Source: Geodermatophilus tzadiensis (lineage in GTDB: Bacteria > Actinomycetota > Actinomycetes > Mycobacteriales > Geodermatophilaceae). Taken from it: a stretch of 64,000 nucleotides of DNA. The notes below the pieces were generated by a model, which was given only the letters and a program-made list of their open reading frames with translations, searched no databases and was not told the DNA's origin. Below, piece by piece: positions 1 through 64,000 of this stretch. Every line of letters starts with the position of its first letter. Position 1 is the stretch's first letter. Made by a program: the position numbers and the translations under genes. The DNA lies in NCBI RefSeq assembly GCF_003002915.1, contig NZ_PVTG01000004.1:124001-188000 (forward strand), read 5' to 3'.

Positions 1-237
1 GGACCGGCCGACGTCGCGGTTGTCGAACCGGACGACGCGGAAGCCGCGCTCGAGGTAGGCGTCCACCATCCGCTGCGGCCACGACGTCAGGTCGATGCCG
101 AGACCGGCGATCAGCAGCAGCGGCTCGCCGTCGTCCGGACCGTCGACCCGGTGGCACAGCCGCGGGCCGGCGGGCAGGTCGACGAAGCGGTCCCCGGAGT
201 GCTCGACGGCCTCCGGTGCCTCCAGGAACGTCGTCAC
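1..237 (-). CDS. alpha/beta hydrolase, N-terminal part (runs off the window)
   Basis: The first 79 codons of an alpha/beta hydrolase are visible; the gene continues beyond base 1, so the catalytic Ser, Asp and His are not seen. The translation shows the usual entry of the fold: a PLLLIAGLGIDLTSW strand/oxyanion-hole segment and an RVVRFDNRDVGRS segment that matches the conserved strand before the nucleophile elbow. The start is a GTG (235-237) whose last bases overlap the TGA stop of the upstream flavin monooxygenase (GTGA), implying translational coupling and one transcript. A hydrolase beside a Baeyer-Villiger enzyme would suit hydrolysis of the ester or lactone it makes; that role is inference. 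Substrate unknown. Confidence 0.85.
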   Translation of the reverse strand, partial: MTTFLEAPEAVEHSGDRFVDLPAGPRLCHRVDGPDDGEPLLLIAGLGIDLTSWPQRMVDAYLERGFRVVRFDNRDVGRS

Positions 238-1736
238 GCCGCCACCGCCGCGCGGGTGCGGGAGGAGGAGAACGCGAGCTCGGGGTCGACCACGCTGTCG
301 GCCCGGAGCAGCTTGACGTCGTCGGCGTAGTCCATCGAGGTCAGCCACGGCATCCGGTCGCCCTGGCGGGGGAGGAGGTCGACGGCGCGCCGGATGTAGC
401 CGGCGGCGAAGTCGAGGAACGGCCGGGTCGGCATGTCCGGGTCGCTCGGCTCGGGTGTGCAGGTGTCGTAGCCGTGCTCGTCCATGTGCCGCAGCAGCCG
501 GGTGAAGTGCTCGCAGAGCAGGCCGATCTTCAGCGTCCAGGAGCTGTTGGTGTAGCCGATCGCGAAGGCGAGGTTCGGCACGCCCGACAGCATCATGCCC
601 TTGTAGGCGACGGTCTCCCGCAGCTCCACCTCGCGGCCGTCGACGACCGGCCGCAGCCCCCCGAAGGCCTGCACGCTGAGCCCGGTGGCGGTGACGATGA
701 CGTCGGCCGGCAGCTCGCGGCCGGACTCCAGCAGCACGCCGTCCTCGGTGAAGGTGACGATCCGGTCGGTGACGACGTCGGCCTTCCCCTCGCGGATCGC
801 GCGGAAGAGGTCGCCGTCGGGGACGGCGCACAGCCGCTGGTCCCACGGGTCGTAGGGCGGGTTGAAGTGCTCGTCGACGGCGAAGCCCTCGGGCAGCAGC
901 TTGGTGTTGATCCGGCGGATGAGCTTGCGCGCGGCCTGCGGGTGCTTCTGGCAGAACCGGTAGACCGCCCGCTGCTGGGCGATGTTCTTGCGGCGGGTCA
1001 GCGCGTAGCCGCGCTCGTCGCCGAACCACCGCCGCAGCAGGGCGGCGACCTTGTCCTCGCGCGGGACGGGCAGCACGTAGGTGGGGGTGCGCTGCAGCAT
1101 CGTCACCCGCTCGGCGGTGGCGGCCATGGCCGGGACCAGGGTGACGGCGGTGGCGCCGCTGCCGATCACGACGACCCGCTTGCCCGAGTACTCGAGGTCG
1201 GCGGGCCAGTGCTGCGGGTGGACGACGGTCCCGCGGAAGCGCTCGCGGCCCTCGAAGTGCGGGGTGAAGCCCTCGTCGTAGCGGTAGTAGCCGCCGGCGA
1301 CGAACACCCAGCCGGCGGTCAGCGTGCTGCGCTCGCCGGTGTCGGTGTGCTCGACGTCGACGGTCCAGCGCGCGTCGGCCGACGACCAGGACACGCCGAC
1401 GACCCTGCGGTGGAAGCGGATGTGCGCGTCGAGGCCGTTCTCGGTGATCGTCTCGCGCAGGTAGTCGAGGATCCGCGGGGCGTCAGCGATCGACTGCCGG
1501 TCGCGCCAGGGCTTGAACTCGTAACCGAAGGTGTGCAGGTCGGAGTCCGACCGGATGCCCGGGTAGGTGAACAGGTCCCACGTGCCGCCGGAGGTGCCGC
1601 GCGCCTCCAGGACGGTGAAGGACTTCTGCGGCAGCTCGGTGGTCAGGTAGCGCGCGGCGCCGATGCCGGAGATGCCGGCCCCGACGACGACGACGTCGAG
1701 GTGCTCGGGGGCGGGCGGCGGCGGGGCGGAGGACAT
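234..1736 (-). CDS. FAD-dependent Baeyer-Villiger monooxygenase, EthA-like
   Basis: A 500-residue flavoprotein monooxygenase, close in length to mycobacterial EthA. An FAD-binding GAGISG lies at residues 19-24, the Baeyer-Villiger fingerprint FxGxxxHxxxWP is complete (FRGTVVHPQHWP, residues 167-178), and a second dinucleotide fold for NADPH (GSGATA) starts near residue 192. Such enzymes insert oxygen next to a ketone to give an ester or lactone. I chose the ATG at 1734-1736 because homology begins about ten residues later; the reading frame stays open further upstream but that stretch lies in the divergent promoter. It is the first gene of a pair with the hydrolase at 1-237 and diverges from a PucR-type regulator, the likely controller. 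Substrate not deducible. Confidence 0.92.
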   Translation of the reverse strand: MSSAPPPPAPEHLDVVVVGAGISGIGAARYLTTELPQKSFTVLEARGTSGGTWDLFTYPGIRSDSDLHTFGYEFKPWRDRQSIADAPRILDYLRETITENGLDAHIRFHRRVVGVSWSSADARWTVDVEHTDTGERSTLTAGWVFVAGGYYRYDEGFTPHFEGRERFRGTVVHPQHWPADLEYSGKRVVVIGSGATAVTLVPAMAATAERVTMLQRTPTYVLPVPREDKVAALLRRWFGDERGYALTRRKNIAQQRAVYRFCQKHPQAARKLIRRINTKLLPEGFAVDEHFNPPYDPWDQRLCAVPDGDLFRAIREGKADVVTDRIVTFTEDGVLLESGRELPADVIVTATGLSVQAFGGLRPVVDGREVELRETVAYKGMMLSGVPNLAFAIGYTNSSWTLKIGLLCEHFTRLLRHMDEHGYDTCTPEPSDPDMPTRPFLDFAAGYIRRAVDLLPRQGDRMPWLTSMDYADDVKLLRADSVVDPELAFSSSRTRAAVAA

Positions 1737-1806
1737 CCGGGCTCCAGGGGTGGGGGACGGCGTCCTCCCACCATCGGTGGCCCGGCTGCCCTCCCGCCAG
1801 CACGAC

Positions 1807-1836
1807 GTGCACCAGGATGGGCGTCCTGCGGTGCAC
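1807..1836. promoter_or_regulatory. inverted repeat in the monooxygenase/PucR divergent promoter
   Basis: In the 109-base region between the divergent monooxygenase and PucR-type regulator, GTGCAC-CAGGA (1807-1817) is matched by TCCTG-CG-GTGCAC (1824-1836), an imperfect dyad with two extra bases in the right arm. It ends ten bases before the regulator's GTG start. The position suits an operator for the regulator itself; this is inference from symmetry and location. Confidence 0.4.
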
Positions 1837-1845
1837 ACTGCCCCG

Positions 1846-3078
1846 GTGACCGACGACTGGCCCGAGGTCTCCCCGCGGGTGCGCGAGCTGTTCCGGCGCG
1901 GCGCGGAGGTGGCGCTGGACTCGCGGGCGGAGTGGGTGGCCGACGTGCAGGCCGCGGCGCTGGCGGGCAGCCGCATGCGGCCGGTGGCCGAGGACCCGGT
2001 GCTGGCCGCGGCGACCCGGCGGGCCACGCAGGCCAACCTGCTGCACTGGGCGCGGGCCAACGTGCAGCGGCCCGGTGCCCGGGTGCCGGTGGACACCGAG
2101 CCGGAGGTGCTCGAGGCCGCCCGCGACCTCGTGCGCCGCGGGCTCGACGAGAGCGGGCTGGACACCTACCGCACCGGGCAGGGCGTGGCCTGGCGGCGGT
2201 GGATGGAGATCTGCTTCGAGCTGACCGCCGACCCCGCGGAGCTGCGCGCGCTGCTCGACGTCTCCGCGCTGTCGATCACCACCTTCGTCGAGGACACCGT
2301 CGCCGCGGTGTCCGAGCGGATGGCCGCCGAGCGGGCCGAGCTCACCCGTGGCGCGCACGCCGACCGGCGCGCGGCGGTCACCCTGCTGCTGGAGGGCGCC
2401 CCGCTGGGCCGCGCCCGCGCGGAGGCGCAGCTGGGCTACCGCCTGTCCGGCCCGCACACCGCCGTCATCGTGTCGAGCGGGTCGGACCGCGCCGCGCCCG
2501 AGCAGCTGGAGGCCGCGGCGGAGGCGGCGGTGCGGGCCGCCGGCGCGCCGCACCGGCTCACCGTCGTGGCCAGCGCCGCGGCGCTGTGGGTGTGGCTGCC
2601 GGTGGGCACCGCGCCGCGCACCGCCGACCTCGCCGCCGCGCTGGCCGGTGCGCCCGACGTCCGGCTGGCCGTGGGGCGCCCCGGCCGGGACGTCGAGGGC
2701 TTCCGCCGCAGCCACCTCGACGCCGCCACCACCCAGCGGATGCTGGCCCGGCTCACCTCCCCGCAGCAGGTGGCCCGCTACGAGGACGTCCAGCTGGTGG
2801 CCCTGCTGACCAGCGAGCCCACCGCCGTCGACGAGTTCCTCGCCGACACCCTCGGCGCCCTGGCCACCGCCGACGCCGACACCCGCGACACCGTGCTGAC
2901 CTACGTGCGCGAACTGGGCAACGCCTCGCGCACCGCCACCCGCCTCTACACCCACCGCAACACCGTGCTGCGCCGCCTGGCGCGCGCCGACGAGCTGCTC
3001 CCGCGCCCGCTGGCCGAGGACGTGCTCGGCGTCGCCGCCGCGCTGGAGGTGCTGCGCTGGCGGGGCACCGCCGGCTGA
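1846..3078 (+). CDS. PucR/CdaR-type transcriptional regulator
   Basis: A 410-residue regulator. The C-terminal 60 residues carry the PucR-type helix-turn-helix, with the characteristic TATRLYTHRNTVLRRL helix, after a variable N-terminal sensory half and a middle region that in this family is a degenerate nucleotide-cyclase-like fold. GTG at 1846 is chosen because clear coding sequence (DWPEVSPRVRELF) begins three codons later; the open frame upstream is antisense to the monooxygenase. It diverges from the monooxygenase/hydrolase pair and probably controls it in response to a small ligand. PucR proteins often activate catabolic operons, but the ligand cannot be predicted here. Confidence 0.88.
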   Translation: MTDDWPEVSPRVRELFRRGAEVALDSRAEWVADVQAAALAGSRMRPVAEDPVLAAATRRATQANLLHWARANVQRPGARVPVDTEPEVLEAARDLVRRGLDESGLDTYRTGQGVAWRRWMEICFELTADPAELRALLDVSALSITTFVEDTVAAVSERMAAERAELTRGAHADRRAAVTLLLEGAPLGRARAEAQLGYRLSGPHTAVIVSSGSDRAAPEQLEAAAEAAVRAAGAPHRLTVVASAAALWVWLPVGTAPRTADLAAALAGAPDVRLAVGRPGRDVEGFRRSHLDAATTQRMLARLTSPQQVARYEDVQLVALLTSEPTAVDEFLADTLGALATADADTRDTVLTYVRELGNASRTATRLYTHRNTVLRRLARADELLPRPLAEDVLGVAAALEVLRWRGTAG

Positions 3079-3190
3079 CGCCGTTCCCCGGTGCGGATCC
3101 GGACGATCCCGAGCAGGATGAGCGGTGAGGGACCGGGAGGCCGACGATGGGCGGACGGCAGGCGACGGCCGGGGAGCCGGGGGTCCTCCG

Positions 3191-6100
3191 GTGAGCCTCC
3201 TGCCGCGGTACGGCACGGCGCGCGCCGCGCTGTCCGGGGCGGCCCGCCTGGCGGTGACCGGCGCCGGCCTGGCCGCCGTGCCGGCGGTCGTCGGGGCGGA
3301 CCTGCTGGGTGCCACGGTGCGCACGTCGGCGCGGACGTCGGTCCGCACGGTGCGCGCCGCCGCGGACCTCTCCGCCGCGGTCGCCGGCCGCTCGGCCGGT
3401 CTCGCCCGGTCCGTCGCCGGACCCGGGGTCAAGGCGGTGGCGCGGCCGGGCGTGCGCGCGGTCGGCCGGCTGGTCACCGGTGCCGACCCGCTGCCCACCG
3501 GTCACGTCCGGGAGCTCGCCGACGTCGTCACGGGGATGCTCGAGCCGCCGCAGGCGCGCCGCACCCCGCGGGTGTGGGCCGGGCCGGGAGTGGTGCAGGT
3601 CGAGGTCCCCGAGCCCGCGCCGGACGCCCCGCCCGACGCCGGCCGGACGCTGCGCGAGCGGCTCGAGAGCCTCGAGGGCGTGCGGTGGGCGGCGGTCAAC
3701 GAGGTGGTCGGCCGGGTGCTGGTCGCCGTCGACGAGGGCCGGGTCGGTGTCGACGACGTCGTCGACACCGTCGGCGCGCTGCACGAGGCGGTCGCCGGCG
3801 ACGCCGGGCTGCCCGAGCGCGAGGACCACCCCGCCGACCTCGAGCCGGTGCTGGCCGCGCTCACCTCGGCCACCGCCGACCTGCTCGCCGTCGGCCTGGC
3901 CGCGCTGGGCCGGGTGACACCGGTGCCGCCGCTGTCCCGGCACGTCACCCTCCTCCTGCCGCTGCTCGACGCGCAGGACTGGCTGACCCGCGCGCTCACC
4001 CGGCGGATCGGCGGCGTCGGCACCGGGCTGGCCCTCGACGCGCTGTCGGCCGGCCTGCACGCGCTCACCCAGAGCTCCACGGTGCCGGCCCTCAACGCCG
4101 TCTCCTCGCTGCAGCAGGCGCTGGAGGCGCGCGCCCGCCGCCAGGTCTGGTGCCGGCGCGAGGAGGAGCTGTGCCGGCCGCACCCGGACGAGGACCCGCC
4201 GAAGGCCGTCGACGCCGGACCGCGGCCCGAGCCCCTGCGGCCCGGGGTGCTGGAGCGGTACCGGGCGCGGACGGGCCCGGCCACCACGGCCGCCGCGGTC
4301 GCCGTCCTGGCGTTGACCCGGCGGCCCGGGCGCGCGGCCGACCTGGTCAAGGCGCTCAGCCCCAAGGCGGCGCTGCAGGGCCGGGAGTCCTTCGCCGCCA
4401 CGCTGGACCTGCTGCTGTGCCGCGCCGGCGTCGTCCCGATGGACGGGTCGGTGTACCGCCGCCTGGACCGGGTCGACTGCGTGGTCGTCGACGGGGCGGC
4501 GCTGTGCACCGGCCCGTCGGTGGTGCTGGAGGCCACCGCCGAGGCCGACGGGTGGGACGACGCCCGGGTGTGGACGGCGGCCTCGCACCTGCTGGACGAC
4601 GGCGGCGACGGCGGCACCCGGCTCGGGCCGCCGCGGACGGCACCGGACGGCGGGCAGCAGCGGGCGCTGTACGCCGGGCGCCGCCGGGTCGGGACCGTGC
4701 TCGTCGCCCCCGAGCTCGACCCGCACGCCGAGGCGCTGCTCAGCGCGGCGGTCTCGGCCGGGCACCTGCTGGTGCTCACCGCGCACGCCGGCGCCCGCGA
4801 GCTGGCCGGCATGGCCGGGCAGGTGGTGACCGACGGCGAGCCGCTGGCCGGCGTCGTCCGCCGGCTGCAGGGCGAGGGGCACGGCGTGCTGCTGGTGTCC
4901 GCGCTCGACGCGGCCGCGCTGCTGGCCGCCGACGTCGGCATCGCCCCGGTCGGCCCGGGCCGCACGCCGGCGTGGGGCGCCGACCTGCTCACCGGCCCGG
5001 GGCTGGCGCCGGTCTGCCGGCTCGTGGCCGCCACCGCCGACGCCCGCGCGGTCAGCCGCCGGGCCGTGCAGAGCGCGCTGACCGGCAACGTCCTGGGCAC
5101 CCTGCTGGCCGCCGTCGGCTCGCCCCTCTACGGCCAGCGCAAGGCCACCACCCCGGGCAAGACCGCCACGGTCGCGACCCTGCTCGACGGCGCGTGGACG
5201 GCGGTGCGGGTCGCCCGTCGTCCCGACCCCGCACCCTCGGTGCACACGCCGTGGCACGCGCTCGACCCCGACGACGTCGTCCGCCGGCTCGCCGCGCTGC
5301 CCGCGGCACCCGAGCCGCGGCGGCGCCGCCCGGTCCGGGGCGCGGCGCTGCTGCGCGGCCCGGCCCGGTTCGCCCGCACCGTGGCCGCGGAGCTCACCGA
5401 CCCGCTGACCCCCGTCCTCGGCGCCGGCGCCGGTGCGACCGCCGTGCTCGGCGAGAGCGCCGACGCGGTGCTGGTCGGCAGCGTGACGGTGGGCAACGCG
5501 CTGCTCGGGGCGCTGCAGCGGGTGCGGGCGGAGACCGCGCTGGAGTCGCTGCTGCTCGAGCAGGACGTGCGGGTGCGCCGCGAGCGCGACGGCGGCGTGG
5601 AGGAGGTGCCGGCCGGCGAGCTGCGGGTGGGCGACGTGGTCGTGGTGTCCTCCGGCGACGTGGTGGCCGCCGACGCCCGGCTGCTGGCGGCCGAGGACCT
5701 GGAGGTCGACGAGTCGAGCCTGACCGGGGAGTCGCTGGCCGTGGCCAAGTCGGTGGCCGCCACCCCCGGCGCCGACGTCGCCGACCGCCGGTGCGTGCTC
5801 TTCGACGGCACCACCGTGGTGGCCGGCAGTGGCCGCGCGGTGGTCGTCGCCGTCGGGTCGGCCACCCAGGCCGGGCGCGCCACCCGCGCCGCCGGCAGCG
5901 GGCCGCCGCCAGCCGGGGTGCAGTCGCGGCTGGCCGAGCTGACCCGCTCGGTGCTGCCCCTGACGCTGGCCGGCGGTGCCGCGGTGACCGCGCTGGGCGT
6001 GCTGTGGCGGCGGCCGCTGCGCGAGGCGGTCGGCGCCGGGGTGGCCGTGGCGGTCGCCGCGGTGCCGGAGGGGCTGCCGCTGGTGGCCACCGTCGCGCAG

Positions 6101-7819
6101 CAGGCCGCGGCGCGGCGCCTGTCGGGGCGCGGCGCCGTCGTCCGCAGCGCGCGGGTGCTCGAGGCGCTGGGCCGGGTGGACACCGTCTGCTTCGACAAGA
6201 CCGGCACGCTGACGGAGAACCGGCTGCAGGTGGTCCGCCTCCTCCCGCTCGACGGCGACGGGGCGGAGGAGGACGCGCTGCTCGGGCTGGCCGCCGCGGC
6301 CGTCGGCGCCGGCGACGACGAGGCGCACGAGACCGACCGCGCCGTCGTCACGGCCGCGCGCGACCGCGGGGTGGCCGCGGACGAGGCGCCGGAGGCCAGC
6401 GTGCCCTTCGCCACCGGCCGCGGCTTCTCCGCCGCGCTGCGCGGGGGCCGGCTGGTGGTCAAGGGCGCCCCGGAGGTGGTGCTCCGCCGCTGCGCGGAGC
6501 CCGGGGACGCCGCGGCGCGGGTGCAGGAGCTGGCGTGCGCGGGGCTGCGGGTGCTCGCCGTCGCCGACCGCGCCGTCGACGGGCGCCCCGACGACCTGGA
6601 GGCCGCCGCCGAGGAGCTCACCCTGCGCGGGCTGGTCGGTCTGGCCGACACGGTGCGGCCGTCGTCGGCGGCCGCGGTCGAGCAGCTGCGCGCGGCCGGG
6701 GTGCGGGTGCTGGTGGCCACCGGCGACCACCCCGAGACCGCCGCCGCGATCGCCGCCCAGGCCGGCGTACCCGGTGCCGACCGGGTGGTCACCGGCGCCC
6801 AGCTGGCCCGCGCGTCGGAGGCCGAGCGGGCCCGGCTGGTGGCCGACGCCGCGGTGTTCGCCCGGCTGTCGCCGGAGCAGAAGGTGCTGCTGGTCGGCGC
6901 GCTGCGCAGAGCCGGCGCCACCCTGGCGATGACCGGCGACGGCGTGAACGACGCCGCGGCGATCCGGCTGGCCGACGTGGGCGTGGGGGTGGCCGGCGCG
7001 GAGTCGCCCGCGGCGCGCAGCGCGGCCGACCTGGTGGTCACCGACGCCGACCTGACCCGGCTGGTCGACGCCGTCGCCGAGGGCCGGGCACTGTGGTCGC
7101 GGGTGCGCGACGCGGTGGCCATCCTCGTCGGGGGCAACGCCGGCGAGGTCGGGTTCACCGTCCTCGGCACCGCGTTCGGCGGGCGGTCACCGCTGGGGAC
7201 CCGCCAGCTGCTCCTGGTCAACCTGCTCACCGACATGTTCCCCGCGCTCGCGGTCGCGGTGGCCGCGCCGCGCACCGCCGCCCCGTCGTCCGACGGCGGC
7301 CCGCTGGCCGGGCACCCGCTGCAGGCGGTGCTGGCGGCCGGCCCGCAGCGGGGCTTCACCGCGTCGGTGCGGGAGCTGGTCGCCGTCCGCGGGGTGGCGA
7401 CGGCGGCCGGGGCGACCGGCGCGTGGGCCACCGGGCGGCTGGCCGGCCGGCGGCACGCCGGCACGATGGGGCTGGCCGCGCTCATCGCCACCCAGCTCGG
7501 GCAGACCGCGTGGTCGGGGCGGCGCAGCCCGCTGGTGCTGGCGACGGCCGCGGGCTCGCTGCTGGCGCTGGCCGCCGTCGTCCAGACGCCGGGGGTCAGC
7601 CGGTTCTTCGGCTGCCGGCCGCTGGACCCGCTGTCGTGGCTGCTGGTCCTGGCCTGGGCCGCCGCGGGCACCGCCGGCGCGGAGCTGCTGCGGACGCCGG
7701 CCGCGGCTCAGGCGGTGGCGAGGATGCGCTCCAGCGCCGCCTCGAAGTACTCCTCGTACAGCTCGCGGACGACGTCCGCGCGGTCCTCGGCGACGGCCCG
7801 GTTGACCCGCCAGACGTAG
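3191..7819 (+). CDS. very large P-type ATPase (CtpI/CtpH-like) with a degenerate N-terminal ATPase copy
   Basis: A 1542-residue P-type ATPase, about twice the usual length, as in mycobacterial CtpI/CtpH. The C-terminal half is catalytically complete: actuator loop LTGES (about 845), PEGLPL membrane motif (about 959), phosphorylation site DKTGTLTEN (Asp about 1002) and hinge GDGVND (about 1249). No CPC metal motif is seen; PEGL resembles P2-type pumps, so the ion is unknown. The N-terminal half contains a decayed copy of the P domain (DGAALCTG near 434 where DKTGTLT would be, ADVGIAPVG near 581). GTG 3191 is preferred over GTG 3125 because the 22 intervening codons have unusually low G/C third positions. 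The last 112 bases overlap the convergent small gene at 7708-7851. Confidence 0.88.
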   Translation: MSLLPRYGTARAALSGAARLAVTGAGLAAVPAVVGADLLGATVRTSARTSVRTVRAAADLSAAVAGRSAGLARSVAGPGVKAVARPGVRAVGRLVTGADPLPTGHVRELADVVTGMLEPPQARRTPRVWAGPGVVQVEVPEPAPDAPPDAGRTLRERLESLEGVRWAAVNEVVGRVLVAVDEGRVGVDDVVDTVGALHEAVAGDAGLPEREDHPADLEPVLAALTSATADLLAVGLAALGRVTPVPPLSRHVTLLLPLLDAQDWLTRALTRRIGGVGTGLALDALSAGLHALTQSSTVPALNAVSSLQQALEARARRQVWCRREEELCRPHPDEDPPKAVDAGPRPEPLRPGVLERYRARTGPATTAAAVAVLALTRRPGRAADLVKALSPKAALQGRESFAATLDLLLCRAGVVPMDGSVYRRLDRVDCVVVDGAALCTGPSVVLEATAEADGWDDARVWTAASHLLDDGGDGGTRLGPPRTAPDGGQQRALYAGRRRVGTVLVAPELDPHAEALLSAAVSAGHLLVLTAHAGARELAGMAGQVVTDGEPLAGVVRRLQGEGHGVLLVSALDAAALLAADVGIAPVGPGRTPAWGADLLTGPGLAPVCRLVAATADARAVSRRAVQSALTGNVLGTLLAAVGSPLYGQRKATTPGKTATVATLLDGAWTAVRVARRPDPAPSVHTPWHALDPDDVVRRLAALPAAPEPRRRRPVRGAALLRGPARFARTVAAELTDPLTPVLGAGAGATAVLGESADAVLVGSVTVGNALLGALQRVRAETALESLLLEQDVRVRRERDGGVEEVPAGELRVGDVVVVSSGDVVAADARLLAAEDLEVDESSLTGESLAVAKSVAATPGADVADRRCVLFDGTTVVAGSGRAVVVAVGSATQAGRATRAAGSGPPPAGVQSRLAELTRSVLPLTLAGGAAVTALGVLWRRPLREAVGAGVAVAVAAVPEGLPLVATVAQQAAARRLSGRGAVVRSARVLEALGRVDTVCFDKTGTLTENRLQVVRLLPLDGDGAEEDALLGLAAAAVGAGDDEAHETDRAVVTAARDRGVAADEAPEASVPFATGRGFSAALRGGRLVVKGAPEVVLRRCAEPGDAAARVQELACAGLRVLAVADRAVDGRPDDLEAAAEELTLRGLVGLADTVRPSSAAAVEQLRAAGVRVLVATGDHPETAAAIAAQAGVPGADRVVTGAQLARASEAERARLVADAAVFARLSPEQKVLLVGALRRAGATLAMTGDGVNDAAAIRLADVGVGVAGAESPAARSAADLVVTDADLTRLVDAVAEGRALWSRVRDAVAILVGGNAGEVGFTVLGTAFGGRSPLGTRQLLLVNLLTDMFPALAVAVAAPRTAAPSSDGGPLAGHPLQAVLAAGPQRGFTASVRELVAVRGVATAAGATGAWATGRLAGRRHAGTMGLAALIATQLGQTAWSGRRSPLVLATAAGSLLALAAVVQTPGVSRFFGCRPLDPLSWLLVLAWAAAGTAGAELLRTPAAAQAVARMRSSAASKYSSYSSRTTSARSSATARLTRQT

Positions 7820-7851
7820 TCCTCGTGCAACTCGCTCAGCTCTGCCTGCAC
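7708..7851 (-). CDS. small conserved acidic protein, 47 aa
   Basis: A 47-codon gene with excellent coding signals: GTG start, AGGAGG four bases upstream, almost all third positions G or C, and a clean protein containing ELHEDYVWRVNRAVAEDR and ELYEEYFEAALERI. From memory, short actinobacterial hypothetical proteins share the layout ELHxEYVWxVNxAVAEGR; function unknown. It is probably all helical and acidic. It lies tail to tail with the giant P-type ATPase and shares 112 bases with it, so one of the two C-termini evolves under double constraint. Because the small protein looks conserved, I think it is real and the ATPase tail is the passenger. Confidence 0.7.
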   Translation of the reverse strand: MQAELSELHEDYVWRVNRAVAEDRADVVRELYEEYFEAALERILATA

Positions 7852-7990
7852 GGCTCCTCCTCTCGTCGGTCTCCTCCCCATCGTCCTCCCGCCCGGGCCG
7901 GTGACGGCGGAGATCGGGGTGCCGACCCGGTCACACCCTCAGCGAGGCGCCTCCTGCGATCCCTTCCCTCCTCTCGCCGTCGACCTGCGG

Positions 7991-8002
7991 GAACTGTCGT
8001 AC
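7991..8002. promoter_or_regulatory. degenerate LexA-like box upstream of the DUF222 gene
   Basis: GAACTGTCGTAC matches the actinobacterial SOS box GAAC-N4-GTTC at seven of eight fixed positions and lies 20 bases before the GTG at 8023. Members of the 13E12 (DUF222-HNH) family in Mycobacterium tuberculosis are known to carry LexA boxes, so the context fits; the single mismatch keeps confidence low. Confidence 0.3.
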
Positions 8003-8022
8003 CCCGGTCGTGGGTTCGTCCC

Positions 8023-9465
8023 GTGGAGCAGATCGGGGAGGACGCGCCGTCGTGCGACGGCGGTCTGTTCGACCTGCTCGTGACCGAGCCGCCGGAGCTG
8101 CGGCGGCTGCCGGTGGCGCTGCTGTCGCGGGAGCAGAAGGCCGTCGAGCTGGAGCAGTCGCCGCGCTGAAGGCCCGGCAGTCCTGGTGCGCGGCGGGGGT
8201 CGTGGGCGCCGGATCCGGAGCTGCCCGGGGTCAGCGAGTTCTCCCCCGCCGAGCTGGCGATGGTCCTCGACTGCGGGCGCCGGTCGGCGTCGCTGCTCGC
8301 GCAGCGGGCGTGGATCTACCGGGAGTCCCTGCCCGGCACCTGGGCGGCCCTGGCCGACGGTGCCCTGGGGGAGGCCCGGGCGACGGTGCTCGTCGACGTG
8401 CTGCAGCACACCGACCCGGCTGTCGCGCGGCAGGTGGAGTCCCGGCTGCTGCCCGGAGCCGCCGGCTGGACGACGCACATGCTGCGCAAGCGGGCCGTGG
8501 CCGCGCTGCTCGCTGTCGATGCGGACGCGGTGGATGCCCGGCGCGAGGACGCGGAGCGGCAGGCCGACGTGCGCGTCCACCCCTCCGCTCGGGAGGGGAT
8601 GTCCACGCTGGCCGCGGACCTGCCGGCGCCGGTGGCGGCGGCCTGTTCCGACCTGGTCGACCAGCTCGCGGTCCTGCTGAGGAAGGACGGCGACGGCCGC
8701 CCCATCGGCCAACTGCGCGCTGCCGTCCTGGCTGATCTCATCCAGCGACCCTGGGACGACTCGCGGCCGCCGGTGACGGCGCACCTGCAGCTCATCGCCA
8801 CGCTCAGCGCCCTGACCGGCCGCAGCGGCGAGGCCGGTGAGGTGAACGGCCTGCCGATCACCGTCGGCCAGCTCCGCGACCTGCTGCGCGCCCTCGACGG
8901 GCTGGGTCTGCGGACACCCGTGGGCGGATCGGTGACGCTGGCGCTGACCGACGACGACGGCGCGCTGCGGGCGACGACTTCGCTGGAGCACGTGCGGCGC
9001 CTGGCCCGCCGCGGCTGCTCCACGCACCCCGACGCCGAGTGCGAGTGCCGAGTCCTCGACCGACCCACCACGGTCGATGGCTACGCACCCTCCGCTGCGC
9101 AGCAGACGTTCATCCACACCCGCGACCGCACCTGCCGGTTCCCCGGCTGCGGCCAACGCGCGGGGTGGGCCGAGGCCGACCACGTGGTCCCGCACGCCTG
9201 CGGCGGCGCCACCGACTGCGCCACCGACTGCGCCAACCTGTGCTGCCTGTGCCGCAGCCACCACCGGCTCACGACCTTCGCCCACGGCTGGCGCTTCACC
9301 CTGACCGCCGACGGCGTGCTCACCGTGACCACCCCGTCGGGCATCACGCGGACCACCCGACCACCCGGCGTGCGACCGCCACCGGCCGAGGAGGCGCCGC
9401 CGGACGACACGGGCCCACCAGCGGAGGACCCGGCCGACCCCGACGGCGACCCGCCGCCATTCTGA
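8023..9465 (+). pseudogene. DUF222 / HNH endonuclease (13E12 family), N-terminus broken
   Basis: From about 8209 to 9465 this reads as a typical DUF222 protein with a C-terminal HNH nuclease motif (CRFPGCG, ADHVVPH, HHRLTTF). A proper N-terminus (FDLLVTEPPELRRLP, LSREQKAVELEQ) starts at GTG 8023 but meets an in-frame TGA at 8167-8169. After the stop the same frame resumes with PGARRSWAPDPELPGVSEF, and roughly 30 residues normally between these blocks are missing, so a deletion seems to have created the stop. An internal product could still start near ATG 8260. The HNH region also carries a 12-base tandem duplication (9208-9231). The family is multicopy in actinobacteria; its cellular role is not established. 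Confidence 0.65.
9208..9231 (+). repeat. 12-bp in-frame tandem duplication in the HNH motif
   Basis: GCCACCGACTGC occurs twice head to tail, adding four residues (ATDC) between the HVVPH and NLCCLC parts of the HNH motif. Relatives as I remember them have the segment once. The insert sits inside the metal-binding fold and may disable it. Confidence 0.8.
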
Positions 9466-9486
9466 CGCCCGGCGGCCCGACCCGCG

Positions 9487-10452
9487 TCAGCGCACGCGCA
9501 GCAGGACCTTGCCGGTGGCGCGCCGCTCCTCGAGCTCGGTGACGGCGGCCGCGGCGTCGGCGAGGTCGTGCACCGAGCCGAGCACCGGCTGCAGGCGGCC
9601 CTGCTCCAGCAGCGGCAGCAGGTCGGTCCACTGCTCCTGCACGAAGCCGGGCTCGCCCGACCAGAAGGCGCCCCAGCCGACGCCGACCACCGACACGTTG
9701 TTCAGCAGCAGCCGGTTGACCTTGACCGTGGGGATCTCCCCGCCGGTGAAGCCGAGCACCAGCAGCCGGCCCTCGCGGGCGAGGCTGCGCAGCGAGTCGG
9801 TGAACCGGTCGCCGCCCACCGGGTCGGCCACGACGTCGACCCCGCGGCCGCCGGTGAGCTCCTTGACCCGGTTCCGGAACCCGTCGGCCAGGACGACCTC
9901 GTCGGCGCCGGCGGCGCGGGCCACCTCACCCTTGGCCTCGCCGGAGACCACCGCCAGCACCCGCGCGCCGTACGCCTTGGCCAGCTGGATCCCGGCCGTG
10001 CCCAGGCCACCGGCGGCGCCGTGCACCAGCACGGTCTCGCCCTCGCGCAGCTGCCCGCGGCGGCGCAGCGCGAAGTGCATCGTCAGGTAGTTCATCGGCA
10101 GCGCGGCGCCCTGCTCGAAGGAGACACCGTCGGGCAGCGGGAAGACGAAGCCCGGGTCGGCCGCGGCCACCTCGGCGAAGCCGCCGAAGCCGGGGAAGGC
10201 CGCCACCCGCTGGCCGGCGGTGAAACCGCTGCCCTCCGGGGCGCTGCGCACGACCCCGGCCACCTCGCTGCCCGGTACGAACGGCAGCGGCGGCTTGACC
10301 TGGTACTGCCCGCGGCTGAGCAGCACCTCGGGGAAGGTCACGCCGGCGACGTGCACGTCGACGACGACCTTGCCCGCGCCGTCGGGCTCGGGCAGGTCGG
10401 CGACGGAGATGGCCGAGGGGCCGTCGAGGGTGGCGATCCGGGCGGCGCGCAC
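9487..10452 (-). CDS. NADPH:quinone oxidoreductase family (zinc-free MDR)
   Basis: A 321-residue medium-chain reductase of the quinone oxidoreductase type. It has the N-terminal GroES-like fold (PFVPGSEVAGVV), the cofactor loop HGAAGGLGTAG around residues 144-154, and no structural zinc cysteines. These enzymes reduce quinones or alpha,beta-unsaturated carbonyls with NADPH in the cytosol. The GTG at 10450-10452 has AGGAGGA three bases upstream, which decides the start. It diverges from pyruvate carboxylase across about 100 bases and converges on the broken DUF222 gene with only 21 bases between stops. Substrate unknown. Confidence 0.9.
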   Translation of the reverse strand: MRAARIATLDGPSAISVADLPEPDGAGKVVVDVHVAGVTFPEVLLSRGQYQVKPPLPFVPGSEVAGVVRSAPEGSGFTAGQRVAAFPGFGGFAEVAAADPGFVFPLPDGVSFEQGAALPMNYLTMHFALRRRGQLREGETVLVHGAAGGLGTAGIQLAKAYGARVLAVVSGEAKGEVARAAGADEVVLADGFRNRVKELTGGRGVDVVADPVGGDRFTDSLRSLAREGRLLVLGFTGGEIPTVKVNRLLLNNVSVVGVGWGAFWSGEPGFVQEQWTDLLPLLEQGRLQPVLGSVHDLADAAAAVTELEERRATGKVLLRVR

Positions 10453-10466
10453 GCGTCCTCCTGAGG

Positions 10467-10484
10467 GGTCCGGGAACCGGGACC
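10467..10484. promoter_or_regulatory. dyad in the oxidoreductase/pyc divergent region
   Basis: GGTCC (10467-10471) and GGACC (10480-10484) flank GGGAACCG, giving an 18-base near-palindrome between the divergent quinone oxidoreductase and pyc starts. It could be an operator or chance symmetry in GC-rich DNA. Confidence 0.2.
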
Positions 10485-10555
10485 GCGAGGATGTCAGACG
10501 TGCCGCGGCGGCCTCTGGAAGGCTGCCCCCGGACCCCGACACCCGGAGGAAGCCC

Positions 10556-13500
10556 GTGTTCACCAAGGTCCTGGTCGCCAACCGCGGCGAGATCGCCGTC
10601 CGCGCGTTCCGTGCCGCCTACGAGCTCGGCATCGGCACCGTGGCGGTCTTCCCGTGGGAGGACCGCAACTCCGTGCACCGGCTCAAGGCCGACGAGAGCT
10701 ACCAGATCGGCCAGGAGGGGCACCCGGTGCGGGCCTACCTCTCGGTCGAGGAGGTGGTCGGGGCCGCGCGGCGGGCCGGCGCGGACGCCGTCTACCCCGG
10801 CTACGGGTTCCTCTCGGAGAACCCGGAGCTGGCCGAGTCGTGCGCGAACGCCGGCATCACCTTCGTCGGCCCGCCGGCCTCGGTGCTGGAGCTGACCGGC
10901 AACAAGGCCCGCGCCATCGCCGCCGCCCGGGAGGCGGGGCTGCCGGTGCTGGCCTCCACCGAGCCCGGCGACGACGTCGACGCGCTGGTGGCCGCGGCGG
11001 AGGCGCTGCCGTTCCCGGTGTTCGTCAAGGCCGTCGCCGGCGGCGGCGGGCGCGGCATGCGCCGGGTGGAGGACCCCGCGGAGCTGCCCGCGGCGGTGCA
11101 GGCGGCGATGCGCGAGGCGGAGTCGGCGTTCGGCGACCCGACGGTGTTCCTCGAGCAGGCCGTGGTCGACCCGCGGCACATCGAGGTGCAGGTCCTCGCC
11201 GACGCCCACGGCGACGTCGTGCACCTCTTCGAGCGGGACTGCTCGGTGCAGCGGCGGCACCAGAAGGTGGTCGAGCTGGCCCCGGCGCCGAACCTCGACC
11301 CGCAGCTGCGGGAGCGGATCTGCGCCGACGCGGTCGCCTTCGCCCGCGCCATCGGCTACGTCAACGCCGGCACGGTGGAGTTCCTGCTCGACCGCGAGGG
11401 CCGGCACGTGTTCATCGAGATGAACCCCCGCATCCAGGTGGAGCACACGGTCACCGAGGAGGTGACCGACGTCGACCTGGTCCAGAGCCAGCTGCGGATC
11501 GCGGCGGGGGAGAGCCTGGCCGACCTCGGCCTGTCGCAGGACACCATCCGGCTGCGCGGGGCGGCGCTGCAGTGCCGGATCACCACCGAGGACCCGGCCA
11601 ACGGCTTCCGCCCCGACACCGGCCGGATCACCACCTACCGCTCGCCGGGCGGCGCGGGCATCCGGCTGGACGGCGGCTCGTCGCTGGGCGCGGAGGTGGG
11701 CGCGCACTTCGACTCGATGCTGGTCAAGCTGACCTGCCGCGGGCGGGACTTCGGCACGGCCGTGGCCCGGGCGCGGCGGGCGGTGGCCGAGTTCCGCATC
11801 CGCGGCGTGGCCACCAACATCCCGTTCCTGCAGGCGCTGCTCGACGACCCCGACTTCGCCGAGGGCCGGGTGACGACGTCGTTCATCGAGCAGCGGCCTG
11901 AGCTGCTCACCGCGCGCAGCTCCGCCGACCGCGGCACCCGGCTGCTCACCTACCTCGCCGACGTCACGGTGAACAAGCCGCACGGGGAGCGCCCGCACCT
12001 GGTCGACCCGGTGCAGAAGCTGCCGCGGGTGGACCTGCGCACCGCGCCGCCGGACGGCTCCCGGCAGCGGCTGCTGGAGCTGGGGCCGGAGGCGTTCGCC
12101 GCCGACCTGCGGGGGCGCACGGAGCTGGCGGTCACCGACACCACCTTCCGCGACGCGCACCAGTCGCTGCTGGCCACCCGGGTGCGCACCAAGGACCTGC
12201 TCGCCGTCGCCGGGCACGTCGCCCGCACGGTCCCGCAGTTGTTCAGCCTGGAGTGCTGGGGCGGCGCGACCTACGACGTGGCGCTGCGGTTCCTGCACGA
12301 GGACCCGTGGGACCGCCTGGCCGCGCTGCGCGAGGCGGTGCCCAACGTCTGCCTGCAGATGCTGCTGCGCGGCCGCAACACCGTCGGCTACACCGCCTAC
12401 CCCGAGGCGGTCACCGACGCCTTCGTCCGCGAGGCCGCGGCCACCGGCATCGACGTCTTCCGGGTGTTCGACGCGCTCAACGACGTCGCCCAGATGCGCC
12501 CGGCCATCACCGCCGTCCGCGAGACCGGGACGGCGGTGGCCGAGGTGGCGCTGTGCTACACCGGCGACCTGTCCGACCCCGGCGAGACGCTGTACACGCT
12601 GGACTACTACCTGCGGCTGGCCGAGCAGATCGTCGACGCCGGTGCCCACGTGCTGGCGATCAAGGACATGGCGGGCCTGCTCCGCCCACCGGCCGCCGCC
12701 ACCCTGGTGACGGCGCTGCGCGAGCGGTTCGACCTGCCCGTGCACCTGCACACCCACGACACCGCCGGCGGGCAGCTGGCCACCCTGCTCGCCGCCTGGC
12801 AGGCCGGCGTCGACGCGGTCGACGGCGCGGTCGCCTCCATGGCCGGGACGACGAGCCAGCCACCGCTGTCGGCGATCGTCGCGGCCACCGACACCACCGA
12901 GCGGGCCACCGGGCTCTCGCTCGCCGCGGTCAACGACCTCGAGCCCTACTGGGAGGCCGTGCGGCGGGTGTACGCGCCGTTCGAGTCCGGGCTCGCCGCC
13001 CCGACCGGCCGGGTCTACCGGCACGAGATCCCCGGCGGGCAGCTGTCCAACCTGCGCCAGCAGGCGATCGCGCTGGGCCTGGGCCAGCGGTTCGAGGAGG
13101 TCGAGGACGCCTACGCCGCCGCCGACCGGCTCCTCGGCCGGCTGGTCAAGGTCACCCCGTCGTCGAAGGTGGTCGGCGACCTGGCGCTGCAGCTGGTCGG
13201 CTCCGGCGTCTCGGTGGACGACTTCGCCTCCGACCCCGGGAAGTACGACCTGCCCGACTCGGTCATCGGGTTCCTGCGCGGCGAGCTCGGCGACCCGCCC
13301 GGCGGCTGGCCCGAGCCCTTCCGCACCCGCGCGCTGGAGGGCCGCCGTCCCGCCGAGCCGCCGGCCGACCTCTCCGCCGACGACGAGCGCGGCCTGGCCG
13401 AGGACCCGCGGGCGACGCTCAACCGGCTGCTGTTCCCCGGCCCGACGCGGGAGCACCGGGCGCACGAGGAGTCCTACGGCGACGTGTCGGTGCTGCCGAC

Positions 13501-13930
13501 CAAGGAGTTCCTGTACGGACTGCGGCCCGGCGACGAGCACGCCGTCGACCTCGAGCCCGGCGTCACCCTGCTGATGGGCGTCGAGGCCGTCTCCGACCCC
13601 GACGAGCGCGGCATGCGCACCGTGATGTGCACGCTCAACGGGCAGCTGCGGCCGGTCAGCGTGCGCGACCGGTCGGTGGACGCGCAGGTGAAGGCCGCGG
13701 AGAAGGCCGACCGCTCGGTGCCCGGCCAGGTGGCCGCGCCGTTCGCCGGGGTGGTCACGCTGTCGGTGGCCGAGGGTGACCGCGTCGAGGCGGGGCAGCC
13801 GCTGGCCACCATCGAGGCGATGAAGATGGAGGCGGCGATCACCGCCCCGGTCGCCGGGACCGTCGAGCGGCTGGCCATCGGCCGGGTGCAGCAGGTGGAG
13901 GGCGGTGACCTGCTCGTCGTGCTGGGCTGA
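10556..13930 (+). CDS. pyc: pyruvate carboxylase
   Basis: A 1124-residue single-chain pyruvate carboxylase: pyruvate + HCO3- + ATP to oxaloacetate, replenishing the TCA cycle. In order: biotin carboxylase (about 1-450; [40 protein letters not shown]), carboxyltransferase TIM barrel (about 525-800; DTTFRDAHQSLLATR, the metal-site HLHTHDT), the conserved C-terminal carboxylase region, and a biotinyl domain with EAMKME, biotinylated Lys about 1090. Length and order are those of the alpha4-type enzyme. GTG 10556 follows GGAGGA with six-base spacing. A hairpin 20 bases after the stop may end the transcript. No defects seen. Confidence 0.97.
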   Translation: MFTKVLVANRGEIAVRAFRAAYELGIGTVAVFPWEDRNSVHRLKADESYQIGQEGHPVRAYLSVEEVVGAARRAGADAVYPGYGFLSENPELAESCANAGITFVGPPASVLELTGNKARAIAAAREAGLPVLASTEPGDDVDALVAAAEALPFPVFVKAVAGGGGRGMRRVEDPAELPAAVQAAMREAESAFGDPTVFLEQAVVDPRHIEVQVLADAHGDVVHLFERDCSVQRRHQKVVELAPAPNLDPQLRERICADAVAFARAIGYVNAGTVEFLLDREGRHVFIEMNPRIQVEHTVTEEVTDVDLVQSQLRIAAGESLADLGLSQDTIRLRGAALQCRITTEDPANGFRPDTGRITTYRSPGGAGIRLDGGSSLGAEVGAHFDSMLVKLTCRGRDFGTAVARARRAVAEFRIRGVATNIPFLQALLDDPDFAEGRVTTSFIEQRPELLTARSSADRGTRLLTYLADVTVNKPHGERPHLVDPVQKLPRVDLRTAPPDGSRQRLLELGPEAFAADLRGRTELAVTDTTFRDAHQSLLATRVRTKDLLAVAGHVARTVPQLFSLECWGGATYDVALRFLHEDPWDRLAALREAVPNVCLQMLLRGRNTVGYTAYPEAVTDAFVREAAATGIDVFRVFDALNDVAQMRPAITAVRETGTAVAEVALCYTGDLSDPGETLYTLDYYLRLAEQIVDAGAHVLAIKDMAGLLRPPAAATLVTALRERFDLPVHLHTHDTAGGQLATLLAAWQAGVDAVDGAVASMAGTTSQPPLSAIVAATDTTERATGLSLAAVNDLEPYWEAVRRVYAPFESGLAAPTGRVYRHEIPGGQLSNLRQQAIALGLGQRFEEVEDAYAAADRLLGRLVKVTPSSKVVGDLALQLVGSGVSVDDFASDPGKYDLPDSVIGFLRGELGDPPGGWPEPFRTRALEGRRPAEPPADLSADDERGLAEDPRATLNRLLFPGPTREHRAHEESYGDVSVLPTKEFLYGLRPGDEHAVDLEPGVTLLMGVEAVSDPDERGMRTVMCTLNGQLRPVSVRDRSVDAQVKAAEKADRSVPGQVAAPFAGVVTLSVAEGDRVEAGQPLATIEAMKMEAAITAPVAGTVERLAIGRVQQVEGGDLLVVLG

Positions 13931-13949
13931 GCGCCGTCCCGGCGCGGCC

Positions 13950-13967
13950 GGTCGCCGGTCGGCGACC
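13950..13967. terminator. hairpin downstream of pyc
   Basis: GGTCGCC-GGTC-GGCGACC forms a perfect 7-bp stem with a 4-base loop starting 20 bases after the pyc stop. There is no T tract, as is common for actinobacterial terminators. The rest of 13931-14190 shows nothing I can identify apart from the kinase leader. Confidence 0.5.
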
Positions 13968-14190
13968 GTCGGTCACCGGAGGCCCCGGTGTGTCCGGTCG
14001 GCAGCGGACCGGGTGGTTCAGCCAGGTCGGGGCCGGGCAATGTCGTGGGGCACAACCGTCCCGCTGGGGCGGGTGGGCCGACCGCCACGGCGGACCGTGG
14101 ACACCCGCGCGATCCGTGACGGTGCCCTCCGGTGGAGGGCCGACGGGGCGGGGGACTCCTCCGCGGCACCAGCACGGGACGGAGCCGAGT

Positions 14191-15915
14191 GTGACGACGG
14201 TCGAGAGGGGCCGGCAGATCCTGGGCGGCCGCTACGAGCTGCAGGAGCTCATCGCCACCGGGGGCATGGGGCAGGTCTGGCGCGGCCGGGACGGACTGCT
14301 CGGCCGGACGGTCGCGGTGAAGGTGCTGCGCAGCGAGTACGCCGACGACGCGACGTTCCTCGCCCGCTTCCGCGCCGAGGCCCGGCACGCCGCCGCCCTG
14401 AGCCACCCGAACATCGCCGCGGTCCTCGACTACGGGGAGACGCAGGCCGCCGACACCGGCGAGAACGTCGCGTACCTGGTGATGGAGCTCGTCGAGGGAG
14501 CGCCGCTGTCGGCGCTGCTCAGCGAGGAGGGTCCGCTGCCCCCGGACGCCGCGCTGTCGGTGCTCTCCCAGGCCGCCGCCGGGCTGGCCGAGGCGCACCG
14601 TGCCGGCCTGGTGCACCGCGACGTCAAGCCCGGCAACATCCTGGTCCGCCCCGACGGCGGCGTGAAGCTCACCGACTTCGGCATCGCCTGGTCGGCCGAG
14701 AGCGTGCCGCTCACCCGGACCGGGCAGGTCATCGGCACCGCGCAGTACATGTCGCCCGAGCAGGCCGAGGGCCGGCGGGTCAGCCCGGCCAGCGACGTCT
14801 ACGCGCTGGGCCTGGTCGGCTACGAGTCGCTGACCGGCCACCCCGCCTTCGAGGGCACCAACCCGGTGACCGTCGCGCTCAAGCAGGTGCGCGAGGACCC
14901 CGAGCCGCTGCCGGCCGACGTCCCGCCGGGCGTGCGGCACCTCATCGACGCGGCGCTCACCAAGGACCCGCGCGAGCGGCTGCCCGACGGCGACGCCTTC
15001 CTGCACGCCATCGAGGAGACCGTCACCGGGTCGCCGTCCGCCGCGCCGTCGACCCCGCCGGTCCCGTCCGCCGCGGGCGACGACCGGGGCGCCCGCCGGC
15101 GGCTGCTGGTGGCCCTGGCGGTGCTGGCCGTCGTGCTGCTCGGCGGCGGCGCGGTCGCGCTGGCCGGCGGGCTGGGGAACGGCGACGGCGCGGTCGCCGC
15201 GGCGGCGGCTCCGTCGTCCGCGCGGGGGGCACCGACCGAGGACACGGTGGTGCTGGACGCGGCCGCGTACGTCGGCCGCCCGGTCGAGGAGGTCGCCGCC
15301 GACCTCGCCGACCTCGGACTGACCGTGGGCCAGACCGCGCAGGTCACCGCCGACGCCGACCCCGGCACCGTGACCGCCCTGGACCCGGCCGGCCGGGCGC
15401 TGGGGACCGGTGACCGGGTGGAGGTCACCGTCGCCGCGTCGCCGCCCGCTCCCGCGCCCGAGGAGCAGCCTGCGCCGGCCGAGGACGCGCCGGCACCCGC
15501 GCCGGAGCCGTCGGCTGAGGCACCGCCGGCGGACACCGCGCCCGCGGCACCGCTCTCCGAGACCGCACCGACGGAGACCGCGCCCACGGAGACCGCGCCC
15601 ACGGAGGCGGCGACGACCGGGACCGCGCCGACGGACGCGGCGACCACGGAGTCGACACCCACGGACACGACGCCCACGGACGCGACGCCCACGGACACGA
15701 CGCCCACGGACACGACGCCCACGGACGCGGCCCCGACCGGGTCGACGCCCACGGGGAGCGCCCCGACGGACACGGCACCGACCGGCACGGCACCGACCGA
15801 CACCGTGCCGAGTGACACAGCGCCGGACGGCGGACCGACCCCCGGCACCAGCGGCGGCACCCCGGAGGACGACGGGCGCCGGTCCCCGTGGGAGCCGGCG
15901 ACCGCCGCCGGCTGA
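14191..15915 (+). CDS. membrane Ser/Thr protein kinase with a PASTA domain and Thr/Pro-rich tail
   Basis: A 574-residue PknB-type kinase. The cytoplasmic kinase domain (about 14-275) has the glycine loop ATGGMGQV, Lys44, catalytic HRDVKPGN (Asp144), DFG (Asp162) and an activation loop ending GTAQYMSPEQ. One transmembrane helix lies near 303-325. Outside are a single PASTA-like repeat (about 350-418; VGRPVEEVAADLADLGLTV) and a 150-residue Ala/Pro/Thr-rich tail with a repeated TPTDT unit, possibly a wall-spanning or glycosylated stalk. GTG 14191 gives homology from the first residues; 67 open codons upstream look non-coding. PASTA kinases sense muropeptides in other bacteria; one PASTA is fewer than the four of PknB. 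It stands alone between pyc and the convergent esterase operon. Confidence 0.92.
   Translation: MTTVERGRQILGGRYELQELIATGGMGQVWRGRDGLLGRTVAVKVLRSEYADDATFLARFRAEARHAAALSHPNIAAVLDYGETQAADTGENVAYLVMELVEGAPLSALLSEEGPLPPDAALSVLSQAAAGLAEAHRAGLVHRDVKPGNILVRPDGGVKLTDFGIAWSAESVPLTRTGQVIGTAQYMSPEQAEGRRVSPASDVYALGLVGYESLTGHPAFEGTNPVTVALKQVREDPEPLPADVPPGVRHLIDAALTKDPRERLPDGDAFLHAIEETVTGSPSAAPSTPPVPSAAGDDRGARRRLLVALAVLAVVLLGGGAVALAGGLGNGDGAVAAAAAPSSARGAPTEDTVVLDAAAYVGRPVEEVAADLADLGLTVGQTAQVTADADPGTVTALDPAGRALGTGDRVEVTVAASPPAPAPEEQPAPAEDAPAPAPEPSAEAPPADTAPAAPLSETAPTETAPTETAPTEAATTGTAPTDAATTESTPTDTTPTDATPTDTTPTDTTPTDAAPTGSTPTGSAPTDTAPTGTAPTDTVPSDTAPDGGPTPGTSGGTPEDDGRRSPWEPATAAG
15655..15730 (+). repeat. 15-bp tandem repeat in the kinase tail
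   Basis: About five near-identical 15-base units (ACGCCCACGGAC plus ACG or GCG) encode consecutive TPTDT/TPTDA pentapeptides. Degenerate copies extend over roughly 15556-15820. The number of units may vary between strains. Confidence 0.85.
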
Positions 15916-15931
15916 CGGGTCCCGGCAGGCG

Positions 15932-17264
15932 TCAGCCGGCGTCGACCGCCAGGAACGGCGCCGGGTCGGCGGGCACCTCGCCGGTGCGGGCGAAGTCCGC
16001 CCACACCCGGCGCACTACCCGGCCGGCCGCCTCGACGTCGGCCCAGGGGGTGCCGGCGAGCAGCGCGGACCCCTCCCAGGTGGGCCGGTGCGGGAAGAGC
16101 AGCGGCAGGTCGGTGGCGTGCGCGCCGGTGGTCGGCGCGCCGGGCGGGCCGAAGGACAGCGTGTAGCGGGAGGCGCGGCCCCCGGCCCGGCGGTGCCGGC
16201 GGGCGAACCGGTCGGCGTCGCGGCCGTAGATGCGCCACGTCAGCACGCGGACGGCCGCCTCCACCAGCGCCCGGCCTACCACCGGGACGCGGGCCAGCCG
16301 CCCGGCGGCCGGCACCAGCGGCACGAAGAAGGCGACCTCCCGGCTGGTGGTGCCCACCAGCAGGTCGACCTCGGGCGCTGCCTCCGCCCACGCCGCCGCG
16401 AGGGCGTCCTCGGCGGGCAGCGGTGCGAACCCGTACTGGGTGCCGAAGGGCATGGCGGCGGCCAGGCCGTGCCGCCGCCGCACCCGCGCGGCCACCCGCG
16501 CCTGGTGGGCGACCACCTCCTCGACCGGGACACCCGGACCGACCCGGCGGGCCTCGGCGGCCATCGCCGCGCTCATCCGGGCCCGGCCGCGGGACAGCCC
16601 CAACGGGGCGCTCTGCACGACCGCGCGGCGGAACAGCCCCCGGGCGCCCTCGGCCACCATCAGGTGGGCCACGGCGTCGCCGCCGGCGGACTCGCCGAAC
16701 AGCGTCACGGCACCCGGGTCGCCGCCGAAGCCGGCGACGTTGCGCCGCACCCAGCGCAGCGCCTCCAGCAGGTCCAGCAGGCCGAGGTTGGCCGGCCGGT
16801 CGCCGTCCGCGCCGAGGAAGCCGAGCAGCCCCAGCCGGTAGGTGACGGTGACGACGACGACCCGCTGCTCGCGCACCAGCGCCGCCGGATCGGTCATCGG
16901 CGCGTCACCGGCGCCGTTGACGTACGAGCCGCCGTGCACCCAGACGAGGACCGGCAGGCCGGCGTCGGGGCCGGCGTCCTCCGGCACGGTCACCGACAGC
17001 CGCAGGCAGTCCTCGTCGACGACGAGCTCGCCCATCGGCTCGACGAACAGCTGCTCGAGCTCGGGCGCCTCCGGCTGCGGGCAGGCCGGCGCCCACGCGG
17101 TCGCCTCGACCGCCCCCGTCGCGGGCGGCTCGGCACACGGGGCGGGCGAACCGCGCGGCCCGCGCGTAGCGGATGCCGGTGGCCCGCAGCACGCCGTCGG
17201 CGCGCCGGCCGGTGAACGTCCCGGCGGGGCAGGCGAAGCGCGGTGCGGTGGCCGTCCCGGTCAC
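15932..17264 (-). pseudogene. type-B carboxylesterase, single-base frameshift
   Basis: The main frame (15932-17035 and open somewhat further) has the carboxylesterase features: oxyanion HGGSYVNG, nucleophile elbow FGESAGGD, and a likely catalytic His in GAHATDLPLLF. The expected N-terminus (ACPAGTFTGRRADGVLRATG, then YARAARFARP) lies in another frame from a GTG at 17262-17264. Joining them needs removal of one base near 17135-17137 (an extra T in the CCGTGTGCC context on the coding strand), after which AEPPATGAVEATAWAPACPQ continues correctly. Intact length would be about 443 residues. The start overlaps the stop of the upstream esterase (GTGA). This is either a genuine recent frameshift or a sequencing error; the downstream codons remain unspoiled. 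Confidence 0.7.
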
Positions 17265-18280
17265 GCCGCGGGGGTCGCCGTCGGCGTGCCCGTGCCGAGG
17301 CCGGCGGCGAGGGCGTCGAACACGCGCTGCTGGAAGGCCCGCATGGCCGGCGCGCTGGTGTGCAGCTCCACCTCGGCGGCGTGGTACATCGCCGGCTCGA
17401 CGTGCAGCCGCACCGGGACGCCGGCCGACTGCAGGCGGCGGGCGTAGGCGACGTCCTCGTCGTGGAACAGGTCGAGGTCGCCGACGCCGATCCAGGCCGG
17501 CGGCAGCCCGGAGAGGTCCAGTCGGCGGGCCGGGACGGCGTACGGGCGGGGCTCGTCGGCGCGGGGCGGGTGCCCGAGGTAGGCGGTCCAGGCCCAGGCG
17601 TTCGACCGCGGCGTCCACACCAGCCGGCCGCGCCGGCCGGGGGAGCCGCGCAGCACCGTGCGGTCGTCGAGCATCGGGTAGACGAGCAGCTGGAAGGCGA
17701 CCGGGACCCCCTCGTCGTGCGCCCGCTGCGCCAGCGCGGCCGCCAGCCCGCCGCCCGCGCTGGCCCCGCCCACCGCGACGCGAGCGGGGTCCACCCCCAG
17801 CCCGGCGGCGCTGGCGTGCAGGTGGCGCAGCGCCGCGGCGAGGTCGTCGAGCGCGGCCGGGAAGGGGTGCTCGGGCGCCAGCCGGTAGCGGGCGCTGACG
17901 ACCACGACCCCGAGGTCGCGGGCCATCCGGCTGCACAGGTCGGCGTCGCCCTCGGGCCGGCCGATGACCGTGCCGCCGCCGTGCACCCACAGCAGCGCGC
18001 CGCCGGTGGGCGCGGCCGGCCGGTGGACCAGCACGTCCTGTCCGCCGGGGACGTCCTGCCGCGACACCTCGACGCCCTCGACCGGCTCGGTGGGGCCCAG
18101 GAACAGCCGCCGGGCCACCTGCAGCTCGAGCCGGGAGCCGATGCCCAGCGGCAGCCACAGGTCGCGGGTCCGCAGCCCGGGCGGGACGGCGCGCACCGTG
18201 CGGGCGCGGCGGACGACGGCGGTGGTCAGCGCGGCGAGCGCGGCCACGGTGGCCGGCCGGCGCGGGGTGCGGGTGCTCAC
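17261..18280 (-). CDS. alpha/beta hydrolase fold-3 esterase (HSL family)
   Basis: A 339-residue hormone-sensitive-lipase-type esterase. The HGGG oxyanion motif is in LLWVHGGGTVIG, the nucleophile elbow is GGASAGGGLA (a variant of GDSAGG), YRLAPEHPFPAAL is the family signature, and the acidic and His residues sit in IGVGDLDLFHDE and the VEPAMYHAAE segment. It should hydrolyse short acyl esters in the cytosol. The GTG at 18278-18280 starts an N-terminus rich in Arg and Ala. It is third in an operon with maa, TetR and MFS genes and overlaps the next (frameshifted) carboxylesterase by four bases. Two adjacent esterases plus an exporter suggest ester or drug handling; substrate unknown. Confidence 0.9.
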   Translation of the reverse strand: MSTRTPRRPATVAALAALTTAVVRRARTVRAVPPGLRTRDLWLPLGIGSRLELQVARRLFLGPTEPVEGVEVSRQDVPGGQDVLVHRPAAPTGGALLWVHGGGTVIGRPEGDADLCSRMARDLGVVVVSARYRLAPEHPFPAALDDLAAALRHLHASAAGLGVDPARVAVGGASAGGGLAAALAQRAHDEGVPVAFQLLVYPMLDDRTVLRGSPGRRGRLVWTPRSNAWAWTAYLGHPPRADEPRPYAVPARRLDLSGLPPAWIGVGDLDLFHDEDVAYARRLQSAGVPVRLHVEPAMYHAAEVELHTSAPAMRAFQQRVFDALAAGLGTGTPTATPAA

Positions 18281-18315
18281 CGCAGGGACCGTAGCGGCGG
18301 CGCGGACCGGGCCGG

Positions 18316-19521
18316 TCAGCTGCCCGCGGTCCGCCGTCCCGGCAGAGAACGCCCGAGCAGCAGCGTGCCCAGCCCGGCCAGCACGACGGCGACCAGGGCC
18401 ACCCGCAGGCTGGTCGCGTCGGCCACCGCGCCGATCAGCGGCGGGGAGACCAGGAAGCCGATCCGCAGCAGCCAGTTGATCACCGTCAGTCCCGTCCCGT
18501 GCCGCAGCCCGGGCAACTCGTCGGCGGCCTGGTAGACGGCCGGGACCAGCGTGGCCACGCCCAGGCCGGCCAGCGCGAAGCCGGCCAGCGTGGTGGGCAC
18601 CGAGGGCAGCGCCAGGGCCAGGCCCGTCCCGGCGGCGGTGAGCGCGCCGCCGGCGCGGGCCACCCGGCGCTGGCCGAACCGGTCGACGACGCGGTCGCCG
18701 GTCAGCCGTCCGACGGTCATCGCGACCGACAGGGCGACGAAGCCCAGGCCCGCGACGGCCGCGCCGGCGCCGAGCTCGGTGCGCAGGTACAGCGCGCTCC
18801 ACGAGGACCCCGCGTCCTCGACGACGGCGCCGCAGGTGGCCAGCACGCCGAGCACGGCGAGCGCCGGGACGGCGGCCCGCCGGCGCGGCCGCTCCGGCGG
18901 GAGGCCGGCGGCCGGGACGCCGTCCACGGTCTCGGGCTCGTCGCGGCCGGGCAGCACGGCCCGCGACACGACCAGCGCCACCGCACCGAACAGGAGCGCC
19001 GAGGCGCCCAGGTGCGCCACCAGCGGCACGCCCAGCCCGGCCGCGGCCGAGCCCAGCAGCCCGCCGGCCACCGCGCCGATGCTCCAGACGCCGTGGAAGG
19101 CGTTGAGGATCGAGCGCTGGTAGAGCCGCTGCACGCGCAGGCCGTGGGCGTTCTGCGCGACGTCGACCACCGCGTCGAGCGCGCCGACCACCAGCAGCGC
19201 GGCCGCCAGGCCCAGCCAGTGGGGCGCCACCGACACCGTCCACACCGTGGCGCCCAGCAGCACCAGGCCGACCGAGGCGACCCGGCCGGAGCCGAACCGG
19301 CGGATCAGCGCCGCCGACGACAGCCCGGCCAGCAGCGCGCCCAGCGGCAGGGCCGCGAGCGCCGCGCCCAGGGCGGTGCTGCTCAGGCCGAGATGGGCCT
19401 TGACCTCCGGCAGCCGGGGCACCAGGCCGGCGTAGAAGACGGCGTTGAGGAAGAAGCAGGTGGCGACGGCGGCGCGGGCGCGGCGCAGGCGGGCGTCGAC
19501 GGCCGGGGGAGCGAGGGACAC
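18316..19521 (-). CDS. MFS transporter
   Basis: A 401-residue major facilitator with about twelve hydrophobic segments. The N-terminus (FFLNAVFYAGLVPRLPEVKA) and GLRVQRLYQRSILNAFHGVW segment recall MFS proteins of the YbjJ/fucose-permease-like group; I cannot name a substrate. GTG at 19519-19521 has a weak AGGA eight bases upstream. It lies 23 bases after the TetR regulator and 35 before the esterase, so it is surely cotranscribed with them and probably regulated by that TetR. Efflux is likelier than uptake from this context, but that is inference. Confidence 0.85.
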   Translation of the reverse strand: MSLAPPAVDARLRRARAAVATCFFLNAVFYAGLVPRLPEVKAHLGLSSTALGAALAALPLGALLAGLSSAALIRRFGSGRVASVGLVLLGATVWTVSVAPHWLGLAAALLVVGALDAVVDVAQNAHGLRVQRLYQRSILNAFHGVWSIGAVAGGLLGSAAAGLGVPLVAHLGASALLFGAVALVVSRAVLPGRDEPETVDGVPAAGLPPERPRRRAAVPALAVLGVLATCGAVVEDAGSSWSALYLRTELGAGAAVAGLGFVALSVAMTVGRLTGDRVVDRFGQRRVARAGGALTAAGTGLALALPSVPTTLAGFALAGLGVATLVPAVYQAADELPGLRHGTGLTVINWLLRIGFLVSPPLIGAVADATSLRVALVAVVLAGLGTLLLGRSLPGRRTAGS

Positions 19522-19544
19522 GGTGGGTTCCTGGGGACGGCGGC

Positions 19545-20099
19545 TCAGCCGGCGAGGCGGGTGAGCGCGGAGCGGATCTGGTCGGGGGTCATCGGGTCGG
19601 TGGACAGCGCGCTGTGCAGCACCAGCCCCTCGACGAGGGCGTCGAGCTCGCGGGCGGTGACCGGGTCGAGGTGGCGCTCGAGGCTGCGGCGGCTGCGCGC
19701 CATCCAGTCCTGGGTGACCGCGCGCAGCGCCGGGTCGCGGGCCGCGGCGACGTAGAGCTCGACGGCGAGCACCAGGTCGCGCGGGGAGCCCAGCAGGTCG
19801 CCGGTCAGGTGCTCGACGAGCACCTCGAGCGCCGCCGCCCGGTCGGGTGCGGCGCGCATGCGCTCGTCGAACCGCTCGGCGACGGTGTCGACGTGCCGGG
19901 TGAAGGCCGCGGCGAGCAGCTCGGTGAGCGAGGCGAAGTGGTAGGTCAGCGAGCCCAGGGGCACGTCGGCCGCCCGCGCGATGGCCCGGTGGGTGGCGGC
20001 GGTGACGCCCTGCTCGGCGATGACGTCGAGCGCGGTGTCCACCAGCCGGTCGCGCCGACCCGGGTCGTGCCGGCGCGCCCGCCGGGCCGGGGCGCTCAC
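19545..20099 (-). CDS. TetR-family transcriptional regulator
   Basis: A 184-residue TetR-type repressor. The N-terminal helix-turn-helix reads LVDTALDVIAEQGVTAATHR then IARAADVPLGSLTYHFASLT, the typical recognition helix with a YHF tail. The C-terminal ligand domain is unspecific. Its GTG (20097-20099) overlaps the stop of the maltose acetyltransferase-like gene by four bases (GTGA), and the MFS gene follows 23 bases later. It probably represses the promoter at 20690-20767 and so its own operon; the ligand may be something the MFS pump or the esterases handle. Confidence 0.9.
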   Translation of the reverse strand: MSAPARRARRHDPGRRDRLVDTALDVIAEQGVTAATHRAIARAADVPLGSLTYHFASLTELLAAAFTRHVDTVAERFDERMRAAPDRAAALEVLVEHLTGDLLGSPRDLVLAVELYVAAARDPALRAVTQDWMARSRRSLERHLDPVTARELDALVEGLVLHSALSTDPMTPDQIRSALTRLAG

Positions 20100-20689
20100 C
20101 GCGCGGCCGGGTCCAGGGTGCGCACGACGCGGGCCGGGTTGCCCACCGCCACCACGTCCGCCGGCAGGTCCCGGGTGACCACCGCCCCGGCACCGACGAC
20201 GGTGTTCTCGCCGATGGTCACCCCGGGCAGCACGATGGCACCGCCGCCGAGCCACACGTTGTCGCCGATGGTGATCGGCTCGGCCGCCTCCCACTTGGCG
20301 CGCCGCGGCTCGGGCTCGACCGGGTGGGTGGGGGTGAGCAGCTGGACGTTCGGCCCGATCTGCACGTCGTCGCCGATGGTGATCGGCGCGACGTCGAGGG
20401 CGACCAGGCCGACGTTGGCGAAGCAGCGGGCGCCGACGCGGAGGGAGCTGCCGTAGTCGACGTACAGCGGCGGGCGGATCTCGGTGCCCTCGCCGACCGC
20501 GCCCAGCAGCTCCTCGAGCAGCCGGCGGCGCAGCGGGCCCTGGCGGACCGTCGTCGCGTTGTACGCGTCCACCAGGTCCAGCGCCCGGGCGCTCGCCTCA
20601 CCGAGCTCGGGGTCGTCGGCGACGTAGAGGTCACCGGCGAGCATCCGCTCGCGCATCGTCCGGGAGTCGGCGGGGTCGGGCGCAGTCAT
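20096..20689 (-). CDS. maa: maltose/galactoside O-acetyltransferase family (left-handed beta helix)
   Basis: A 197-residue acetyltransferase of the LacA/Maa/NodL type. The N-terminal cap (MRERMLAGDLYVADDPEL) is followed by hexapeptide repeats (ITIGDDVQIGPNVQLLTPTH, ITIGDNVWLGGGAIVLPGVT, IGENTVVGAGAVVTRDLP) that form the left-handed helix; THPVEP holds the usual catalytic His. It transfers acetyl from acetyl-CoA to a sugar. The ATG at 20687-20689 lies seven bases after a TACGGT -10 element, so the transcript is probably leaderless. First gene of the TetR/MFS/esterase operon. Confidence 0.9.
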   Translation of the reverse strand: MTAPDPADSRTMRERMLAGDLYVADDPELGEASARALDLVDAYNATTVRQGPLRRRLLEELLGAVGEGTEIRPPLYVDYGSSLRVGARCFANVGLVALDVAPITIGDDVQIGPNVQLLTPTHPVEPEPRRAKWEAAEPITIGDNVWLGGGAIVLPGVTIGENTVVGAGAVVTRDLPADVVAVGNPARVVRTLDPAAR

Positions 20690-20767
20690 AGGAACGACCG
20701 TACACAACGACGCGGCCGGTCACGCGGGAGGACACGGCGGAGGCGGGCGGCGCTAGGGTCGGAGGCC
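20690..20767. promoter_or_regulatory. divergent promoter region, both starts nearly leaderless
   Basis: On the minus strand a TACGGT -10 (20702-20697, preceded by TGTG as an extended -10) ends seven bases before the acetyltransferase ATG. On the plus strand TAGGGT (20754-20759) ends eight bases before the ATG at 20768. Both distances place transcription starts at or next to the start codons. No clear -35 on either side. Confidence 0.4.
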
Positions 20768-21301
20768 ATGGTCACCAGGTCGCCGGGCAACCGGTCCGGG
20801 CGGAGCGTGCAGGACCTCCAGCTCCCCGGGCGGGCGGTGGCGGCGCTGGCGCGCGCGGGCGTGACCGACGTCGCCGACCTCGCGGCGCTCACCCGCCGCG
20901 AGCTCGCCGCGATCCCGGGGCTCGGCCCCAGCACGATCGCCGCCATCCGCGCCGTCGTCCCCGAGCCGCCCGCGCGCCTGCCCCGCGCCGGGGCCCCGCC
21001 GGAGCCCGAGGACGCGGGGCCGGCCGCGCCGGCGATCCCGTCGTTCGAGTCGCTGCGCTCCCCGCAGCGGCGGACGGCGCTCGACCTGCTGGTGCCCGCG
21101 ACCGAGGGCGACCCGCCGCCGCCCGGCGACCCCGGCCCCGCGCCCGCGCCCGTGCCCGAGGCCGGCCGGTCCGGCGCCGGCGAGCCGCCCGAGGCGGCGC
21201 CCCGGCCCGCCGAGTGGGCCGACCTCTGGCGGTTCGGCCTGCGCGTGGCCCGCTGGTGGGTGCAGCAGCCGGTCCGCACGGTGCGCCGCCTCCTCGGCTG
21301 A
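20768..21301 (+). CDS. helix-hairpin-helix protein resembling the RNA polymerase alpha C-terminal domain
   Basis: A 177-residue protein. Residues about 13-65 (SVQDLQLPGRAVAALARAGV then LAALTRRELAAIPGLGPSTI) match the helix-hairpin-helix fold of the RNA polymerase alpha C-terminal domain, including the GLGPS hairpin. The rest is a Pro/Ala-rich linker and a C-terminal WRFGLRVARWWVQQPVRTVR amphipathic or membrane-facing segment. It may bind DNA or proteins; no function is known to me. It diverges from the acetyltransferase operon and is followed by a dehydrogenase 43 bases downstream on the same strand. Confidence 0.75.
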   Translation: MVTRSPGNRSGRSVQDLQLPGRAVAALARAGVTDVADLAALTRRELAAIPGLGPSTIAAIRAVVPEPPARLPRAGAPPEPEDAGPAAPAIPSFESLRSPQRRTALDLLVPATEGDPPPPGDPGPAPAPVPEAGRSGAGEPPEAAPRPAEWADLWRFGLRVARWWVQQPVRTVRRLLG

Positions 21302-21344
21302 GGCGCCCGCACCCGCCCGCACCGAGCGACGGAGGCCCGACCGC

Positions 21345-22289
21345 GTGAAGATCCTGCTGCCCGACTCGATGCCGCTGGACCCGGCGCTGCCCGAGGGCGT
21401 CGAGGCGGTGCGCTACCCGGTCGCCGCCCCGGTGCCGGAGGAGCACCGCGACGCCGAGGCCCTCGTCGTCTGGGGCAACGCGGGTGCGGACCTGCGCGCC
21501 GTCGCCGGGCGGATGCCCCGACTGCGCTGGGTGCAGACCCTCGCCGCCGGGCCCGACGTCGTGCTCGCCGCGGGCTTCCCCGACGACGTCGTCGTCACCT
21601 CGGGCGCGGGCCTGCACGACGGCCCGGTCGTCGAGCACGCCCTGGCCCTGGTGCTCGCGCTGCTGCGCCGCCTGCCCGCCGCCCTGGCCGCGCAGGCCGA
21701 GCACCGCTGGGCCCGCGAGCTCGGCGGCCTGCAGCCGCTGCACCCCGAGGGCGCGGTGACCACGCTCATCGGCGCGCGGGTGCTCGTGTGGGGCTTCGGC
21801 TCGATCGGGCAGACGCTCGCGCCGGTGCTGCGCGCCCTGGGCGCGTCGGTGCGGGGGGTCGCCCGGAGCCCGGGGGAGCGCAACGGCTTCCCCGTCGTCG
21901 CCGAGGACCGGCTGACCGACGAGCTGGCGCACACCGACGTCCTGGTGATGATCCTGCCGTCGACGCCGGACACCGCCCGGGCCCTCGACGCCGACCGGCT
22001 GGCCGCGCTGCCGCGGCACGCCCTCGTGGTCAACGTCGGCCGCGGCTCCACGGTCGACGAGCCGGCGCTCGTCGCGGCGCTGGGCGAGGGGCGCATCGGC
22101 GGCGCCGCCCTCGACGTCACCGACGTCGAGCCGCTGCCGGGCGACTCCCCGCTGTGGGACGCACCCGGCCTGCTGCTCACCCCGCACGCCGCCGGCGGCC
22201 GGCCGGTGGGCGCCGACGAGCTCCTCGCCGCCAACCTCGCCGCCTTCGTGGCCGGCGGCGAGCTGCGCAACGTGGTCCCGCGGGACTGA
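21345..22289 (+). CDS. D-isomer-specific 2-hydroxyacid dehydrogenase
   Basis: A 314-residue NAD(P)-dependent 2-hydroxyacid dehydrogenase. The cofactor fold starts at VLVWGFGSIGQTLAPVLRAL; VVNVGRGSTVDEPAL and ALDVTDVEPLP are the family's Arg/Glu region, and the catalytic His is in LLTPHAAGG. It interconverts a 2-keto acid and a D-2-hydroxy acid in the cytosol. GTG 21345 is used. Substrate (glyoxylate, hydroxypyruvate, other) cannot be set from sequence. It follows the alpha-CTD-like gene and precedes the polymerase-like gene in the same direction. Confidence 0.92.
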   Translation: MKILLPDSMPLDPALPEGVEAVRYPVAAPVPEEHRDAEALVVWGNAGADLRAVAGRMPRLRWVQTLAAGPDVVLAAGFPDDVVVTSGAGLHDGPVVEHALALVLALLRRLPAALAAQAEHRWARELGGLQPLHPEGAVTTLIGARVLVWGFGSIGQTLAPVLRALGASVRGVARSPGERNGFPVVAEDRLTDELAHTDVLVMILPSTPDTARALDADRLAALPRHALVVNVGRGSTVDEPALVAALGEGRIGGAALDVTDVEPLPGDSPLWDAPGLLLTPHAAGGRPVGADELLAANLAAFVAGGELRNVVPRD

Positions 22290-22338
22290 CGGGCGCGTCG
22301 CCCCGGGGACCGTCGCACCCCTCGCCGACACTGGGCGG

Positions 22339-23997
22339 GTGGAGCGGATCGTCCTCCGCCGCCGCGGGGACGCCGTCGAGGCGCGGCGGTGCCCCGACGG
22401 CGGGCCGGCCGAGGTCGTCCGGCTGCCCGCTGGCGAGCTCGCGTCCCTCGTCGCCGCGCGGGAGCGGGCGCCGGCGCCGGTGCGCTGGGTCTGGGACGAC
22501 ACCACCCGCTGGTACCCGGCGCTGCTGGAGTCCGGGGTCCGCGTCGAGCGCTGCACCGACCTGCGGCTGGCCCGGGCCGTGCTGCGCCGGTCCCCGTTCG
22601 CCGACCGGGCGCTGCTGGCCGGGGAGGACGCGGCCGGCTGGGACGCGCTGCAGCCGGTGACCGCCGCCGAGCACGCGCTGTTCCCGCTCGCGGACCCCGC
22701 CGACCGGCTCGACCCCGCCGCCGAGCACGACCGCCAGCAGGCCGCGCTGGCCGCCTCGCCGCGGCGGGCCGGGCTGGAGCTGCTGCTGGCCGCCGAGTCC
22801 TCCGGCGCGCTGGTCGCCGCGGAGATGACCGCCGCCGGGCTGCCGTGGCGCGCCGACGTCCACGAGCGGCTGCTCACCGACCTGGTCGGCCCGCGCCCGG
22901 CGGCCGGCGCCCGGCCGCCGGTGCTGGAGCGGCTGGCCGCGGAGGTGCGCACGGCGCTGGGCGCGCCCGCGCTCAACCCCGACTCGCCGGGCGAGCTGCT
23001 GCGGGCCCTGCAGGTCGCCGGGCTGCCGGTGGCCGACACCCGCTCGTGGACGCTCGAGCAGGTCGACCACCCCGTCGTGGCGCCGCTGCTGGAGTACAAG
23101 CGGCTGGCCCGGCTGCTGGCCGCGCACGGCTGGGCGTGGCTGGAGACCTGGGTGCGCGCGGGCCGCTTCCGCTCGGCGTTCCTGCCCGGCGGCGTGGTCA
23201 CCGGGCGCTGGTCGGCGCAGGGCGGGGGCGCGCTGTCGGTGCCCGCGCAGGTCCGCCCGGCCGCGGTGGCCGACGACGGCTGGGCGTTCGTGGTCGCCGA
23301 CGTCGCCCAGCTCGAGCCCCGGGTGCTCGCCGCGATGAGCGGCGACACCGCGATGGCCGAGGCGGCGCGCTCGGCCGACCTGTACCAGGGCATGGTGACC
23401 GGCGGCGCCGTGGCCACCCGGGCGGAGGCCAAGCTCGGCGTGCTCGGCGCGATGTACGGCGGCACCCGCGGGGAGAGCGGCCGCGTGCTGCCGCGGCTGG
23501 CCCGCCGCTACCCCCGCGCCATCGGCCTGGTGGAGGAGGCCGCCCGGGCCGGCGAGCGCGGCGAGGTGGTGGCCACGCTGCTCGGCCGCGGCTCCCCGCC
23601 CCCGGCCGGCGCGTGGGCGCAGCGCGGGGCCGACCTCGGCGAGCCACCCGTCGAGGACGGCCCGCGCGAGGACCGCGACCGCGCCCGCCGGGCCTGGGGC
23701 CGGTTCACCCGCAACTTCGTCGTCCAGGGCACCGGCGCGGAGTGGGCGCTGTGCTGGCTGGCCGACCTCCGCAACCGGCTGTGGCGGCTGGGCGACGGGC
23801 CGCCCGCCGAGCGGCCGCACCTGGTGTTCTTCCTGCACGACGAGGTCGTCGTGCACACCCCGCAGCACCGGGCGGAGGAGGTGGCCGCCGCGGTGCGCGC
23901 CGCCGCGGCCACGGCCGGCCGGCTGCTGTTCGGCGGCTCCCCGGTCGACTTCCCGCTCGACGTGGCCGTCGTCCGCTCGTGGGCCGACGCGGGCTAA
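22339..23997 (+). CDS. family-A DNA polymerase-like protein (bifunctional exonuclease/polymerase type)
   Basis: A 552-residue actinobacterial relative of DNA polymerase I without the 5'-nuclease domain. Motif A is DVAQLEPRVLAAMSG (Asp about 321, where Pol I has DYSQIELR), motif B is RAEAKLGVLGAMYG (Pol I has RxxxKxxxFGxxYG; Phe is Leu here), and motif C is HDEVVV (His500-Asp501-Glu502). The N-terminal 200 residues correspond to the 3'-5' exonuclease fold, but I do not see its acidic DxE motif, so proofreading may be lost. Role is probably repair synthesis; a separate polA is expected elsewhere. GTG 22339 start. Its TAA shares bases with the convergent MFS stop (CTAA at 23994-23997). Confidence 0.88.
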   Translation: MERIVLRRRGDAVEARRCPDGGPAEVVRLPAGELASLVAARERAPAPVRWVWDDTTRWYPALLESGVRVERCTDLRLARAVLRRSPFADRALLAGEDAAGWDALQPVTAAEHALFPLADPADRLDPAAEHDRQQAALAASPRRAGLELLLAAESSGALVAAEMTAAGLPWRADVHERLLTDLVGPRPAAGARPPVLERLAAEVRTALGAPALNPDSPGELLRALQVAGLPVADTRSWTLEQVDHPVVAPLLEYKRLARLLAAHGWAWLETWVRAGRFRSAFLPGGVVTGRWSAQGGGALSVPAQVRPAAVADDGWAFVVADVAQLEPRVLAAMSGDTAMAEAARSADLYQGMVTGGAVATRAEAKLGVLGAMYGGTRGESGRVLPRLARRYPRAIGLVEEAARAGERGEVVATLLGRGSPPPAGAWAQRGADLGEPPVEDGPREDRDRARRAWGRFTRNFVVQGTGAEWALCWLADLRNRLWRLGDGPPAERPHLVFFLHDEVVVHTPQHRAEEVAAAVRAAAATAGRLLFGGSPVDFPLDVAVVRSWADAG

Positions 23998-25391
23998 CGG
24001 GCGGCGGCGGCCTCCCGGGCCGGCGCGGGACGGCCGGTCAGCCCGGTGACGACGGCGGTGAGCAGGCAGATCCCGACGCCGACGACGGCGAGCGCGGTGT
24101 AGCCCCCGGCGGCGGGCGAGCCCCCGCCGGCGGGCGTCGCGGCGGCCAGCACGGTGGCGGCGAGCACGCTGCCGACGCTGAACCCGACGTAGCGCAGCAC
24201 CTGGTTGAGGCTCGTCGCGCTGCCGGTCTCCGACGGCGGGACGGCCGCGACCACCAGCGCCGGCAGCGCCGCGAACGCCGCACCCACGCCCAGCCCGGCC
24301 ACCGCCATGACCGCGAACAGCTGCCACAGGTCGGTGCGCAGCAGGCCGAACAGCACGAACGCCCCGCCCTGCGCGAGCGCGGCCAGCGGCAGCACGCGGG
24401 TCTGCCCGGCGCGGTCGGCGACCACCCGCGCCAGCCGCCCGCCCACGACGCTGGCCGCCGAGAACGGCAGCAGCGCCAGCCCGGCGACGACGATCGACGT
24501 CCCGAAGCCGGCCCCCTCGGCCCGGGGCGCCTGGGCGATGACCGGCACCGCGGCCAGCAGCAGGTAGTTCGACAGCCCCACGAGCAGGGCCGCGGAGTGC
24601 GCGGTCAGCGCGACCCGGCCGCGGGCCAGCCGCAGGTCCACCAGCGGCTCGGCGGTGCGCAGCTCCCAGGCGACCCACAGCGCGAGCACCACGAGCGACG
24701 CGGCGGCCAGCGCCCACAGCAGCGGCGACGCCGGGCCCCACGTCTCGACCTCGGCCAGCGCGAGCAGCAGCCCGCCCAGCCCGGCGCCGAGCAGCAGGGC
24801 GCCGACGACGTCCAGCCGCCGCCCGCGGGCCGCGGCCGGGGTGGGGAGGACGGCGGCCGCGGCGACCAGCGCGGCGGCGCTCACCCCGGCCCCGGCCCAG
24901 AAGGCGGTGTGCACCCCACCCACCTCGGCGACCAGCCCGGCGAGCGGGTAGCCCAGGCCCATGCCGCTCACCACGGTGACCGACAGCGCGGCGATGGTGG
25001 AGCGGGAGCGCTCGCCGGCCAGCGCCTCCCGTGCGGTGGCGATGGCCAGCGGCGTGAGGCCCAGCCCGACGCCCTGCAGCGCCCGGCCGGCGACCAGCCA
25101 GCCCAGGCCCAGCGGGAGGGCGGCGAGCACGCCGCCGAGCGTGACGACGGCGAGCACGGCGAGGACCACCCGCCGCCGCTGCGGCCCGTCGCCGAGCCGG
25201 CCGACCACCGGGGTGGCCACCGCGCCGACCAGGAGCGTGACGGTGAGCGACCACTGGGCGTCGGGCAGCGCGGCACCGGTGGCCGCGGCGACCGCCGGGA
25301 CGAGCGGTGCGCCGAGGCTGCTGATGACGGCGACGACCGTCCCGACGAAGACGAGCGTCGCGACGAGGGCGCGGGGGGAGCGGGGTGCCAC
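23994..25391 (-). CDS. MFS drug-efflux-type transporter
   Basis: A 465-residue MFS protein with about fourteen hydrophobic segments and the DHA2-like loops GRLGDGPQRRR (motif A) and GRALQGVGLGLTPLAIATAR. It resembles EmrB/QacA-type multidrug exporters driven by protons. GTG at 25389-25391 is the start. It converges exactly on the polymerase gene (stops interlocked in CTAA) and is preceded 45 bases upstream by the ArsC-like gene on the same strand. No adjacent regulator. Substrate unknown. Confidence 0.88.
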   Translation of the reverse strand: MAPRSPRALVATLVFVGTVVAVISSLGAPLVPAVAAATGAALPDAQWSLTVTLLVGAVATPVVGRLGDGPQRRRVVLAVLAVVTLGGVLAALPLGLGWLVAGRALQGVGLGLTPLAIATAREALAGERSRSTIAALSVTVVSGMGLGYPLAGLVAEVGGVHTAFWAGAGVSAAALVAAAAVLPTPAAARGRRLDVVGALLLGAGLGGLLLALAEVETWGPASPLLWALAAASLVVLALWVAWELRTAEPLVDLRLARGRVALTAHSAALLVGLSNYLLLAAVPVIAQAPRAEGAGFGTSIVVAGLALLPFSAASVVGGRLARVVADRAGQTRVLPLAALAQGGAFVLFGLLRTDLWQLFAVMAVAGLGVGAAFAALPALVVAAVPPSETGSATSLNQVLRYVGFSVGSVLAATVLAAATPAGGGSPAAGGYTALAVVGVGICLLTAVVTGLTGRPAPAREAAAAR

Positions 25392-25436
25392 GTCTGCCAG
25401 GGTCCCAGGTCGTTGCGAACAGCAACCAGGGACGGG

Positions 25437-25958
25437 TCAGAGCAGCTGGTCGAGGTCGTCGGGCCCCGGCCCGGTGCCGCCCGAGTCGCGCAGCGGGGAC
25501 CGCTCGGGCCGGTCGTCGGCCGGCGGCTCGGCGGCCACCGGCCCCGCGGCGTACAGGGTGTCCGGGTCGCGGGGGTCCATCTCCCCGGTGCCGCGCGCGG
25601 CGGCGACCACCTCGGTGAGCGTGCCGCCGTCGCGGGCGACCCAGGCGCGGCCGTCGTCGGCGAGCACGATCGGGCGCTGCAGCAGCCGCGGGTGCCCGGC
25701 GAGCACCCGGATCCAGGCGTCGGCGTCGTCGGAGGTCGCGCGGGGGGCGTCGGGCAGGCCCAGCTCCCGGGCCAGCGGCTCGGACATCCGGGTGACGTCC
25801 CACGGCTGCAGCCCCAGCGCGGCCAGCGCCGCGCGCAGCTCGTCCTCGGTCGGCGGGTCGTCGAGGTAGCGGCGCAGCGTGTACCCGACGCCGGCCCGGT
25901 CGAGCTCGTCGCGGGCGGTGCGGCACTTGGAGCACGCGGGGTTGAACCAGACCTCCAC
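25437..25958 (-). CDS. ArsC/Spx-family thioredoxin-fold protein with an acidic extension
   Basis: A 173-residue protein whose first 115 residues match the ArsC/YffB family: WFNPACSKCRTAR carries the N-terminal CxxC (Cys9, Cys12 region), and LLQRPIVLADDGRAWVA is the conserved cis-Pro/Arg segment. The Cys that starts NPxCSKCR is the arsenate-reducing or disulfide-exchanging residue in homologues. The final 58 residues are acidic, Pro-rich and probably disordered; they are not in typical ArsC. No other ars genes are nearby, so an arsenate role is not supported by context. ATG at 25956-25958. Confidence 0.85.
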   Translation of the reverse strand: MEVWFNPACSKCRTARDELDRAGVGYTLRRYLDDPPTEDELRAALAALGLQPWDVTRMSEPLARELGLPDAPRATSDDADAWIRVLAGHPRLLQRPIVLADDGRAWVARDGGTLTEVVAAARGTGEMDPRDPDTLYAAGPVAAEPPADDRPERSPLRDSGGTGPGPDDLDQLL

Positions 25959-25971
25959 GCCCCGACCCTAG

Positions 25972-27417
<1,446 letters not shown>

Positions 27418-27424
27418 GCTCCCG

Positions 27425-27459
27425 GATCGGCGGCCGGCTCCCCCCTCCGGCCGTCGATC
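27425..27459 (+). terminator. gdhA terminator hairpin
   Basis: A 13-bp stem, GATCGGCGGCCGG (27425-27437) with CCGGCCGTCGATC (27447-27459), including one G-T wobble, encloses a 9-base pyrimidine-rich loop. It begins eight bases after the gdhA stop. No T tract. It also isolates the c-di-AMP-controlled gene downstream. Confidence 0.8.
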
Positions 27460-27505
27460 GCCAGGGGGGCGACGACGATCACTCGACGAGAACGGTGTCG
27501 ACTCG

Positions 27506-27534
27506 TTGTCACGAATCGATAACGCACGTAGCGT
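27506..27534 (+). promoter_or_regulatory. promoter of the c-di-AMP riboswitch transcript
   Basis: TTGTCA (27506-27511) and TAGCGT (27529-27534) are separated by 17 bases, a good vegetative-type promoter placing the start near 27541, about 37 bases before the aptamer. Confidence 0.55.
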
Positions 27535-27577
27535 GGCGTCGTCCGACCGGCCGACACGTCCCCCGACGGGGGAGACC

Positions 27578-27736
27578 GGCGGACGCCGCCGAGTCGCCCT
27601 CCGGGGCGAGCCGGGGACCCACCGCACCACTGGGGTGAATCCCCTCCTGGCCACGCGCCGGGGGAGGTAGGGCCGCTTCCCGCCCGAACCCGTCAGCTGA
27701 CCCGGTAGGCGGCCATCGGAAGAACGGAGAGCCGCC
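27578..27736 (+). promoter_or_regulatory. ydaO/yuaA c-di-AMP riboswitch
   Basis: The region carries the conserved blocks of the ydaO class in order: GCCGGGGACCCA, TGGGGTGAAT, GGTAGGGCCG, then CCGAACCCGTCAGCTGACCC and GGTAGGC, then GGAAGAACGGAGAG. An outer helix can form between GGCGG (27578-27582) and CCGCC (27732-27736). In actinobacteria this class binds c-di-AMP and sits before resuscitation-promoting-factor and cell-wall hydrolase genes, generally switching them off when c-di-AMP is high. Here it precedes a secreted coiled-coil protein. Boundaries are approximate. Confidence 0.9.
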
Positions 27737-27738
27737 CG

Positions 27739-27810
27739 ATGGCGCGCGCCTGCCCTGCCGCACCCCCGCCTCTCCGGTCCTCCCGGACGCCGGCGCCCCC
27801 GCGCAGCTGA
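27739..27810 (+). other. possible 23-codon leader ORF after the riboswitch
   Basis: ATG 27739 with GGAGAG eight bases upstream opens a 23-residue Pro/Arg/Ala-rich frame ending at TGA 27808-27810. The Shine-Dalgarno lies against the 3' strand of the riboswitch closing helix, so its exposure could depend on folding. The GGAGAG is also part of the conserved aptamer 3' end, so this may be coincidence. Between 27811 and the ATG at 27918 I see nothing else. Confidence 0.3.
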
Positions 27811-27917
27811 CCGTCCGCGGCCGTCCGACCGACGCCGCCGCGACCGCCCGCCCCGCCACCGCCGCTGCGGCAGCCCTCTGCGCTGCTGCGCCCGCACACC
27901 CCGGAGCACCCCGCACC

Positions 27918-28844
27918 ATGGACCCCCGCACGACCTCGTCCGGCCGCGCCGCCCGATCCCGCCGGGCCGCCCGCCTCCGGACCACCCGCCGCCCCGGCCT
28001 CCTGCTCGGCGCCGCCGCGGCCGGCGCGCTGCTCGTCAACGTCGTCGTCGGCGCCGACCCGGCCGCGCAGGCCGGGCCGGAGACCACCGGCTCGGCCAGT
28101 GTCGCCGCGGAGCTCGGCCTGACCGCCGGGACCGGCGCGATCGAGGCCCCCGCCGACCTGCAGCCCCTCGAGGACCTCGCCGCCAGCCGCGGCAGCCGCG
28201 AGGCCGAGGAGGTCACCGCGCAGCAGGCGCAGGCCGCCGCCGACCAGGCCGTGCTCGACCAGCAGCGCGCCGAGGCCGAGGCCGCCGCCGCGGCCCAGCG
28301 CGCCGCCGAGGAGGCCGCGGCCGCCGAGGCGGCCGCCGCTGCCGAGGCCGCTGCCGCGGCCGCCGAGGCCGAGGAGGCCGCAGCAGCCGAGGCCGCCGCC
28401 GAGGAGGCCGAGGAGGCGCCCGCGTCCTCCGCGCCGTCCTCCGCCGCGTCCGCGGCCGGCTCCTCGACCGCGTCGACGGCCACCGCGACGATCACGAACA
28501 CCTCGGGCGCGGTCAAGGCGGTCGTGCAGGCGGCGGCGAACGCCGTCGTCAGCAACGTGGCCGGTGCCGGCTCGATCACGCTGGGCGGCACCCGGGCCAG
28601 CGCGGCCGACCCGGGCGGCCACCCCTCGGGCCTGGCCCTGGACTACATGACGATGAGCGACACCGCGCTGGGCAACGCGATCGTGGCCTACCACGTCGCG
28701 CACTGGGACGAGCTCGGCGTCGACTACCTGATCTACCAGCAGAAGATGCTCAGCTCGCCCGGCGGCAGCTGGTCGCCGATGGCCGACCGTGGCAGCGCCA
28801 CGGCCAACCACTACGACCACGTGCACGTCAACTACGTGGGCTGA
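27918..28844 (+). CDS. secreted coiled-coil protein with ARB_07466-like C-terminal domain
   Basis: A 308-residue exported protein. A basic N-terminus and a hydrophobic segment (LLLGAAAAGALLVNVVVGA, about 29-47) form a signal or anchor. Residues about 90-165 are an Ala/Glu coiled coil. The C-terminal 100 residues contain HPSGLALDYMT and HYDHVHVNYVG, the His/Asp layout of a VanY/D-Ala-D-Ala-peptidase-like fold annotated ARB_07466-like in other actinobacteria. A cell-wall remodelling role fits both the domain and the upstream c-di-AMP riboswitch. No strong Shine-Dalgarno at ATG 27918 (GGAG 13 bases upstream). Whether the domain is enzymatically active is unknown. Confidence 0.85.
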   Translation: MDPRTTSSGRAARSRRAARLRTTRRPGLLLGAAAAGALLVNVVVGADPAAQAGPETTGSASVAAELGLTAGTGAIEAPADLQPLEDLAASRGSREAEEVTAQQAQAAADQAVLDQQRAEAEAAAAAQRAAEEAAAAEAAAAAEAAAAAAEAEEAAAAEAAAEEAEEAPASSAPSSAASAAGSSTASTATATITNTSGAVKAVVQAAANAVVSNVAGAGSITLGGTRASAADPGGHPSGLALDYMTMSDTALGNAIVAYHVAHWDELGVDYLIYQQKMLSSPGGSWSPMADRGSATANHYDHVHVNYVG

Positions 28845-28878
28845 GACCCTCCGGCCGGCCCGGCGACCGCGTGTGCGG

Positions 28879-30030
28879 TCAGAGGCCGAGCTCGCGGGCG
28901 ATGAGCATCAGCTGCACCTCGGTGGTGCCCTCGCCGACCTCGAGGATCTTCGAGTCCCGGTAGTGCCGCGCCACCGGGTACTCGTTCATGAACCCGTAGC
29001 CGCCGTGCACCTGGGTGGCGTCGCGGGCGTTGTCCATGGCGGCCTCGCCGGCGACGAGCTTGGCCACCGCGGCCTCCTTCTTGAACGGCAGCCCGGCGAG
29101 CATCTTCGCCGCGGCGTCGTAGTAGGCGGCGCGGGCGGCCATGACCCGGGCCTCCATGCGGGCGATCTTGAAGGCGATGGCCTGGTTCTGCACGATCGGC
29201 CGGCCGAACGCCGAGCGCTCCCGCGCGTACCGCACGCTCTCGTCCACGCAGCCCTGGGCGGCGCCCACCGAGAGCGCGGCGATGGCGATGCGGCCCTCGT
29301 CGAGGATCCGCAGGAAGTTGGCGTAGCCGCGGCCGCGCTCACCGAGCAGGTTCTCCTCGGGCACCCGGACGTCGTCGAAGGACAGCGGGTGGGTGTCGCT
29401 GGCGTGCCAGCCGACCTTGTCGTAGGCCGGCTCGGCGGTGAACCCGGGCGTGGGCACCGGCACGAGGATCGAGCTGATCTCCTTGCGGCCGTCGGCGAGC
29501 TGCCCGGTGACCGCGGTGACGGTGACCAGCCGGGTGATGTCGGTGCCGGAGTTGGTGATGAACGCCTTGCTGCCGTTGATCGTCCACTGCCCGTCGGCCA
29601 GCACCGCCGTCGTCCGCGTGCCGCCGGCGTCGCTGCCGGCGCCGGCCTCGGTGAGCCCGAACGCGCCCAGCGCCTGGCCGCTGGTCAGCAGCGGCAGCCA
29701 CTCCTGCCGCTGCTCCTCGCTGCCGAACCGGTACACCGGCATGGCGCCCAGCGAGCACCCGGCCTCCAGCGTGATGGCCACGCTCTGGTCGACGCGGGCG
29801 AGCTCCTCGATGGCCAGGCACAGCGTGAAGTAGTCCCCGCCCATGCCGCCGTACTCCTCGGGGAAGGGCAGGCCGAACAGGCCCATGTCGGCCATCTGGC
29901 GGACGACCTCGTACGGGAACGTCCTGTCCCGGTCGTGCTGGTAGGAGACCGGCGCGACGACCTCGCGCGCGAACTCCTCGACGGTCTTCCTCAGCTGGAT
30001 CTGCTCGTCGGTCAGGCGGGTGTCGAGCAC
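28879..30030 (-). CDS. acyl-CoA dehydrogenase (isovaleryl-CoA type by context)
   Basis: A 383-residue FAD-dependent acyl-CoA dehydrogenase. GAFGLTEAGAGSDAGGTRT is the flavin/substrate signature, KAFITNSG and SAFGRPIVQNQAIAFKIARM are typical, and the C-terminal QVHGGYGFMNEYPVARHYRD block is intact. As last gene of a leucine-catabolic operon (carboxylase beta and alpha, HMG-CoA lyase) it most likely oxidises isovaleryl-CoA to 3-methylcrotonyl-CoA. GTG at 30028-30030 lies one base after the lyase stop. Sequence alone would not separate it from other short-chain acyl-CoA dehydrogenases. Confidence 0.92.
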   Translation of the reverse strand: MLDTRLTDEQIQLRKTVEEFAREVVAPVSYQHDRDRTFPYEVVRQMADMGLFGLPFPEEYGGMGGDYFTLCLAIEELARVDQSVAITLEAGCSLGAMPVYRFGSEEQRQEWLPLLTSGQALGAFGLTEAGAGSDAGGTRTTAVLADGQWTINGSKAFITNSGTDITRLVTVTAVTGQLADGRKEISSILVPVPTPGFTAEPAYDKVGWHASDTHPLSFDDVRVPEENLLGERGRGYANFLRILDEGRIAIAALSVGAAQGCVDESVRYARERSAFGRPIVQNQAIAFKIARMEARVMAARAAYYDAAAKMLAGLPFKKEAAVAKLVAGEAAMDNARDATQVHGGYGFMNEYPVARHYRDSKILEVGEGTTEVQLMLIARELGL

Positions 30031-30031
30031 G

Positions 30032-30972
30032 TCAGGACTCCTGGTCCGTAGGGGTGGGGAGCGTGGGGGCGAGCGCCGCGAGGGCGCGGGAGGGGCTGGG
30101 GCGGCCCAGCTGCCCGGCCATCCAGAGGCTGGTGCGGGCCAGCGCCGGCAGGTCGACGCCGGTGTCGACGCCGAGCCCGTCGAGCTGCCAGACGAGGTCC
30201 TCGGTGGCGAGGTTGCCGGTGGCGCTGCCGGCGTAGGGGCAGCCGCCGAGGCCGCCGGCCGACGCGTCGACCGTGGTGACCCCGTGCTGCAGGGCGAGCA
30301 GCGTGTTGGCCAGTGCCTGCCCGTAGGTGTCGTGGAAGTGGACGGCGAGCCGGTCGGCGCCCAGGCCCTCCCGGTCGAGCAGGGCCAGCAGGGCGGCCAC
30401 CTGGCCGGGGGTGCCGACGCCGATGGTGTCGCCGAGGCTGATCTCCGCGCAGCCGAACTCGGCCAGCCGCAGCGCCACGGCGGCCACCTGGTCGAGCGGC
30501 ACGGCGCCCTCCCAGGGGTCGCCGAAGCACATGGACACGTAACCGCGCACCGGCAGCCCGGCGGCGCGGGCCTGCTCGACGACCGGGGCGAAGGCGGCCA
30601 GCGACTCGGCGACGGAGCGGTTGAGGTTGCGGCGGGCGAAGGACTCCGTGGCCGAGGCGAACACCGCGACCTCGCGGGCGCCGGCCGCCACCGCCCGCGC
30701 CAGCCCCTTCTCGTTGGGCACCAGCACCGGGGCCCGGGCCGGCTGCTCGTCCCCGAGCATCGCGAGCAGCTCCTCGGCGTCGCCGAGCTGGGGGATCCAC
30801 TGCTTGGGCACGAAGCTGGTCAGCTCCACCGTGCGCAGCCCGGCGGCGGTCAGCCGGCGGACGAACTCCGCCTTGACCTCGACGGGCAGCGCGACGGCCT
30901 CGTTCTGCAGGCCGTCGCGGGGGCCGACCTCGTAGACCTCGACCCGCGCCGGCAGGCCGGCCAGCGGGGTGC

Positions 30973-30976
<4 letters not shown>
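30032..30976 (-). CDS. hydroxymethylglutaryl-CoA lyase
   Basis: A 314-residue HMG-CoA lyase: HMG-CoA to acetyl-CoA + acetoacetate, the last step of leucine breakdown. The TIM-barrel metal site begins [24 protein letters not shown] provides metal-binding His residues, and [19 protein letters not shown] is the family signature with the catalytic Cys. The GTG (30974-30976) overlaps the upstream carboxylase alpha stop as GTGA, and the acyl-CoA dehydrogenase starts one base beyond its own stop. Translation of the whole operon is evidently coupled. Confidence 0.95.
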
Positions 30977-34562
<3,586 letters not shown>

Positions 34563-34583
<21 letters not shown>

Positions 34584-34608
34584 ACGCGGGAGGTTAACGC
34601 ACGTTCAC
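34563..34608. promoter_or_regulatory. two tandem GTTAAC operators with divergent leaderless promoters
   Basis: Site 1, GTTAACCGTCGTTAAC (34563-34578), and site 2, GTTAACGCACGTTCAC (34593-34608), are 16-bp dyads with identical half-site spacing, their centres exactly 30 bases (three helical turns) apart. Site 2 covers the TAACCT -10 (34596-34591, minus) for accD1 and lies where the -35 of the TetR gene should be, its -10 TAGCAT being at 34619-34624. Site 1 is just inside the accD1 coding start. Both genes begin about seven bases after their -10 elements. The adjacent TetR protein is the obvious ligand. Confidence 0.75.
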
Positions 34609-34630
34609 ACGCCGCGGCTAGCATCCCCGT

Positions 34631-35236
34631 GTGACCGACGCGCTGGCCGACAGCGACACCGCGCTGGCCGCCGACGCCACCCGGCTCTCCCGGCGCGAGC
34701 AGATCCTGCAGGCGGCCGCGCGGCTGTTCGCCGAGCGCGGTTCCCGCTCGGTCGGGGTGGACGACGTCGGCGCCGCGATCGGGGTGACCGGCCCGGCGAT
34801 CTACCGGCACTTCGCCAGCAAGGACGCGATGATCGCCGAGATGCTGCAGGGGATCAGCGAGCGGCTGCTCGCCGGCGGCCGGGAGCGGGTGGCCGGTGCC
34901 GGGCCCGACCCCGCCGCGCAGCTGCGCGCGCTGGTCGCCTTCCAGGTCGACTTCGCGCTGGACAACCCCGCGCTGATCACCGTGCACGACCGCGACCTCG
35001 GCTCGCTGGCCCCCGGCGACGCCGCCCGGGTGCGCCGGCTGCAGCGCCGCTACGTCGAGGTGTGGGTCGACGTGCTGCGCCGGCTGCGGCCCGGTGAGGG
35101 CACCGACGCCTGCCGCGCCCGCGCGCACGCCGTCTTCGGGCTGGTCAACTCCACCCCGCACAGCGCCGGGCAGCTGCCCCGCGAGGAGATGGGCGCCCTG
35201 CTCGCCGAGATGGCCGAGGCCGCCGCCACCGCCTGA
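34631..35236 (+). CDS. TetR-family repressor of the leucine-catabolic operon (BkaR-like)
   Basis: A 201-residue TetR regulator. The helix-turn-helix is in QILQAAARLFAERG followed by DVGAAIGVTGPAIYRHFASK. GTG 34631 lies six bases after the TAGCAT -10, consistent with a leaderless transcript; no Shine-Dalgarno is present. It diverges from accD1-accA1-lyase-dehydrogenase and flanks an acyl-CoA ligase. This is the arrangement of M. tuberculosis Rv2506 (BkaR) beside the Rv2500c-Rv2505c genes, so I infer repression of branched-chain acyl-CoA catabolism, relieved by an acyl-CoA or keto acid. It ends at a composite hairpin shared with the convergent ligase. Confidence 0.9.
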   Translation: MTDALADSDTALAADATRLSRREQILQAAARLFAERGSRSVGVDDVGAAIGVTGPAIYRHFASKDAMIAEMLQGISERLLAGGRERVAGAGPDPAAQLRALVAFQVDFALDNPALITVHDRDLGSLAPGDAARVRRLQRRYVEVWVDVLRRLRPGEGTDACRARAHAVFGLVNSTPHSAGQLPREEMGALLAEMAEAAATA

Positions 35237-35237
35237 T

Positions 35238-35293
35238 GGCCCCCCTGCAGGGGCCCGCCGCGAGCTTGCGAGTGGCGGGGGGCAGGGGGGTCC
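35238..35293. terminator. composite bidirectional terminator-like palindrome
   Basis: Between the convergent TetR and acyl-CoA ligase genes, GGCCCCCCTGC (35238-35248) can pair with GCAGGGGGGTCC (35282-35293), and inside that CCCGCC (35254-35259) with GGCGGG (35274-35279). The left arm can instead fold on itself as the perfect palindrome CCCCTGCAGGGG (35242-35253). Symmetry and position suit termination from both sides. Confidence 0.65.
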
Positions 35294-35304
35294 TCTCTCT
35301 GGCC

Positions 35305-36981
35305 CTAGGCGTTGCGGATCGCGGCGGCCTGCTCGAGGCCGAGCTCGTGCACCGAGACCTCGCGCATCTCGACCTTGCGCACCTTGCCGGTGACCGTCAT
35401 CGGGAACGCCTCGACGACCTTGACGTAGCGGGGCACCTTGTAGTGCGCCAGCTTGCCCGCGCAGAAGGCCTTGAGCGCCTCGGGCGTGAGCGGCTCCGCG
35501 CCCTCGCGCAACCGCACCCAGGCCATCAGCTCCTCGCCGTAGCGCTCGTCGGGCACGCCGATGACCTGCGCGTCGACGACGTCGGGGTGGGTGTAGAGGA
35601 ACTCCTCCACCTCGCGGGGGTACACGTTCTCCCCGCCGCGGATGACCATGTCCTTGATCCGGCCGACGATGTTGAGGTACCCGGCGTCGTCCATGACGGC
35701 GAGGTCGCCGGTGTGCATCCAGCGGGCCCGGTCGATGACCTCGGCGGTCTTCTCCGGCTCGTCCCAGTAGCCGAGCATCACCGAGTAGCCGCGGGTGCAG
35801 AACTCGCCGGGGGTGCCGCGCGGCACGGTGATCCCGGTGGCCGGGTCGACCACCTTGACCTCCAGGTGCGGGTGCACCCGGCCGACGGTGGAGGTGCGGC
35901 GGTCGAGGTCGTCGTCGGCGCCGGTCTGGGTGGACACCGGCGAGGTCTCGGTCATGCCGTAGCAGATGGTCACCTCGGTCATGCCCATCTCGGCGACCAC
36001 CCGCTTCATCACCTCCACCGGGCACGGCGAGCCGGCCATGATCCCGGTGCGCAGGCTGGAGAGGTCGTAGGTGCCGAAGTCGGGCAGCGCCAGCTCGGCG
36101 ATGAACATCGTCGGGACGCCGTAGAGCGAGGTGCAGCGCTCCTCCGGCACCGCCCGCAGCGTCGCCGCCGGGTCGAACGCCGGCGCGGGGATGACCATCG
36201 TCGCCCCGTGGCTGGTGGCGCCGAGGTTGCCCATGCCCATGCCGAAGCAGTGGTAGTAGGGCACCGGGATGCACACGCGGTCGGCCTGGGTGTAGCCGCA
36301 GCCCTCGCCCACGAAGAACCCGTTGTTGAGCAGGTTGTGGTGCGAGAGCGTGGCGCCCTTGGGGAAGCCGGTCGTCCCCGACGTGTACTGGATGTTGATC
36401 GGGTCGTCGGGGGAGAGCTCGGCGGCGCGGGCGGCGAGCAGGCCGCGGTCGGCGGCCCGGCCGGTGGCCATGAGCTGCTCCCACTCCGGGTCGCCGAGGA
36501 AGACGACCTCGCGCAGGTCCGGGCACTCGCCGCGGACCTCGGCGACCATGGCGCGGTAGTCGCTGGTCTTGAACTCCGGCGCGGCCACCAGCACGGAGAT
36601 GCCGGCCTGGCGCAGCACGTAGGCCAGCTCGTGGGTGCGGTAGGCGGGGTTGATGTTGACCAGGACGGCGCCGAGCTTCGCCGTCCCGTACTGGACGAAC
36701 ACCCACTCGGCGCAGTTGGGCGCCCAGATGCCGACCCGGTCGCCCTTGGCCACGCCGAGGGCGTCGAGGCCCAGGGCGCAGGCGTCGACGTCGGCGACGA
36801 GCTGCGGGTAGGTCCAGCGGCGCCCGGTGGCACACTCGACGAGCGCCTCGTGGTCGCCGACGCGGGCCGCCGTGCGGTCGAGGTCGGCGCCGATGGTGTC
36901 GCCGAGCAGCGGCACGGTGCTGGTGCCGCTGGCGTAGGACGGCTGTGCCGGGGCGGCCGCCCCGGGCAGGGTCTCGGTCAC
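35305..36981 (-). CDS. acyl-CoA synthetase (AMP-forming), FadD35-like
   Basis: A 558-residue adenylate-forming ligase: fatty acid + ATP + CoA to acyl-CoA. P-loop [26 protein letters not shown], the hinge [20 protein letters not shown] and catalytic Lys in TVTGKVRK are all present. The size and sequence style match medium-chain/branched acyl-CoA ligases, and the position beside a TetR/accD1 locus recalls fadD35. GTG at 36979-36981 follows GAGGAG by seven bases. It may activate branched-chain or terpenoid acids for the neighbouring carboxylase pathway; that is inference. Confidence 0.93.
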
Positions 36982-37108
36982 GTCGGGCTCCTCGTCCGTC
37001 GCGGGCGTCGGGTGGACGCCTCGACGATGGACCCCCGGAGCGCGGGGCGGTACCCCCGTTAGGCGGTGGTGCCGGGCCGGTCGCCGGCGGCTCCCCGCCC
37101 GGGCGGGG

Positions 37109-37492
37109 TCAGGCGGAGAGCGAGGTGCGGCGCTGCAGGCGCACCCGGCGGCGCTCCCGCTCGGACAGGCCGCCCCAGATGCCGAAGCGCTCGTCGTTGG
37201 CCAGCGCGAACTCCAGGCACTCGGCGCGCACCGAGCAGCCCGAGCACACCCGCTTGGCCTCGCGGGTCGAGCCGCCCTTCTCCGGGAAGAAGGCCTCGGG
37301 GTCGGTCTCGGCGCACAGCGCGTCGAGCCGCCAGGACTCCTCGCCGCCGGGGGCGTCGCCCATGGCGATCTGCGACCACGAGGTGCCGTTCCAGCCGTCG
37401 GCGTCCCAGCTGACGGGCGCGGGCTCGTAGGCCGGCTGGGCGAGGGCGGAGGAGTCGGTCAGGAGGCTGAGGTGGTGGCGCGAGGGGGACAC
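37109..37492 (-). CDS. whiB2: WhiB-family iron-sulfur regulator (WhiB2/WhmD-like)
   Basis: A 127-residue WhiB protein with the four cluster cysteines in [18 protein letters not shown] and [13 protein letters not shown] (C-x29-C-x2-C-x5-C) and the turn GIWGGLS followed by a basic tail [11 protein letters not shown]. The GGSTREAK segment is typical of WhiB2/WhmD, which in mycobacteria and Streptomyces controls septation and differentiation. WhiB proteins bind a 4Fe-4S cluster and the principal sigma factor. The GTG at 37490-37492 has GAGGAG six bases upstream; homology supports this rather than the longer open frame. The 185 bases upstream (37493-37677) must hold the promoter; TAATGT (37568-37563) is the best -10 I see, without a convincing -35. 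Confidence 0.9.
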
Positions 37493-37677
37493 GGGAAGCT
37501 CCTCTGAGGCGGGGTGTGCGCACCGGCAGTGACGGACCGGTACGACCTGGCTGCTGTCAGTGACATTACGGAGGACGCCGCCGCCCGCGCACTGCCGGAA
37601 GTCGCCGAAACGACGCCGTCCGGTTGTCGGATCGTGACCTGGTGCGCCGCGCCGCCACCGGGGCGGGGAACCGCCGG

Positions 37678-38148
37678 TCAGCCGATCCCGCACTCGTCGC
37701 GCAGGTAGGCGTCGACGTTCCCGCTCGCGGTGTCGAGGTCGCCCTCGAGCTCGTCGAGGGTCGTCAGCGAGTCGGGGTCGGTGAGGTCGACGTCGGTCAG
37801 CGCGCCGGCCAGCCGGTCCAGGCCGCCGGCGAGCGCCTCCCAGTCGTCGGCGATCGCGGCGGGCGCGTCCACCGAGCGGAGCTCGGTGCCGAGCTCGCGC
37901 AGGGTGTCGGAGAGCGAGGCGTCGTCCCCGAGGTCGGTCAGCGCCGCCTCGACCCGCTCGTCGATGCCCGCCGCGCGGGTGCAGAACTCCGAGTCGCCGG
38001 ACGCCGCGGCGCTGCCGTCCGCCGCGTCCTGGGTGGTGGCCGGCTCACCGGCGGACTCCCCGCCGTCGCCCCCGCACGCGGCCAGCAGGACGACGGCGGC
38101 CCCGCCGAGGACCAGGCGGCCGAGGACCGGGTGCAGGTGTCGGGACAC
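37678..38148 (-). CDS. small secreted lipoprotein
   Basis: A 156-residue lipoprotein. The signal (RLVLGGAAVVLLAAC) ends in a lipobox with the lipidated Cys at 25. Then comes a Gly/Ser/Ala linker and a helical acidic domain with one Cys near each end (EFCTRAAGIDERVEAA, DAYLRDECGIG) that may form a disulfide. I do not recognise a family. The GTG 38146-38148 follows GGGAGG by six bases. It diverges from the secreted-protein/redox operon at 38375 and could be functionally linked to it; this rests on position only. Confidence 0.8.
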   Translation of the reverse strand: MSRHLHPVLGRLVLGGAAVVLLAACGGDGGESAGEPATTQDAADGSAAASGDSEFCTRAAGIDERVEAALTDLGDDASLSDTLRELGTELRSVDAPAAIADDWEALAGGLDRLAGALTDVDLTDPDSLTTLDELEGDLDTASGNVDAYLRDECGIG

Positions 38149-38253
38149 GGGGACCTCCCGGGGAGCGGGGACGCGGGCCGTGCCGAGGGTCCGCCACCGC
38201 GCCCCGCCCGACCAGGGTCTCCTGCGTGCCGCGTCGGGCCGGACCCGCGCGGC

Positions 38254-38270
38254 GCGGAAACCGGTTCCGC
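38254..38270. promoter_or_regulatory. palindrome in the lipoprotein/redox-operon divergent region
   Basis: GCGGAA-ACCGG-TTCCGC has 6-bp perfect arms around a 5-base centre, in the 226-base region between two divergent genes for exported proteins. It is about 105 bases from each start. A candidate operator; no regulator is assigned. Confidence 0.35.
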
Positions 38271-38374
38271 CGTCCCGGCGTCCGTGGCACGGTGGGCGCC
38301 GGGTTCCACCCCGGCGAGACCGTGCCGGGCCGCGGGGGAGACGCGCAGCGGCGATGTGGACCGGACGGTGACGC

Positions 38375-39088
38375 ATGAGCGCACGACGCAGGCGGACGAC
38401 GGGTCCGCTGGCCACCCTGGCTGCCGTCGTCCTGTTCACGGTGGTGCTCTTCGCGGCCAACAGCCGGGTGGACGAGCAGGCCGGCGCGGCGCCGAGCTAC
38501 CCCGACGGGTCGTCGGGGAGTGCGACGGCGACCCCGTCGGCCGAGCCCTCCGCCGAGCCCACGGCCGAGCCCTCACCGACGCCCTCGCCGGAGGCCCCTC
38601 CGGCGCAGCAGGCCGTCTTCGCCGGCCTGACCAGCGGCGGGGAGGCCACCCTCGCCATGGCCGTCAACGACGGCGCGGCGGCGGCCTACCTGTGTGACGG
38701 CAGCGAGATCGAGGCGTGGCTGCAGGGCACGGTGGACGGCGAGACGATGACCCTGACCGGCCGCAACGGCGCCGGCCTGACCGGGACGGTCACCGACTCC
38801 GCGGTGCTCGGCACGGTGACCACCAGCACCGGGCTGACGCTGCCGTTCTCCGCGGCGCTGTCGACGCCGCCCGCCGGGGTCTACGAGTCCCGCACGACGA
38901 TCGACGGCCTGGCCACCCGGATCGGCTGGGCGGTGCTGCCCGACGGCACGCAGGTCGGCGTCGCCACCATCGGCGGCGAGAAGCAGCCGGCGCCCCCGTT
39001 CGACCCGGCTTCCGGGAGCTTCGAGCTCGACGGGACCACCGGCACCGCCGAGCCGGTGGACGGCTCGGACACCGTCGTCGGGGGCTGA
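38375..39088 (+). CDS. membrane-anchored secreted protein, function unknown
   Basis: A 237-residue protein with a basic N-terminus and one hydrophobic helix (PLATLAAVVLFTVVLFAA, about 11-28), a Pro/Ser/Glu-rich stalk to about residue 75, and a compact exported domain of about 130 residues. The domain looks all-beta (TLAMAVNDGAAAAYLCDG, LTGTVTDSAVLGTVTTSTG) with a single Cys. I do not recognise it. It is the first of three same-strand genes leading to the FHA-ferredoxin-flavoprotein fusion, with 70 bases to the next gene, so it may be the extracytoplasmic member of that system. Confidence 0.8.
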   Translation: MSARRRRTTGPLATLAAVVLFTVVLFAANSRVDEQAGAAPSYPDGSSGSATATPSAEPSAEPTAEPSPTPSPEAPPAQQAVFAGLTSGGEATLAMAVNDGAAAAYLCDGSEIEAWLQGTVDGETMTLTGRNGAGLTGTVTDSAVLGTVTTSTGLTLPFSAALSTPPAGVYESRTTIDGLATRIGWAVLPDGTQVGVATIGGEKQPAPPFDPASGSFELDGTTGTAEPVDGSDTVVGG

Positions 39089-39158
39089 GCCCGCGCCCCC
39101 GGGTCCGCGTCCCGCACCGGCGCCCCACCGCCCTCCCGCACGCGAGGAGACCAGCGCC

Positions 39159-39782
39159 ATGACCGACACCCGCCCGACCCCCGACGCCCCGGTGCGCCCC
39201 GCCGAGCCCACCGCCGTGCCGGTCCCCAGGCCGCACCGCGCCGCGCACCCGGAGCCGCGCGACGCCTTCCGGCTGCCGCTGCTGAGCTTCGTGCTCGCCG
39301 GCTGCGCGGTCGCCGTGGTGCTCGGCGTGTACGCGGCCGAGCACGAGCCCGCCGGCTACTCCCTCGACGTCCCGGGCTTCTCCTCGCCCCTGTACGTCAA
39401 GACGTGGCTGACCACCGCGGCCGCCGTGCTCGGCGTCGTCCAGCTGCTCACCGCCGCCCGGATGCACGACGCCGGCGCCCGCCCGTGGACGCGCACCCTG
39501 CACCGCTGGTCGGGCCGGGTGTCCGTGCTGCTGACGGTGCCGGTCGTCGTCCACTGCGTGTACGCGCTGGGCTTCCAGTCCGGCTCGACCCGCGCGCTGG
39601 TGCACTCCGCCCTGGGCTGCTTCTTCTACGGCGTCTTCGTCACCAAGATGCTCGCCCTCACCCGTCCCGGACTGCCGCGGTGGGCGGTCCCCGTGTCGGG
39701 CGGTCTGCTGTTCACCACCCTGATCGCGCTGTGGTTCAGCTCGTCGCTGTGGGTCTTCACCTCCAGCGGCTTCCGCTTCTGA
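39159..39782 (+). CDS. DUF6529-like membrane protein, cytochrome b561-like
   Basis: A 207-residue protein with an extended Pro-rich N-terminus and five hydrophobic segments. Histidines placed in LHRWSGRVSVLLTVPVVVH and the later ALVHSALGC segment resemble heme-ligating positions of b561/ferric-reductase-like membrane proteins; this is a visual impression. I believe relatives are filed as DUF6529. It sits between the anchored secreted protein and the large redox fusion in one operon, so a quinone- or heme-linked electron carrier is plausible. Confidence 0.75.
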   Translation: MTDTRPTPDAPVRPAEPTAVPVPRPHRAAHPEPRDAFRLPLLSFVLAGCAVAVVLGVYAAEHEPAGYSLDVPGFSSPLYVKTWLTTAAAVLGVVQLLTAARMHDAGARPWTRTLHRWSGRVSVLLTVPVVVHCVYALGFQSGSTRALVHSALGCFFYGVFVTKMLALTRPGLPRWAVPVSGGLLFTTLIALWFSSSLWVFTSSGFRF

Positions 39783-39824
39783 CCCGCCGTCCGGCGGCGC
39801 GCACACCCTCCGGAGGGAGAGGCC

Positions 39825-39869
39825 ATGCCGGCGTCCACCACCACCCCGACCGCGCGGGCCGAGCGGTGA
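39825..39869 (+). other. 14-codon ORF translationally coupled to the redox fusion
   Basis: ATG 39825 follows GGAGGGAG by six bases, the best Shine-Dalgarno in the area, and encodes MPASTTTPTARAER before a TGA that overlaps the GTG start of the fusion (GTGA, 39866-39869). The fusion start has no Shine-Dalgarno of its own. It looks like a coupling leader rather than a functional peptide. Confidence 0.45.
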
Positions 39870-42800
39870 GCAGCCCACCGGTCATCGAGGTCCGGGAGCC
39901 CGGCCGCGAGCCGCGCCGGGTCGCGCTCACCCGCGCCCTGGAGGTCGGCCGCGACGGCGACGGCCTCACGCTCGCCGACGAGCGCGTCTCCCGCCGCCAC
40001 CTGCGGCTGGTGCCCAGCCCGGTCGCCCTGTCGCTGGTCGACCTCGGCAGCCGCAACGGCACCCTGGTCAACGGGCTGCCGGTCACCGGCCGGGTGACCC
40101 TCGAGGCGGGCGACGTCGTCCGTCTCGGCACCACCGAGATCGTCGTGGTCGGCCGGCCCGAGCGGATCCCCGTGCCCGCCGGTGCCCGCGCGACCGTGCT
40201 GGCCGACGGCGCCTCGGTGCCCCTGCCCCCGCCGCCCCCGGCGCCACCGGCCGCCCCGTCGCGCGCCGCCGTGCTGTGGGACCGGGCCCTGGGCCGCACC
40301 GCCCCTCCGGGCGAGGACCTCTTCCCCGTCTACACCGAGATGCGCACCCGCGTGCCGCTGGGCGTGTGGCGCGCCGTCCGGGTGGTCAGCCTGCTGGCCT
40401 ACCTGGCCCTGGTCGTCGCCCTGTTCGTGCGGCCGGCCGGCGGGCTGTTCGTCTTCTTCGGCGTGATCGTGCCGCTGCTGCCCGCGCTGTTCTTCCTCGC
40501 GCCCGGGGTGTGGCGCAACATCTGCCCGCTGGCGGCGGCGAACCAGGCGCCGCGCGTGCTCGGCTTCTCCCTGGGCCGCACGCTGCCCGAGTGGTTCCGC
40601 CGCCGCGCGTTCGTCGTGGCCATGGTGCTGTTCTTCGGCATCGCGGGCGCCCGGCTCGCGGTGTTCAACGGCAGCGGGACGGCGACCGGCGTGCTGCTGG
40701 CGGTGGTCGTCTCCGCGGCCTTCCTCGGCGGCCTGCTGTTCAAGGGCAAGAGCGGCTGGTGCAGCCAGATCTGCCCGCTGCTGCCGCTGCAGCGCGTCTA
40801 CGGGCAGACGCCGTTCGTCCGGGTGCCCAACAGCCACTGCCGGCCGTGCGTGGCCTGCACCACCAACTGCTACGACTTCGCGCCGATCGGCGCCTACCAG
40901 GCCGACCTGCACGAGGACGACCCGGTGTGGACCGCGCCGCGCCGGCTCTTCGTCGCCGCGCTGCCCGGCTTCGTGCTCGGCTTCTTCGTCCTCGCCGGCG
41001 CCGGTGTCGGGACCCGGCCGCTGACGACGACCTACGGGGAGCTGGCGCTGTTCTTCCTCGGCAGCGTCGGGCTGTTCTACGCCGTGTCCGCGCTGCTGCC
41101 CCTGAGCCCGTCGGTGGCGGTGGCGGTGTGGGGCGCCGCGGCGCTGAACCTCTTCTACTGGTTCGCCGGCCCGGTGCTCGCCTCGTCGTTCGCCACCGTC
41201 ACGGGGATCTCCGCGCCGTGGCTGCGCTGGCCGGTCTCCGCGCTGGTCCTGGTGCTGTCGGTGCTGTGGATCGCCCGCACCGCGGTCAAGGAGCGCCAGT
41301 ACACCGAGCGGTTCCACCCCGAGCTGCTGCCGGTCGTCCCGGTCAGCCGTCCGGCGTCGGCCACCGAGGCCGCGCCCGAGGCGGGGGAGGCCGCCGAGGT
41401 CCGCATCGCCGGCACCGACGCCCCCGTCGAGGGCGAGGTCGGGACCAGCCTGCTGGAGACCATCGAGCGGGCCGGCCAGCCGATCGAGGCCGGCTGCCGG
41501 ATGGGCGTCTGCGGCGCCGACCCGGTCGCCGTCCTCGAGGGCGCGTCCTGCCTGTCCGAGCCCGAGGAGGAGGAGCTGTCCACGCTGCGCCGGCTCGGGC
41601 TGGCGAAGAACACCCGGATGGCGTGCTCGGCGCGGCTGCAGCCGGGGGCGGTGACGGTCTCCCTGACCCCCGAGCCCGGTGGCCCGGACGACGGGGAGGC
41701 GCCGCGCGAGTTCGACCGGTCGATCGTCAGCGTCGTCGTCCTCGGCAACGGCATCGCCGGGGTCACCGCCGCGGACTTCGTGCGGCGGGGGCACCCCGAG
41801 TGCGAGATCCACGTCGTCGGCTCCGAGCCGCACGTCCTCTACAACCGGATGGGCATCTCGCGGGTCGTCTACGGCCGGTCGGCCATGCAGGGGCTCTCCC
41901 TGCTGCCCGAGACCTGGTACGACGACCACCAGGTCACCGCCTGGCTCAACACCGTGGCCACCCGCATCGACCTGGAGTCCCGGCGGGTGTTCCTCGGCAC
42001 CGGTGACGTGCTGCCCTACGACCGGCTCGTGATCGCCACGGGCAGCCGGGCCGTCGAGCCGCCGGTCGAGGGCTTCGGCCGGCCGGGCAGCTTCGTGCTC
42101 CGCTCGGCCGCCGACGCGGGGGCGCTGCGCGCGCACGTCCAGCGGCACGGCTGCCGGGACGCCGTCGTCGCCGGCGGCGGCCTGCTGGGCCTGGAGGCCG
42201 CGCACGCGCTGCTGGAGCTGGGCCTGCGCGTCACCGTGCTCGAGCGCGGCGCGCGGCTGCTGTCGCGGCAGATCGACCCGCGCTGCAGCGAGCTGGTCGA
42301 CGGCTACTTCCGCCGGATCGGCCTGCAGGTGCTCTACCGGGCCGAGGCGCAGGCGCTGACCGGCGAGCCGGCGGTCACCGGCGTGCGGCTCACCGACCGC
42401 CGGGCGCTGCGCTGCGACGTCTTCCTGGCCGCCGTCGGCATCCGCCCCGACGTCGACCTGGCCCGCGAGGCCGGCATCCCGGTCGGGCGCGGCGTGCTGG
42501 TCGACGACCGGATGGAGACCGCGGTGCGCGGCGTCTTCGCGGCCGGCGACGTCGCCGAGCACGGCGGGCGGGTCTGGGGCCTGTGGCCGCTCGCGGCCAA
42601 GCAGGGCGAGGTGGCGGCGGTCAACGCCCTCGGCGGCGACGAGCGGCTGGAGTCCGAGGTGCCGGCCACGCTGCTCAAGGGCGTCGGGCTCGACCTGTTC
42701 TCCGTCGGCCGGGTGGAGCCCGAGCCGGGCGAGGAGGTGCTGGTCGACGAGGACGAGTCGCTGCCGTCCTACCGGCGGCTGGTGGTCGCCGGGCGCACCG

Positions 42801-42976
42801 TCGTCGGCGGCGTCGTGCTGGGCCACCACCCCGAGGACGTGACCGCCGTGACCGCGGCGGTCAAGCGCGGCCTCGAGCTCGACGACGCCGTCCTCGCCGG
42901 GCTGCGCGCCGGGGACTGGCGGGTGCTGCGCGACGTCGGCCGGCGCCGGCCGCAGTCGCAGCCGGCGCCGGCCTGA
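39866..42976 (+). CDS. FHA - membrane polyferredoxin - ferredoxin - NirB-like flavoprotein fusion
   Basis: A 1036-residue multidomain redox protein. Residues 1-95 are an FHA phosphothreonine-binding domain with key residues Gly28, Arg29, Ser42, His45 and Asn64. A Pro-rich linker leads to a NapH/CcoG-like membrane unit (about 155-500) with cysteines at 220, 299, 303 and a 4Fe-4S motif CxxCxxCxxxC (325, 328, 331, 335). A plant-type ferredoxin-like domain (about 525-605) keeps Cys544, Cys549 and Cys587, but the expected third ligand is Asp552. The C-terminus (about 620-1010) is a NirB-like pyridine-nucleotide flavoprotein (GNGIAG 627, GGGLLG 770, FAAGDVAEH). It should pass electrons from NAD(P)H through Fe-S centres at the membrane, possibly gated by phosphorylation. 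Partners are the two genes upstream. Confidence 0.9.
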   Translation: MSSPPVIEVREPGREPRRVALTRALEVGRDGDGLTLADERVSRRHLRLVPSPVALSLVDLGSRNGTLVNGLPVTGRVTLEAGDVVRLGTTEIVVVGRPERIPVPAGARATVLADGASVPLPPPPPAPPAAPSRAAVLWDRALGRTAPPGEDLFPVYTEMRTRVPLGVWRAVRVVSLLAYLALVVALFVRPAGGLFVFFGVIVPLLPALFFLAPGVWRNICPLAAANQAPRVLGFSLGRTLPEWFRRRAFVVAMVLFFGIAGARLAVFNGSGTATGVLLAVVVSAAFLGGLLFKGKSGWCSQICPLLPLQRVYGQTPFVRVPNSHCRPCVACTTNCYDFAPIGAYQADLHEDDPVWTAPRRLFVAALPGFVLGFFVLAGAGVGTRPLTTTYGELALFFLGSVGLFYAVSALLPLSPSVAVAVWGAAALNLFYWFAGPVLASSFATVTGISAPWLRWPVSALVLVLSVLWIARTAVKERQYTERFHPELLPVVPVSRPASATEAAPEAGEAAEVRIAGTDAPVEGEVGTSLLETIERAGQPIEAGCRMGVCGADPVAVLEGASCLSEPEEEELSTLRRLGLAKNTRMACSARLQPGAVTVSLTPEPGGPDDGEAPREFDRSIVSVVVLGNGIAGVTAADFVRRGHPECEIHVVGSEPHVLYNRMGISRVVYGRSAMQGLSLLPETWYDDHQVTAWLNTVATRIDLESRRVFLGTGDVLPYDRLVIATGSRAVEPPVEGFGRPGSFVLRSAADAGALRAHVQRHGCRDAVVAGGGLLGLEAAHALLELGLRVTVLERGARLLSRQIDPRCSELVDGYFRRIGLQVLYRAEAQALTGEPAVTGVRLTDRRALRCDVFLAAVGIRPDVDLAREAGIPVGRGVLVDDRMETAVRGVFAAGDVAEHGGRVWGLWPLAAKQGEVAAVNALGGDERLESEVPATLLKGVGLDLFSVGRVEPEPGEEVLVDEDESLPSYRRLVVAGRTVVGGVVLGHHPEDVTAVTAAVKRGLELDDAVLAGLRAGDWRVLRDVGRRRPQSQPAPA

Positions 42977-42984
42977 GGTCCGGC

Positions 42985-44073
42985 TCAGCGGACGTCGGCG
43001 GCGGCCTTCGTCGTGCGGAAGGTGAACACCTGCGTGCCGATGCGCAGGCTCCAGTCGGGCGGCAGGAGGGTGGGCCCGGTGCCGATCCGGGTCCACTCGC
43101 TCGCCCCGGGACCGGCGACGTAGGTGCCGCTGACCGACGGCGCGTCCCGCACCCAGACCCGGCCGTCGTCGACCTCGACGCGGGCGTGCACCCGGGAGAC
43201 GAGGTTGCCCGGGTCGCGGATGACGACGGGGGAGGCGACGGCGCGCTGCACGTCCGGGTCGTTCTGCGGCTCCCGGCCCAGGACGTAGGCCCGGTCGAGC
43301 ACGACCGTCGGCCCGCCGTCGCAGACCAGCGCGCCCACCGGAGCCGGCGCCAGCGCCGTCTCGAGCGGGTCCGACCTCCGCTCCGCCCCGGCGCCGGCGG
43401 TGGGCACGTCCTCGGCGCGCGCCACGAGCGTCTCCTCCAGTGGCGCGTCGTCGGCGGCCGGCGCGGGCTCCGGGACGGACGCCGGGAGGGTGGGCGTGGG
43501 AGCGGCGGCGTGGGCGGGGGCGGCGTGGGCCGGGGCGTCGCGGGCCGGGGCGGCGTGGGCCGGGGCGTCGTCCGTGGAGTGGTCGCCGGTGGGGAGGTCA
43601 CCGGCGGGGCTGAGCACGAAGCCCCGCGCGGGCACCACGCCCTCGCGCAGCGCCGACCGCGGGTGCGGGTGCGCCGGCGCGTCGCCGTCCCCGACGGTCA
43701 CCCGCTCGAACGGCAGCGCGACGACGTGGTCGACCCAGGTCAGCGCCTGCCGCCCCGACAGCCGCCGGGTGCCCGCGGGGCCGGTCACCTCGGCCGACAC
43801 CCCGCCGCGCAGCAGCACCACCACCCCGTCGGCGACCGGGGCCACCACCCCGAAGGCGGGGCCCTCACCCGGCCGCCGGCCACCGGCCCAGCCGAGCAGG
43901 CGGGTGGCCAGCGCGCTGCCCGGCTCGTCCTCGGCCGCGGCCGCCTCGACGAGGTCGAGCAGCTCGCCGGCGTCCGTGCCGTCCTCCGGGACCAGGAGGA
44001 CGACGTCGCCGAAGCGGGCGACCAGACCGTCCCCGGGGGCCAGGCCGACCCGGGTCGTCCTCGTCTGTGGCAT
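42985..44073 (-). CDS. FHA-domain protein
   Basis: A 362-residue protein. The C-terminal 95 residues are an FHA domain (LGREPQNDPDV, NLVSRVHARVEVDDG, SGTYVAGPG); the usual N-G-T triad is S-G-T here. The N-terminal 150 residues (GDGLVARFGDVVLLVPEDG) form an unassigned domain seen in actinobacterial FHA/secretion-associated proteins, and the middle is an Ala/Pro/His low-complexity linker with a repeated APAHAAPA unit. ATG at 44071-44073 follows GGAGGA. It converges on the redox fusion (8 bases between stops) and diverges from a Ser/Thr kinase, so it is a likely binding partner of that kinase's phosphoproteins. Confidence 0.88.
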   Translation of the reverse strand: MPQTRTTRVGLAPGDGLVARFGDVVLLVPEDGTDAGELLDLVEAAAAEDEPGSALATRLLGWAGGRRPGEGPAFGVVAPVADGVVVLLRGGVSAEVTGPAGTRRLSGRQALTWVDHVVALPFERVTVGDGDAPAHPHPRSALREGVVPARGFVLSPAGDLPTGDHSTDDAPAHAAPARDAPAHAAPAHAAAPTPTLPASVPEPAPAADDAPLEETLVARAEDVPTAGAGAERRSDPLETALAPAPVGALVCDGGPTVVLDRAYVLGREPQNDPDVQRAVASPVVIRDPGNLVSRVHARVEVDDGRVWVRDAPSVSGTYVAGPGASEWTRIGTGPTLLPPDWSLRIGTQVFTFRTTKAAADVR

Positions 44074-44405
44074 GGCGGTCCTCCTCGACCGGCTCGAGAC
44101 CCTGCCGCGCTCCCGCACCCCCGTGGTCGGCGGGCCCAGGCTAGGGCCGGACGGCGACCCGGAACAGCACACCCGGCCCGCCCCGCGGACGGCGCGCGCG
44201 ACTCCCCGGGCCCCGGCCGGCGGCCGCTAGACTGCCCGCGCCATCGACGTCGGAGCCATGGCCAGCCCGGCCCGCCGGCTGCGGGCGTCGGCCGGGTGGT
44301 CCGAGGAGTCCCGTGGCCCACAGCCAGCCCGCGCGCGCCCCGTCCGGCCGCGCCCGTCCCGCCGCCCGCCGGCGCTCCCTCCCCGCCCGCGCGGCGCGCT
44401 GACCC
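44074..44405. other. 332-base divergent region between FHA protein and kinase
   Basis: Candidate -10 elements are TAGCCT (44143-44138, minus strand, for the FHA gene) and TAGACT (44228-44233, plus strand, for the kinase); neither has a clear -35. A short Arg-rich frame (44313-44402) precedes the kinase. No dyads or RNA elements stood out. Confidence 0.3.
44313..44402 (+). other. possible 29-codon leader ORF before the kinase
   Basis: GTG 44313, four bases after GAGGAG, opens a 29-residue Arg/Ala/Pro-rich frame that ends three bases before the kinase ATG, which lacks its own Shine-Dalgarno. Coupling is possible; the composition is also what random GC-rich DNA yields. Confidence 0.25.
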
Positions 44406-45671
44406 ATGCAGGCCGACCGGCAGCGGATCGCCGACGCGCTCCCCGCGTACGACATCGGCGAGGTCCTCGGTCAGGGTGGCTGGGGCGTGGTGGTCGCCGG
44501 CCACCACCGCCACCTCGACCGCAGCGTGGCGATCAAGCAGCTGCCCACGGCGGCGGCGGCCGACGTCGCCGTCCGGCGGCGGTTCACCGCGGAGGCGCGG
44601 GTGCTCGCCTCGCTCGACCACCCGCACGTCGTCCCCGTCTACGACTTCGTCGAGCGGGAGGACCTGTGCCTGCTGGTGATGGAGCAGCTGCCCGGCGGGA
44701 CGCTGCGCGAGCGCGCCACGACCACCGGGTTCACCGCCACCGGCGCGGTGGCGGTGTGCCTGGCCTGCGCCGCCGGTCTCAACGCCGCCCACGTGCGCGG
44801 CGTGCTGCACCGCGACGTCAAGCCGGAGAACATGCTCTTCGCCGCGAGCGGGGCGGTGAAGGTCACCGACTTCGGCATCGCCAAGGTGCTCGGCGGCGCC
44901 GACACGATGCTCACGCGCGCCGGGGACGTCGTCGGCACGCCGTCCTACATCGCGCCCGAGCAGGTCCGCGGCGAGGAGCTGTCCCCGGCCACCGACGTGT
45001 ACGCGCTGGCGACGATGCTCTACGAGCTGCTCTCGGGCGAGCTGCCGTTCACCGCCGACGGCGACGTGATGTCCCTGCTGTTCAAGCACGCCTACGCGGC
45101 GCCGGTCCCGCTGCTGGACGTGACGCCGGACGTCCCGGCCGAGGTGGCCGCCGTCGTCATGCGCGGGCTGGCCACCGAGCCCGCCGAGCGCTACGCCACG
45201 GCGGAGGCGTTCGGGGTGGCGCTGGCCGAGGCGGGCACGCGGGCCTGGGGGGCCAACTGGCTGTCGGCCGACGGGATGCCGGTGGTGCTGGGGGCCGAGC
45301 GCATCGTCGCCCCGACCCGCGGCGCGACACCGCCGTCACCCCTGCGGACCGGTCCCGCCGCGGCGCTCCCGCCGGCCGCGGGGCCCACGGCCCGCTCGGC
45401 GGTGACCGCCGGGCCCGGCCCGGTGCGCGAGCAGACCCCGGCGCCCGCCGTCCCGGAGCCGGCCCTCCCGGAGCCGGCCGCGGAGGAGCCGGACGAGGAC
45501 GAGCCGCCGCGCCGCCGTCCCGTCGTGGTCGCCGTGGTCGTCGTGCTCGTCCTGCTGCTCGCGGTGCTCGCGGTGTGGCTGCTGCCCCGGCTGTTCACCG
45601 TCTACGGCAGCCCGGCCGGCACCCCGGCCGGCGGCCCGGGCACGGATCCGCCGGCGGTGACCGCGACCTGA
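44406..45671 (+). CDS. membrane Ser/Thr protein kinase, no extracellular sensor domain
   Basis: A 421-residue kinase. Glycine loop GQGGWGVVVAG, Lys44, catalytic HRDVKPEN (Asp137), DFG (Asp155) and activation segment ending GTPSYIAPEQ are intact. A Pro-rich juxtamembrane stretch (about 300-365) precedes one transmembrane helix (about 371-393) and only about 28 outside residues, so unlike PknB-type kinases it has no PASTA or other sensor. It diverges from the FHA-domain gene, and the FHA-containing redox fusion lies just beyond, making both plausible phosphothreonine-dependent partners. ATG 44406 has no Shine-Dalgarno. Confidence 0.92.
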   Translation: MQADRQRIADALPAYDIGEVLGQGGWGVVVAGHHRHLDRSVAIKQLPTAAAADVAVRRRFTAEARVLASLDHPHVVPVYDFVEREDLCLLVMEQLPGGTLRERATTTGFTATGAVAVCLACAAGLNAAHVRGVLHRDVKPENMLFAASGAVKVTDFGIAKVLGGADTMLTRAGDVVGTPSYIAPEQVRGEELSPATDVYALATMLYELLSGELPFTADGDVMSLLFKHAYAAPVPLLDVTPDVPAEVAAVVMRGLATEPAERYATAEAFGVALAEAGTRAWGANWLSADGMPVVLGAERIVAPTRGATPPSPLRTGPAAALPPAAGPTARSAVTAGPGPVREQTPAPAVPEPALPEPAAEEPDEDEPPRRRPVVVAVVVVLVLLLAVLAVWLLPRLFTVYGSPAGTPAGGPGTDPPAVTAT

Positions 45672-45679
45672 GCGCTCGC

Positions 45680-47014
45680 TCAGCCGACGACGGCGGCGCG
45701 CGGGGCGAGGACGACGGGCAGCGACTCGTAGCCGCGCAGGATGACGGTGCGGCGGTGCCGCCCGGTGCCCGCCGGGGCGAGGTCGGGGAACCGCTCGAAC
45801 AGCGCCCGCAGCGCCACCTCGCCCTCCATCCGCGCCAGCGCCGCGCCCAGGCAGTAGTGGATGCCGCTGGAGAAGGCCACGTGGTCGCGGGCGTTGGGGC
45901 GGGTGACGTCGAAGACCTGCGGGTCGTCGAACACCAGCGGGTCGCGGTTGGCGGCGGCCAGCACCAGCAGCACCAGCTCGCCCTCGCGGATGCGCGTGCC
46001 GGCCACGGTGGTGTCGCGCCGGGCCAGCCGCCCGGTCCGCTGCACGGGGGAGTCCACCCGCAGCACCTCGTCGACGGCGTTGGCCCACAGCGAGGGGTCC
46101 TCGGCGAGCCGGCGGCGCTGGTCGGGGGCGGCGAACAGCTGCGCGGCGCCGTTGCCGATGAGGTTGACCGTCGTCTCGAAGCCGGCGCCGAACACCAGCG
46201 CGGCGGTCGACAGCAGCTCCTGCTCGCCGAGCCCGCCGCCGTCCTCGTCGGCCGCCGTGACCAGGGCCGAGAGCAGGTCGTCGCCGGGCTCGCGGCGCAG
46301 CCGGCGCAGGTGGCCGCGGAACCACGCGTCGAGCTCGCCGAGGTTGCGCTCGACCTCGCGGTGGGTGCGCCGGTCCAGGCCCATGTCCAGGCTGGGCGTC
46401 GCGCCGTCGCCCCAGGCGAGGAACTGCTCGCGCATCGACACCGGCACGCCGAGCACCTCGGAGATCACCGTGACCGGCAGCAGGCTGGCGTAGCGGGCGA
46501 CCAGGTCGACGTGCCCGCCGCCGTCGGCGGCCTCGCGCTCGAGGTCGTCGAGCAGGTCGTGCGCGATCCGGCCGGTGCGCTCGCGCAGCCGGGCCACGGC
46601 GCGGGCGCTGAACGCGCGCGTGACCAGCCGGCGGTAGCGGGTGTGCTCGGGCGGGTCGACCGCGAGCATCGACGGCGGGTCGATCGGGCCGACGGTGGGC
46701 CGCGGGCCGGCCCACCGCAGCGCCGCCCGCAGCACCCACGGCAGCCCGTCGGTGCGGCCGCCGGCGATCTGCCCGAAGGCGTCGCTGCGCAGCACCTCGG
46801 TGCACACGGCGTGGTGCACGCTGGCCTTCGCGAACGCCCCCGGCGCGAACGGCGCCGCCGTCCGCAGCCGCTCGTAGCGGGGGAAGGGGTCCTCCCGCAC
46901 GGCCGGGTCGCGCAGCACCTCGGCGTCCGGGTTGCCCGCGCGGGCCCGCGCCCGGATCGCCATCCGCATCGCCCCGTGGGTCGCCGCCCACCGGACCGTC
47001 CTGCGCACCGTCAC
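45680..47014 (-). CDS. cytochrome P450
   Basis: A 444-residue soluble bacterial P450. The I-helix oxygen-binding motif is in LVFGAGFETTVNL, the ExxR pair is EVLR in NAVDEVLRVDSPV, and the heme-ligand loop is FSSGIHYCLGAALARME with the Cys thiolate. MLAVDPPEHTRYRRLV is the conserved C-helix region. It oxidises an unknown substrate using a ferredoxin/reductase. GTG at 47012-47014 follows GGGAGG by seven bases. No ferredoxin gene adjoins it, and it converges on the kinase (8 bases between stops); the redox fusion 3 kb away could in principle supply electrons, but nothing shows that. Confidence 0.95.
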   Translation of the reverse strand: MTVRRTVRWAATHGAMRMAIRARARAGNPDAEVLRDPAVREDPFPRYERLRTAAPFAPGAFAKASVHHAVCTEVLRSDAFGQIAGGRTDGLPWVLRAALRWAGPRPTVGPIDPPSMLAVDPPEHTRYRRLVTRAFSARAVARLRERTGRIAHDLLDDLEREAADGGGHVDLVARYASLLPVTVISEVLGVPVSMREQFLAWGDGATPSLDMGLDRRTHREVERNLGELDAWFRGHLRRLRREPGDDLLSALVTAADEDGGGLGEQELLSTAALVFGAGFETTVNLIGNGAAQLFAAPDQRRRLAEDPSLWANAVDEVLRVDSPVQRTGRLARRDTTVAGTRIREGELVLLVLAAANRDPLVFDDPQVFDVTRPNARDHVAFSSGIHYCLGAALARMEGEVALRALFERFPDLAPAGTGRHRRTVILRGYESLPVVLAPRAAVVG

Positions 47015-47073
47015 GTCCCCGCCTCCCGTCCGCCGGCTCTCCCGTCCATCCTCGGCCGTCCCGCCGGCGACCG

Positions 47074-48249
47074 TCAGGCGCGCCGGCGGCGCAGCTCGCG
47101 CCACAGCCAGGCGGCGATCGCCAGCGGCACGACCACGAACGCGGTCAGCACCGGCACCGTGCCGAGCAGCCCGCCCAGCCAGGCCAGCAGCAGCGGGGTG
47201 CCGAAGCCGGCGTAGGCGAAGGCGTAGAAGGCGCTGTTCATCGCCCCGCGGGTGTGCGGCGGCGCCAGCCGCGCGGTGAGGGTGAGCCCGGCGGTCAGGC
47301 AGAGCCCGGCCCCGCCGCCCATCAGCACCGACGCGGGCAGCAGCAGGAGCTCCCCGCGCGTGACGACGGCGAGCACGCCGAGCCCGGTGCCGGCCGCGCA
47401 GAGCAGCATCCCGAGCGGCCCGGCGCCCCGCTCGGCCCGCCGCCCCACGCGCGCCGCGGCGGCGCTCGCCCCCAGCGCCAGCCCGGCGATCAGGCCGGCG
47501 TAGGCGACGCCGACCCCGCCGGGCACCACCAGCAGCGGCAGCAGGGTCGCGGCGACCGTCGGGAAGGCGAACACGCCGACGGCGGTCGGCGCCAGCACCG
47601 CCCAGAACGGGCGGCGCGCCTCCGGCGGCAGGCCCAGGGTCATCAGCCGGCCGCGGCGCCGGACCGTCACGGTCTCGGGGACGGTGGCCAGCGCGCCGAG
47701 CCCGACGACCAGGACGGCGACGTGCACCAGGTAGGGCAGCGTCGTCGGCGCCGGGCCGTACTGCGCGAGCACCCCGCTCATCGCGGGCGCGACGGCGAAG
47801 CCGAGCGACGTCGACACCGCGCCGCGGGTGGCCGCCGACTGCTGCCCCGCCGGCCCGGCCAGGTCCTGCAGCCAGGCGTTGGCGACCGAGAACACCACCC
47901 CGGACACCACCCCCTGCAGCAGCCGGCCGGCGTAGAGCAGCGGCAGGTGCTCCGCGGCGGGGACGAACAGCAGCGACACCAGCCCGGCGAGCACCGCGAA
48001 CGGCAGCACCAGGGCGCGGCGGCCGAAGCGGTCGGAGGCCGCGCCCGACACGGTGAGCGTCGCGACCAGGCCGATGGCGTAGCAGCCGAAGACGGCGGTC
48101 AGGTCGGCGTCGGACAGGCCCAGCGTGCGCCGGTAGACCAGCAGCAGCGGCGTCGGGATGTTGGTGCCCAGCGCGACGGTGAACAGGCCGAGGGTGAGCG
48201 CGTCGAGACGGCGCCGGGTGACGCGCTGGTCGACCGGGGCCTCCGTCAC
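47074..48249 (-). CDS. MFS transporter
   Basis: A 391-residue major facilitator with about twelve hydrophobic segments. The loop ASDRFGRRALVLPF is motif A and YAGRLLQGVVSGVVFSVANA is typical. No substrate can be named. GTG at 48247-48249 is used; a GTG three codons earlier is possible. It lies 59 bases upstream of the P450 on the same strand and may be cotranscribed with it. Export of the P450 product is one possibility. Confidence 0.85.
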   Translation of the reverse strand: MTEAPVDQRVTRRRLDALTLGLFTVALGTNIPTPLLLVYRRTLGLSDADLTAVFGCYAIGLVATLTVSGAASDRFGRRALVLPFAVLAGLVSLLFVPAAEHLPLLYAGRLLQGVVSGVVFSVANAWLQDLAGPAGQQSAATRGAVSTSLGFAVAPAMSGVLAQYGPAPTTLPYLVHVAVLVVGLGALATVPETVTVRRRGRLMTLGLPPEARRPFWAVLAPTAVGVFAFPTVAATLLPLLVVPGGVGVAYAGLIAGLALGASAAAARVGRRAERGAGPLGMLLCAAGTGLGVLAVVTRGELLLLPASVLMGGGAGLCLTAGLTLTARLAPPHTRGAMNSAFYAFAYAGFGTPLLLAWLGGLLGTVPVLTAFVVVPLAIAAWLWRELRRRRA

Positions 48250-48314
48250 CGCGCGGACGCTAGCGGACACCGGTCGCGCGGGGAGCCGCCGAGCCGAGGG
48301 GGTCGCTGACGCCG

Positions 48315-48584
48315 TCAGCCGACGACGACGTCCCACCGGCGGACGGTCCAGCTCGTCACCAACCCGTGGACGACGTAGGGGTCCTGCTCGGCGAACCGCT
48401 CGACGACGTCCCGCTCGGCGGTCCACACCAGCAGCGCGCGGTCGTGCGGGTCGGGCAGCGCGCCGGCCAGCAGCAGCTCGCCGCGCTCGTGGGCCGCCCG
48501 GGCGAGGGCCAGGTGGTCCTCGCGCAGCGCCGCCCGGCGCTCGAGGTAGTCGGGGGCGAGGACGTACTCCAGCAGCAGGTGCAC
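48315..48584 (-). CDS. YciI-family protein
   Basis: An 89-residue YciI-like protein. The N-terminus HLLLEYVLAPDYLERRAALR with the conserved RxxxRxxHL layout, ALPDPHDRALLVWTAERD, and a terminal FAEQDPYVVHGL match the ferredoxin-like fold with a conserved His/Asp pair. A few YciI members are dechlorinases or hydrolases; most have no known role. GTG at 48582-48584. It diverges from the phaB operon and lies 65 bases upstream of the MFS gene. Confidence 0.85.
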   Translation of the reverse strand: MHLLLEYVLAPDYLERRAALREDHLALARAAHERGELLLAGALPDPHDRALLVWTAERDVVERFAEQDPYVVHGLVTSWTVRRWDVVVG

Positions 48585-48651
48585 CCCGCCACCCTGCCCG
48601 GTCGCCGGGCCGGAGCGCGACGCGGCTCACGAGACCGCATCGGCCCTCGTC

Positions 48652-48680
48652 TTGTCCTACTGGCGGGTCACGACGATGCT
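48652..48680 (+). promoter_or_regulatory. possible promoter of the phaB operon
   Basis: TTGTCC (48652-48657) and GATGCT (48675-48680) lie 17 bases apart, about 95 bases before the phaB start. The -10 is weak. It is the best match in the 191 bases between the divergent YciI and phaB genes. Confidence 0.3.
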
Positions 48681-48775
48681 CGCCCTACCCCGATGCCGGA
48701 GCACCGAGGTCTGCTGCGACCCCGGCTCCGGTCCAGGACAACGAGGCGCACGCGCCCGAGCCCCAGGAGGACCCG

Positions 48776-49591
48776 GTGACAGCGACCCAGGAACGCACCA
48801 GCAGGACCGGCGACAAGCTCTCCGGCCGGGTGGCCTTCGTCACCGGCGGGACCCGGGGGATCGGGGCCGCCATCTGTCGCAGCATGGCCGCCCAGGGCGC
48901 CGACGTCGCCGCCGGCTACAGCGGCAACGACGAGGCCGCCGAGCGCTTCCGCAAGCAGTTCTGCGACGACTTCCCCGACCAGGGCTTCTCCGTGCACAAG
49001 GGCGACATCGGCAACCCCGACGACTGCCGGCGCACCATCGACGAGGTCATCCAGGAGCACGGCCGCCTCGACGTCCTGGTCAACAACGCCGGCATCACCG
49101 CCGACCGCACCGTGCTGAAGATGACCGACGACGACTGGCGCCGGGTCGTCGACGTCAACCTCTCCGGGGCCTTCTACCTGTCGCAGGCCGCGCTCAAGCA
49201 CATGCTCGAGCGGGGCAGCGGGCGGATCGTGATGATCTCCTCGGTCATCGGCGAGACCGGCGGCATCGGCCAGGCCAACTACTCCTCGGCCAAGGCCGGG
49301 CTGCTGGGCCTGACCAAGACGCTGGCCCGGGAGGCCGCGATGCAGGTGCAGCGCTCCGGCAAGACCGACGGCCTCGGCATCACCGTCAACGCCGTGACGC
49401 CGGGCTACACCGCCACCGAGATGCTCGACAGCGTCCCGGACAAGGTGCTCGACGGGCTCAAGGCCAAGATCCCGCTGGGCCGGCTGGGCGAGCCGGAGGA
49501 GGTCGCCCGCGTCGTGCACTTCCTCGCCGCCGACGCCTCGGGCTACATCACCGGGCAGGTGTGGGGGGTCAACGGCGGGCTGGACATGTAG
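48776..49591 (+). CDS. phaB: acetoacetyl-CoA reductase / 3-oxoacyl-ACP reductase
   Basis: A 271-residue short-chain dehydrogenase. It has the cofactor loop TGGTRGIG, NNAG in VLVNNAGITADRTVLKMT, and catalytic Ser/Tyr/Lys in MISSVIGETGG and ANYSSAKAG. The ADRTVLKMTDDDW segment is shared by PhaB and FabG. The neighbours (acetyl-CoA carboxylase, ketosynthase III, PHA synthase) favour PhaB: acetoacetyl-CoA + NADPH to (R)-3-hydroxybutyryl-CoA. GTG 48776 follows AGGAGG by six bases. It opens the four-gene operon, 44 bases before the carboxylase. Confidence 0.9.
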   Translation: MTATQERTSRTGDKLSGRVAFVTGGTRGIGAAICRSMAAQGADVAAGYSGNDEAAERFRKQFCDDFPDQGFSVHKGDIGNPDDCRRTIDEVIQEHGRLDVLVNNAGITADRTVLKMTDDDWRRVVDVNLSGAFYLSQAALKHMLERGSGRIVMISSVIGETGGIGQANYSSAKAGLLGLTKTLAREAAMQVQRSGKTDGLGITVNAVTPGYTATEMLDSVPDKVLDGLKAKIPLGRLGEPEEVARVVHFLAADASGYITGQVWGVNGGLDM

Positions 49592-49635
49592 CCGCAGCAG
49601 GACCGCTGACCACCACCACCGAGGGAGGGGACCGG

Positions 49636-55128
<5,493 letters not shown>

Positions 55129-55153
55129 CCGCCACGACCTGAGAGGACTCGGC

Positions 55154-57115
55154 GTGAACGCGTTCGTCCTGAACCGGCACGGCCGCATGGTGTTCCCCTC
55201 GAACATCATGCCGGAGCTGGACTTCTCCACCATGGAGACGCTCGAGCAGCTCGACAGCGTCATCCGGCGTGACTTCGAGACCAAGGCCCCCAGCGGCACC
55301 GAGATCCTGGAACGGGTGCGCACCGGCGCCTACGAGAGCCGGTACGACCTGATGCGGGACCTCGCGCTCAACCTGTTCTGGGCCAACCGGTTCTCGATCA
55401 CCATGTACGACAAGCGGCCGACCCGCTGGGGCGACCTCCCGCGGACCCGCCCCGACGTCTTCCTCCCCGTCCTGGAGCCGTGGGAGGACGGCGAGGCCAA
55501 GGTCACCGGCGTCCAGGAGGCCTACCCGACGCTGCCGTCACGGTGGAACGAGGGCTGCGAGGACCGGATCTTCCAGATCCTGTTCGACGTCTTCGCCAAC
55601 CGGCGCAACCACGCCTCCACGCTGCCGGCGGTCAAGCCCACGGTCGCGGGGTTCCTGGAGCAGCCCGGCGCGCTGACCTTCCGGCTGCGCGGCTACGACC
55701 CCGACTACCCCGTGTACGACTACACCGACATCCTCGACGTCTCCGAGGACGTCCCCGAGCTCGAGGCGCTGCACCGCTGGGCCATGGTGCTGCACAACCA
55801 GTACCCGTGGGACCGCTCGCAGGTGGAGCTGGCCGACGCGAGCCAGATGCAGGACGACGACTGGGTGGTCGCCTTCCACCCGCGGGACAAGGAGGTGCGG
55901 GCCTTCCTGCGCCGGTTGCGCGCCGGCCACGCACCGCGGCCGGTCGCCGGGCCGCGCGAGTCCCGTCCGCCGGTGCGGCCCTACCCCGAGCTCGACGTGC
56001 GCCGGAGCTTCTCGGTGCAGCCGCGGATCGAGGCACTGGCCGCGGTGCACGGCGACCAGGTGTGCGGCAACGACGACCTGATCCGCAACACCGCCTACAA
56101 CTGGTCGCCGATGAGCGCCGAGGAGATCGCGGCCAAGACCGGTATCGAGCAGCGCGAGTACAGCTCGCTCCCGCTGGAGGAGCTCGCCCTGCAGGCCGCC
56201 GAGGCCGCGCTGGAGAAGTCGGGGCGGCAGCCGGAGGAGATCGGCGCCGTGCTGGTCTGCACGTGCACCAGCTCCCGGCTCATCCCGTCGCTGGCCACCT
56301 ATCTCTGCGGCCAGCTGGGCATGCACCAGGTCTACGCCGCGTACGACCTCATCGCCGCCTGTGCCGGGATGCCCTACGGCGTCGCCGACGCCGTGCGGAT
56401 GCTGCAGGAGGTCGAGCGGCCGGTCCTCGTCGTCTGCGTGGAGAAGTTCTCCGACAAGATCGGCAACGTCCGCACCTCGCGGATGATCTTCGGGGACGGC
56501 GCGGCGGCGCTGGTCGTCGGCCCGGCCCCCGAGGGCACCGAGGGCGACATCGACTACATGAAGACCTACGCCAGCGGCCCGGCCAGCGAGGTGAACTCGA
56601 TCCTCTGGCCCAACCCGGAGTTCGACAACAACATCACCGTGTTCGGCCCGCAGGTGAAGGCGCTGGCCGGCCGCTACCTGTCCCAGATGATCGACGAGCT
56701 GGGGCAGCTGCCGGCGCCCGACGGCCGGGACGGCTCGCTCATGGACGCCATCGACCTGATCGTCCCGCACCAGGCGAACAAGACGATGGTCATCGGCCTG
56801 GCGGAGCGTGCCGGCCTCACCGCCGACCAGCTCTACTTCAACATCGAGCAGGTGGGCAACACCTCCTCGGCGAGCATCCCGCTGGCCATCCACGACGCGG
56901 TCCGCGACGGGGTGATCACCGAGCCGGTGCGGGTCTTCGCGCCGGGGTTCGGGGCGGGCGCCGTGGCCGGGTACGCGGTCATGCGGGTCGACCCGGCGGT
57001 GGTCGCCGTCCAGACGGCGTCCGTGCCGCACGAGCAGGGAGCCGACCTGCCGGCCCCGACGGCCTCGGCGCAGACCGGGTCGGCGTCGGAGGGGATGCAG
57101 GAGGCCTTCGGCTGA
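55154..57115 (+). CDS. beta-ketoacyl synthase III with a novel N-terminal domain
   Basis: A 653-residue protein. The C-terminal 370 residues are a KAS III (FabH-like) thiolase fold with an intact triad: Cys403 in DLIAACAGMPYG, His539 in IVPHQANKT, Asn569 in QVGNTSSASIP. The first 270 residues (DLMRDLALNLFWANRFSITM, WNEGCEDRIFQILFDVFANR) are a mostly helical domain I do not recognise and not part of FabH. KAS III enzymes condense an acyl-CoA with malonyl-ACP, or, like NphT7, with malonyl-CoA to give acetoacetyl-CoA. The position between an acetyl-CoA carboxylase and downstream of phaB suits the latter. GTG 55154 lies 25 bases after the carboxylase stop. Confidence 0.9.
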   Translation: MNAFVLNRHGRMVFPSNIMPELDFSTMETLEQLDSVIRRDFETKAPSGTEILERVRTGAYESRYDLMRDLALNLFWANRFSITMYDKRPTRWGDLPRTRPDVFLPVLEPWEDGEAKVTGVQEAYPTLPSRWNEGCEDRIFQILFDVFANRRNHASTLPAVKPTVAGFLEQPGALTFRLRGYDPDYPVYDYTDILDVSEDVPELEALHRWAMVLHNQYPWDRSQVELADASQMQDDDWVVAFHPRDKEVRAFLRRLRAGHAPRPVAGPRESRPPVRPYPELDVRRSFSVQPRIEALAAVHGDQVCGNDDLIRNTAYNWSPMSAEEIAAKTGIEQREYSSLPLEELALQAAEAALEKSGRQPEEIGAVLVCTCTSSRLIPSLATYLCGQLGMHQVYAAYDLIAACAGMPYGVADAVRMLQEVERPVLVVCVEKFSDKIGNVRTSRMIFGDGAAALVVGPAPEGTEGDIDYMKTYASGPASEVNSILWPNPEFDNNITVFGPQVKALAGRYLSQMIDELGQLPAPDGRDGSLMDAIDLIVPHQANKTMVIGLAERAGLTADQLYFNIEQVGNTSSASIPLAIHDAVRDGVITEPVRVFAPGFGAGAVAGYAVMRVDPAVVAVQTASVPHEQGADLPAPTASAQTGSASEGMQEAFG

Positions 57116-57996
57116 GCAGCCGGACGGGCCACAGCACGGTCCGCGCCGCCGACGGCACCCGGCTGCGCGCCTGGAGCAGCGACGGCGACGGCGTCCCGGT
57201 CCTGCTGTGCAACGGGCTGGGCGCGCCGGCGGCGGCCTGGCCGCGGCTGGTGGCCCCCGGCAGCGGCTTCCGGGTGGTCACCTGGGCCCACCGCGGGCTG
57301 GCCGGCTCGCAGCGCCCGGCCGACCGCGACCGGGTGCGGGTCGAGGACCACGCCGACGACGCCCGCGCCGTGCTCGACGCCTTCGGCCTGTCCTCGGCCA
57401 CGGTCGTGGGCTGGTCGCTCGGGGTGAACGTGGCGTTCGAGCTGGCGCTGGAGCACCCCGACCGGGTGCGCTCGCTGCTCGCCGTCGCCGGGGTGCCCGG
57501 CGGGTCGTTCTCCGCGCTGTTCGCGCCGCTCGGCGTGCCCCGGCGGCTGCGCACCCCGGCGGGGCGGCTGAGCAGCCGGCTGCTGCCGCTGGTCGGGCCG
57601 CTGCTGCCGGTGCTCGTGGGCAGCCTGCCGCCGTGGCCGGAGCTGCTGACCGCCGACGGGGTGCGCGGCCCGGCGCGGGAGGCCGGGCACCCGGCGGCCC
57701 TCTACACGGTGCTGCGCGAGTTCTCCCGGCACGACTGGCGCTGGTTCCGGCACCTGGTGCTCGCCGTCGCCGAGCACGCCCCGCTCGACGTCGGCGCGGT
57801 GCGGTGCCCGGTCACCTTCGTGGCCGGCAGCCACGACGCGCTGGTCGACGTCGCCGACGTCGCGGCCGCGGCGCGCGCCGTCCCCGGCGCCCGGCTGCGC
57901 ACAGTCCCGGCCACCCACTTCGTGCCGCTGCAGTACCCGCGGCTCATGGCGGCCGAGCTGCGGGCCCTGGTGGCCCGGGAGCGCCGGGTGTCCTGA
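57112..57996 (+). CDS. alpha/beta hydrolase with probable CTG start
   Basis: A 294-residue alpha/beta hydrolase: nucleophile elbow VVGWSLGVNVAFE (Ser in GWSLG), acid in VAGSHDALVDV, His in PATHFVPLQYP. The coding frame has no ATG, GTG or TTG near its beginning; CTG at 57112 overlaps the ketosynthase stop as CTGA and has CAGGAGG seven bases upstream, so I take it as the start. It is the last gene of the phaB-carboxylase-ketosynthase operon and ends four bases before the convergent phaC stop. It could be a thioesterase, PHB-oligomer hydrolase or editing enzyme for the pathway; sequence alone does not decide. Confidence 0.82.
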   Translation: MSSRTGHSTVRAADGTRLRAWSSDGDGVPVLLCNGLGAPAAAWPRLVAPGSGFRVVTWAHRGLAGSQRPADRDRVRVEDHADDARAVLDAFGLSSATVVGWSLGVNVAFELALEHPDRVRSLLAVAGVPGGSFSALFAPLGVPRRLRTPAGRLSSRLLPLVGPLLPVLVGSLPPWPELLTADGVRGPAREAGHPAALYTVLREFSRHDWRWFRHLVLAVAEHAPLDVGAVRCPVTFVAGSHDALVDVADVAAAARAVPGARLRTVPATHFVPLQYPRLMAAELRALVARERRVS

Positions 57997-58000
57997 GCGG

Positions 58001-59749
58001 TCAGGCGCGGGCCGGCACCCGGTCGCGGACGTAGGAGCCGGGCGCCGGCTCCAGCGGCGGGTGCGCCGCGCTGCCGAGGGTCTCCGGTGCGGGCACCTCG
58101 TCGCCGGAGCGCTCGATCGCCCACTCCGACCACGGCTCCCACCAGCTGCCGGTGTGCTCCTCGGCCGCCGCGCGCCAGGCGTGCGCGTCGGGGCCGGGCT
58201 CGCTGCCGGTCCAGTAGCGGGCCTTGGGGTTGCCCGGCGGGTTGACCAGGCTCTGGATGTGGCCGCTGGAGCTCAGCACGAAGGTGCTCGGCCCCGACAG
58301 CAGCTGGGTGGTCCGGTAGCAGCCGTGCCACGGGGTCAGGTGGTCGGTGAGCGCGCCGGTGACGAACGTGGGCACGGTGATCCGGCTCAGGTGCACCGGC
58401 GTGCCGAGCACGGTGAGCGCCCCGGGCCGGACCAGCGCGTTGGTCGAGAAGATGTCCAGGAACTGCTCGTGCAGCTTCGCCGGCAGGTTCGTGCCGTCGG
58501 CGTTCCAGGCGAGGATGTCGAACGCGGGCGGGTCCTCGCCCATCAGCCACTGGCGCACCAGGTAGTTGAAGACCAGGTCGTCGGGGCGCATCCAGGTGAA
58601 CACCGAGCCCATCTGCCGGGCGGTGATGACGCCCTGCCGGGTGGAGTTGCGCCGGGCGACGTCGAGCAGCCGGGGACCGGAGAAGGCGCCCAGCGGGGCG
58701 CGGCTGGCGAAGTCGAGCAGGGTCACCGCGTAGCCGGCGGCGGCCACGCGCTCGTCGCCCTGGGCGGCGAGGTGGTTGAGCGCCGTCGTCATCACCTGGC
58801 CGCCGGCGCACAGGCCCAGCGTCGTGACGTCGGGGGAGCCGGTGATCTCGCAGGCGGCGTCGACCGCGCTGAGCACGCCGCCGGCGTAGGTGTCGAGGTC
58901 CCACTCGGACTGCGCCTTGGTGGGGTTGCGCCAGCTGATCATGAAGACCTGCAGGCCCCGGCTCACGGCGTACTCGACCAGGCTGCGGCCCGGGCGGAGG
59001 TCGAGGAAGTAGAAGCGGCCGATCGGCGGCGGCACGATGACCAGCGGGCGGGCCCGGACCCGCGGCGTCGAGGGCGTGTACTGGATCAGCTCGACGATCT
59101 CGTCGCGGTACACGACGGCACCGGGGGTGACCCCGAGGTCCTCGCCGACGGTGAAGGCGCTGCGGTCGACCTGCGAGGGCATCCCGCCGTTGCGCACCAG
59201 GTCGGTGAGCGCGTTGCGGGCACCGCGGACCACGCTGCGCCCGGCGGTGTCGAAGGCCCGCTTCAGCGCGGCCGGGTTGCCCAGCAGGGTGTTGGTGGGG
59301 GCCATGGCGCTGGTCAGCGCGGTGAAGAGGAAGCGCACCTGCTCGACCTCGCGCCAGTCGGCGCCGCCGGCCGCGAAGTCCTCGACCAGGCGGTCGAGCG
59401 CCCCCGTGGTGGCCAGGTAGGACTGGACGAGCCGCCGGTAGCCCGGGTGCAGCGACCAGGCGGGGTCGGCGAAGCGGGCGTCCTTGGGCGACGGGGCGAT
59501 CTCGTCGGTGCCGCGCAGGATGCGCAGCGCGTCGCGCCCCAGCCGCACGGCCTCGCGCGCCAGCGGCCGCGGCTGCGCGAGGGTGGCGGCCACGCCGCGC
59601 ACCATGCCCCGCGTGGAGGGCAGGGTGACCGGCTCGCCGCCCTCGACCGGCACGCCCTGCGGGGTGTCCCGCGGCGCCCGTTCCGCGTCCGCGGCTCGCC
59701 GGCCGGTCGCCGGGCGCGGGCGCGGCGGTGTCGTCGTCGTGGTGGTCAC
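58001..59749 (-). CDS. phaC: poly(3-hydroxyalkanoate) synthase, class I type
   Basis: A 582-residue PHA synthase, the usual size of class I enzymes that act without PhaE or PhaR. The lipase-box variant GLCAGGQ gives catalytic Cys314; the Asp is in TGALTDHLTPW and the His in SSSGHIQSLVNPPG. QYTPSTPRVRARPLVIVPPP and FMISWRNPTKAQSEWDLDTY are typical synthase blocks. It polymerises (R)-3-hydroxyacyl-CoA into granules. GTG 59749 is chosen because AGAGGGGG precedes it; an in-frame ATG at 59773 lies inside a CRP-type site. It converges on the phaB operon and follows the ole operon with its own promoter. Confidence 0.95.
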   Translation of the reverse strand: MTTTTTTPPRPRPATGRRAADAERAPRDTPQGVPVEGGEPVTLPSTRGMVRGVAATLAQPRPLAREAVRLGRDALRILRGTDEIAPSPKDARFADPAWSLHPGYRRLVQSYLATTGALDRLVEDFAAGGADWREVEQVRFLFTALTSAMAPTNTLLGNPAALKRAFDTAGRSVVRGARNALTDLVRNGGMPSQVDRSAFTVGEDLGVTPGAVVYRDEIVELIQYTPSTPRVRARPLVIVPPPIGRFYFLDLRPGRSLVEYAVSRGLQVFMISWRNPTKAQSEWDLDTYAGGVLSAVDAACEITGSPDVTTLGLCAGGQVMTTALNHLAAQGDERVAAAGYAVTLLDFASRAPLGAFSGPRLLDVARRNSTRQGVITARQMGSVFTWMRPDDLVFNYLVRQWLMGEDPPAFDILAWNADGTNLPAKLHEQFLDIFSTNALVRPGALTVLGTPVHLSRITVPTFVTGALTDHLTPWHGCYRTTQLLSGPSTFVLSSSGHIQSLVNPPGNPKARYWTGSEPGPDAHAWRAAAEEHTGSWWEPWSEWAIERSGDEVPAPETLGSAAHPPLEPAPGSYVRDRVPARA

Positions 59750-59761
59750 GGGTGCCCCCTC

Positions 59762-59777
59762 TGTGAGCTGCATCACA
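59762..59777. promoter_or_regulatory. perfect CRP-type site in the phaC leader
   Basis: TGTGAGCTGCATCACA matches the CRP consensus TGTGA-N6-TCACA at every fixed position. For the minus-strand phaC gene a TACGGT -10 lies at 59791-59786, so the site sits just after the predicted transcription start and 12 bases before the GTG, a position normally repressive. A cAMP-bound Crp/GlxR-type regulator is the likely ligand. Confidence 0.7.
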
Positions 59778-59826
59778 CGAGGTCGACCGTAGCCGGACGA
59801 CGTGCGCTCGTGCCAGCTCACCGCCC

Positions 59827-60840
59827 TCAGCGGCCGGGCGGAAGACCCCCGCGCCGTGACACCGGCGACACCCCGCCGGCGGCGTACCAGGAGGCCAGCC
59901 GGGCGAACCCCTCCTCGAGGGACACCGCGGGCCGCCAGCCGAGGGCCGCCCGGGTGCGGCGCTGGTCGAACCAGTGCGCGGTGGCCAGCTGCTCGGCGAG
60001 GAACCGGTTCAGCGGCGGCACCGAGCGCCGCCGGGTCGCCTCCCACACCGCCTCGACCGCGGCACCGGCCACCCAGGCCGCGGCGAAGGGCACCCGCCGG
60101 CGCGGGCCGGGGACGCCCGCCGCCCGGCACAGCCGGCCGAGGACCTCGGCGATCGGGCGCGGCTCCCCGTTGGAGACGACCAGCGCCTCGCCGTGCACCG
60201 GGCCGCACGCGTCCGCGGCGGCGACCAGGGCCGCGGCGGCGTTGTCGACGTAGGTGGTGTCGACCAGCGCCGCGCCCGATCCGACGACCGGCAGCCGACC
60301 GCTCCGGGCGCGCTCGACGATCCGCCCGACGAGCTGGGTGTCGCCCGGGCCCCACACCAGGTGGGGCCGGACGGCGAGCACCGCCAGGCCGGGGGAGTCG
60401 GCGGCCAGCGCGTCGAGCTCGGCGATCGCCTTGCTGCGCGAGTACCGGCCGCGGGCCCGCCGCGGGTCGGCCGGCTCCGCGCCGACGCCGGCCAGCGCCG
60501 TCCCGGCGTGGGCCACCGACGGGGAGGACACGTGCACCAGCCGGCCCACACCGGCCGCCCGGCACGCCGCGACGACGGCCCGGGTGCCCTCGACGTTGGC
60601 GTGCCGGTACTCCGCCCACGGCCCGGTCACGTCGACCTTGGCGGCCAGGTGCAGCACGGCGTCCTGCCCGTGGGCCGCGCGGCGCACGACCGCCGGGTCG
60701 GCGACGTCGCCGAGCACCTCGGCGCACGGCAGTCCCGCCGGGCGGCGCTGCAGGACGGTGACCTCGTCGCCGCGCTCGAGCAGCGCGGTGGCCGTGGCCC
60801 GGCCGAGCATGCCGCTGGCGCCGGTGACCAGCACCCTCAC
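59827..60840 (-). CDS. oleD: OleD-like NAD(P)-dependent 3-ketoacyl/2-alkyl reductase
   Basis: A 337-residue extended short-chain dehydrogenase of the 3-beta-HSD/epimerase type. VLVTGASGMLGRATATAL binds the cofactor, VSSPSVAHAG and RYSRSKAIAE contain the catalytic Ser, Tyr and Lys. In Ole pathways OleD reduces the 2-alkyl-3-ketoacid from OleA to a 2-alkyl-3-hydroxyacid. The GTG at 60838-60840 overlaps the OleBC stop (GTGA), and the gene order oleA-oleBC-oleD supports the call more than the sequence, which alone could be another sterol-dehydrogenase-like enzyme. Confidence 0.85.
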   Translation of the reverse strand: MRVLVTGASGMLGRATATALLERGDEVTVLQRRPAGLPCAEVLGDVADPAVVRRAAHGQDAVLHLAAKVDVTGPWAEYRHANVEGTRAVVAACRAAGVGRLVHVSSPSVAHAGTALAGVGAEPADPRRARGRYSRSKAIAELDALAADSPGLAVLAVRPHLVWGPGDTQLVGRIVERARSGRLPVVGSGAALVDTTYVDNAAAALVAAADACGPVHGEALVVSNGEPRPIAEVLGRLCRAAGVPGPRRRVPFAAAWVAGAAVEAVWEATRRRSVPPLNRFLAEQLATAHWFDQRRTRAALGWRPAVSLEEGFARLASWYAAGGVSPVSRRGGLPPGR

Positions 60841-63380
60841 GGGCGGGCGCCGGCCAGGAACCGGGCCGCCCGGCGGGCCACCTCGGCGCGGTCGACCTTC
60901 GACTGGTGACGGACGTCCACCGGCAGGCGGGCGGTGGTGAGCACCGCGGCCACCTCGACACCGGCGGCCGCGCGCACCGCGTCGGCCAGCCCCGCGTCGG
61001 CCAGCCCGGTCCGCCGGCGCCGGCGGCGCCCCGACGGCACGACGACGACCACGACGACCTGCGCGCCGGCCGGGCCGACACCGACCGCCGCGGCCGCCGC
61101 CACGCCCTCGAGCCGCTCCACCCGCTGCTCCACGCCGACGGGGGTGACCACCCCGCCGGCCGTGGTCACGACGTGCTGCAGCCGCCCCTCGACCCACAGC
61201 CGGCCCTCGGCGTCGAGGTGGCCGACGTCGCCGGTGCGGTGGAAGCCGGGGTCCCGCGACGCCGCCCGCTCCAGGGCCCACAGCGCGTCGTAGCGGTCCT
61301 TGACGTGCGCGGCCGAGACGCAGACCTCACCGGTCACGCCAGGGGCGTCCGTGAGCGGGCCGTCGGCGGCGCCGTCGGGGGACAGCGGGCTGACCCGCAC
61401 GGTGACGCCGGGCAGCGGGGCGCCCACGCAGACGCCCTCGCCGTCGCCGGCGGCCTCGATGCCGGCCAGCGAGACGTCGGTGACGGGCAGCGCCTCGGTC
61501 ATGCCGTAGGGGGTGTGCGCGTCGGCATCGGGCAGCACGTCGCGCAGCGACCGCAGCAGCGCCGCCGGGACGGGCGCACCGGCCGACATCAGCAGCCGGA
61601 CCCGGCCCAGCGCCGTCCGCTGGGCGGCGGACAGGTCACCGGCGGTGGCCGCGACCCGCCGCAGCGCCGCGGGGGAGGCGAAGACGACGGTCGCGTCGAC
61701 CGCGGCCGCGGCGTCGGCGAGGGCGGGGGCGGTCAGCGACCCCGGCGCGGTGACGTCGACGTCGGGGACGGCCGAGCCGATGCCCAGCGCCGGCCCGAGG
61801 ATGGCGAACGGCGCGAACGCGGCCACGAACCGGTCGCCGCTGGTCAGGCCGTAGGTGGCCCGCACCAGCTCGAGCTGGGCGGCGGCCTGGCGGTGGGTGT
61901 AGACGACGCCCTTGGCCGGCCCGGTGGCGCCGGAGGTGAACAGCACGGCGCAGTCGTCGTCCACCGGCGGCTCGGCGGGCACCGGCGCCGAGCGGCCGCG
62001 CGCCTCCAGGTCCTCGAGCGTGTGCGCCGCACCGAGGCCGACGCCCGCGCGGCCGGCCGCGATCCGGGAGCCGGGCAGGCCCATGACCCGGGCCGCGGCC
62101 AGTCCCGCGCGGCTGCCGACGACGTGCCGGACGCCCGCGCCGCGCAGCGCCCGGCGCATGCCGCGCAGGCCCAGGCCCTTGTCGGCCACGACGACGACCG
62201 CGCCGGCCCGCCACACCGCGTACACGGTGGCGGTGAGGTCGGCCGAGGGCTCCACCAGCAGCGCGACGCGGTCACCGGGCCGCACCCCGGCGGCGGCCAG
62301 GCCGGCGGCGAGGTCGCGCACCCGCCGGGCCAGTGCCGACCAGGACACCGCCGCGCCACCCACCTCGGCGACCGCCACCGCGTCGTCGGCCGCCCGCTCC
62401 TCCAGCGCCGACCACAGCCGGCGGCCGCCGTCGCCCGCCGGGCGCGCGGGGGCGGGGGTGCGGTCGAGGTCGGCGACCCACTGGGCGACGGCCCGCGCGT
62501 ACTGCGGGGCGTCCTCGGGGAGCAGGTGCGAGGCGCCCGCGTAGCGGTGCAGCTGCGCCTGGGGCAGCCGCTCGCGCAGGTCGGCGAGGTAGCGCTCGCC
62601 GAAGACCGGGTCGCGCGGCCCCCACAGCAGCAGCGCGGGGACGTCGAGGCCGCGGATCGCCTCGGCGACGGCCTCCTGCGCCGCGCGGGAGGGGTGGCCG
62701 GGTGAGAAGGGGATGTCGGCCACGAAGTCGCCCACCGACCGCCGGCGCGCCGCGGTCCGGTAGGGGGCGGCGAAGGCGCGGCGGACGTCGGCGGGCAGCG
62801 GCGGGCGGGACAGCGCCGTCGTCGCCCGGACGAACACCGGCGTGCCGACGGTGACCGCCGCCCGCACGCCCGGCGCGTCCGCGGCACGGATGAGCAGCGG
62901 GCCCCAGTCGCCCTCCGGCATGGCGACGGCGGTGTTGGCGAGGACGACGCCGCGCAGCTCCGCCCGGTGCGCCAGCGCCCAGCCCAGCGAGATCACGCCG
63001 CCCCAGTCGTGCCCGACGGTGACCACCGGGCCGGTGAGGCCGAGCGCGGCGGTGAGGTCGCCGAGGTCGGCGATGCGCTGCGCCAGCGGCCGCGGCCCGG
63101 CCAGCCGCTCGGAGAAGCCCATGCCGAGCTGGTCGGGGGCGACCACCCGCCAGCCGGGCGGGGCGGCGGCGACCAGCCGCCGCCACAGGTAGGACCAGGT
63201 GGGGTTGCCGTGGACGCACAGCAGCGTGCCGACCGGGTCGGGCACGCCGTTGTCGAGGACGTGCCAGGTGTGCTTGGCCCCGGTGGCGTCGGCGACGGTG
63301 ACCGTGCGCGACCACGCGGGGTCCAGGCCCGGCAGGTCCGGGAGGAGGCCGGGCTCGCCGGTGCTGTCGGGGGCCGTCAC
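60837..63380 (-). CDS. oleBC: OleBC fusion: beta-lactone decarboxylase + beta-lactone synthetase
   Basis: An 847-residue fusion. Residues 1-315 are a haloalkane-dehalogenase-like hydrolase with nucleophile Asp125 in VGHDWGGVIS, CVHGNPTWSYLWR upstream and the His in AGASHLLPEDAP (OleB). After a short linker, residues about 330-847 are an AMP-binding enzyme with FTSGATGPAKGVVYTH and YGMTEALPV (OleC). OleC closes 2-alkyl-3-hydroxyacids to beta-lactones; OleB decarboxylates these to cis-olefins. Fused OleBC is known in actinobacteria such as Micrococcus. GTG at 63378-63380 overlaps the oleA stop; a GTGA overlap also joins it to oleD. Confidence 0.9.
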   Translation of the reverse strand: MTAPDSTGEPGLLPDLPGLDPAWSRTVTVADATGAKHTWHVLDNGVPDPVGTLLCVHGNPTWSYLWRRLVAAAPPGWRVVAPDQLGMGFSERLAGPRPLAQRIADLGDLTAALGLTGPVVTVGHDWGGVISLGWALAHRAELRGVVLANTAVAMPEGDWGPLLIRAADAPGVRAAVTVGTPVFVRATTALSRPPLPADVRRAFAAPYRTAARRRSVGDFVADIPFSPGHPSRAAQEAVAEAIRGLDVPALLLWGPRDPVFGERYLADLRERLPQAQLHRYAGASHLLPEDAPQYARAVAQWVADLDRTPAPARPAGDGGRRLWSALEERAADDAVAVAEVGGAAVSWSALARRVRDLAAGLAAAGVRPGDRVALLVEPSADLTATVYAVWRAGAVVVVADKGLGLRGMRRALRGAGVRHVVGSRAGLAAARVMGLPGSRIAAGRAGVGLGAAHTLEDLEARGRSAPVPAEPPVDDDCAVLFTSGATGPAKGVVYTHRQAAAQLELVRATYGLTSGDRFVAAFAPFAILGPALGIGSAVPDVDVTAPGSLTAPALADAAAAVDATVVFASPAALRRVAATAGDLSAAQRTALGRVRLLMSAGAPVPAALLRSLRDVLPDADAHTPYGMTEALPVTDVSLAGIEAAGDGEGVCVGAPLPGVTVRVSPLSPDGAADGPLTDAPGVTGEVCVSAAHVKDRYDALWALERAASRDPGFHRTGDVGHLDAEGRLWVEGRLQHVVTTAGGVVTPVGVEQRVERLEGVAAAAAVGVGPAGAQVVVVVVVPSGRRRRRRTGLADAGLADAVRAAAGVEVAAVLTTARLPVDVRHQSKVDRAEVARRAARFLAGARP

Positions 63381-64000
63381 CAGGCGAGCTCGAGGCAGGA
63401 GACGTTGAGGCCCGAGCCGATGCCCATGAGCAGCACGCGGTCGCCGTCGGCGAGGGAGTCCTGCTGGCCGGCCAGGGTGTAGGGCACCGACGCCGGGCCC
63501 AGGTTGCCCCGGGTGGGGAACGTCGTGGGGACCAGCGCCGGGTCGATGGCGAACCGGTCGCACATCGCCTGGGTGTGCACCTTGGACACCTGGTGGACGA
63601 CGTAGCGGTCCATGCCCGCCGCCCAGTCGACCTCGCCGGCGGCCTCGGCCCACATGTCCTGCGACAGCTGCAGCCCGGCGTCGAGCAGGCCCTTGAGGTC
63701 GGTGCGCATGAGGTCGTTGTCGCCGGTGCACAGCTCGTGGTGCTCGGTGCCGGCGCGGCTGACCGAGGCGACCAGGCGGTGGCCCTCGGGGTGCCGGTCG
63801 GCCCGGCCGAGCACCATCGCGACCGCGCCGGAGCCCAGCGTCAGGGTGGCGAACTGGGCGATGACGTCCTTGGAGACGGTGCCCGGCCCGTTGAGCCGCT
63901 CGACGGTGCGCTCCTGGACGGGGCGGGCGTCCTCGCCGTTGACGACGAGGGCGTACTCCACCATGCCCGACTCGATCATCGCCGCCGCGAGCTCCATGCC
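63377..64000 (-). CDS. oleA: OleA-type acyl-CoA thiolase, C-terminal part (5' end outside the window)
   Basis: The last 208 codons of a thiolase-superfamily protein; the N-terminal part with the catalytic Cys lies beyond base 64000. The visible half has the His in YVVHQVSKVHTQAM and the Asn in TFPTRGNLGPASVP, and ends GIGSGLNVSCLELAW, as in OleA. OleA joins two fatty acyl-CoAs head to head (Claisen condensation) to a 2-alkyl-3-ketoacid. Its stop overlaps the OleBC start. An OleA-related 3-oxoacyl-ACP synthase is the alternative, but the adjacent oleBC and oleD genes settle it for me. Confidence 0.88.
   Translation of the reverse strand, partial: GMELAAAMIESGMVEYALVVNGEDARPVQERTVERLNGPGTVSKDVIAQFATLTLGSGAVAMVLGRADRHPEGHRLVASVSRAGTEHHELCTGDNDLMRTDLKGLLDAGLQLSQDMWAEAAGEVDWAAGMDRYVVHQVSKVHTQAMCDRFAIDPALVPTTFPTRGNLGPASVPYTLAGQQDSLADGDRVLLMGIGSGLNVSCLELAW

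What the first reader, a model, noticed from the sequence alone, without database searches (positions are those of the whole stretch)
48776..59749. Candidate thiolase-free, malonyl-CoA-driven polyhydroxybutyrate system
Seen: phaB, a single-chain acetyl-CoA carboxylase, a KAS III and a hydrolase in one tight operon that converges (4 bases between stops) on a class I phaC. No thiolase (phaA) is present in this locus. Known: NphT7, a KAS III relative, makes acetoacetyl-CoA from acetyl-CoA plus malonyl-CoA irreversibly, and PhaB plus PhaC turn that into PHB. Inference: this locus is a natural version in which ATP spent by the carboxylase pulls flux into polymer, with the hydrolase as editor or depolymerase. 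I know of no described native operon of this kind.
Basis: partly seen in the sequence, partly recalled or inferred. Interest (0 to 1): 0.85.

Follow-up and report, generated by a model that had tools for sequence, protein, structure and literature searches.

The report
Malonyl-CoA-fed bioplastic operon without thiolase
Some bacteria appear to make the storage plastic PHB with an unusual enzyme fed by an ATP-spending carboxylase instead of the textbook first enzyme, and in related bacteria the two enzymes occupy the same slot in the gene cluster, which suggests nature already uses a trick that engineers had to build.

Summary
The operon is real: phaB, a single-chain acetyl-CoA carboxylase (ACC), a 653-aa KAS III and a hydrolase, converging on phaC (4 bases between stops). 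Corrections: PhaC scores closer to class II than class I models, and only the locus, not the genome, lacks thiolases. The KAS III is a distinct clade with a 255-aa N-domain lacking Pfam or PDB matches. It recurs in Actinomycetota and Acidobacteriota, mostly near phaB; no thiolase lies within 6 kb at 44 of 44 well-flanked loci. In nine acidobacterial loci KAS III and PhaB are one polypeptide. In that family, five of six sampled phaC loci lacking the KAS III carry a BktB-type thiolase there instead; the sixth contig ends too early. In 112 genomes of the window's family, KAS III and ACC occur together in 44, singly in 5, neither in 63; all 45 KAS III genomes have PhaC. The catalytic triad is invariant in 50 aligned sequences; the ACP-docking arginine is missing in 46. 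Best reading: the KAS III condenses acetyl-CoA (perhaps propionyl-CoA) with malonyl-CoA, replacing PhaA and driving PHA synthesis with ATP. Biochemistry is untested; the hydrolase's role is unsupported. Eight full-text searches found no description.

The parts
48776..49591 (+). phaB-like SDR reductase (acetoacetyl-CoA reductase)
   Evidence: Pfam adh_short_C2 7.7e-60; best NCBIfam model TIGR01829 AcAcCoA_reduct 285 bits, cut-off 302
49636..55128 (+). single-chain multidomain acetyl/propionyl-CoA carboxylase: biotin carboxylase, BCCP, ACC central region, carboxyltransferase
   Evidence: Pfam PF00289, PF02786, PF02785, PF00364, PF08326, PF01039 in that order; eukaryotic ACCs match in 5 stretches
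55154..57115 (+). [quoted passage not shown]
55154..55918 (+). N-terminal domain of the long KAS III (residues 1-255) without a recognised relative
   Evidence: no Pfam match better than E 0.07 among 50 members; model pLDDT 87.5, pTM 0.83; Foldseek PDB best E 0.89
57112..57996 (+). alpha/beta hydrolase (PcaD-like, start codon unsure), accessory, role unknown
   Evidence: Abhydrolase_1 9.9e-23; below the cut-off of each of the 25 NCBIfam models shown (of 31)
58001..59749 (-). phaC, PHA synthase (class II model scores above class I)
   Evidence: PhaC_N 6.1e-53; TIGR01839 588 bits, TIGR01838 498 bits

Best explanation
This is a native PHA (probably PHB or PHBV) biosynthesis locus in which the thiolase step is replaced by decarboxylative condensation. 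The single-chain ACC spends ATP to make malonyl-CoA (inferred from the architecture of a characterised relative). The long KAS III condenses it with acetyl-CoA (and possibly propionyl-CoA), releasing CO2 and giving acetoacetyl-CoA (or 3-ketovaleryl-CoA) (inferred). PhaB reduces this to (R)-3-hydroxyacyl-CoA, and PhaC polymerises it (inferred from family). Shown here by sequence: gene order, domain content, an intact KAS III triad, absence of the ACP-docking arginine in the window protein and 46 of 50 aligned sequences, fusion of the KAS III to PhaB in one lineage, and exchange with a BktB-type thiolase at the same kind of locus in relatives. Loss of CO2 would make the first carbon-carbon bond effectively irreversible, so polymer could form at acetyl-CoA/CoA ratios at which a thiolase would run backwards.
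For: (1) KAS III and PhaB are one open frame of 888-899 aa in 9 of 80 loci, all from Acidobacteriota (domains confirmed for L117 only). (2) In 150 genomes drawn from the family of one of these, the full-length fusion is in 5, all with a class III PhaC (E up to 1e-60), against 6 of the other 145 (p 7.8e-7). Of those 6 phaC loci without the fusion, 5 carry a thiolase beside phaC or phaB and the sixth contig ends too early; the 5 thiolases score above the cut-off of BktB model NF006552. None of the 11 KAS III loci compared with them shows a thiolase in the stretch held. (3) Of 44 loci with 6 kb or more on both sides: phaB in 38, ACC in 35, PhaC in 25, thiolase in 0 within 6 kb. (4) In 112 genomes of the window's family, KAS III and ACC together 44, KAS III alone 1, ACC alone 4, neither 63 (p 2.8e-25); PhaC in 45 of 45 KAS III genomes and 49 of 67 others (p 3.8e-5). 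So this ACC is not generally required in the family. (5) Triad invariant in 50 of 50; the FabH arginine in HQANxR is kept in 28 of 28 ordinary KAS IIIs where the motif was found (29 tried) but is T/N/P in 46 of 50 long KAS IIIs. NphT7, which uses malonyl-CoA, is reported to lack an arginine required for ACP binding (PMC5432608, passages). (6) The genome has a separate cluster with a FabH over its model cut-off, a fabD-like and an acyl-CoA-carboxyltransferase-like gene and a fabF-like gene (by eye), so this KAS III is not its only FabH-type enzyme.
Against: No biochemistry. The AGGSR motif suggested for CoA recognition in NphT7 is absent (0 of 50), and the FabH tryptophan that I recall stacking on CoA adenine is E/D/Q/S. 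The ACP arginine is present in 4 of 50, all Vicinamibacteria-like. PhaC is not within 6 kb at 19 of the 44 well-flanked loci, and phaB not found at 6 of them; the Pseudonocardia loci show no PhaC in the stretch held although those genomes have one elsewhere. ACC is absent from the acidobacterial loci. Thiolases and a second phaC exist elsewhere in this genome. The co-occurrence p-values ignore phylogeny.
Confidence: 0.8

Rival explanations
1. The KAS III makes a different 3-ketoacyl-CoA (for example 3-ketovaleryl-CoA from propionyl-CoA, or longer), so the locus adds a co-monomer while an ordinary thiolase elsewhere supplies acetoacetyl-CoA.
For: The thiolase it replaces in relatives is BktB-type, which I recall as broader than PhaA; the ACC type also carboxylates propionyl-CoA (PMC6491548); the chain-length gate residue is Ile (45), Leu (4) or Met (1) of 50, not Phe (F87 rule from PMC8231600 passages); PhaC is closer to the class II model; a long-chain olefin-type cluster lies next to phaC in the window.
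Against: A PhaB-like reductase beside or fused to the KAS III points to a short chain, and no second condensing enzyme lies in the operon.
Confidence: 0.12
2. The KAS III is a second FabH that starts fatty acid synthesis from acetyl-CoA and malonyl-ACP; its place beside phaB, ACC and phaC reflects shared acetyl-CoA chemistry.
For: KAS III fold; an ACC of this type supplies malonyl-CoA for fatty acids in S. erythraea (PMC6491548); one relative (L103, the same contig as G292:C57) has a fabD-like gene 9 kb away; 4 of 50 keep the ACP arginine.
Against: The genome has another cluster with its own FabH; FabD within 10 kb in 1 of 80 loci and FabF in 0; ACP arginine missing in 46 of 50; 143 bits against the fabH cut-off of 292; exchange with a thiolase at phaC loci.
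Confidence: 0.05
3. The linkage is incidental: the ACC is a general malonyl-/methylmalonyl-CoA source and the KAS III serves an unknown secondary product.
For: Some copies stand apart from phaB and phaC (for example L062, L106, L110).
Against: Recurrence with rearranged order in separate lineages, fusion to PhaB and thiolase exchange.
Confidence: 0.03

Closest known systems
Engineered NphT7-PhaB-PhaC pathway (Synechocystis, sugarcane)
   Same: Acetoacetyl-CoA from acetyl-CoA plus malonyl-CoA replaces the thiolase, then PhaB and PhaC (PMC10530661 and PMC7933458, passages)
   Different: Assembled by engineers from different organisms; NphT7 has no 255-aa N-domain (recalled) and has the AGGSR motif (PMC5432608 passage) that the long KAS III lacks; here ACC and KAS III lie in a native operon
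phaA-phaB-phaC type PHB loci
   Same: phaB and phaC; in the acidobacterial loci also synthase-subunit-like and PhaR-repressor-like genes
   Different: phaA thiolase replaced by the long KAS III (with ACC beside it in Actinomycetota)
NphT7 acetoacetyl-CoA synthase of Streptomyces sp. CL190
   Same: KAS III triad, lack of an arginine used for ACP binding
   Different: no AGGSR motif, extra N-domain, PHA context; direct sequence comparison not made
SACE_4237, actinobacterial homodimeric ACC (PMC6491548)
   Same: BC-BCCP-central-CT single chain
   Different: SACE_4237 is essential and serves fatty acids; here no match was found in 64 of 112 family genomes and the gene tracks the KAS III

Membership tests
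PhaCAB-type PHB operon | phaC and phaB present | tested here: met
PhaCAB-type PHB operon | phaA thiolase in the operon | tested here: not met
   no thiolase domain in the operon; none within 6 kb at 44 of 44 well-flanked loci
NphT7 acetoacetyl-CoA synthase | KAS III Cys-His-Asn triad | tested here: met
   50 of 50 aligned
NphT7 acetoacetyl-CoA synthase | lack of the ACP-binding arginine | tested here: met
   Thr in the window; 46 of 50 aligned not Arg; feature from PMC5432608 passage
NphT7 acetoacetyl-CoA synthase | AGGSR motif | tested here: not met
   0 of 50
NphT7 acetoacetyl-CoA synthase | acetoacetyl-CoA from acetyl-CoA plus malonyl-CoA | not testable with these tools
   needs enzyme assay
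FabH (FAS II initiator) | score over the fabH model cut-off | tested here: not met
   TIGR00747 143 bits, cut-off 292
FabH (FAS II initiator) | ACP-docking arginine in HQANxR | tested here: not met
   T544 in the window
Actinobacterial homodimeric multidomain ACC | BC-BCCP-central-CT in one chain | tested here: met
Actinobacterial homodimeric multidomain ACC | CT domain groups with SACE_4237 | not tested
   SACE_4237 sequence not fetched
Class I PHA synthase | TIGR01838 over cut-off and best of the class models | tested here: not met
   498 bits, cut-off 623; class II model scores 588, cut-off 855
PhaB acetoacetyl-CoA reductase | TIGR01829 over cut-off | tested here: inconclusive
   best model, 285 bits, cut-off 302
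Intracellular PHA depolymerase (hydrolase) | depolymerase model over cut-off | tested here: not met
   NF050089 34.8 bits, cut-off 300; TIGR02240 25.5, cut-off 250.6

The most novel reading that the evidence does not exclude
A native, multi-phylum branch of PHA biosynthesis in which a distinct KAS III subfamily with its own N-terminal domain, fed by a dedicated ACC in Actinomycetota and fused to PhaB in Acidobacteriota, has displaced the thiolase and makes the committed step ATP-driven and irreversible.
Probability: 0.72. Interest if true: 0.85.

Novelty: new variant of a known kind. Interest (0 to 1): 0.8.

Why it matters
PHB synthesis is taught as thiolase-reductase-polymerase, with the reversible thiolase as the thermodynamic bottleneck and control point. 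A natural ATP-driven replacement would show that evolution found the same bypass that engineers built with NphT7, supply ready-made enzymes (including a one-chain KAS III-PhaB fusion) for bioplastic production, link polymer storage to malonyl-CoA and ATP status, and explain PHA loci without phaA. It also exposes a domain of 255 residues with no recognised relative.

Tried and rejected
KAS III as second FabH: rejected (own FAS-type cluster, missing arginine, no FAS genes nearby). ACC as the general housekeeping ACC of the family: rejected, since no match was found in 64 of 112 genomes at E 1e-60. Chance or misread ORFs: rejected. The viral-contig scan with the N-domain alignment found 20 pattern matches and no relative. 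In the phylum search 265 of 396 genomes match at E 1e-20, but below the top two the listed matches start at about residue 240 or later, that is, in the KAS III part; only the window's genome and G292 show a full-length match. Foldseek and VIA-align gave no match for the N-domain alone; this does not prove a new fold (VIA-align compared only 81 chains). Profile of the N-domain against PDB sequences: two weak Csa5 matches at E 0.4, taken as chance.

Limits on counts. The scan found 86 relatives and kept 80. Residue counts rest on 50 sequences: the window and 49 of the 80 loci, chosen for diversity and length. phaB counts used a 42% identity floor, so divergent phaB (L103, 39%) is missed; thiolases were sought with six thiolases of the window's own genome. 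PhaC by whole genome was tested for 50 of the 80 loci, chosen to favour loci outside Geodermatophilus, Blastococcus and Modestobacter (7 of the 50 are from these) and those without PhaC in the flank; 9 of the 44 PhaC_N genomes there have only weak partial matches (E 5e-7 to 1.3e-5), as the class III PhaC of L117 does. The TIGR01836 matches are all below the curated cut-off. The Fisher value for thiolase exchange (0.0013) used 5/5 against 0/7; the output shows 8 KAS III loci with PhaC in view, none with thiolase, and 3 more without PhaC in view, also none. Two of the four ACC-only genomes (G481, G482) are 80-88% complete. Genome tables were compared by hand from the listed handles. The letter tally printed is of the neighbouring column; 28 of 28 arginines is read from the listed motifs (L034 gave no motif). 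In the tree 28 of 29 controls were kept, and there is a long-branch warning.

Literature: of 10 searches of an open-licence library, 8 were aimed at such a system and 2 at the ACC and the FabH arginine. I saw listings, and passages or sections of five papers; they show engineered NphT7 routes but no native operon or fusion of this kind. Subscription papers and preprints are not covered.

Full report
WHAT IS THERE. The window lies in a 4.87-Mb genome; the nearest named relative at this locus is Geodermatophilus dictyosporus (97% identity in the KAS III N-domain). That the window's family is Geodermatophilaceae is inferred from such named relatives. At 48776-59749 the sequence encodes, on the + strand, a PhaB-like reductase, a single-chain carboxylase, a 653-aa KAS III and an alpha/beta hydrolase, and on the - strand a PHA synthase; the converging stops are 4 bases apart. 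The carboxylase has biotin carboxylase, BCCP, the ACC central region and carboxyltransferase. This is the architecture described for SACE_4237, which carboxylates acetyl-CoA and propionyl-CoA but not palmitoyl-CoA (PMC6491548; abstract, Results part 1 and Discussion read). The PhaC scores better with the class II than the class I model, both below cut-off.

WHERE IT OCCURS. A scan of the species-genome collection with the N-domain alignment found 86 relatives and kept 80: Geodermatophilus, Blastococcus, Modestobacter, Pseudonocardia, other Actinomycetota including Thermoleophilia and Acidimicrobiaceae MAGs, Vicinamibacteria, Acidobacteriaceae and Sulfotelmatobacter MAGs, and a few MAGs labelled proteobacterial. 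Of 44 loci with at least 6 kb on both sides, phaB lies within 6 kb in 38, ACC in 35, PhaC in 25, and a thiolase in none; so 19 of 44 have no PhaC that near. Over all 80, a thiolase lies within 10 kb in 3, at 7-9 kb. Gene order differs between lineages (for example window, L085, L090, L103, L108), so the association is not just inherited synteny.

FUSION AND EXCHANGE. In 9 loci from Acidobacteriota (L111-L113, L115-L120) the KAS III reading frame runs on into phaB, giving one protein of 888-899 aa. For L117 Pfam confirms both halves, and the neighbours by best model are a class III PhaC, a PhaR-type synthase subunit and a PhaR repressor, each below its curated cut-off. Among 150 genomes drawn from that family, a full-length fusion is in 5 (a sixth match covers only the PhaB part) and a class III PhaC (E up to 1e-60) in 11; all 5 fusion genomes have PhaC. 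I fetched the 6 phaC loci without the fusion. Five have a thiolase beside phaC or phaB (L124, L125, L126, L127, L129); L128 ends 0.7 kb after phaC and cannot be judged. The five thiolases score over the cut-off of BktB model NF006552. In L125, L126, L127 and L129 the order is thiolase-phaB converging on phaC, then the synthase subunit, then the repressor. In L116, L117, L119 and L120 it is the same, with the KAS III-PhaB fusion where thiolase and phaB stand; L118 agrees as far as its contig goes, while L115, L136 and L137 are arranged differently. None of the 11 KAS III loci compared shows a thiolase in the stretch held. I read this as non-orthologous displacement of the thiolase by the KAS III; it is the strongest single piece of evidence.

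CO-DISTRIBUTION. In the 112 genomes of the window's family that were searched, the long KAS III is in 45, this ACC in 48 and PhaC in 94. KAS III and ACC coincide in 44; KAS III alone is in 1, ACC alone in 4, neither in 63 (Fisher 2.8e-25). PhaC is in 45 of 45 KAS III genomes and 49 of 67 others (3.8e-5). These values ignore phylogeny, but presence varies within genera: 1 positive of 23 in g238, and 3 negatives of 26 in the window's own genus, for KAS III and ACC alike. Of 50 genomes behind the loci (7 of them Geodermatophilus, Blastococcus or Modestobacter), 44 have a PhaC_N match, 9 of these weak and partial, and 4 of the 6 misses have a class III PhaC. The two left are a Streptosporangiaceae MAG and a Thermoleophilaceae MAG.

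SUBSTRATE CLUES. By alignment to Yersinia pestis FabH, the ACP-docking arginine (R249 in E. coli numbering, recalled) is Thr544. Over the 50 it is T 38, N 7, R 4, P 1, while 28 of 28 ordinary KAS IIIs with the motif keep R (29 tried). NphT7 is reported to lack an arginine required for ACP binding (PMC5432608, passages). The four with R are Vicinamibacteria-like, so the rule is not absolute. The chain-length gate (F87 in E. coli FabH; PMC8231600, passages) is Ile in 45, Leu in 4 and Met in 1, compatible with short primers but not diagnostic. Against a simple NphT7 analogy: no AGGSR motif, and Glu where FabH has the tryptophan that I recall stacking on CoA.

ALTERNATIVES WITHIN THE GENOME. Another cluster holds a FabH over its model cut-off, a fabD-like and a carboxyltransferase-like gene and a fabF-like gene by eye (L122), so fatty acid synthesis has its own KAS III and probably its own carboxyltransferase (6 carboxyltransferase matches in the genome). 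Thiolases exist elsewhere, and a second phaC lies on another contig (L123). The organism is therefore not thiolase-free, and acetoacetyl-CoA could also come from those.

VERDICT. The steps shown are anatomy, association, fusion, exchange and residue changes; the reaction itself is inferred. The chemistry is known from NphT7 and from engineered NphT7-PhaB-PhaC pathways (PMC10530661, PMC7933458, passages), so this is a new natural variant of a known pathway rather than a new category. The hydrolase is found within 3 kb at 23 of 80 loci, and its role is open.

Noticed in passing
59827-63997 (-): An oleABCD-type long-chain olefin cluster directly follows phaC: OleD-like (best NCBIfam NF042422), a fused hydrolase plus AMP-ligase resembling OleB-OleC, and the C-terminal part of an OleA-like KAS III cut by the window end; scores are below the curated cut-offs.
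   Followed up: partly
27577-27726 (+): c-di-AMP riboswitch (ydaO/yuaA leader), 59 bits, upstream of a gene at 27918-28844.
   Followed up: no
28879-34583 (-): Gene block with an acyl-CoA dehydrogenase-like, an HMG-CoA-lyase-like, a biotin-carboxylase-like and a carboxyltransferase gene (CT match 534.9 bits); looks like leucine degradation, named by recall from the translations.
   Followed up: no
L123:8423-11033: A second PHA synthase of the same genome (PhaC_N match), followed by an overlapping gene that reads like an alpha/beta hydrolase (by eye; not tested against families).
   Followed up: partly
L104, L121: Contigs labelled Alphaproteobacteria and Proteobacteria MAG carry KAS III genes that group with Vicinamibacteria (L104) or are 80% identical to the window's over the part held (L121); mis-binned contigs are possible.
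   Followed up: no
G478 and G480 (L062, L074): Two genomes of the family carry two long KAS III copies each; the copies in L062 and L074 show no ACC or phaB (42% identity or more) in the stretch held, which for L074 has only 458 bases upstream.
   Followed up: no
L108:13079-13441, L114:7461-7823, L039:5152-5523: A small regulator (HTH_3 in L108) recurs in these PHA loci, within 6 kb at 12 of 80; possibly a PHA regulator, role untested.
   Followed up: no
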